Shown: positions 1 to 34,512 of the stretch, one piece after another | Layout: each line of letters begins with the position of its first letter | Numbering within the stretch: position 1 is the first letter of the stretch | DNA from: Halothiobacillaceae bacterium | Lineage (GTDB): Bacteria > Pseudomonadota > Gammaproteobacteria > Halothiobacillales > Halothiobacillaceae | Length of the DNA: 34,512 nt | Assembly (NCBI GenBank): GCA_028696185.1 | Contig: JAQVHL010000011.1 | Coordinates: 1 to 34,512 of the forward strand | Direction: 5' to 3' | Notes under the pieces: generated by a model | The model's database searches: none | Seen by the model: the letters and a program-made list of their open reading frames with translations, nothing else | What the model was told of the DNA's origin: nothing | Program-made: the position numbers and the translations under genes

Positions 1-31
1 AAGGGCGCCTCCGTGGGGGTGCCCTTTCTTT
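1..31 (+). terminator. Rho-independent terminator of an upstream gene
   Basis: AAGGGC at 1-6 pairs with GCCCTT at 21-26. The stem can be prolonged inward (C8-G19, C9-G18, C11-G16) and is followed directly by TCTTT. This is the form of an intrinsic terminator for a plus-strand gene that ends left of the window. The stem may begin before base 1. Confidence 0.6.
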
Positions 32-32
32 G

Positions 33-115
33 GTACCTTTCTTTGGGCAAGCAAAGAAAGGTACTCGCCCGCGCGCGATGTGGGCCATTCGAAGTGCGCC
101 GCTTAAGGCGGGCGA
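33..115. repeat. Dispersed intergenic hairpin repeat, copy 1
   Basis: Positions 33-45 (GTACCTTTCTTTG) and 52-64 form a perfect 13-bp inverted repeat around the loop GGCAAG (46-51). It is followed by a second pairing, TCGCCCGC at 65-72 with GCGGGCGA at 108-115. A shorter copy with the same GGCAAG loop lies at 13214-13235. Similar CTTTCTTTG-loop-CAAAGAAAG hairpins occur between genes in many proteobacterial genomes. The short reading frame across it (30-212) looks non-coding. Confidence 0.65.
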
Positions 116-208
116 AACAGCGCGCAAGCCTGTCCTGAGTGGTTTCCATCAAGGACGTTCTAAGCTCCGCACCGATGCCCGCTCCAGGTGCATCACCCAA
201 GTTTCTTG

Positions 209-242
209 GTAGGAATAATCCTACAACGAAAGGATTCGTCCT
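209..242. promoter_or_regulatory. Twin AGGA-N4-TCCT operator-like sites
   Basis: A perfect palindrome GTAGGA-ATAA-TCCTAC lies at 209-224. A second AGGA-N4-TCCT lies at 231-242, with its centre exactly 20 bp downstream, about two helical turns. The first site resembles the dyads bound by NarL/FixJ/RcsB-type response regulators; naming the regulator is inference. The sites sit about 90-120 bp upstream of the first chemotaxis gene, where an activator of the operon would bind. Confidence 0.45.
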
Positions 243-244
243 AC

Positions 245-273
245 CTGTGTTTTCAGAGGAGCGCTAATAGTAT
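245..273 (+). promoter_or_regulatory. Possible promoter of the chemotaxis operon
   Basis: TAGTAT at 268-273 (or the overlapping TAATAG at 265-270) is the best -10-like hexamer before the first gene. The hexamer at the matching -35 position (245-250, CTGTGT) is poor, which fits an activator-dependent promoter using the twin palindromes just upstream. The call rests on position and a weak match only. Confidence 0.25.
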
Positions 274-280
274 GCGTTCT

Positions 281-315
281 GCGCAGGATTCATTATGAAC
301 GCATGAATCCTGTGC
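281..315 (+). other. Leader hairpin before the first chemotaxis gene
   Basis: Bases 281-293 pair with 303-315 (AGGATTCAT against ATGAATCCT plus flanking GC pairs and one G-T), leaving a 9-nt loop. The hairpin ends 15 nt before the ATG at 331, whose Shine-Dalgarno sequence is weak (TAGG). It could affect translation or mRNA stability, or act as a DNA operator. No U-run follows, so it is not a classical terminator. Confidence 0.45.
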
Positions 316-330
316 ACTGTAGGCAGCATC

Positions 331-711
331 ATGCGCGTCTTTCTTCTCGATGATTCGACGCTGATACGCGACAGCCTCAAGCGGCTGTTGGGCGAGCTGC
401 CCGATCTGGCCGTCTGTGGCGAGGCGGGTACGCTCGAAGAGGGCGTTGCGCGCATCAAAGCCCTGCGACCGAACCTGGTCATTCTGGACATCGCGTTGCC
501 CGATGGCAGCGGGCTAGACGTGATCGCGCGCATCAAAGCCATCGATTCCCGTATTTTAATCCTTGTTTTTTCCGATCTCGCCTATCCTCAGTACAGGCGA
601 CGTGCCCTGAAACTCGGCGCCAGCGCGATTTTCGACAAGGGCAAGGAAATTTCTTCACTTGAAACCTTTCTGCGTTCCCTGGGCGCGGAGCGTTATGGAG
701 CCTATGCATGA
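331..711 (+). CDS. Receiver-only response regulator
   Basis: This 126-residue protein is a single REC domain. The acidic pair is D7-D8, the predicted phospho-acceptor is D53 (in VILDIALP), the switch Ser is S81 and the conserved Lys is K103 (in IFDKGKE). The GASAIFDKG segment looks more like receivers of NarL/FixJ-type regulators than of CheY, but no HTH domain follows and the frame ends soon after the REC fold. It is the first gene of the chemotaxis cluster and overlaps the next gene by 4 bp (ATGA), so the two are probably translationally coupled. It may act as a phosphate sink, or carry signal to a partner protein instead of DNA. The receiver call is secure; its target is unknown. Confidence 0.85.
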
Positions 712-1907
712 GTCAACCCGTCATCAATCGCTGGCTGGCGCCGGGTGTGGCTGCGGCCGGCGTGATTTCCGGTGCAGCGATCATCACTCTGGGCGGGCTA
801 TCCCCGGTATCGATCGGCGCAGGGCTGGCGCTGGGGGCGGGAACGCTCGCCCTGGGCTGGCTGACCCACAAGGCGCTGCTTCGCAGTCATGCGTGCGGTC
901 AGGTGCTTGGGCGTGAGCTTACCTTGGACGAACAGAAAGCCCAGTTCGAGAAATATCTCGATGACATGATTCCGCTCGGGCACGAGCTGGCACCGGTCTG
1001 GGCGCGCCAGATCGAAAGTGCGCGCACCCAGACCGAGGACGCCATCATTGCCCTGACCGGCCGTTTCGCGGGCATCGTCGAGCGACTGGAAAGCGCGGTA
1101 CGTGCCTCGCAGGAGGCCAGCAGCCATGCCGGTGGCGTCGATGGCAACCTCAGTGCCGTGTTTGCCCGCTCCCAGCGCGAGCTGGGTGTCGTGGTGGCCT
1201 CGCTGCGTAGCGCCCTGACCGACAAGGCGCAGATGCTTGAGCAGGTCACGTCCTTGCAGTCCTTCACCGAAGAGTTGAAGAAAATGGCCAGCGATGTGGC
1301 GACCATCGCCAACCAGACGAACCTGCTGGCGCTCAATGCGGCCATCGAGGCCGCACGCGCCGGAGCCCATGGCCGCGGTTTTGCCGTGGTGGCCGACGAG
1401 GTGCGCAATCTTTCCGCGCTTTCCGGCGAAACCGGCAAGCGCATCGGCGAGAAGGTGGAAATCATCAACGAGGCGATCAACCGCACCTTCACGGTGGCGT
1501 CGCAGTCCACCGAGCGCGACCGTGAGGCGGTGACCGCGTCCGAGCAGCGTATCCACGATGTGCTGGATGCCTTCCGCGGAGTAACCGACCGCCTCAACGA
1601 GGCCAGCGACCGTCTGCGCGATGAAAGCCAGGGCATTCGCCTGGAAGTGGCCGAGTCGCTGGTGCAGCTTCAGTTCCAGGACCGCACCAGCCAGATTCTC
1701 TCCCATGTGCGCGACAACATCTCCGCGCTGTCCAGCTATCTGGAAGTGGCCAGCGAGCATCACCGCGCCACCGGGACCCTGGAGGCGCCGGACTTCGCCC
1801 ATCTGCTGCGCGAACTTGAGCGTACCTACGCCATGGCCGAAGAGCGCAATGCCCATAGCGGAAGCGGCGCCCACCGCTCCAGCGACGACGACATCACCTT
1901 TTTCTGA
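708..1907 (+). CDS. Methyl-accepting chemotaxis protein with almost no periplasmic domain
   Basis: This 399-residue protein starts with two hydrophobic segments (about 10-29 and 35-53) separated by only a few residues, so it has no real periplasmic sensor. A cytoplasmic coiled coil follows, with the conserved MCP hairpin tip at about 201-235 ([18 protein letters not shown], then [12 protein letters not shown]). No HAMP domain is evident. Downstream, residues 323-329 read FQDRTSQ, resembling the CheZ active-site segment (FQDLTGQ), and the protein ends in a flexible Ser/His/Gly-rich stretch plus the acidic-hydrophobic tail DDDITFF. The start is set by the ATGA overlap with the preceding receiver gene and GGAG at 697-700. 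It probably feeds CheA from a membrane or cytoplasmic cue. The receptor call is firm; the CheZ-like reading is inference. Confidence 0.9.
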
Positions 1908-1951
1908 TACCGAACGTCCCGCACTGCGGGTCTTGATAAGGAGCACTACCC

Positions 1952-2320
1952 ATGTCCAAGACCATCATGATCGTCGATGACTCCGCCTCGCTGCGGCAGG
2001 TTGTGGCCCTGGCCCTCAAGGGTGCGGGCTACGACGTGATCGAAGCCGCCGACGGCAAGGACGCGCTGTCCAAGCTGACCGGCCAGAAGGTTCACCTCAT
2101 CATCAGTGACGTGAACATGCCGAACATGGATGGCATCACCTTTGTCAAGGAACTCAAGCAGAACCCGAGTTACAAGTTCACGCCGGTCATCATGCTGACC
2201 ACCGAGTCCCAGGAAGGCAAAAAAGCCGAAGGTCAGGCCGCCGGCGCGCGCGCCTGGGTGGTCAAGCCGTTCAAGCCCGAACAGATGCTTGCGGCGGTTT
2301 CCAAGTTGATTCTGCCCTGA
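1952..2320 (+). CDS. cheY: CheY-type chemotaxis response regulator
   Basis: A single 122-residue receiver domain with all canonical residues: D9-D10 (VDDS), phospho-acceptor D53 (SDVNMP), T83 (MLTTES), and K105-P106-F107. The segment after T83 (ESQEGKKAEGQAAGARAW) is typical of CheY proteins next to cheA. Phosphorylated by CheA, it would bind the flagellar switch or another motility output. AGGAG lies 11 nt before the ATG. It sits 44 bp after the MCP and is followed by the STAS gene and cheA. The cluster has no cheZ, so its dephosphorylation route is open. Confidence 0.92.
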   Translation: MSKTIMIVDDSASLRQVVALALKGAGYDVIEAADGKDALSKLTGQKVHLIISDVNMPNMDGITFVKELKQNPSYKFTPVIMLTTESQEGKKAEGQAAGARAWVVKPFKPEQMLAAVSKLILP

Positions 2321-2345
2321 TCGGGGCGCTTGCGGAGGGTTTGTC

Positions 2346-2666
2346 ATGCTCAGTGTCGACACGGAAACGAAAGACGGCGTCACCCGCCTGCATCTGAAGG
2401 GCGATTTGACCATCTATTCGGCAGCGGCCTTCCGCGAAACCCTGCTGGAACTGCTGGTACCGGGGCTGACCCTGGAAATGGATTTGGGTGGCGTGAACGA
2501 GCTGGATACCGCTGGCGCGCAGCTTCTGCTCGTTGCCAAACGCGAACTGGCAGCCCGCGAAGGCCAGCTGAAGCTGCACAACCACAGTCCAGCCGTCATC
2601 GAAGTCCTGGATCTGCTCAATCTGGCGGGGCACTTCGGCGATCCGCTGCTGATCGAGGCTCACTGA
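2346..2666 (+). CDS. STAS-domain protein in chemotaxis cluster
   Basis: A 106-residue single STAS domain (anti-sigma-factor-antagonist fold, MlaB-like subgroup). The signature loop before helix 2 reads ELDTAG, with D54-T55 at the position where partner-switching STAS proteins are phosphorylated on Ser/Thr. GGAGGG lies just upstream of the ATG, and the gene ends 10 bp before cheA. No anti-sigma kinase of the SpoIIAB type is nearby, so a classical partner switch is not supported. It may act as a small docking protein within the chemosensory complex. The domain call is good; the role is unknown. Confidence 0.8.
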   Translation: MLSVDTETKDGVTRLHLKGDLTIYSAAAFRETLLELLVPGLTLEMDLGGVNELDTAGAQLLLVAKRELAAREGQLKLHNHSPAVIEVLDLLNLAGHFGDPLLIEAH

Positions 2667-2676
2667 GGAACCCATC

Positions 2677-4863
2677 ATGAATCTGGACCAGGCACTCATT
2701 ACCTTCATCGCGGAAAGCCGCGAACTGCTGGAAGACATGGAAGCCGCCCTGCTGCGCATGGAAGGGCAGGGCGAAGGCGACCCGGAAACGGTCAATGCCG
2801 TGTTCCGCGCCGCGCATACCATCAAGGGCTCCGCCGGCCTGTTCGGTCTGGACGCCGTGGTGGCCTTCACCCATGTCTTCGAAAACGTGCTCGATGCGCT
2901 GCGCGACGGACGTCTGGCATTTGGCGGGGAGCTTGCCGCCTTGTTCCTGGAGTGCGGCGATCACCTGCAGGGCCTGATCCTGCGCGTGGAAGCCGGTGAG
3001 CTGGACGCGCCACCGCCCCCCGTAGAAGCCGAACTGCTCAAGCGCCTGCGCGCCTTTCTTGCCGACGAAGGCAGCAAGAAGGCGGAAACTGCGCCGCCCA
3101 AAACGCAGCTTCCCCGCGAAAAGGAAGCCTCGGTGCGCCCGCTGGGTGGCAATGGGGTGCAGACCGACCACTGGCATATCTCCCTGCGTTTCTCGCCCGA
3201 TGTCTTGCGCCACGGCATGGATCCGCTGTCCTTCATCCGTTATCTGGGCACGCTGGGCCAGGTGCTGCATGTGCAGACCTTGAGCGACGCACTGCCAGCG
3301 CTGACCGAAATGGACGCCGAAAGCTGCTATCTGGGCTTTGAGATCGCCTTTGCCAGCGAGGCGAGCAAGGCGGAAATCGAAGGGGTGTTCGAGTTCGTGC
3401 GCGACAGTGCCGACATTCACATCCTGCCGCCCAACAGCCAGATCGAGGAATACATCCGTCTGATCCACGAGCTGCCGGAAGACGACCTCAAGCTGGGTGA
3501 AATCCTGGTGCGCTGCGGCACCCTGACCGACAGCGAGCTGACCCGCGCGCTGGCTGACCAGCGTGCCGGTGAGGAAGCCGGCGCGGCGCGCCCGCTGGGC
3601 GAGATTCTCGTTGAATCGCAATCTGTACAGGCTCCCGTGGTGGATGCCGCGCTGGACAAACAGCAGCAGATCAAGACCCAGAAGCAGCAGGAAACCCGCT
3701 TCATCCGTGTGGATGCCGACCGTCTGGGACAGCTCATCAATCTGATCGGTGAGCTGGTCATCACCAATGCCTCGGCCCAGCTACAGGCCCAGCGTGCCGG
3801 TCTGAGCGATCTGATCGAAGCCACCTCCAGCATGGCGCGGCTGGTCGAAGAAGTGCGCGACTCCGCGCTCTCGCTGCGCATGGTGCAGATCGGTGCCACC
3901 TTCTCCAAATTCCAGCGCGTGGTCCGCGATGTCTCACGTGAACTGGGCAAGGACATCGAACTCATCATTACCGGCGGTGATACCGAGCTGGACAAGACCG
4001 TGGTCGAGCGCATCGGCGACCCGCTGACCCATCTGGTACGCAACTCAATGGATCACGGCATCGAGTCGGCCGAGGTGCGCCGTGCACGCGGCAAACCGGC
4101 CACCGGGCGCGTCATCCTGAATGCCTATCACGATTCCGGCAGCATCGTCATCGAAATCTCCGACGACGGCGGCGGGCTCAACCGTGAGCGCATCCTCAAG
4201 AAGGCCCTGGAACGCGGGTTGATCGAGCCAGGCCACAACTTAAGCGACCGCGAGATTTATCAGCTGATTTTCGAGCCGGGGTTCTCCACGGTGGATCAGG
4301 TGACCAATCTGTCCGGGCGCGGCGTGGGCATGGATGTCGTGCGGCGCAATATCAACGAGCTGCGCGGCAGCATCGAGCTTGACAGCGAAGAAGGCAAGGG
4401 CACGACCATCCGCATCCGCCTGCCGCTGACCCTGGCCATTATCGATGGCTTCCTGGTCGGCGTGGGCGCGTCGTCCTATGTCGTTCCGCTGGACATGGTC
4501 AAGGAATGCGTGGAGCTGCGTGGCGAAGACATGGCGAAGAGCACTAAGGGCTATCTGAACCTGCGTGGCGAGGTGCTGCCGCTGGTGCGTCTGCGCGAGT
4601 TGTTCGACACGCGCGAAACCGCAGGCGGGCCGCGACGTGAAAACGTGGTGGTGGTGGGCTACGGCGACATGAAGGCCGGTCTGGTGGTGGACGCCCTGCA
4701 TGGCGAGTACCAGACCGTCATCAAACCCCTGGGACCGCTGTTCAGCGGGGCGCGGGGGATCGGGGGGTCCACCATTCTCGGTACCGGGGATGTGGCGCTG
4801 ATTTTGGATGTTCCGCTGCTGGTGCGTGTGGCGTCTTCACACGAACCGGCACTGACGGCTTGA
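2677..4863 (+). CDS. cheA: Chemotaxis histidine kinase CheA with MshEN-like insert
   Basis: This 728-residue kinase phosphorylates CheY and CheB in response to MCP/CheW input. Domains in order: HPt at about 1-105 with phospho-accepting H47 (RAAHTIKGSAG); linker; a P2-like region at about 165-250; two MshEN-like repeats at 272-295 (KLGEILV...ALADQ) and 306-329 (PLGEILV...ALDKQ); dimerisation helices at about 341-405; HATPase with the N box at 456-463 (NSMDHGIE), DDGGG at 496-500 and GRGVGMDVV; and a C-terminal CheW-like domain. The length is normal for CheA. AGGAAC precedes the ATG. The gene follows cheY and the STAS gene and precedes an MCP and cheW. The kinase identity is certain; the meaning of the repeats is inference. 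Confidence 0.96.
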   Translation: MNLDQALITFIAESRELLEDMEAALLRMEGQGEGDPETVNAVFRAAHTIKGSAGLFGLDAVVAFTHVFENVLDALRDGRLAFGGELAALFLECGDHLQGLILRVEAGELDAPPPPVEAELLKRLRAFLADEGSKKAETAPPKTQLPREKEASVRPLGGNGVQTDHWHISLRFSPDVLRHGMDPLSFIRYLGTLGQVLHVQTLSDALPALTEMDAESCYLGFEIAFASEASKAEIEGVFEFVRDSADIHILPPNSQIEEYIRLIHELPEDDLKLGEILVRCGTLTDSELTRALADQRAGEEAGAARPLGEILVESQSVQAPVVDAALDKQQQIKTQKQQETRFIRVDADRLGQLINLIGELVITNASAQLQAQRAGLSDLIEATSSMARLVEEVRDSALSLRMVQIGATFSKFQRVVRDVSRELGKDIELIITGGDTELDKTVVERIGDPLTHLVRNSMDHGIESAEVRRARGKPATGRVILNAYHDSGSIVIEISDDGGGLNRERILKKALERGLIEPGHNLSDREIYQLIFEPGFSTVDQVTNLSGRGVGMDVVRRNINELRGSIELDSEEGKGTTIRIRLPLTLAIIDGFLVGVGASSYVVPLDMVKECVELRGEDMAKSTKGYLNLRGEVLPLVRLRELFDTRETAGGPRRENVVVVGYGDMKAGLVVDALHGEYQTVIKPLGPLFSGARGIGGSTILGTGDVALILDVPLLVRVASSHEPALTA

Positions 4864-4917
4864 ACGTACGATTTTTGTAGATTTTCAATTCACGACAGGC
4901 AAAACGAGGGTATAGCC

Positions 4918-6579
4918 ATGTTCGGAAATATGCGTATTGGAGTGCGGCTCGGCCTGGGCTTCGCCGTGGTGGTGTTGCTCATGATCGGGGTGGGCATCGT
5001 TGGCTTCATGCAGATGGGCGCCTTGAACGACTCGGTCAACAAGGTGGTCTACGACCGTTGGCCCAAGACCGTGCAAGCCAACCATATAATTGATAATGTC
5101 AATATTACCGGTCGAGCTGTGCGTAACATGCTGATCCTAAATGACGAAGCTTTGCACAGCCGCGAACGCGAGCGCATAGCCACGGTCATTAAGGACACCG
5201 GTGAGACTTATGCGAAGCTGGAACAGAGCATCACATCGCCCAAGGGCCGCGAGCACCTGAACAATGTCAAAAATGCCCGGCAGAACTACCTGGAGGCGAT
5301 GAAAGAACTCCTGCGTCTGATGGAAGTGGACAGGGACAAGGCACGCGATCAGTTCAATCGCGATTTCCGCCCGGCCAACAATGCGTTTATCGAGGCGGTC
5401 AACGGCCTGATCAGCTTCCAGTCACAGCTGGTAGACGAAGCGGGCAAGGAAACCGATGTGATCTACGCCAAAGGCGCCCAGATCATTGGCGCCCTGCTGC
5501 TGATCGCCGTCCTGTTCGCGGTGGGGGTCGCCTTCTGGATCACCCGCAGCATTACCCGTCCGGTGTCCGAAGCGGTCAGCGTTGCCAACCGTCTGGCGGA
5601 AGGCGATCTGACCGTGAAGGTCGAGTCCCGCACCCGTGACGAAACCGGCCTGCTGCTGCTGGCGATGGGCCAGATGGTGGAAAAGCTTACTCAGATCATT
5701 GCCGAGGTGCGTGTCGCGGCCGACGGACTGTCCAGCGCCTCCGAAGAAGTCAGCGCCACCGCGCAGAGCCTGTCCCAGGCGTCCAGCGAACAGGCGGCCT
5801 CGGTTGAGGAAACCTCCGCGACGCTGGAAGAGGCCAGCGCCTCCATCCAGCAGAACACCGAGAACGCCAAGGTCACGGAAACCATCGCCAGCAAGGCGGC
5901 GCGCGACGGCGAACAGGGCGGCGAGGCGGTCAAGGCCACCGTCACCGCGATGAAGAGCATTGCCGAAAAGATCAGCATCATCGACGACATTGCCTACCAG
6001 ACCAATCTGCTGGCGCTGAACGCGGCCATCGAGGCGGCGCGCGCCGGGGAGCACGGCAAGGGCTTTGCGGTGGTTGCCGCTGAAGTGCGCAAGCTGGCGG
6101 AGCGCTCGCAGGTGGCGGCGCAGGAAATCGGCCAGGTGGCCGGCAGCTCGGTGGAGCTCGCCGAGCGCGCCGGCAAGCTGCTCGATGAGATCGTCCCCTC
6201 CATCACCCGCACGTCCGATCTGGTGCAGGAGATTTCTGCCGCCTCCGAGGAGCAATCGTCCGGTATCGGCCAGATCAATGTGGCGATGGAGCAGCTCAAC
6301 CAGCTGACCCAGCAGAATGCGTCGGCGTCCGAAGAGCTGGCCGCCACCTCCGAGGAGATGAGCGGTCAGGCCGAGCAACTGCAGCAGCTGATGAGCTTCT
6401 TCCGTATCGAGAACACGGGACCGGCCAGCCGCACCGTGAATTATGGCGGTCATGGCGGCGCTTCGGTGAAGAAAAAGCCCGCTGCCGCACGTCCGTCCGG
6501 CAAACCGGTCAGCGTGAACCGCTCGCGTGACAACGCCGAGAACACCACGCTCGACGATGCCGATTTCGTCCGCTTCTGA
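4918..6579 (+). CDS. Methyl-accepting chemotaxis protein, four-helix-bundle sensor type
   Basis: A 553-residue chemoreceptor. TM1 lies at about 11-32, a helical periplasmic four-helix-bundle-type sensor at about 33-187, TM2 at about 188-209, HAMP at about 210-262 and the signalling coiled coil at about 270-500. The hairpin tip contains [18 protein letters not shown]. Glu/Gln/Ala-rich stretches ([20 protein letters not shown] and [14 protein letters not shown]) are the expected methylation helices acted on by CheR, CheB and CheD. A flexible tail ends in DDADFVRF, a type of tail seen on receptors that tether adaptation enzymes. GAGGG precedes the ATG. Its signalling half is nearly the same at DNA level as that of the MCP at 7370. 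Ligand unknown. Confidence 0.95.
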
Positions 6580-6592
6580 GGAGGGGCGAGCC

Positions 6593-7141
6593 ATGACATC
6601 CAACGCACTGACTCTCTCCGGCGCCCTGCGGCAGCCGGAGATGGAAGGGAACAATCAGTTCCTGACCTTCATGCTCGATGGTGAAACCTTCGCCATCGGC
6701 ATCCTGGCGATCAAGGAAATCATCGAATACGGCAGCCTGACCACGGTGCCGCTGATGCCGGTTTTCGTGCGCGGGGTCATCAACCTGCGCGGCGCGGTGG
6801 TACCGGTGATCGACCTGTCCGCCCGCTTCGGGCGCGGGGTGACTTCCGTGAACCGTCGCAGCTGCATCGTCATCGTGGAAATCGAGGGCGAGGAGGGCTC
6901 GCATGACGTGGGCGTGGTGGTGGACGCGGTCAACGAGGTGCTGGACATCGATGCCGCACAGATCGAGCCGCCACCGAGCTTCGGCGCGGGTATCCGCTCG
7001 GAGTTCATCCGGGGCATGGGCAAGATCGACGGACAGTTCGTCATCATCCTCGACGTCAACCGCGTGCTGTCGGTCGAGGAAATGAGCCAGGTCGCCCAAC
7101 TGGGTGAGAGTGCCCCGGCCGCTTTGCCTGCCGGCGCCTGA
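6593..7141 (+). CDS. cheW: Chemotaxis coupling protein CheW
   Basis: A 182-residue CheW-domain protein linking MCPs to CheA in signalling arrays. It has the family hallmarks FLTFMLDGETFAIGILAIKEI, VRGVINLRGAVVPVIDL and, near the end, GKIDGQFVIILDVNRVL. The start at 6593 is chosen because GAGGAGGGG lies just upstream and it begins 13 bp after the MCP stop. An upstream in-frame start at 6527 would overlap the MCP end by about 50 bp and adds no conserved sequence. The C-terminal 20 residues are a low-complexity Ala/Pro tail. A terminator follows at 7183-7207, so this gene may close the first transcription unit. Confidence 0.95.
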   Translation: MTSNALTLSGALRQPEMEGNNQFLTFMLDGETFAIGILAIKEIIEYGSLTTVPLMPVFVRGVINLRGAVVPVIDLSARFGRGVTSVNRRSCIVIVEIEGEEGSHDVGVVVDAVNEVLDIDAAQIEPPPSFGAGIRSEFIRGMGKIDGQFVIILDVNRVLSVEEMSQVAQLGESAPAALPAGA

Positions 7142-7147
7142 GTGTTT

Positions 7148-7166
7148 GCCGGGGCGGCGCCCCGGC
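7148..7166. other. GC-rich hairpin after cheW
   Basis: GCCGGGGC (7148-7155) and GCCCCGGC (7159-7166) form a perfect 8-bp stem with a 3-nt loop, 7 bp after the cheW stop. No T-run follows. It may protect the mRNA 3' end or work with the terminator 17 bp downstream. Confidence 0.5.
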
Positions 7167-7182
7167 CGCCTGACGGGATATT

Positions 7183-7207
7183 GAAAAAGGGCTTCCAAGC
7201 CTTTTTC
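7183..7207. terminator. Rho-independent terminator after cheW
   Basis: GAAAAA (7183-7188), one bulged G, GGCT (7190-7193), loop TCCA, AGCC (7198-7201) and TTTTTC (7202-7207). A GC stem core flanked by an A-run and a T-run is the classical bidirectional intrinsic terminator. It separates cheW from the next MCP and implies that the MCP at 7370 has its own promoter. Confidence 0.7.
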
Positions 7208-7258
7208 GATCCGGCCCTTGCGGCAGCTGTCCACGGCACCTGTCTACAAGGGGATTGC

Positions 7259-7289
7259 GAACATCAAGCGCTTGATGTGCTTGATGTTC
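7259..7289. promoter_or_regulatory. Three-unit GCTTGATGT operator-like array
   Basis: The 9-bp unit GCTTGATGT occurs twice in tandem (7270-7278 and 7279-7287) and once inverted immediately before (7261-7269, ACATCAAGC). Units one and two make the perfect 14-bp palindrome ATCAAGCGCTTGAT (7263-7276); units one and three make an 11-bp inverted repeat (7259-7269 with 7279-7289). It lies 80-110 bp upstream of the MCP at 7370 and just after a terminator, where a regulator of that gene would bind. The binding protein is unknown. Confidence 0.45.
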
Positions 7290-7369
7290 GTGCAAGCCAT
7301 TCAGGGCTTGCTACACCTGTTTAACTTATGAATTGATAAAGCTTGCTTTTCAGCAGGCACGGGGGAGTC

Positions 7370-8941
7370 ATGTCCATTCGACAGAAACTGTTGCTGACCC
7401 TGGGGGGCGTCTTCGCCCTGTTCGTCCTGGCGCTGGCAGTTTCGTACTTTGCCCTGGAAAAGAACACGCAGCGTTTCGTGGATTTTCAGGAACGGGAAAT
7501 GCCGCTCTTGGGCGCGTTTCAGCGCATGTATAGCGAAGGCTTGCAGATGAGCTCAGCCCTGCGTTTTCTCATGCTTGTGCCCACGGACAGGCAAGCCAGT
7601 GAAAACATCGTCGCCTCAGGCGAGAGCTTCGAGCAGGCGCTCAAACAGGCCGAAACCTTGGCCGGCGAGGACAACGAGTTGCGCGCGGTGCTTTCGCGCC
7701 TGCGCGCGGCTCGCGAACGCCAGATTCCCCTGCATGCGGACATTGCCGAACGGGTAAAGAGCGATCAACCCGCTGCCTTTGAGCGCATGACCCGTGAAGA
7801 CACCCCCCTGTGGCGCGAGATGCGTGTGGACCTGCTGGAAACGATCAAGAAACGCACCGAGGCGACCGAAGCGGTGAAGCAACAGATGCAGGCCTTCTCT
7901 GCCCGAATCGAACGCTGGGTGCTGGGGGTGAGTCTGGCAGCGCTCAGTATCGGCATCGTGCTGGCGTTTTGGCTAGCCCGCTCCATTGTGCGCCCGATCC
8001 ATCAGGCCGTTGAGGTGATCGATCATCTGGCCAACGGCCATCTGAACCAGCATATCGATATTCAGGGACGTGACGAAACCGCGCATCTGTTACGCGCGAT
8101 GAACCGTATGGCCGAGCGCCTCAGTCATGTGATCCGCGAGGTGCGCTCCACCGCCGATGCGCTATCCAGCGCCTCTGAGGAAGTCAGTGCCACCGCGCAG
8201 AATCTGTCGCAGGCGGCCAGCGGACAGGCCGCTTCGGTTGAGGAAACTTCCGCAACACTGGAAGAGGCCAATGCGTCCATCCAGCAGAACACGGAGAATG
8301 CCAGGGCAACGGAATCCCTCGCCAGCAAGGCGGCGCGCGACGGCGAGGAGGGCGGCGAGGCGGTCAAGGCTACGGTCACTGCGATGAAGAGCATCGCAGG
8401 AAAAATCAGCATCATCGACGACATTGCCTACCAGACCAATCTGCTGGCATTGAACGCGGCCATCGAGGCGGCGCGCGCCGGGGAGCACGGCAAGGGCTTC
8501 GCGGTGGTGGCGGACGAAGTACGCAAACTGGCGGAACGCTCGCAGGCGGCGGCGCAGGAAATCGATCAGGTGGCGAGCAGTTCCGTGGCGCTGGCTGAAC
8601 ACGCGGGCAAGCGCTTCGATGAAATCGTCCCGTCGATCATCCGTACCGCCGATCAGGTACAGGCGATTTCCTCTGCGTCCGAGGAGCAATCCTCCGGTAT
8701 CGCCCAGATCAATGGGGCGATGGAACAGCTCAACCAGTTGACCCAGCAGAATGCTTCGGCTTCCGAAGAGCTCGCGGCCACCTCGGAGCAGATCAGCGAG
8801 CAGGCACAGCAGCTGCAGCAACTGATGAGCTTCTTTCAGATTGGCGATGTCCGTGAATCCGGCAGGCAAGAGCGACGCCCCACGGCCGATCGTGAGCAGA
8901 GGACACAGCGTCATGCAGGGATGTCGCTGGTTGAAGCGTAA
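7370..8941 (+). CDS. Methyl-accepting chemotaxis protein, paralogue of the MCP at 4918
   Basis: A 523-residue chemoreceptor. TM1 lies at about 8-28, a helical periplasmic sensor at about 29-183, TM2 at about 184-204, HAMP at about 206-258 and the signalling coiled coil with the [18 protein letters not shown] tip. The start at 7370 is preferred over a TTG at 7343 because GGGGGAG sits 3 nt upstream and the sequence then opens with a normal membrane anchor ([13 protein letters not shown]). The sensor half is unlike that of the MCP at 4918, while the signalling half is almost the same, with exact DNA matches of 44 and 49 bp at constant offset. The tail is basic and lacks the DDADFVRF end of its paralogue. 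Ligand unknown. Confidence 0.93.
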
Positions 8942-9051
8942 GAGCGAAATCCATGACACGGTCCCTTTCACCAGCGTCTTTTCACGTCGGTTTTCCGGCC
9001 TGATTTTGGGCCGATGGATTGTATTCTCGTAAGCGAGCCAGGAGATCGAAC

Positions 9052-9861
9052 ATGCACGAAGGATTGCTGAGCCTGTCGGACAGGGAGTTTTCCCTGTTCC
9101 AGCGCCTGATTTTCGAACGTGCCGGAATCAGTATGGGGCCGGCCAAGCGGGCCTTGATTGCTGGCCGTCTGACCAAGCGCCTCAAGGCGCTGGGGCTGGG
9201 CAGCTTTGCCGATTACCACGCCTATCTGACGCAGCGCGGCAATGAGGGCGAGCTGCAGCAGGCGGTTGATCTGCTGACGACCAATGAAACCTATTTCTTC
9301 CGCGAACCCAAGCATTTTGACTTCCTGCGCGAGCAGATCCTGCCCAAGGCCAATACGACCCGTCCGTTGCGCATCTGGAGCGCGGCCTGTTCCAGCGGTG
9401 AGGAGGTCTACACCCTGGCCATGGTGCTCGCCGAACACCATGCGGGCGCCTGGGAGATTTTGGGTTCTGACATCAGTCAGCGCGTGCTCGCCCAGGCGCG
9501 CAGTGCGCATTACCCTATTGATCGCGCCGAGGATATTGCCCCTGCGCTGCTGAAGAAATACTGCCTCAAGGGCATTGGAGCGCAGCAAGGCAGCTTTCTC
9601 GTCGACAAGCCCCTGCGTTCGAAGGTACGCTTCGAATCGATCAACCTGAATGAGCCCTTGCCGCGCGTGGGTGAGTTCGATGTGATCTTCCTGCGCAATG
9701 TCATGATCTATTTCGACATGGCCACCAAGCGCGAGGTGGTGGAGCGGCTGGTGGCACAGTTGCGTCCTGGGGGATACTTCATCGTCAGTCATTCGGAAAG
9801 CCTGAATGGCGTCACCGAAATCCTGCGCGTCGTGAGTCCCTCGATTTACAGGAAGCCCTGA
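9052..9861 (+). CDS. cheR: Chemotaxis protein methyltransferase CheR
   Basis: A 269-residue SAM-dependent enzyme that methylates glutamates on MCP signalling helices. It has an N-terminal helical domain (about 1-75), then the Rossmann methyltransferase domain with TTNETYFFRE (76-84), the SAM-binding loop SAACSSGEEVYTLAM (about 110-124), the SDIS motif and FLRNVMIYF. ATG 9052 is chosen because AGGAG lies at 9040-9044; a TTG at 9019 would add only a basic non-conserved leader. It begins a coupled run with cheD (2-bp gap), cheB and the EAL gene (both overlapping). Confidence 0.95.
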   Translation: MHEGLLSLSDREFSLFQRLIFERAGISMGPAKRALIAGRLTKRLKALGLGSFADYHAYLTQRGNEGELQQAVDLLTTNETYFFREPKHFDFLREQILPKANTTRPLRIWSAACSSGEEVYTLAMVLAEHHAGAWEILGSDISQRVLAQARSAHYPIDRAEDIAPALLKKYCLKGIGAQQGSFLVDKPLRSKVRFESINLNEPLPRVGEFDVIFLRNVMIYFDMATKREVVERLVAQLRPGGYFIVSHSESLNGVTEILRVVSPSIYRKP

Positions 9862-9863
9862 TC

Positions 9864-10376
9864 ATGTTGCCCCCGTCGGAAGGCAGCATCGACATCTTCC
9901 TGCAACCGGGAGAGCTGTATTTTGGGGATCGTCACACGCGCATACGTACCTTGCTGGGCTCCTGCGTGTCCATCACGCTGTGGAACCCCTGGCTGAAGAT
10001 CGGCGGCATGTGCCACTTCATGCTGCCCACGCGCGGGCATGTCGGGCCGCACCTGGACGGACGCTATGGCGATGAGGCCCTGGCGCTGTTGCTGCGCGAA
10101 ATCCGCGCCTCGCGCAGCCGCCCCGGCGACTATGAAGTAAAGCTTTTCGGTGGCGGAAACATGTTTCCCGAACACTGCAGCCGGCACGATAAGCTGTCCG
10201 TGCCCAAGCGCAATGTGGAATCCGCGCGGCGCATGCTCAAGGCGCACGGGCTGGTCATTCATGCCGAACATGTCGGAGGTTCGGGGCACCGGCAGTTGAT
10301 TTTCGATGTGGGTAACGGTCATGTCTGGCTCAGACACCGTGCACTGGGACACGAACAGGAGCGGGATAACGCATGA
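9864..10376 (+). CDS. cheD: Chemoreceptor glutamine deamidase CheD
   Basis: A 170-residue CheD. It converts specific MCP glutamines to glutamates and so adjusts receptor output. The catalytic residues are visible: C34 in [10 protein letters not shown] and H51 in MCHFMLP, with the 17-residue Cys-His spacing of the family. A conserved FGGGNMF motif follows. The gene starts 2 bp after cheR and overlaps cheB by 4 bp (ATGA), so the three adaptation enzymes should be made together. In some bacteria CheD is controlled by CheC or CheX; neither gene is in the window. Confidence 0.94.
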
Positions 10377-11467
10377 ACACGGCAGCGATACGGGTGCTAT
10401 TGGTCGACGATTCGGCCGTGGTGCGTCAGGTTCTGACCGGACTGCTGGACAGCGACCCGGAGATCCGCGTGATTGGCGCCGCCGCCGATCCGATTTTCGC
10501 CCGCGAGAGAATGGCCAAGGAATGGCCGGATGTCATTGTCCTGGATGTGGAAATGCCCCGTATGGACGGCTTGACCTTCCTGCGCCAGATCATGGCCGAG
10601 CGGCCCACGCCGGTCGTGATCTGCTCGACGCTGACCGAGAAGGGCACCCAGACCTCCATGCAGGCACTGTCCGCCGGCGCCATCGCGGTAATCGCCAAGC
10701 CCAAACTCAATGTAAAAAATTACCTGCAGGACGCCAGTTCGGAAATCGTCTCTGCAGTCAAGGCCGCCGCACAGGCGCGCATGGGCCGCATCAATCGCGC
10801 CCCGCTTACGGCCACCGTGCCCGTTGCGGCGGCCATACCGCAGGCCCCCTTGTCTGCGTCCGCTCTCGCACGTACCACGGAACAGGTCGTGGCCATCGGC
10901 ACCTCGACCGGCGGCACGCAGGCGCTGGAAGTCGTGCTGTCGGCCTTGCCCTCGGTGTGCGCGGGCATCATCATCGTTCAGCACATGCCGGAAAAATTCA
11001 CCGCGGCCTTTGCCTCCCGTCTGGACAGCCTGTGCCAGATCGAGGTCAGCGAAGCGCAGAATGGCGACCGTGTACGCGCTGGGCGCGCGCTGATCGCACC
11101 GGGCGGACGGCACATGGTGTTGCGGCGCAGTGGGGCACAATATTACGTCGAGGTGCTGGACGGGCCGTTGGTCAACCGGCACCGGCCTTCGGTGGATGTG
11201 ATGTTCCGCTCGGTGGCGCGTACCGCAGGCGGCAACGCGCTGGGAATCATCATGACCGGCATGGGGGACGACGGTGCGCAGGGCATTGCCGAGATGCGCC
11301 AGACCGGCGCGCTGACCCTGGCGCAGGACGAGGCAAGTTGCGTGGTTTATGGAATGCCGAAGGAAGCGGTCAAACGTGGCGGTATCGTGCGCTCGGTGAG
11401 CCTCGATGCCATTGCCGCCGAGATCGTCCAGTATGGGGCAAGCGGGGAGATGGGGCATGGTCGCTGA
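10373..11467 (+). CDS. cheB: Chemotaxis methylesterase/deamidase CheB
   Basis: A 364-residue CheB that removes receptor methyl groups when phosphorylated by CheA. The N-terminal receiver domain has D12-D13 and phospho-acceptor D58 (VLDVEMP). A linker of about 130-170 follows, then the methylesterase domain with the catalytic triad S178 (GTSTGG), H204 (VQHMP) and D300 (MTGMGDDG), with the same spacings as Salmonella CheB S164/H190/D286. The start overlaps cheD by 4 bp, and the end overlaps the next gene by 11 bp. Confidence 0.96.
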
Positions 11468-13169
11468 ACACATGGAACGCGCGCTCAAGGTGCTGATCGT
11501 AGAAGACTGCGAGGATGATTACATCCTGCTCAAGGCCCATCTTGAGGAAGCAGGCTACGCATTGATCGAACAGAACGTCGCCAGCGCACGGGGCCTGGAG
11601 GAAGCGCTCAATGCGCGTGAATGGGACATCGTGCTCAGCGATCACAACATGCCCGGTTTCAGCGCCATTGCCGTGCTGGACATCGTGCGCGGGCAAGAGT
11701 CCGATCTGCCGGTCATCATCGTTTCCGGCAGCATGCCAGACGCAACGGCGGTTGAGGCCATGCGTCTCGGGGCGCGGGATTTCATCGAAAAAGGCAAGCT
11801 TTCCCGCCTGGTGCCCGCCATTGAGCGTGAGATCAGCGAACAGTGCGTTCGTCGCGATCTGCGCGCCATGGAAGCCCGCGCCCAATGGCTGATGCACTAC
11901 GACGCACTGACCGGTCTGCCCAACCGCGATTACCTGTTCGGTTACCTGCGTAATCTGATCCAGCGTGCGCCGCATTTGGGTTTTGGCGTGCTGGTGCTGG
12001 ACATCAACCGCTTTCGCAATGTCACGCGCAGCCTGGGGCTGCTGGCCGGCAACGAAGTGCTCAGCGTGCTGGCCGACCGGCTGCGCGAGGAGTTTGAAAG
12101 CAATGCAATGGGCTTTGTCGCGCGTCTGGTGGCGGATCGCTTCGTCATCGTCTGCCAGGGGTCGCAAGCCCAAGACAGCCTGCAGGTAGTTTTCAATCGC
12201 CTGCGTGCCTTGCTTGAGCCCCCCGTGCTGGTCGGCGGGCGCGAGCTGTTCGTGCATGTCTCGGTCGGGGCCTGCCTGTATCCTGCGCACGCGCAGAGCG
12301 CGCATCAGCTCCTGCAACTGGCCGAAACCGCCCTGTATTGCGCCAAGGAAGAAGGGCCAGGACGCTACCGCATCTATGATCCGGCGATGAGCGCCTCCAG
12401 TGAGGAGCGTCTGGCACTGGAAAGCGCTTTGCATCACGCCATCCGGCAGAAGGAATTCGAGCTGCATTACCAGCCGCAGATCGACCTGGGCAGTGGGAAG
12501 CTCATCGGCGCCGAAGCCTTGGTGCGCTGGAATCATCCCCAACTGGGAATGGTGTCTCCGGCGCGTTTCGTACCCCTGCTGGAAGAAACCGGGCTGATCG
12601 TGCCCGTCGGTGAATGGATTCTGCGCACTGCCTGCGAAGAAGCCCAACGCTGGCATACCGCCGGACATCGCGACCTGCGTGTGGCAGTGAATCTGTCCGC
12701 CATCCAGTTTCAGCAGGCTGAATTGGTTACGGTGGTGGCTCGGGTACTGGAAGAAACCGGTTTGCCGCCCAGTGCGCTGGAGCTGGAAATCACCGAAAAC
12801 ATCGCCATGCACAACGAGGAGTTCGTGATTGCCACGCTTGCTCAGATTGGTGCTTTAGGCGTGCATATCGCCATTGACGATTTCGGCTCGGGTTATTCTT
12901 CCCTGAGTTATCTCAAGCGTCTGCCGGTTCACAAGCTCAAGATCGATCAGAGTTTTGTGCGCGAACTGGAAGAAGCGGGCCGTGATGCCGCCATTGTGCT
13001 GGCCATCGTTGCATTGGGGCGCAGTCTGGAAATGCGTGTGATTGCCGAAGGCGTGGAAACCGCCGAACAGGCGAAGTTCCTGCAACAGAACGGTTGTGAA
13101 GAAGGGCAGGGCTATTATTTCGACCGTCCGCTGCCTGCCGCGCGTTTTTTTGAACGTCTGGAAAAGTAA
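11457..13169 (+). CDS. REC - degenerate GGDEF - EAL response regulator (predicted c-di-GMP phosphodiesterase)
   Basis: A 570-residue protein. The receiver domain (about 10-128) has D17, D20 and phospho-acceptor D62 (LSDHNMP). The GGDEF domain (about 145-305) carries VADRF at 225-229 instead of the signature, so cyclase activity is unlikely. The EAL domain (about 318-565) keeps EALVRW (353-358), the ELEITEN motif, [11 protein letters not shown] and IAEGVET, so phosphodiesterase activity is predicted. ATG 11457 is chosen because GGGGAG lies just upstream; it overlaps the cheB end. In-frame ATGs at 11406 and 11472 are less likely. Placement suggests CheA or a partner kinase phosphorylates the receiver and so tunes c-di-GMP breakdown. 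The phosphorylation partner is inference. Confidence 0.93.
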
Positions 13170-13213
13170 TTCAGTCAAACGGCTGTTCAAATACTGCCAT
13201 CTTTGCGAACTAC

Positions 13214-13235
13214 TTTTCTTGGGCAAGCAAGAAAA
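13214..13235. repeat. Dispersed intergenic hairpin repeat, short copy 2
   Basis: TTTTCTTG (13214-13221), loop GGCAAG, CAAGAAAA (13228-13235): a perfect 8-bp stem with the same loop as copy 1 at 33-115. The flanks of copy 1 (GTAC and the CGCCCGC pair) are not kept, so this is a decayed or partial copy. It marks the left edge of the accessory patch. Confidence 0.55.
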
Positions 13236-13383
13236 TCAGCTCGACCGCTTAATACCAAGGGAGGCATGAGGCAAAAGCTTCAAAGCGGGTGGATATCGTG
13301 CCGCGTTTTGATGCAGTATATTTCGAGAAATTTCGCCCGATTTTTGATTTCATTCTTTCGAAATGCCATCAAGGATCCGCCAA

Positions 13384-14376
13384 GTGAGTTACCCCAAGCC
13401 CTGGAAAAGCTACCCGGAGCAACTCAATCAGTTGATAGAGCGGGGCATGCTCGTCACAGATCAGGCGCGTGCGCTGGATTACCTTGAGCGCATCGACTAC
13501 TACCGCCTCAGTGGCTACTGGTTCGCGTTCCGCGAGCGCAGCGAGCCGCTATGTCTTTTGGATGAGCATGGCCGCAAGCCGCAGAAGGTGCGCGAAGAGC
13601 GTATCGCGCTCGATGCTTTCCGGGCTGGTAGCACATTCCAGAATGCGGTGGACCTGTACGTGTTCGACAAGCAGCTACGGCTGCTGGTGATAGACGCGCT
13701 GGAGCGCATCGAAGTGGCTTTGCGTGTGGACGTGTCTCATACCTTGGGGCAGCTTGACCGCTTTGCCTACCTCAAACCCGAGCTGTTCCACGATGAGTTC
13801 AGCGTCAAGCTGGACAAAGACTCAGGCGTCACACGCCACCACGAGTGGCTGAGCAAGCACGCGCAGTTGATCGGTCGATCCAGGGAAGAGTTCGTTCGGC
13901 ACAATCGGGCGAAGTATGGCCTCCCATTGGCAATCTGGGTGGCCTGCGAGGTGTGGGATTTCGGCACGCTTTCGACGCTGTTCAATGGCATGCGAGAAGC
14001 GGTGCAAGATGCGATTGCCAGCCAATACGGCGTGAGCAATGGCCGGGTGTTCGCGACATGGCTGCGCAGCCTGAACTACCTGCGCAATGTTTGCGCGCAC
14101 CACAGCCGTCTTTGGAATCGGAACATCGTTGACCAACCGAAGCTGCCCCCTTCTGGCGATCTGGCATGGATCAGCCCGTTTGAGACCAATACGCACGCGC
14201 GGGCTCGCTGCTTCTTGCTCTTGAAGATCACCCAGCATCTGTTGAGCGTGGTCAACCCGCGGTCGAGCTGGCCGCATCGGATGAAAGCGCATCTGCTGGC
14301 CTTCCCCGATCTGTCTCACCTCGGCCTGAACCTCGCTGGTATGGGTACCCCTGGTGGCTGGGAGGCGGTGTGGTAA
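13384..14376 (+). CDS. Abi_2-type (AbiD/F-like) abortive infection protein, HEPN fold
   Basis: A protein of about 330 residues resembling the Abi_2 (AbiD/AbiF) family. The evidence is the N-terminal pattern KPWKSYPEQLNQLIERGMLV, then RIDYYRLSGYWFAFR, LRLLVIDALERIEVALRVDV, and near the end LRNVCAHHSRLWNR, which holds the HEPN ribonuclease motif Rx4H (R234-H239). Family members are linked to phage exclusion, and HEPN proteins of this kind are thought to cleave RNA; both are family knowledge. The GTG at 13384 is preferred because AAGGA lies 8 nt upstream; ATG 13363 has no Shine-Dalgarno. The gene stands alone, after an AT-rich stretch (about 13305-13370) and between repeats, which suggests acquisition. 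No partner antitoxin gene is seen. Confidence 0.82.
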   Translation: MSYPKPWKSYPEQLNQLIERGMLVTDQARALDYLERIDYYRLSGYWFAFRERSEPLCLLDEHGRKPQKVREERIALDAFRAGSTFQNAVDLYVFDKQLRLLVIDALERIEVALRVDVSHTLGQLDRFAYLKPELFHDEFSVKLDKDSGVTRHHEWLSKHAQLIGRSREEFVRHNRAKYGLPLAIWVACEVWDFGTLSTLFNGMREAVQDAIASQYGVSNGRVFATWLRSLNYLRNVCAHHSRLWNRNIVDQPKLPPSGDLAWISPFETNTHARARCFLLLKITQHLLSVVNPRSSWPHRMKAHLLAFPDLSHLGLNLAGMGTPGGWEAVW

Positions 14377-14477
14377 GCACAGGCAGTCATAAAAAAGAAC
14401 CCCTCAGCAGCTTTCCTGCCGAAGCAGAGAAGCCGAAAGGGGCCGTGTTGAGCGGAATTTTAGGCTACAGGGCATGG

Positions 14478-14503
14478 GTCCGTCAACGTCCGTCAACGTC
14501 CGT
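14478..14503. repeat. Short tandem repeat, 2.6 units of GTCCGTCAAC
   Basis: Two full 10-bp units (GTCCGTCAAC) and a partial third unit run from 14478 to 14503 in non-coding sequence just after the Abi gene. Such a motif could be the scar or core of an integration site, but no integrase gene is in the window. The flanking stretch 14377-14557 holds no gene; it has an imperfect hairpin (CTTTC-CTGC-CGAA-GCAG-...-GAAAG, 14411-14439). Confidence 0.55.
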
Positions 14504-14557
14504 GGCTGCCTGAAAGCACCTGGCAAGGGCTGAAAAACGGACAGTTTGGGAGGGAAA

Positions 14558-14773
14558 ATGTCTATTGTGCCCATCCGTATGGGCTCGCAAGGCGAATACG
14601 AGCAGAAGAACCGGGGCTACGAAACCTTGGGTGATTTCGCCGTGCACCTTGCCGAGTTCAAGCGAAGGGTGACACCTCCGTTCAGCTCGATCTCAGGTGT
14701 CAGGAAAACCATCTTTCTGCCCCCTCCCAGAGAGAGGAGGGGGATACCGGCTTTCGCCGGTAGGATGGCCTGA
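14558..14773 (+). pseudogene. Remnant of a small gene truncated by palindromic repeats
   Basis: An ATG at 14558 has a strong Shine-Dalgarno (GGGAGGG, 14548-14554) and opens a plausible protein start (MSIVPIRMGSQGEYEQ...), with roughly 38-45 protein-like residues. After about 14690 the frame runs through the two palindromes at 14720-14762, giving the low-complexity PPPRERRGIPAFAG typical of translated repeat DNA. I do not recognise the N-terminal part. It is probably the broken 5' end of an acquired gene; a real 71-residue protein is less likely. Confidence 0.4.
14720..14762. repeat. Two adjacent palindromes between convergent genes
   Basis: Stem 1: CCCCCTCC (14720-14727) with GGAGGGGG (14736-14743), 8-nt loop. 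Stem 2: TACCGGC (14745-14751) with GCCGGTA (14756-14762), loop TTTC. The second resembles the CCGGC-TTTC-GCCGG hairpins that recur between genes in many proteobacteria. Lying between the plus-strand accessory patch and the 3' end of fabB, the pair may also stop transcription from either side. Confidence 0.55.
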
Positions 14774-14817
14774 ACTGAACCCGACCGGGCCGCAGTTCGC
14801 TTTCCGGCCTTTTGCGC

Positions 14818-16035
14818 TCAGGCCGTATGGCGTTTGAATACCAGACTGGCGTTGGTGCCGCCAAAGCCGAAGCTGTTGGAAAGCACGGTGTCCAGGGTAA
14901 TGTCGTCGAGGGTCTGCTGGGCAATGTTCACACCCTGTGCGGCCGGGTCGAGATTCTCGATGTTGGCCGAGGCAGCGACGAAACGGTGCTGCATCATCAG
15001 CAGCGAATAAACGGCCTCGTGTACCCCCGCCGCGCCCAGAGAATGCCCGGAAAGCGACTTGGTCGAGGTGACGAGGGGCATGTCTTCGCCAAAGACGGCC
15101 TTCATTGCTTCGAGTTCGCGAATGTCACCCACTGGCGTGCTGGTGCCATGCGAATTGATGTAATCGATCTTGCCTTCAACGGTGGACAGGGCCATCTTCA
15201 TGCAGCGAATGGCGCCTTCGCCCGAAGGCTGAACCATGTCGTAGCCGTCGGAGGTTGCTCCGTAGCCGATGAGTTCGCCGTAGATCTTCGCGCCGCGTGC
15301 CAGGGCATGCTCCCGCTCTTCGAGTACGACCACGCCGCCGCCGCCGGAGATGATGAAGCCATCGCGGAATTCGTCATACGGACGTGAGGCCGTGGTCGGC
15401 GTGTCGTTGTACTTGGAAGACAGCGCACCCATGGCGTCGAACATGGCGCTCTGGCTCCAGTGCAGCTCTTCGCCGCCCCCGGCAAAGACGATGTCCTGCT
15501 TGCCGAACTGGATGAGCTCATAGGCATTGCCGATGCAGTGCGCAGACGTGGCGCAGGCGGAGCTGATGGAATAATTGACGCCCTTGATGCCGAACGGCGT
15601 GGCCAGGCAGGCGGACGTGGTGGAGCCCATGGTGCGGGTGACCATGTAGGGGCCAACACGCTTGACGCCTTTTTCCCGCGCGATGTCGGCGGTAGCCACG
15701 ATGTTTTCGGTGGACGACCCGCCGGAACCGACGATCAGACCGGTGCGCTCATGGGATACCTTGTCGTCACTCAGACCGGAGTCGGCGACGGCTTCGCGCA
15801 TGGACAGATAGGTGTAAGCGGCCGCTTCGCCCATGAAGCGCACCAGCTTGCGGTCGATATGTTCCTGGGTGTCGATCTTGAGGGTGCCCGCGACCTGGGA
15901 ACGGAAGCCACGTTCGGCATACTCGGGCACGAATTCGATCCCGGAGCGTCCGCGACGCAGGGATTCAAGTACTTGTGCCACGTTGTTGCCGAGGCTGGAA
16001 ACAATGCCGATACCGGTAATGACGACGCGTCTCAT
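14818..16035 (-). CDS. fabB: 3-oxoacyl-ACP synthase I (FabB)
   Basis: A 405-residue beta-ketoacyl-ACP synthase I, the condensing enzyme needed to elongate unsaturated fatty acids after FabA. The catalytic Cys-His-His set is C161 ([11 protein letters not shown]), H296 ([11 protein letters not shown]) and H331 (SGHSLGAAG), within two residues of the E. coli FabB numbers (163/298/333). The nucleotide-independent thiolase fold is complete and ends in [14 protein letters not shown]. It lies 18 bp downstream of fabA on the same strand, forming the usual fabAB operon, and is the last gene of the minus-strand block. Confidence 0.97.
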
Positions 16036-16053
16036 GAGTCAGACTTGCCTCGC

Positions 16054-16569
16054 TCAGAAATTGTCGGTGGTGGTGAATAGGCCTACACGCAGATCACTTG
16101 CACTGTAGATCGGGCGACCGTCCACTTCCATGGTGGCGTCGGCGATGCCCATGACCAGTTTGCGCATGATGACCCGCTTCATGTCGATGCGGTAGGTCAG
16201 GCGGCTGGCGTTGGGAAGAACCTGGCCGGTGAACTTGACCTCGCCCACGCCCAGCGCACGACCGTGCCCCTTGCCGCCGGCCCAGCCCAGGTAGAAGCCG
16301 ACCAGCTGCCACATGGCATCGAGCCCAAGGCAGCCGGGCATGACCGGGTCGCCTTCGAAATGGCAGCCAAAGAACCACAGCTCCGGCCGGATATCCATTT
16401 CGGCAATGATTTCGCCCTTGTCATAGGCCCCGCCGGTTTCGGCAATGCGCTGGATGCGGTCGAACATGAGCATCGGCGGCAGGGGCAGCTGGGCATTGCC
16501 GGCGCCAAACATTTCGCCACGCGCGCAGCGCAGCAGGTCATCGTAGGAAAAACTGGAAGCCCGGGTCAT
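16054..16569 (-). CDS. fabA: 3-hydroxydecanoyl-ACP dehydratase/isomerase (FabA)
   Basis: A 171-residue hot-dog-fold enzyme that dehydrates 3-hydroxydecanoyl-ACP and isomerises trans-2- to cis-3-decenoyl-ACP, the branch point of anaerobic unsaturated fatty acid synthesis. The active-site residues H70 ([15 protein letters not shown]) and D84 (LGLDAMWQ) match the E. coli numbers exactly. The length equals that of E. coli FabA (172). The fabA-fabB pair excludes most betaproteobacteria and Firmicutes as the source. It has its own promoter candidate 28 bp upstream. Confidence 0.97.
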
Positions 16570-16596
16570 GTGTCTGATGGCCAGATAAAAGCGGGC

Positions 16597-16625
16597 ATTC
16601 TAGCAAACTGACATGAAAAAGTAAC
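16597..16625 (-). promoter_or_regulatory. Promoter candidate of fabAB
   Basis: Read on the minus strand, TAGAAT (plus 16597-16602) is a good -10 hexamer, 27 bp before the fabA ATG. The -35 region about 16-17 bp further upstream (TTACTT/GTTACT) is weak. The site falls in the 80-bp gap after ptsH. No clear FabR or FadR site was recognised. Confidence 0.45.
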
Positions 16626-16649
16626 GGCGAGCCTCCCGTTCGGCATGAT

Positions 16650-16928
16650 TCAATCATCTTCGTCGAAACGGCGGGCAATCAGCGCGGCCAATGCCTCCAG
16701 CGCTTCCTGGGCATCCTCGCCGCTTGCTTCGATGCCAATCGAGCTGCCCTGGCCGGCGGCAAGCATCATCAGGCCCATGATGCTCTTGCCGTTGATGCGC
16801 AGGCCGTTGCGGCTCACGGTGATGTCGCTGGCGTGGCGCGCGGCAAGGGTGGCGAACTTGGCCGCCGCACGTGCATGCAGCCCGCGGCGGTTGATGATTT
16901 CGTATTCGGCCTGCCGGATCATGCTCAT
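16650..16928 (-). CDS. ptsH: Phosphocarrier protein HPr
   Basis: A 92-residue HPr. The PTS phosphorylation site is H18 in RRGLHARAAAKF. The regulatory Ser region is also kept (NGKSIMGLMMLAA), which is the HPr kinase target, consistent with hprK three genes upstream. HPr passes phosphate from EI to EIIA proteins. The start overlaps the EIIA gene by 4 bp (ATGA); an internal Met at position 3 is an alternative. In many genomes ptsI (EI) follows directly; here fabA follows and no EI gene is in the window. Confidence 0.95.
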   Translation of the reverse strand: MSMIRQAEYEIINRRGLHARAAAKFATLAARHASDITVSRNGLRINGKSIMGLMMLAAGQGSSIGIEASGEDAQEALEALAALIARRFDEDD

Positions 16929-17323
16929 GCGTCGCGTACCTTGCCTTCGAGGATGCCTTCACGTCCGCCGCTCAGCACTTTTTCGGTCATTTCGTTGAGG
17001 CACAGCTCGGGGTAATTGAGCGCCCGCACCAGCATGGGCAGATTGGCACCGGAGAGCACTCGTACTTCACCCGCATCCATGAGCCGATGGGCAATATTGC
17101 TCGGTGTGGAGCCGTACATGTCGGTAAGGATGAGCACCCCATCACCGGTATCGAGCTCCTGGAGCTTGCGCCGCGCCCGCGCGAGCAGGTCCATGGGGTC
17201 ATCATCCTGGTAAACCGGCAGGTGTCGGACGTTCAGGGGACAGCGGTTGAGCATGTCCGTGGCGGTTTCCAGCAACTCATGCCCGATCTGGTTGTGGCAA
17301 ATCAGTAATAGTCCGACGCTCAT
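16925..17323 (-). CDS. Mannose-family PTS EIIA protein
   Basis: A 132-residue EIIA-Man-type protein with predicted phosphohistidine H10 (LLICHNQIGHELL). No EIIB, EIIC or EIID sugar-transport partners are nearby, so it is more likely a regulatory output of HPr than part of a sugar permease; this is the usual view of such genes beside rapZ and ptsH. The ATG at 17323 is chosen because GGGAG lies just upstream and it overlaps the rapZ stop by 4 bp; an in-frame extension to 17425 would run into rapZ. It overlaps ptsH by 4 bp. Confidence 0.9.
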   Translation of the reverse strand: MSVGLLLICHNQIGHELLETATDMLNRCPLNVRHLPVYQDDDPMDLLARARRKLQELDTGDGVLILTDMYGSTPSNIAHRLMDAGEVRVLSGANLPMLVRALNYPELCLNEMTEKVLSGGREGILEGKVRDA

Positions 17324-18183
17324 TGAAGCTCCCTGTGTCTGACCATCAGGTCGGGATAATGCTCGCGCAGGTCGCTGGCGAGACGTTCGACCAGATACAC
17401 CGAACGATGCTGTCCGCCCGTGCACCCAATGGAAAGTGTAAGGTAACTGCGTTGTTCCTGGTGAAAACGATCCACCCAGGGAGCGATCAGACCGTGCAGC
17501 TCGCGGTAGCTGCGTTCGACTTCCGGGTGGCCTTCGAGGAAGGTGCGCACCGGCTCATCCCGCCCGGTCAGGGCGCGCAGCTCATGGCTCCAGTGCGGGT
17601 TGGGCAAAAAACGCACATCGAACAGGAAATCGGTATCGAGCGGTATGCCGTGCTTGAAGCCGAAGGATTGCAGCAGCAGGGCCATCTGGCGAGGCCGCCT
17701 GCGCACGACGCGTTCGAGGATGAGGTGACGCAGCTCATGCAGATGGGTGCCGCTGGTGTCGAGAATGAGATCGGCATCGGCCAGCACGGGCAGCAGGAGC
17801 TGTTCTTCGGCGGCAATCGCTTCACGTAGCGGCGTGCCGTCCTGTGACAAGGGATGGCGGCGACGGGTTTCGCTGTAACGACGGATCAGGGTGCGGATGT
17901 CGGTTTTGAGAAAAACGCGCGTGACGTCAAGCCGCGGATGGCGTTCGCGGATTTCTCGCAGCAGATCGGCATGCCGGGCGAGATCTTCCGCACCGCAGCG
18001 CACGTCGATGCCAACGGCCAGGCCCTGCGCTCGTTCAACGGCATCGTGGGTGAAGGTATCCACCAGGGCCGGCAGCAGGGCCAGCGGCAGATTGTCCACG
18101 CAGTAATAGCCGCTGTCTTCCAGCGTGTGCAGGGCCACCGACTTGCCCGAGCCGGACTGACCGCTGAGGATGATGAGTTTCAT
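17320..18183 (-). CDS. rapZ: RNase adapter protein / nucleotide-binding protein RapZ
   Basis: A 287-residue RapZ (YvcJ/UPF0042 family). The N-terminal P-loop is GQSGSGKS (8-15). The conserved C-terminal domain includes FDVRFLPNPHW and SIGCTGGQHRSVYLVE. In E. coli RapZ guides RNase E to the GlmZ/GlmY regulatory RNAs and so adjusts glucosamine-6-phosphate synthase; whether that RNA system exists here is not visible. It overlaps hprK and the EIIA gene by 4 bp each, so expression is tightly coupled. Confidence 0.95.
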   Translation of the reverse strand: MKLIILSGQSGSGKSVALHTLEDSGYYCVDNLPLALLPALVDTFTHDAVERAQGLAVGIDVRCGAEDLARHADLLREIRERHPRLDVTRVFLKTDIRTLIRRYSETRRRHPLSQDGTPLREAIAAEEQLLLPVLADADLILDTSGTHLHELRHLILERVVRRRPRQMALLLQSFGFKHGIPLDTDFLFDVRFLPNPHWSHELRALTGRDEPVRTFLEGHPEVERSYRELHGLIAPWVDRFHQEQRSYLTLSIGCTGGQHRSVYLVERLASDLREHYPDLMVRHRELQ

Positions 18184-19163
18184 CGCGTGTTGCCTTCGAG
18201 GACACTACCAAGACGAGCGGACAATTCGCTGGCGCTATTATAGCCTGCGCGTTTGAGATTATGGTTGCGTACAGCGACTTCGACCATGACGGCGAGGTTG
18301 CGCCCCGGTGCAACCGGCAGGCGCAACTCGGGCACGCCCACGCCCAGGATCACGCGCTGGGTTTCGTGGCCCTCAAGGCGCGCATCCGGATCCAGCTCCA
18401 GTTGTTCCTGAGGCACCAGATGCACGATCAGGCGCAACAGTTTGCTGGTTTTTACCGCGTTGTCCCCATACATGCGCCGGATGTCGAGCACCCCCAGCCC
18501 GCGGACTTCGAGGAAGTCCTGCAGCAGGGGAGGGCAGTAGCCTTCGAGGGTATACGGATCGTCACGCGAGAACAGCGGCGCATCGTCGGCAATCAGACGG
18601 TGCCCGCGCGAGATCAGCTCCAGCGCCAGTTCGCTCTTGCCCACGCCGCTTTCGCCGGTCAGCAGCACGCCCGTACCGTGGACTTCCAGAAACACGCCGT
18701 GCACCGAAGTGCGTTCGGCAAAGATCGCTTCCAGGTAATGGGACAGACGCTGCTCGGTTTCGCTGGCGGGCAAGGCCGTACGGAAGACCGGCACCGCAAA
18801 GTGGCGGCAGATGTCCACCAGGGCTTCGGGCGGCTCGATGTCGTCGGCCAGCACCAGCAGACCGTTACCGCCGGGCAGCGCTTCGCGGAACATCTCCAGG
18901 CGCGCTTCGGGCGAGAGTGCCATCAAATGGGCATGTTCGACCTCGCCGATGATCTGCACGAATCCCGGTCGGATGGGATTGAGATAGCCCACAGGATGCG
19001 ATGTGGTCATGCCCGAAGGCATGCGCAGGATACAGGGGCTGTCGGGCAGACACACCGCGCGCCAGTGCAGCGCACCCCGCAGGGCCTCGTAGAGATGGCC
19101 CGCCGTCAGCGAGGACGGCGTTTCATCCAGGAGGGGCGGTGGGATGACGGGTGTTTTCGGCAT
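18180..19163 (-). CDS. hprK: HPr kinase/phosphorylase
   Basis: A 327-residue bifunctional enzyme that phosphorylates and dephosphorylates HPr on the regulatory Ser. The C-terminal catalytic domain has the Walker A loop GESGVGKS (170-177), the conserved GHRLIADDA and the HprK signature FLEVRGLGVLDI (about 217-228). The N-terminal domain (about 15-145) is the regulatory DRTGG-like region. It starts 14 bp after ptsN and overlaps rapZ by 4 bp. Its presence with an HPr that keeps the Ser site argues for working HPr(Ser-P) control. No CcpA-type regulator is in the window. Confidence 0.95.
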   Translation of the reverse strand: MPKTPVIPPPLLDETPSSLTAGHLYEALRGALHWRAVCLPDSPCILRMPSGMTTSHPVGYLNPIRPGFVQIIGEVEHAHLMALSPEARLEMFREALPGGNGLLVLADDIEPPEALVDICRHFAVPVFRTALPASETEQRLSHYLEAIFAERTSVHGVFLEVHGTGVLLTGESGVGKSELALELISRGHRLIADDAPLFSRDDPYTLEGYCPPLLQDFLEVRGLGVLDIRRMYGDNAVKTSKLLRLIVHLVPQEQLELDPDARLEGHETQRVILGVGVPELRLPVAPGRNLAVMVEVAVRNHNLKRAGYNSASELSARLGSVLEGNTR

Positions 19164-19177
19164 GTCAGGTCAGGCTG

Positions 19178-19660
19178 TCACGCCGTCACGCTCCCGACCG
19201 CAGCGACATTGACGGCCAGAAGGGCCAGAACGGCTTCGGGTGTGGGGGCTTCGCGCAGGGAGGCGCATAACGAGGGCTGGCTGAGCAGCCGGGCCAATTG
19301 GGCGAGGGTGTTGAGGTGTTCGCTGTCGGCGCCTTCGGGAACCAGCAGGGCGAATACCAGATCCACGGGTTGATGATCGAGGGCATCGAAATCCACGCCC
19401 TGCTTGAGACGCACGAAGGCGCCACGCGGGCGACTCAATCCCTCGACACGGCCATGCGGTATGGCGATGCCGCGACCGATGGCGGTGCTGCCGAGTTTTT
19501 CACGGGCGATGAGGGTTTCGAACACGCGCGTCGAGTCGAGCTGGCTGGGCGCGTCGGGTTCGATGATGAGCTGACTGATGGATTCGAGCAGTCGTTTCTT
19601 GCTCGTGCATTCGGCGTCGAGCCTGACCCGTTGCGGCGGGATGAGGGCGTCGATGATCAT
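19178..19660 (-). CDS. ptsN: Nitrogen PTS EIIA protein PtsN
   Basis: A 160-residue EIIA-Ntr with predicted phosphohistidine H69 in GRGIAIPHGRV. EIIA-Ntr regulates potassium uptake, nitrogen and envelope functions in other proteobacteria by protein-protein contact. The start at 19660 is chosen by homology (MIIDALIPPQRV) and GGGAAG upstream; the longer frame to 19786 crosses the hairpin-rich intergenic region and is not coding-like. It precedes hprK by 14 bp. Confidence 0.94.
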   Translation of the reverse strand: MIIDALIPPQRVRLDAECTSKKRLLESISQLIIEPDAPSQLDSTRVFETLIAREKLGSTAIGRGIAIPHGRVEGLSRPRGAFVRLKQGVDFDALDHQPVDLVFALLVPEGADSEHLNTLAQLARLLSQPSLCASLREAPTPEAVLALLAVNVAAVGSVTA

Positions 19661-19700
19661 GCGGCTTCCCGGTAGTCGTGTGGATCGCTCAAACAGGAAG

Positions 19701-19810
19701 GGGAAGGGCCAAGGCCCTTCCCACGTTTCTGCCGGGTCATCCTGACCGTGCGAGGAATGGGGTATCGGTGGTCTAGGATACCCCACGTCGCGAACGGAAT
19801 AACCATTCCG
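19701..19810 (-). other. Three consecutive hairpins between hpf and ptsN
   Basis: In transcription order (minus strand): CGGAAT/ATTCCG (19795-19800 with 19805-19810, 4-nt loop); GGGGTATC/GATACCCC (19759-19766 with 19777-19784, 10-nt loop); and GGGAAGGGCC/GGCCCTTCCC (19701-19710 with 19713-19722, a 10-bp perfect stem). No clear U-run follows any of them. They may attenuate or process the transcript between hpf and ptsN, or form a stable 3'-UTR RNA. Confidence 0.5.
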
Positions 19811-19827
19811 TATCGTTTGCGCGCCGC

Positions 19828-20118
19828 TTAGCGGTGGTCGGAAGTCTTTTCCTTGTGCTTGACGATCTGGCGGTCGAGCTTGTCGGCCAAGGCGTCGATA
19901 GCCGCATACATGTCTTCCTCGGTGGCTTCGGCATGGATATCGTTGCCGGAGAGGTGGATATTGGCTTCAGCCTTCTGGCGCAGCTTTTCCACGCTCAGGA
20001 TGACGTGGATGTCCATGACCCGGTCGAAATGCCGCTCAAGACGGCTGATCTTGGACTCGACGTAGCCGCGCAGGGCGTCCGTGAGTTCGACGTGATGACC
20101 GGTGATGCTGATCTGCAT
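19828..20118 (-). CDS. hpf: Short ribosome hibernation promoting factor
   Basis: A 96-residue short-form HPF (YhbH). It begins MQISITGHHVELTDALRGYV and has the basic helix that docks on the 30S decoding region, where HPF promotes 100S dimer formation in starved cells. It lacks the C-terminal dimerisation domain of long HPF. It lies 20 bp downstream of rpoN, the standard place in proteobacteria. Confidence 0.95.
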   Translation of the reverse strand: MQISITGHHVELTDALRGYVESKISRLERHFDRVMDIHVILSVEKLRQKAEANIHLSGNDIHAEATEEDMYAAIDALADKLDRQIVKHKEKTSDHR

Positions 20119-20138
20119 GGTAGTTCCCCTTGTGGCCT

Positions 20139-21677
20139 TCAGACGAGGCGCTTTCTTTCACTGGAAGATGCAATACCCATCGCCTCGCGATACTTGGCGA
20201 TGGTTCGGCGAGCGACCTGGATGCCGCGCTTTTCGAGCGTGCTGGCAATCGTGCTGTCGCTCAGAGGCTTGGCCGGGTTCTCCTCCGCCACGAGCTGCTT
20301 GATCATGGCTCGGATGGCCGTGGCCGAGCATTCGCCGCCGTCGGCTGTGCCGACGTGGCTGGAAAAGAAATACTTGAACTCGAACACACCGCGCGGCGTG
20401 TGCATGTATTTCTGGGTGGTCACGCGCGAGATGGTGGATTCGTGCAGCCCCAGCTCCTCGGCAATCTCGCGCAGCACGAGCGGCTTCATGCCCATCTCGC
20501 CCTGTTCGAGAAAGTCCTGCTGGTGAGCCACGATGGCGCGGCCTACGTTGAGCAGGGTTTCGTTGCGGCTCTGCAGGCTCTTGATGAACCAGCGCGCCTC
20601 CTGGAGATTCGCGCGCAGATAGCTGCTGTCGGCATTGCGCGAGCCGCGCTGGATCATGCTCGCGTAGAAGCTGTTGATGCGCAGGCGTGGGGCGATTTCG
20701 GGATTGAGGTCCACCCGCCACTGACCGCCGATGCGGCGCACGATGATGTCCGGGATGACATAGTCGGTACTGGATTCGGACAGCGCGGAACCGGGGCGCG
20801 GATTGAGCGACTGGATCAGACGCACGACGGTCTTGAGGGTGTCTTCGTCTATCCCCAGGCGTTTCTGGATCTGGGCATACTCGCGGTTGCCCAGGGCATC
20901 CAGGGCCTCCTCGGTCAAACGCAGGGCGATGTCGCGATAAGGCGTATCCATCGGCATCTGGCGCAGCTGGATGGAGAGCGCCTCGCTCAGGCTGCGCGCC
21001 CCTACGCCGGCGGGATCGAACTGCTGGATCAGGTGCAGTACGGCTTCGATCTCGCCAAGCTCGATATCCGGCCAATCCGCTTCCAGGGCCGGCAGCAATC
21101 CTTCGATGGGTTCGCTCAGATAGCCCGCGTCGTCGATGGATTCGACCAGGGCGGTGGCAATGTCCCGGTCACGCGGGCCCAGCGAGCTGAGCATGACCTG
21201 GGAGAGCAGGTGATCCTGCAGTGATTCGTTGCCCGTGCCGCGACTGGCGTAAAGGTCGCGGTCTTCCTGCTCGGGATCGCCCGCGCTGAAGCTGGTGCTG
21301 CCGTCGGGTTCGAAATAATCGTCCCAGCTGGCATCCAGGGGCAGATCCTCGCGCGACAAGCCCTCCTCACGCTCCATCGACAGACCTTCGCTGGACTCAT
21401 CGCGCGCGGCGGGGGCTTCTTCGTCGCTGCTCTGGCCACGGTCCGCCTGACTGTCCATGGAGGGGGGAGGGGCTTCGGAGACGCCCGCCTCGGGCGCGTC
21501 GGGTTCGTCCTCGCCACCTTCGTCGAATTCAAGCAGCGGATTGCTCTCGACGGCCTGCTGAATTTCGGTCTGCAACTCCAGCGTGGAGAGCTGCAAGAGC
21601 CGGATCGACTGTTGCAGCTGCGGGGTCATGGTCAGGTGCTGACCAAAGCGGAGTTCAAGAGACGGCTTCATCGCCAT
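20139..21677 (-). CDS. rpoN: RNA polymerase sigma-54 factor RpoN
   Basis: A 512-residue sigma-54. The Gln/Leu-rich activator-interacting region I (about 1-50) contains MTPQLQQSIRLLQLSTLELQ. An acidic Glu/Asp-rich region II (about 52-115) follows, then the core-binding region, the HTH and the RpoN box ARRTIAKYRE (489-498), which reads the -24 element. The length is normal. A second Met at position 3 is an equally good start. It is followed by hpf and probably shares a promoter with it; lptB ends 135 bp upstream. Confidence 0.97.
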   Translation of the reverse strand: MAMKPSLELRFGQHLTMTPQLQQSIRLLQLSTLELQTEIQQAVESNPLLEFDEGGEDEPDAPEAGVSEAPPPSMDSQADRGQSSDEEAPAARDESSEGLSMEREEGLSREDLPLDASWDDYFEPDGSTSFSAGDPEQEDRDLYASRGTGNESLQDHLLSQVMLSSLGPRDRDIATALVESIDDAGYLSEPIEGLLPALEADWPDIELGEIEAVLHLIQQFDPAGVGARSLSEALSIQLRQMPMDTPYRDIALRLTEEALDALGNREYAQIQKRLGIDEDTLKTVVRLIQSLNPRPGSALSESSTDYVIPDIIVRRIGGQWRVDLNPEIAPRLRINSFYASMIQRGSRNADSSYLRANLQEARWFIKSLQSRNETLLNVGRAIVAHQQDFLEQGEMGMKPLVLREIAEELGLHESTISRVTTQKYMHTPRGVFEFKYFFSSHVGTADGGECSATAIRAMIKQLVAEENPAKPLSDSTIASTLEKRGIQVARRTIAKYREAMGIASSSERKRLV

Positions 21678-21716
21678 GGTTCATTCGGTTCTGCAATTCG
21701 TGCACAAAATAATGAC

Positions 21717-21741
21717 GCTTGGGTTGCATTCTACCCCAAGC
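21717..21741 (-). promoter_or_regulatory. Hairpin with TAGAAT between lptB and rpoN
   Basis: GCTTGGG (21717-21723) and CCCAAGC (21735-21741) form a 7-bp inverted repeat. The loop contains, on the minus strand, TAGAAT (plus 21728-21733), a possible -10 for rpoN about 50 bp before its start. No good -35 is visible. The structure could be an operator around a promoter or a weak terminator of lptB. Confidence 0.3.
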
Positions 21742-21812
21742 GCGCCAACTGACCACGCCTGACATGGTATTTTTGGCATGATTTTTCCATCGGCAGGCGC
21801 TTTCGGGGACGC

Positions 21813-22550
21813 CTACATGGAAAAATGCTCCCCCAGGTACACGCGCCGCACCTGTTCGTCCTCCAGAATCGCCGTGGGGGTGCCGGAGGCGATGACCTGC
21901 CCCTCGCTGATGATGTAGGCACGCTCACAGATGCCGAGCGTCTCGCGCACGTTGTGATCGGTAATGAGCACGCCAATGCCGCGTTCGCTCAGATGACGAA
22001 CGATGCGCTGAATGTCGACCACGGAGATTGGGTCGACCCCGGCGAAGGGTTCGTCCAGCAACATGAAGCGCGGATTGGCCGCCAGGGCGCGGGCGATTTC
22101 CACCCGTCGCCGCTCACCGCCGGAGAGGCTGATGCCCTGCGTGTCCGCCAGGCGATGGATATGCAGCTCTTCGAGAAGACGTTCAAGCTCACGCTCGCGA
22201 CCGCTTGCATCCAGATCCGCGCGCAACTCCAGGATGGCGCGCAGATTGTCTGCGACGCTCAGCTTGCGGAAAACGGAGGCTTCCTGCGGCAGATACCCCA
22301 GCCCGCGCCGCGCCCGCTCATGGATGGGCAGGGGGGTGATCGCCTGATCGTCGATGAGAATTTCGCCCCCATCGGCCCGCACCAGGCCGACAATCATGTA
22401 GAAACTGGTCGTCTTGCCGGCGCCATTGGGGCCGAGCAGGCCGACAATCTCGCCTTGTCCCACGGACAGGCTGACATCGCGCACCACTTCGCGCCCACGG
22501 TAACGTTTGTTCAGATGACGCGCTTCCAGGCGACTGCATGCCGCACTCAT
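21813..22550 (-). CDS. lptB: LPS export ABC transporter ATPase LptB
   Basis: A 245-residue ABC ATPase powering LPS extraction from the inner membrane with LptF/LptG/LptC. Walker A is GPNGAGKTT (40-48), the signature [15 protein letters not shown], and Walker [14 protein letters not shown], followed by the switch His in [11 protein letters not shown]. The ATG overlaps the lptA stop by 4 bp. lptF and lptG are not in the window, as is usual. Confidence 0.97.
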
Positions 22551-23056
22551 GGGGTTTTGCCATCCGCCCCGGGCGTGCGTGGCTGCAGGGTGATATGCAC
22601 CCGATCCTGCCCATCGCCGCGTCCGGCCTTGAGCACTTCGGCTTTCTGGTCATACTCGATACGTTCGCTGGTCATGACATCACCTGCACGGCTGACCCGC
22701 GCCTGACCGGTGAGGATCAACTCGCCACGGGCGGCGAAATAATCCACCTGCCGCGCCTCGGCCTCCAGCCACTGCCCCTTGTCGTCCATCTCACGATAGG
22801 TCACCGGTTTGCCTTCGAGCACAGCCCGGTCAAGCTGGCCCTCCTTGAGATACAAGGTAGCTTTGTCGGCGGTGGCACGCAGGCTGCCCTGCACGATGAT
22901 GACCTTGCCGGTATAGACGCCGATACCGGCCTTGTAGTCCGTACTCTTGCTGTCGGCTTCCACCTCGATGGGCTGGCTGCGATCCGCCTTACCGGCCCAG
23001 GCAGCGGGCAGGGCAAGCAGCAGAAGCAGGGCAAGGGACGATACGGGGCGCTTCAT
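22547..23056 (-). CDS. lptA: LPS periplasmic transport protein LptA
   Basis: A 169-residue periplasmic protein that builds the beta-jellyroll bridge carrying LPS from LptC to LptD. A signal peptide (1-21) has the likely cut after AWA. The OstA-type domain follows, with [31 protein letters not shown] and [23 protein letters not shown]. It overlaps lptC and lptB by 4 bp each. The short C-terminal tail after RVHITLQP is low-complexity. Confidence 0.93.
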
Positions 23057-23658
23057 GAAGTCTCCTTGGCGCGGACGGGTTGCCCCGGAGCGCTCAGTGT
23101 TTCACGGACCTTTTCCTGATCCAGTCGTTCAGCATTGAAGTCGGCAGCGAAGCCCTGCGAATCGCTGTGCCAGCGCTCGGGCTCCTCGATGCGTGTCGCG
23201 GCGTCCGAGCGGGCCTGGCGTTTTGCCGGATACAGCCATACATCGCGGCTTCGGATTTCAAGGGCGCCTGCATCGCCCAAGGCCGGACGGCGTGCATCCA
23301 CCTCGCCATCCAGACGGGCCTGCTCACGGTCGGCCGAGCTCCAGCCGCTTTGCGCCTGGAGCGTCCAGGGGGCGCCGCCATCGCGAGGCCAGAGCGTGTA
23401 ATGCGGCTGATCGATGCGATAGCCGCGCCCCCCGGAAAGCTCTTCGATGCGTGCGCCGCGCAGATAATGGGCCGGAGCGCCCCGCTCGTCAAAGGCGCGT
23501 ATCTCGAAATCCGCAATCCAGTGCACGGGCACGCCGTCCGGCAGGGGTTTGACCGCCGTTTGCAGCGCCGTTTCGCGGTTGAGCCACAGGGCAAGAGCCG
23601 CCAGAACCAGCAGGGCGCCCCCACGGGCAAGCGGCCCCGCCTTTGCCTGAAGCCTCAT
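23053..23658 (-). CDS. lptC: LPS export protein LptC
   Basis: A 201-residue bitopic inner-membrane protein linking the LptB2FG motor to LptA. It has one N-terminal membrane segment (about 12-26, GGALLVLAALALWL) and a periplasmic OstA-like domain, seen in YLRGARIEEL, RIDQPHYTLW and SDSQGFAADFNAERL. The start at 23658 gives the standard 4-bp overlap with kdsC; the in-frame extension to 23718 lies inside kdsC and lacks support. LptC is poorly conserved, so the call rests on topology and order in the operon as well as sequence. Confidence 0.88.
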   Translation of the reverse strand: MRLQAKAGPLARGGALLVLAALALWLNRETALQTAVKPLPDGVPVHWIADFEIRAFDERGAPAHYLRGARIEELSGGRGYRIDQPHYTLWPRDGGAPWTLQAQSGWSSADREQARLDGEVDARRPALGDAGALEIRSRDVWLYPAKRQARSDAATRIEEPERWHSDSQGFAADFNAERLDQEKVRETLSAPGQPVRAKETS

Positions 23659-24179
23659 GCCAGATAGCGCGCCATGACGGCGTCCAGTGCACCACGCGCT
23701 TCGAGAATCAGTTCGCACAGCTCGCGTGCCGCACCCTGCCCACCCTTGCTGGCCGCCACCCAGTGGGCGTGGCGCTTGATGAAGGCCGGCGCATCATTGA
23801 CCGTCGCGGCAAGACCAGCACGGGTCAGCATGGGCAGATCCAGCACATCATCGCCCATGCAGGCAGTTTCCTCCGGTGCAATCGAAAGCGAATCGCATAG
23901 TTCCAGATAGGCGCCGAGCTTGTCCTCCCGTCCTTGATAGACATGCGTGATGCCCAGCCCCGCCATGCGGTGGCGCACGATGTCCGAGCTGCGCCCGGTG
24001 ATGATGGCAATCGGCACGCCGGCTTGCTGCAAGAGTTTCATCCCGTGCCCATCGCGGGAGTGAAAGGCCTTGTATTCGCGCCCCTCATCGTCAAAGTACA
24101 GCCGACCGTCGGTCAGCACGCCATCCACATCGAAGATGACCAGCTTGATGCGCGACGCGCGTTCAAGAATATCCTGCAT
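23655..24179 (-). CDS. kdsC: 3-deoxy-D-manno-octulosonate 8-phosphate phosphatase KdsC
   Basis: A 174-residue HAD-family phosphatase that makes free KDO from KDO-8-phosphate for LPS. The nucleophile motif FDVDGVLTDG carries D17 and D19; motif II is IITGRSS, and motif IV GDDVLDLPML. The cap-less C-class length is typical of KdsC. AGGAAA precedes the ATG. It lies 40 bp after kdsD and overlaps lptC by 4 bp. Confidence 0.95.
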   Translation of the reverse strand: MQDILERASRIKLVIFDVDGVLTDGRLYFDDEGREYKAFHSRDGHGMKLLQQAGVPIAIITGRSSDIVRHRMAGLGITHVYQGREDKLGAYLELCDSLSIAPEETACMGDDVLDLPMLTRAGLAATVNDAPAFIKRHAHWVAASKGGQGAARELCELILEARGALDAVMARYLA

Positions 24180-24219
24180 GGTCTTGTTTTCCTGGTTTTA
24201 TTGTTCCGAGGTAGAGTGC

Positions 24220-25191
24220 TCAGGCCACGCCCGCGCGCAGCAGATCGTGCATGCTCAGTGCGCCTATGACCTGGCCCGCTTCATCCACCACCACCAGTGC
24301 GCTGATCGAGGCATCTTCCATCAGCTTCAGGGCTTCTGCGGCGAGAATGTCCGCCCGGCAGCTGCGCGGGTGGCGGGTCATCACAGTGGCTACGCGCGTG
24401 TCATGCAGATCGGCGTTGGCATCGAAGGCGCGGCGCAGGTCGCCATCGGTGAACACACCGAGCAATCGGCCGGTTTCGTCCAGCACGGTGGTCATACCCA
24501 GACCCTTGCGTGACATTTCCACCAGCGCCTCGCGCAGACCGGCGTCCGCCGGGACGCGCGGAACCCGCTCGCCCGCGTGCATGACATCGCGTACGCGCAA
24601 CAGCAGACGGCGCCCCAGGGCACCACCGGGATGGGAGAGGGCAAAGTCCTCGGCGGTGAAACCGCGCTGTTCAAGCAGGGCCACGGCCAGTGCATCCCCC
24701 ATGACCAGCGTGGCGGTGGTGCTGGCGGTGGGCGCGAGCCCCAGCGGGCAGGCTTCCTTGTTTACGCTTACATCCAGCGCCACATCGGCCTCACGCGCCA
24801 GCGTGGATTCAGGTCGGCCCGTCAGTGCGATCAGGGACACGCCCAGACGGCGCAGCACGGGCAAAAGACGCAGGATTTCCTCGGTTTCACCGGAATTGGA
24901 CAGGGCCAGTACCACGTCCTGCGCGGTGACCATACCCAGATCGCCGTGACTGGCTTCGCCTGGATGCACGAAGAACGCGGGCGTGCCGGTGCTGGCAAAG
25001 GTGGCGGCAATCTTGTTGCCGATATGCCCTGATTTACCCATGCCCATGACGATCACGCGCCCCCGGCAGTCGAGCAGGCAACGGCAGGCACGCAGGAAGG
25101 TCTCGTCAATACGGGCCTTGAGGCTTTGCACGGCCTCGGCTTCGGTGTCGATGACGGCACGTGCAAGCCGTAGCAGATTGTCTTGATTCAT
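24220..25191 (-). CDS. kdsD: D-arabinose 5-phosphate isomerase KdsD
   Basis: A 323-residue isomerase converting ribulose-5-phosphate to arabinose-5-phosphate, the first step of KDO synthesis. The N-terminal SIS domain has GMGKSGHIGNKIAATFASTG, the FVHPGEASHGDLG active-site strand and LSNSGETEEI. Two CBS domains follow (about 205-320). The length is close to that of E. coli KdsD (328). The start at 25191 is set by homology (MNQDNLLRLARAV) and AAGG upstream; the longer frame to 25320 passes through the promoter. It is the first gene of the minus-strand block. Confidence 0.95.
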   Translation of the reverse strand: MNQDNLLRLARAVIDTEAEAVQSLKARIDETFLRACRCLLDCRGRVIVMGMGKSGHIGNKIAATFASTGTPAFFVHPGEASHGDLGMVTAQDVVLALSNSGETEEILRLLPVLRRLGVSLIALTGRPESTLAREADVALDVSVNKEACPLGLAPTASTTATLVMGDALAVALLEQRGFTAEDFALSHPGGALGRRLLLRVRDVMHAGERVPRVPADAGLREALVEMSRKGLGMTTVLDETGRLLGVFTDGDLRRAFDANADLHDTRVATVMTRHPRSCRADILAAEALKLMEDASISALVVVDEAGQVIGALSMHDLLRAGVA

Positions 25192-25218
25192 GCCTTGGTT
25201 CCCGAAAATCCGGTCGCG

Positions 25219-25224
25219 ATTATA
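25219..25224 (-). promoter_or_regulatory. -10 element for the kdsD operon
   Basis: The minus strand carries a perfect TATAAT (plus 25219-25224), preceded by GG and 27 bp before the kdsD ATG. No convincing -35 hexamer lies 16-18 bp upstream. It is the best promoter candidate for the kdsD-kdsC-lptCAB operon. Confidence 0.5.
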
Positions 25225-25377
25225 CCTGTGTGGAACGTCCTTGGGGGCGCACAGGGGAGGGGCGATGGCGCGACAATCCGGCACAAGTTGATAGATAAGA
25301 TCATGAGAATTAATCAACAAATTGTTTTAAAAAGAATATTCCGCGTAAACAAAACATCCGGACTGGCTCGCCATACC

Positions 25378-25407
25378 GTGACGCGCAAACCAGGAAACGT
25401 GTAGAAT
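25378..25407 (+). promoter_or_regulatory. Promoter candidate for the FGE-like gene
   Basis: TAGAAT at 25402-25407 with GTGACG at 25378-25383 (18-bp spacing) is a moderate sigma-70-type match. The start would fall near 25414, after the first in-frame ATG (25411). An AT-rich stretch (about 25288-25345) lies just upstream in the divergent intergenic region, a common feature of promoter regions. The rest of 25192-25410 holds no gene. Confidence 0.35.
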
Positions 25408-25452
25408 GCTATGCAATTTACCCCTTGTAAGGCACGAGCCTGTTCCAACCCG

Positions 25453-26319
25453 ATGCGCATGAACGACACCCCCGAGGTTCTCGATTTTGCTGAAGTCCCC
25501 GAGCGTCAGGCGGCGGTTTCGCGTCAGCTGAGGGCGGCTGAGCGCCTGGGCGTCGGGCCGCATTTCCGCGACACCCTGGACGACGGTAGCGCCGCTCCCT
25601 GGATGAGCGTGATTCCCGAGGGCAGTTTCTTCATGGGCTCCGGGCCGGAGGAGTACGCCCGCGAGGACTGCGAAGGACCGCGCCACGCCGTCGATTTCCC
25701 CCGGCCGTTCGCCATCGGGCGTTATGCCATCACACGCGGCGAGTATTACCGCTTTGTCGACGAGACCGGTCGTCATCGACCGCGTCGCTACGGCTGGGTC
25801 GATCCTGCGTTGCCGGTGTACAACGTCACCTTCGAGGACGCCCGCGCTTACGCCGGCTGGCTGTCGCAACGTACCGGTCAGCATTACCGCCTGCCCACCG
25901 AAGCCGAGTGGGAATACGCCGCGCGTGCGGGAACGACCACGGCCTTCGCCTATGGCGACAAGATCCATCGTGAGGAAGTCAATTGCGCGGGTGGTTTCCA
26001 GTGCACGCGCGGCCTGTGGTTCTGTGGGCTGGGCCGTCCCTTGCCGGTCGGCAATCTGCCGCCGAATGCCTGGGGTGTGCATGAGATGCATGGCAATGTT
26101 CAGGAATTCGTGCAGGACCACTGGCGCGACCGCTACTCGCCCAGCCCGCGTGATGGACGTGAAGCCTGGGTGGGCAGCCGTACCCGTTTCCGGGTGGTGC
26201 GAGGGGGCTCGTGGTTCGACAAACCCGGCGCCTGCCGCAGCGCGGCACGGGCCCGACGTCAGACCGGCGAATTTGACCTCAATCTGGGTTTTCGCCTGGT
26301 ACGCGAGTTCTTGCCATGA
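25453..26319 (+). CDS. FGE/SUMF1-fold protein, probably not a formylglycine-generating enzyme
   Basis: The FGE-sulfatase (SUMF1/EgtB/PvdO-like) fold spans most of the protein. Markers are PEGSFFMGSGPEEYAREDCEGP, FAIGRYAITRGEYYRF, YRLPTEAEWEYAARAG, WGVHEMHGNVQEF and FRVVRGGSWFDKPGACRSAAR...NLGFRL. True FGE has two catalytic Cys after the GGS motif; here that segment reads WFDKPGAC and is shorter, so sulfatase activation is doubtful. It has no signal peptide. The start is uncertain: ATG 25411 lies upstream of the likely transcription start; 25453 and 25459 are alternatives, none with a good Shine-Dalgarno. It overlaps the next gene by 4 bp, so the two are coupled. It may serve as a cytoplasmic accessory or ligand-binding protein. 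Confidence 0.85.
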   Translation: MRMNDTPEVLDFAEVPERQAAVSRQLRAAERLGVGPHFRDTLDDGSAAPWMSVIPEGSFFMGSGPEEYAREDCEGPRHAVDFPRPFAIGRYAITRGEYYRFVDETGRHRPRRYGWVDPALPVYNVTFEDARAYAGWLSQRTGQHYRLPTEAEWEYAARAGTTTAFAYGDKIHREEVNCAGGFQCTRGLWFCGLGRPLPVGNLPPNAWGVHEMHGNVQEFVQDHWRDRYSPSPRDGREAWVGSRTRFRVVRGGSWFDKPGACRSAARARRQTGEFDLNLGFRLVREFLP

Positions 26320-26906
26320 GCCGCTGTCTGCGCCTGCGCCTGGGCGCCGAGGGTTACGATCATCCCGGCTGGGCCGGCAGCTTTTACCCCGAAGATCTGC
26401 CACGCGAGTGGTGGGCAGGGTATTACGCCGCGTTGTTTCCGGCCGTGCTGCTACCGGCACGGATGCTGGACGATCCGACGCTTGAGACCTGCCTGGCGGA
26501 GTTTTCGCCCCAGGGGCGCGTTTTTTTGCGCGCCCCGGAACCGGCCCTGCTGAGCGGTTCACACCGTGAGCGGCTGATCGTGCTGGCCCAAGGGTTTCCC
26601 GCCGTACTGGCCGGTGTGCTGGCCGTATCGCCGGCGCAGGCACAGGGCCTGCGCGCGCAGCTCGGGGAATCGATTCAGGTGCTGGGCGACACTCAGGCGC
26701 CGGTATGGCGTCCCGATGCGGACGCAGCACATGCCGGCCTGGGCTTGCTGCCGACCCCGCCGGATCTGCGCACGCTGCGCCGCTGGCTCGACTCTTTCAC
26801 ATCCGCTTCAGAATCCACCGATTGCACATTGATTTTAGAAGGAAATCCTCCCTCGCCGGGTGGATTGGAGCAGGGGCGGACCCTGCTTGAAGTGATGGGA
26901 TGGTAA
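26316..26906 (+). CDS. Small DUF72-like protein of unknown function
   Basis: A 196-residue protein. Its N-terminus (LGAEGYDHPGWAGSFYPEDLP, then YYAALFPAV) resembles the opening of DUF72/YecE-type TIM-barrel proteins (IGTSGW-x-PGW-x-FYP). It is shorter than the roughly 240-280 residues of that family, and the later part shows no motif I recognise. It starts by an ATGA overlap with the FGE-like gene and ends 4 bp before mlaF, so it may also be co-transcribed with the Mla genes. No membrane segment or signal peptide is seen. The DUF72 link is tentative. Confidence 0.6.
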   Translation: MSRCLRLRLGAEGYDHPGWAGSFYPEDLPREWWAGYYAALFPAVLLPARMLDDPTLETCLAEFSPQGRVFLRAPEPALLSGSHRERLIVLAQGFPAVLAGVLAVSPAQAQGLRAQLGESIQVLGDTQAPVWRPDADAAHAGLGLLPTPPDLRTLRRWLDSFTSASESTDCTLILEGNPPSPGGLEQGRTLLEVMGW

Positions 26907-26910
26907 GCGG

Positions 26911-27723
26911 ATGAGCGATGCCCTGATCGAGGTGGAAAACCTCAGTTTCCGGCGCGGGCGGCGCGTCATATTCGAAGGGCTCGATCTGATCGTGCCGCGC
27001 GGCAAGGTGACCGCGATCATGGGGCCGAGCGGCACGGGCAAGACGACGCTCTTGCGCCTGATCGGCGGCCAGTTGCGTCCGGACCGGGGGGAGGTACGAG
27101 TCGAAGGCCGGCCGGTGCACCGTCTGAGGCGCGATGAACTGTACGCTTTGCGCAAACGCATGGGGCTCCTGTTCCAGAGCGGGGCGCTGTTCACCGATCT
27201 GTCGGTGTTCGAGAATGTAGCCTTTCCGCTGCGCGAGCATACCCGCCTGCCCGAAACGATGATCCGCGATCTGGTGCTGATGAAGCTGCAGGCTGTTGGA
27301 CTGCGCGGCGCGCGGGACCTGATGCCTTCGGAGCTTTCCGGCGGCATGGCCCGTCGCGTGGCCCTGGCACGCGCCATTGCGCTGGACCCGACCGTGATGC
27401 TGTACGATGAGCCCTTCACCGGGCAGGACCCGATTTCCATGGGCGTGCTGGTGCGCCTGATCCGTACCCTCAACGAGGCCCTGGGGCTGACCAGCGTGCT
27501 GGTTTCACACGATGTGGCGGAAGCCTCGCAGATTGCCGATGTCGTGCATCTGATTGCCGACGGGCGTCTGGTCGCCAGCGGCAGTGCGGAGCAGATGCGT
27601 CGCAGCGACTCCCCCTGGGTGCGTCAGTTCATGGAAGGCGAACCCGATGGGCCGGTGCCCTTTCATTATCCGGCACCCTGTCTTGAAGACGATTTCGCCG
27701 CACGGACGGGGGAGGGCGCATGA
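26911..27723 (+). CDS. mlaF: Phospholipid transport ATP-binding protein MlaF
   Basis: A 270-residue ABC ATPase of the Mla pathway, which maintains outer-membrane lipid asymmetry. Walker A is GPSGTGKTT (38-46), the signature [15 protein letters not shown] (typical of MlaF), Walker [14 protein letters not shown] and the switch His in VSHDVAEA. It starts 4 bp after the DUF72-like gene and overlaps mlaE by 4 bp. MlaF works with MlaE, MlaD and MlaB in the inner membrane. Confidence 0.95.
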
Positions 27724-28499
27724 ATCCCTTGCGTCGTCTGGGTCAGCTGACACTCGACGCCCTGGCGCGGCTGGGGCGCATGCTGCTGTTCCTCCTGCAC
27801 CTTTTGCCAGCACTGCCCCTTGCGCTGGGGCGACCGCGTCTGATTGTCCAGCAGCTCTATTCGGTAGGCGTACTCTCACTGGTCATCGTGCTGGTCTCCG
27901 GAGGCTTTGTCGGCTTGGTGCTGGGCCTGCAGGGACACAATATCCTCTCCAACTTCAACGCCACCGAATCGCTGGGGGTGATGGTGGCGCTGTCGCTGGT
28001 GCGCGAACTGGGGCCGGTGGTCACCGCGCTCCTGTTCGCCGGGCGGGCCGGTTCCGCCCTGACGGCGGAAATCGGCCTGATGAAAGCCACCGAGCAGCTG
28101 TCGAGCATGGAAATGATGGCGGTGGACCCCATCCGTCGCGTCATCGCGCCCCGCTTCTGGGCGGCGTTCATCGCCATGCCGTTGCTGGCCGCCCTGTTCA
28201 GCATGGTGGGTATCTACGGCGGGTATTTCATTGGTGTGGTCGTGCTGGGTGTGGACGAAGCCGCCTACTGGAGCCAGCTGGTACGCCAGGTGGATTTCGA
28301 TGAGGATACGGTCAACGGCATCATCAAGAGCCTGGTATTCGGTTTTGTGGCCGCCTGGATCGCCCTGTTCGAGGGCTTCGACGCGCGTCCAACCTCCGAA
28401 GGGGTCAGCCGTGCCACTACCCGCACGGTGGTGAATACCTCGCTGGCCGTTCTGGGGCTCGATTTCCTGCTGACCGCATTGATGTTCGGCAATTCATGA
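27720..28499 (+). CDS. mlaE: Phospholipid transport permease MlaE
   Basis: A 259-residue polytopic permease of the MlaE/YrbE family. Several hydrophobic segments are seen (about 45-75, 90-105, 145-175, 195-218, 235-256). Family motifs include [42 protein letters not shown] and [14 protein letters not shown]. It overlaps mlaF by 4 bp and precedes mlaD by 27 bp, where CCGGAG supplies the ribosome site. Confidence 0.95.
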
Positions 28500-28526
28500 C
28501 CTTATAACCCGGAGTTCAATTCGATC

Positions 28527-28988
28527 ATGGATAATTCACGCGCGCTGGAACTGGCTGTCGGGGGCTTCGTGGCCGCCGGGATCGTCGCGGTGCTGGTGCT
28601 CGCATTGCAGATGAGCAATCTGACCCAGGTGCGGGTGGATGATGCCTACACGCTGACCGCCGAGTTCGATAATATCGGCGGGTTGACCGTGCGGTCGCCG
28701 GTCAAGCTCTCCGGCGTGACCATCGGGCGGGTGGACGCCATCGCCATCGACCCGAAAACCTTCCGCGCCGTGGCAAGCCTGCGCATCGACGGGCGTTACC
28801 GCAACCTGCCGCAGGATACCTTCGCCAGCATCTACACGGCCGGCCTGCTGGGCGAGCAGTTCATCGAGCTCGCACCCGGCGGGGAAGAGCGTTTCCTGGC
28901 TGACGGTGATCGTATCGCCATGACACAATCGGCCGTGGTCCTGGAAAAGATCATCTCGCAGTTTCTCTATGACAAGGCCGCGGAGTAA
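28527..28988 (+). CDS. mlaD: Phospholipid-binding MCE protein MlaD
   Basis: A 153-residue inner-membrane protein with one N-terminal membrane anchor (about 10-29) and one MCE domain (about 38-117: LTAEFDNIGGLTVRSPVKLSG, then IYTAGLLGEQFIEL). MlaD hexamers pass phospholipid between MlaC and the MlaFEB complex. The C-terminal part is short, as in other non-enteric MlaD proteins. Three bp separate it from the TolC-family gene. Confidence 0.94.
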   Translation: MDNSRALELAVGGFVAAGIVAVLVLALQMSNLTQVRVDDAYTLTAEFDNIGGLTVRSPVKLSGVTIGRVDAIAIDPKTFRAVASLRIDGRYRNLPQDTFASIYTAGLLGEQFIELAPGGEERFLADGDRIAMTQSAVVLEKIISQFLYDKAAE

Positions 28989-28991
28989 GGC

Positions 28992-30380
28992 ATGAGCGTC
29001 CGTTTTTGTACCCCAATGAAGCTTTTCGTACTCGCCCCGACGCTCGCCCTGGCCCTGTTGCCCGGTGTGATGTACGCGCAAACGCTCAGCCTCCAGCAGG
29101 CCACCGAGCTTGCCCTGTCCGCCGACCCGCGCATCAAGGAACGTGAAGCTCTGGCCGACGTAGCCCAGGGGCTGATCGACGAGGCGCAGGGCCACGCGGG
29201 CTGGAAGCTGGACGCCAACGTCTTTGTCGGCGTTTCCCCCGCGCTGGAAGGTGGTCCGTTCAAGGACGGCGCCTTCAGTTGCGGCAACGGCACGCCCTGT
29301 GAGTTTCGCGACGACGCCTACAAGCTCAGTGACGGGCTCTCGCCGATGATTGGCTTCGAGGCGAAACTCATCAAGCCCCTCTATACCTTCGGCAAGATCG
29401 AGCGCTACAGCGAAGCGGCCCAGTACAACAAGCAGGTCAAGGAGGGGGATATCCAGCTCGCGCGGGGCGAGGTGTGGCTGCAGGTGCGCCGCGCCTACTA
29501 TGGCTATCTGACTGCGCGCGACACCCGCTATCTGCTGGAGGATGTCCATGCCCAGGTCAACCGCGCGCTGGAGATTGCCCGGCGCGGGGTGGAGGAGGGG
29601 CAGATGCGCGTTGCCGACCAGTATGCGCTGGAATCCGGTCTGGCCCTGGTAAATCACTATCTGGCCAAGGCCCGCGCGGTGGAAAACGTGGCCCGCGACG
29701 GCCTCAAAACCCTGATCGGTCGTCCGCTGAATGCCTCGGTGGAAGTGGAACAAGCGCACATCACCCCCCTGCCGATGCCCGGCGGCGCACTGGCGGAGCT
29801 GGCCGAGCGCGCCCTGAAGCAGCGCCCTGAAATGGGACAGGTCCAGGCCGGTATGGCGGGGCTGCGCGCCTATGCCGATGCCCGGCGGGCAGAGCAGCGT
29901 CCGGACATCTACGCCGGTCTGGTCACACTGGGCGCGTATTCGCCCGGTCGTGAAACCCTCAAGAACAGCTACATCTACGATCCGTTCAATTTCGTGGCGG
30001 CCACGCCGGTGGTCGGCATCCGCTGGCAGTGGCAGGAAGGCGTTCAGAATGCGCGCATCAGCCAGGCCGAAGCCGAGCTGCGCGCTGTGACCGAAAAGCA
30101 GAATTTCGCCCGTCAGGGCATTCCGTTCCAGGTGGCCGAGGCCTATCACTATATGGTCGGCATGCATGAATCGGTCGATCAGCTCGGGCAGGGCGCGGCG
30201 GCGGCGCGGCGCTGGATGCTGGGTAATTTCCTGGACTTTGAAGCGGGGCTCATCGAGGGCGCCAAGGTCATCGACGCGTTGAAAGCGTATGCCGGCATGC
30301 AGGCGGATTACCTGTCGACGCTCAATGATTACAATATGCAGGTCAGTGTCCTGCAACACGCTATCGGGGAGTATCCATAA
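28992..30380 (+). CDS. TolC-family outer membrane protein embedded in the mla operon
   Basis: A 462-residue outer-membrane factor. A signal peptide is followed by a likely cut near MYAQ (about residue 30), then the OEP helices with LSLQQATELALSADPRIKE, LIKPLYTFGKIERYSEA and, in the second half, the repeated pattern ALAELAERALKQRPEMGQVQAGM. The length fits TolC-type channels. GGAG and AAGG lie before the ATG. It sits 3 bp after mlaD and 1 bp before mlaC, so it must be co-transcribed with the lipid transport genes. No MFP adaptor or RND pump is nearby. Its role may be in lipid traffic across the outer membrane; that is inference. Confidence 0.9.
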   Translation: MSVRFCTPMKLFVLAPTLALALLPGVMYAQTLSLQQATELALSADPRIKEREALADVAQGLIDEAQGHAGWKLDANVFVGVSPALEGGPFKDGAFSCGNGTPCEFRDDAYKLSDGLSPMIGFEAKLIKPLYTFGKIERYSEAAQYNKQVKEGDIQLARGEVWLQVRRAYYGYLTARDTRYLLEDVHAQVNRALEIARRGVEEGQMRVADQYALESGLALVNHYLAKARAVENVARDGLKTLIGRPLNASVEVEQAHITPLPMPGGALAELAERALKQRPEMGQVQAGMAGLRAYADARRAEQRPDIYAGLVTLGAYSPGRETLKNSYIYDPFNFVAATPVVGIRWQWQEGVQNARISQAEAELRAVTEKQNFARQGIPFQVAEAYHYMVGMHESVDQLGQGAAAARRWMLGNFLDFEAGLIEGAKVIDALKAYAGMQADYLSTLNDYNMQVSVLQHAIGEYP

Positions 30381-30381
30381 C

Positions 30382-30992
30382 ATGCGTCGCCTTCTGGCCG
30401 CCGGCCTGCTTGCCTCCGTCCTGACCGCCCCGCTGACTGCGGCCCATGCGGCCATCGCGCCGGATGCCCTGGTCAACCAGACCACCGAGAAGGTGCTGGT
30501 CGCGCTCAAGGACAACAAGGAGCGTCTGGGCAGCGACCCCAGCTTCGTCTACAAGCTGGTCGACGATCTGGTGCTGCCGCATTTCGACTTCGAGGCCATG
30601 AGCCGTCTGGTACTGGGCCGTTACTGGAACCAGGCCAGCGAAGCCCAGCGCAAGTCCTTTGTCGCCGCCTTCCGTACCCTGCTGGTGCGCACCTATGCCG
30701 GCTCCCTGAACCGCTATACCGATCAGCAGATCGTGTTGTTGCCCTTGCGTGAAGACGGCAAGGGGGAGGAAGTCACCGTACGCTCGGAAATCCGCCAGGG
30801 CGGAGGGCCGGCCATACCCATCGATTACCGCATGCGGCGCAGCGGGGAGCAATGGAAGGTTTTCGATGTGAGTGTCGACGGCATCAGCCTGGTCACCAAT
30901 TACCGCTCCAGTTTCTCTCAGCAAATCCAGCGCAGCGGTCTGGATGCCCTGATCGCCCAGTTGGAAACCCGCAACAAGGACGCGGGTAGCCG

Positions 30993-30996
<4 letters not shown>
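30382..30996 (+). CDS. mlaC: Periplasmic phospholipid shuttle MlaC
   Basis: A 204-residue MlaC (Ttg2D) protein. A signal peptide (1-23) has the likely cut after AHA. The MlaC fold follows, with FVYKLVDDLVLPHFDFEAMSR, GRYWNQASEAQRKSF and YTDQQIVLLP. It carries phospholipid between the outer membrane and MlaD. The start at 30382, 1 bp after the TolC-family stop, is chosen because the longer frame from 30289 lies inside that gene; GGGGAG lies about 10 bp upstream. It overlaps mlaB by 4 bp. Confidence 0.94.
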
Positions 30997-32602
<1,606 letters not shown>

Positions 32603-32612
32603 GGTTCACGCC

Positions 32613-33260
32613 ATGCATGACAAGCTGACCATCGCCCTGTCCAAGGGCCGCATCTTCAAGGAAACCCTGCCGCTGCTGCGGCATGTGGGCATCGAATGCG
32701 TGGACGACCCGGAAACCAGCCGCAAGCTGATCCTCGACACCAATCTGCCCGATGTGAAGATCGTGCTGCTGCGCGCCTCCGATGTGCCGACCTATGTGCA
32801 ATACGGTGCGGCGGATTTCGGTGTGGCCGGCAAGGACGTGCTCATGGAGCACGGCGGGGAAGGGCTGTATGAACTGCTGGACCTGCGTATTGCACGCTGC
32901 CGCCTGATGGTTGCCGGGCGCCCTGGCGTGCTTGACACCCGCGCCCGCCTGCGCGTGGCGACCAAATATGTCGAATCCGCCCGGCGCTATTTCGCCGAAC
33001 AGGGACGCCAGGTGGAGATCATCAAGCTTTATGGCTCAATGGAGCTCGCGCCGCTCGTTGATCTGGCCGACTGCATCGTCGATGTGGTCGATACCGGAAA
33101 CACCCTGCGCGCCAACGGTCTGGAGCCTCTGGAGCACATGGCCGACATCAGTTCCCGCCTGATCGTCAACCGTGCCTCGATGAAACTCAAGCATGCGCGC
33201 CTGCAGCAGATGGTCGATCGCATCGCATCCTGCGTGAACCAAGAAGGGGAGAAGGCATGA
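32613..33260 (+). CDS. hisG: ATP phosphoribosyltransferase HisG, short form
   Basis: A 215-residue HisG that joins ATP and PRPP, the first step of histidine synthesis. It has the family motifs [27 protein letters not shown] and the PRPP loop [21 protein letters not shown]. It lacks the C-terminal regulatory domain of the long form (E. coli, 299 residues), so by family knowledge it should need the HisZ regulatory subunit; hisZ is not in the window. It overlaps hisD by 4 bp. Confidence 0.96.
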
Positions 33261-34512
33261 AGCTCGCCATCCGCCGCCTCGATTCGTCCGACGAAAATTT
33301 CCGCGCCGAACTGGATAAGCTGCTGGCCTGGGACAGCGCAACCGATGATGCCGTCTTCGCCACCGTCCAGGAGATCCTGGGCGAAGTTCGCGCACGAGGC
33401 GATGCCGCCGTTATCGAATACACCAACCGCTTCGACCGCATGCATGCGCTCTCCATGCGCGAACTGGAAATTCCCCGTGAACGCCTGGACGCCGCACTGG
33501 AGCGCCTGAGCGCTGAGGCGCGCGCCGCCCTGGAACAGGCGGCAGCGCGTATCCACGCCTATGCCGAACATCAAAAACTCGCCAGCTGGTCCTACGAAGA
33601 AGCCGACGGCACCCTGCTGGGCCAGCAGGTCACAGCGCTGGATCGCGTGGGACTGTACGTGCCGGGCGGCAAGGCCGCCTATCCGTCTTCGGTTTTGATG
33701 AACGCCATTCCCGCCAAGGTGGCCGGCGTGCCCGAACTCATCATGGTGGTACCCACACCCGGTGGCGAAACCAATGATCTGGTCTTTGCCGCCGCCGCCA
33801 TCGCCGGCGTGGACCGCGTGTTCGCTGTGGGCGGCGCCCAGGCCGTGGCCGCGCTGGCCTACGGTACGCAAACCATCCCCCCGGTGGACAAGATCGTCGG
33901 CCCCGGCAATATCTACGTCGCCACCGCCAAACGCCTGGTATTCGGAACCGTTGGCATCGACATGGTGGCCGGCCCTTCGGAAATTCTCGTCATCTGCGAC
34001 GGACAGACACCGGCAGACTGGATCGCCATGGATCTGTTCTCCCAGGCCGAACATGACGAACAGGCACAGTCCATCCTGCTCTGCCCGGATGCGGACTATC
34101 TGGAACAGGTGCAGCAGGCCATCGAGCGCCTGCTTGCCGACATGCCGCGCGCCGAAGTCATCCGTGCCTCGCTGGAAGGACGAGGCGCACTCATTCAGGT
34201 GCGTGATCTGGACGAAGCCGTGGACATTGCCAATCACATCGCACCCGAGCACCTGGAATTGTCCGTTGACGATCCGCGCGCCATGGCCGCCCGTATCCGT
34301 CATGCCGGCGCGATCTTCATGGGACGCCACACCCCGGAAGCCCTGGGGGACTACTGCGCCGGCCCCAACCATGTGCTGCCCACCTCCCGCACCGCGCGCT
34401 TCTCCTCACCGCTGGGCGTGTACGATTTCCAGAAGCGCTCCAGCCTCATCGATTGCTCGGCACAAGGTGCGTCAACGCTCGGACGCATCGCGGTAACGCT
34501 TGCCGAAGGGGA
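33257..34512 (+). CDS. hisD: Histidinol dehydrogenase HisD (3' end cut by window)
   Basis: The frame opens at ATG 33257 (overlapping the hisG stop by 4 bp, with GGGGAGAAGG upstream) and stays open to the window end: 418 codons plus 2 nt of an expected 430 or so. HisD oxidises histidinol to histidine in two NAD-dependent steps. Visible motifs are [32 protein letters not shown], the Zn ligands Q263 and H266 in [10 protein letters not shown], and D365 with GPNHVLPT. The last Zn-binding His near the C-terminus should lie just beyond base 34512. The truncation is caused by the window, not the gene. Confidence 0.96.

Follow-up and report, generated by a model that had tools for sequence, protein, structure and literature searches.

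An MshEN Domain, Likely to Bind c-di-GMP, in the P2-P3 Linker of a CheA Kinase from a Halothiobacillaceae Bacterium

The Chemosensory Cluster and Its CheA Kinase

The window analysed here is a stretch of 34,512 nucleotides of contig JAQVHL010000011.1 (assembly GCA_028696185.1) from a Halothiobacillaceae bacterium, and its forward strand carries a chemosensory gene cluster that includes the cheA gene considered below (Table 1). Before cheY lie a receiver gene (331-711) and, overlapping it, a short MCP-like gene (708-1907) whose product ends in DITFF. In the best 80 relatives of this CheA the order CheY, STAS, CheA, MCP, CheW, CheR, CheD and CheB recurs as far as the contigs reach. In an alignment to Tsr (36H) only, the chemoreceptor MCP2 shows a gap of 7 residues per arm, that is, one heptad less in each, and is by this measure 34H-like. 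In addition, an aromatic-x-x-aromatic C-terminal tail, a pentapeptide of the CheR-docking type, is found in all 54 first downstream receptors that were scored. Published F8 systems have 34H receptors (PMC11253619, PMC7184735), and the one of P. syringae is described with a receptor that carries a C-terminal pentapeptide and whose gene lies two genes away from that of CheR (PMC11253619). Gene order, the 34H-like receptor and the C-terminal pentapeptide thus lead, with moderate confidence, to the assignment of the cluster to the F8 chemosensory class on sequence features. Specifically, the likeness to the F8 systems of P. syringae (PMC11253619) and Methylomicrobium alcaliphilum (PMC7184735), as far as the accessible text of these two accounts goes, lies in the receptor, which is of the 34H type there and 34H-like here, and the same text makes no mention of MshEN.

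Table 1. Features of the cheA locus in the window, with position, strand and basis of each assignment.
Feature	Position	Strand	Basis
CheY-type single receiver	1952..2320	+	ORF; match in 76/80 relatives, mostly at the same position
STAS-domain-like protein (named by eye), immediately upstream of cheA	2346..2666	+	ORF; same place in 76/80 relatives
CheA, 728 aa: P1 (Hpt) - P2-like - MshEN - P3 - P4 - P5	2677..4863	+	ORF; Pfam
P1 / Hpt phosphotransfer domain, residues 7-98; phosphorylation box AAHTIKGSAG	2695..2970	+	PF01627, E 5.6e-17
P2-like domain, residues ~164-255, predicted ferredoxin-like fold	3166..3441	+	AlphaFold model m24a1383361f9
MshEN N-subdomain (c-di-GMP-binding type by sequence), residues 272-329, predicted four-helix bundle	3490..3663	+	NF053729; model m91e040603011
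Motif I KLGEILVRCGTLTDSELTRALADQ, residues 272-295; contact-type K272 L273 G274 L288 L292 Q295	3490..3561	+	Translation; conservation over 110 relatives
Spacer RAGEEAGAAR, 10 residues	3562..3591	+	Translation
Motif II PLGEILVESQSVQAPVVDAALDKQ, residues 306-329; contact-type P306 L307 G308 V322 L326 Q329	3592..3663	+	Translation; position conservation
Long helix, residues ~319-342, extending from helix 4 of MshEN as far as the boundary of P3 (dimerisation)	3631..3702	+	Predicted models
Membrane chemoreceptor MCP2, tail DFVRF (pentapeptide-like)	4918..6579	+	Alignment to Tsr; tail
CheW	6527..7141	+	ORF; conserved in relatives
CheR	9019..9861	+	ORF; conserved in relatives
CheD	9864..10376	+	ORF; conserved in relatives
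CheB	10373..11467	+	ORF; conserved in relatives
REC-GGDEF-EAL protein, optional neighbour	11406..13169	+	ORF, translation, GGDEF family match

The Pfam families Hpt, H-kinase_dim, HATPase_c and CheW all match the window CheA above their cut-offs and in the order of a CheA kinase, and the Pfam scan returned nothing at residues 99 to 340, a stretch that includes both the P2-like domain and the MshEN segment. The P2-like domain (residues 5-96 of model m24a1383361f9) reaches VIA-align Z scores of up to 9 against ferredoxin-like folds. This domain is common to many CheAs, both with and without MshEN.

Identity and Predicted Fold of the Segment between P2 and P3

The forward strand of the window from 3490 to 3663 reads KLGEILVRCGTLTDSELTRALADQ-RAGEEAGAAR-PLGEILVESQSVQAPVVDAALDKQ, which corresponds to residues 272-329 of CheA. 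The sequence-only reading of this DNA had described here two tandem MshEN-type motifs, at residues 272-295 and 306-329, and the description is confirmed by the translation, by the NCBIfam family NF053729 and by matches among proteins of known structure in the PDB. The first motif departs from the 24-residue consensus, as that reading had counted, by a Lys for Arg at position 1 and by one other mismatch, T for L/V/I at position 11. The second copy, rightly called degenerate, is off consensus at four positions, with P at 1, Q for G at 10, S at 11 and V at 17. In other words, Arg1 is absent from both motifs, with K272 and P306 in its place, and the turn residue Gly10 is present as G281 in motif I and replaced by Q315 in motif II; Gly3 (G274 and G308) and Gln24 (Q295 and Q329) are found in both. 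The gap of 10 residues between the copies was also given correctly. The further argument, that a gap of 23 residues is known in type II secretion ATPases and that the shorter one seen here makes the segment MshEN-like and not canonical, is to be rejected, since the two 24-residue motifs of MshE from V. cholerae are separated by a spacer of 5 residues (PMC5013675), so that the gap of the window CheA is longer, not shorter, and since the spacers of its relatives span from 5 to 23 residues, mostly 8-10, a range in which 10 is typical.

The family NF053729 ('c-di-GMP_motif, MshE-related') is a 53-residue two-motif model with a cut-off of 38 bits. It matches residues 272-329 with an E-value of 2.9e-9 when the segment is searched alone, with a score of 36.6-36.7 bits, just below the cut-off, and of 38.6 bits, above it, in the genome-wide search. 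The only other match in the genome of this organism falls at the N-terminus of a 571-aa protein, encoded on a different contig, that is probably a pilus or secretion ATPase. A phmmer search of the segment against PDB chains retrieved PilF (E 2e-7) and PilB (E 1.5e-3), with the best stretch being PilF 303-360, that is, the GSPII-C domain, whose motif II likewise begins with PLGEILVE. The same family is matched by all 25 aligned CheA relatives (best E 1.7e-13), and a profile built from these 25 finds PilF (1.7e-17), PilB and MshE (5htl) in the PDB. Among the families listed for 10 CheAs of other clades NF053729 is absent, with the restriction that for 6 of them a very weak match could lie beyond the 25 families listed.

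With respect to structure, a Foldseek search with a model of P2 and MshEN together returned P2-like folds only, with no MshEN listed, and for this reason the segment was modelled alone. In the joint model (pLDDT 88.6) P2 is ferredoxin-like and the last MshEN helix extends to the start of P3; this long helix corresponds to residues 160-182 of m24a1383361f9 and to residues 64-86 of the model of the segment alone, m91e040603011. The latter (pLDDT 93.6), computed from an alignment of relatives and with no ligand, is predicted as a four-helix bundle made of two helical hairpins, nearest to c-di-GMP-bound MshE and PilF (1.3-1.9 A). In particular, VIA-align superposes it on MshE with c-di-GMP (5htl) with a Z score of 9.2 at 1.9 A over 59 residues, on PilF GSPII-B with c-di-GMP (8pdk) with a Z score of 9.2 at 1.3 A over 57 residues, and on the N-terminus of Xanthomonas PilB with a Z score of about 7; the comparison values are 3.6 for PilF GSPII-A, which does not bind, and no more than 3.3 for unrelated chains. 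Foldseek with the segment alone gave weak E-values (5htl, E 1.5, probability 0.98). Weak values of this kind are expected for a helical domain so small, and middling Z scores are common among helical bundles. The case for the fold is consequently made on the VIA-align superposition, in which the top rows all belong to the MshEN family and stand well above the remaining ones, and the case for the domain on the sequence profiles. Sequence profile, PDB matches and predicted fold agree in identifying CheA 272-329 as a genuine MshEN N-subdomain.

That an Ala/Leu-rich helical linker looks like the MshEN motif purely by chance would be in keeping with the helical nature of the segment and with the blank Pfam result, but this reading is refuted by the NF053729 E-value of 2.9e-9, the PDB matches, the match in fold, the hits in 25 of 25 relatives and the restriction of the module to one clade.

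Like MshE (5htl), the segment consists of tandem 24-residue motifs, with Gly3 and Gln24 in both, and of a predicted four-helix bundle. It differs from MshE in having a spacer of 10 and not 5 residues, K and P for R at the motif starts and Q for the turn glycine of motif II, in the absence of MshEN_C and in its position inside a CheA kinase. With PilF of Thermus thermophilus it shares the K at the start of motif I (GSPII-B) and the P at the start of motif II (GSPII-C); PilF is, however, a pilus ATPase, and the motif II of its GSPII-C domain retains the turn glycine.

Conservation and Origin of the Module among CheA Relatives

When the P2 and MshEN region was used as a query, matches were found in 109 of the 369 genomes of the class, about 40 places spanning both P2 and MshEN, and the relatives in named genomes number at least 503. 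The best 80 come from Azoarcus, Gallionella, Methylophilus, Dechloromonas, Herbaspirillum, many Pseudomonas species and others; in the Pseudomonadaceae a match is present in 51 of 198 genomes, part of these matches covering P2 only.

In the structure of MshE, the backbone amides of Gly3 and of residue 4 bind the guanine, on which leucines stack, and Gln24 binds ribose and phosphate (PMC5013675). Across about 110 CheA relatives, Gly3 is present in 100% (motif I) and 98% (motif II) of the sequences and Gln24 in 100% and 99%, respectively, and both Leu17 and Leu21 of motif I reach 98%. The motif starts are looser, motif I opening with R or K in 85% of the 110 relatives (R in 75%) and motif II with P in 71% and R in 7%, and the turn glycine at position 10 of motif II is present in 23% only. 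In a non-redundant set of 79 relatives below 80% identity, the median entropy is 0.58 bits at the contact positions, taken as the published contacts of MshE, vs 2.29 bits elsewhere (Mann-Whitney p 4e-4, a value to be read as indicative, as the rows share ancestry). The checks named in the sequence-only reading, namely a profile search, a structure prediction of the segment alone and the state of the motif residues in orthologues, came out in favour of MshEN also on this last count, with Gly3 and Gln24 of both motifs intact together in 77 of the 79. Outside the ligand-contact set, T284 (3526-3528) and E287 (3535-3537) are near-invariant or invariant in the same 79 relatives, and they may mark a contact specific to CheA.

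A tree built on the kinase cores of 69 CheAs places 28 of the 29 MshEN-bearing CheAs in one clade of 30 (SH-aLRT 97), which adjoins a pair of divergent CheAs with weak or partial matches. The remaining two members of the clade (L009 and L231) are without MshEN and represent two apparent losses, with the reservation that the tree is a quick one and the placement of its long rows, L009 among them, unsure. MshEN is found in 0 of the 37 CheAs across the tree from this clade, many of which have the same P2 type. Since the module is confined to one CheA clade, it was probably gained once in this lineage and rarely lost. In three further members of the clade (L058, L060 and L061) the MshEN module is eroded; together with the two losses, they offer natural cases for functional comparison.

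The association of MshEN with CheA is already known, being named by Wang et al. 2016 (PMC5013675) in a single sentence. In the literature searched for MshEN or T2SSE_N with CheA, that sentence was the only mention and no test of the fusion was found. The main text of the paper, as available, gives the same domain pairing without the chemosensory class, the conservation or the contact residues of CheA. Class-wide conservation of MshEN in CheA thus appears not to have been reported in the literature searched, and to the 2016 sentence the present analysis adds the clade-wide conservation, the state of the contact residues, a probable single origin of the module and its probable assignment to F8 systems.

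c-di-GMP Binding and Its Possible Effect on the Kinase

The MshEN identity of the segment and the conservation of its contact residues across the CheA clade make it likely that the domain binds c-di-GMP, as the sequence-only reading had suggested it could; this judgement draws on sequence and on the predicted model. The known binders tolerate the departures seen at the motif starts. Specifically, PilF GSPII-B, with Lys and Leu replacing Arg, binds c-di-GMP at 6 nM (PMC11731258, PMC12002112), and PilF GSPII-C, whose motif II starts with Pro, binds at about 0.3-0.5 uM (PMC12002112, PMC11731258), so that Arg1 is not strictly defining. Moreover, the isolated 62-residue N-subdomain of MshE binds c-di-GMP alone, at 0.35 uM (PMC5013675), and the absence of MshEN_C in CheA is therefore no obstacle. 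Against binding, the NF053729 score lies at the cut-off, Pfam is blank and the fold is predicted from an alignment of relatives and is ligand-free. In addition, motif II is without the turn Gly10, by which the second hairpin differs from that of canonical MshEN, and the affinity may for this reason be low.

These departures bear on a different reading, that is, that the bundle is kept merely as a structural spacer or as a protein docking module in the P2-P3 linker, with c-di-GMP binding lost. The turn glycine of motif II is missing in most relatives, the module is lost in two clade members and eroded in three others, and MshEN domains that do not bind exist, namely XpsE and PilF GSPII-A. The latter is a well-folded domain in which both Gln24 and more are lost, and restoring the consensus alone does not rescue binding (PMC12002112); the window CheA, however, keeps both glutamines. 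More generally, the known non-binders have lost several of the contact residues (Q to V, H or R), whereas in the CheA module Gly3 and Gln24, which contact the ligand, belong in either motif to the positions that vary least, and the two glutamines are not obviously demanded by the fold alone. A purely structural or docking role is, on this evidence, unlikely, and c-di-GMP binding is the preferred reading.

As for the source of the ligand, the genome of this organism (2.9 Mb) encodes 53 GGDEF domains, a dense c-di-GMP network, and c-di-GMP is hence very likely made in the cell, so that sensing by CheA would need no local enzyme. The REC-GGDEF-EAL protein encoded after cheB has a degenerate GGDEF signature (LVADRF) and EAL signature residues that look intact by eye, and is therefore probably a phosphodiesterase under receiver control, which could make up a loop together with a CheA that senses c-di-GMP. 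The sequence-only reading had drawn support from this neighbour, but the argument is too weak to keep. Among the 80 close relatives, 19 have an EAL gene nearby (among the 49 with full flanks, 13, downstream in 7 of these), as does 1 of 20 wider relatives, vs 0 of 20 loci of CheAs without MshEN, counts that come from one query protein of limited sensitivity and from control loci nearly all of one flagellar type. Near the nearest orthologue (L163), no REC-GGDEF-EAL gene was found within the stretch searched. The gene is not a conserved partner of the MshEN-bearing CheA.

The position of the domain suggests how binding could be transduced. In the proposed mechanism, the MshEN N-subdomain would be inserted in the P2-P3 linker of an F8-type CheA, its two 24-residue helical hairpins forming a four-helix bundle that would bind one molecule of c-di-GMP, and its last helix appears to reach straight to the P3 dimerisation domain. 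Binding would then alter the reach of the mobile P1-P2 arm to P4, or the packing of CheA in the array, and autophosphorylation or phosphotransfer would be set by the cellular level of c-di-GMP. That c-di-GMP directly controls the kinase output in this way, whether up or down, we hold to be about evenly balanced. Alternatively, binding could serve localisation, array assembly or the coupling to an EAL/GGDEF partner and not direct kinase control. In P. aeruginosa, Pch is tied to polar CheA (PMC10212136), CheA1, the F8 kinase of P. syringae, influences biofilm traits and has WspR as an interaction partner (PMC11253619), and the window itself has the REC-GGDEF-EAL gene after cheB. The scarcity of EAL genes near the relatives argues against such a role, and MshEN adjoins P3 and does not sit at a terminus; we consider this alternative rather unlikely.

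If c-di-GMP is indeed bound by CheA, the conserved pair Q295/Q329 provides a clean handle on function. In the literature consulted, c-di-GMP is linked to chemosensory systems via partner proteins (WspR, Pch), and a c-di-GMP receptor within CheA would represent a direct route from the messenger of biofilm and motility to the array. This would also give a concrete role to F8-type systems, whose kinase in P. syringae, according to the available part of the published account, affects biofilm traits and does not drive chemotaxis there (PMC11253619). Tentatively, and with a likelihood that falls somewhat short of even, the F8-type arrays of beta- and gammaproteobacteria, including many Pseudomonas, may thus possess a kinase with a built-in c-di-GMP receptor, through which the messenger would directly set CheA signalling.
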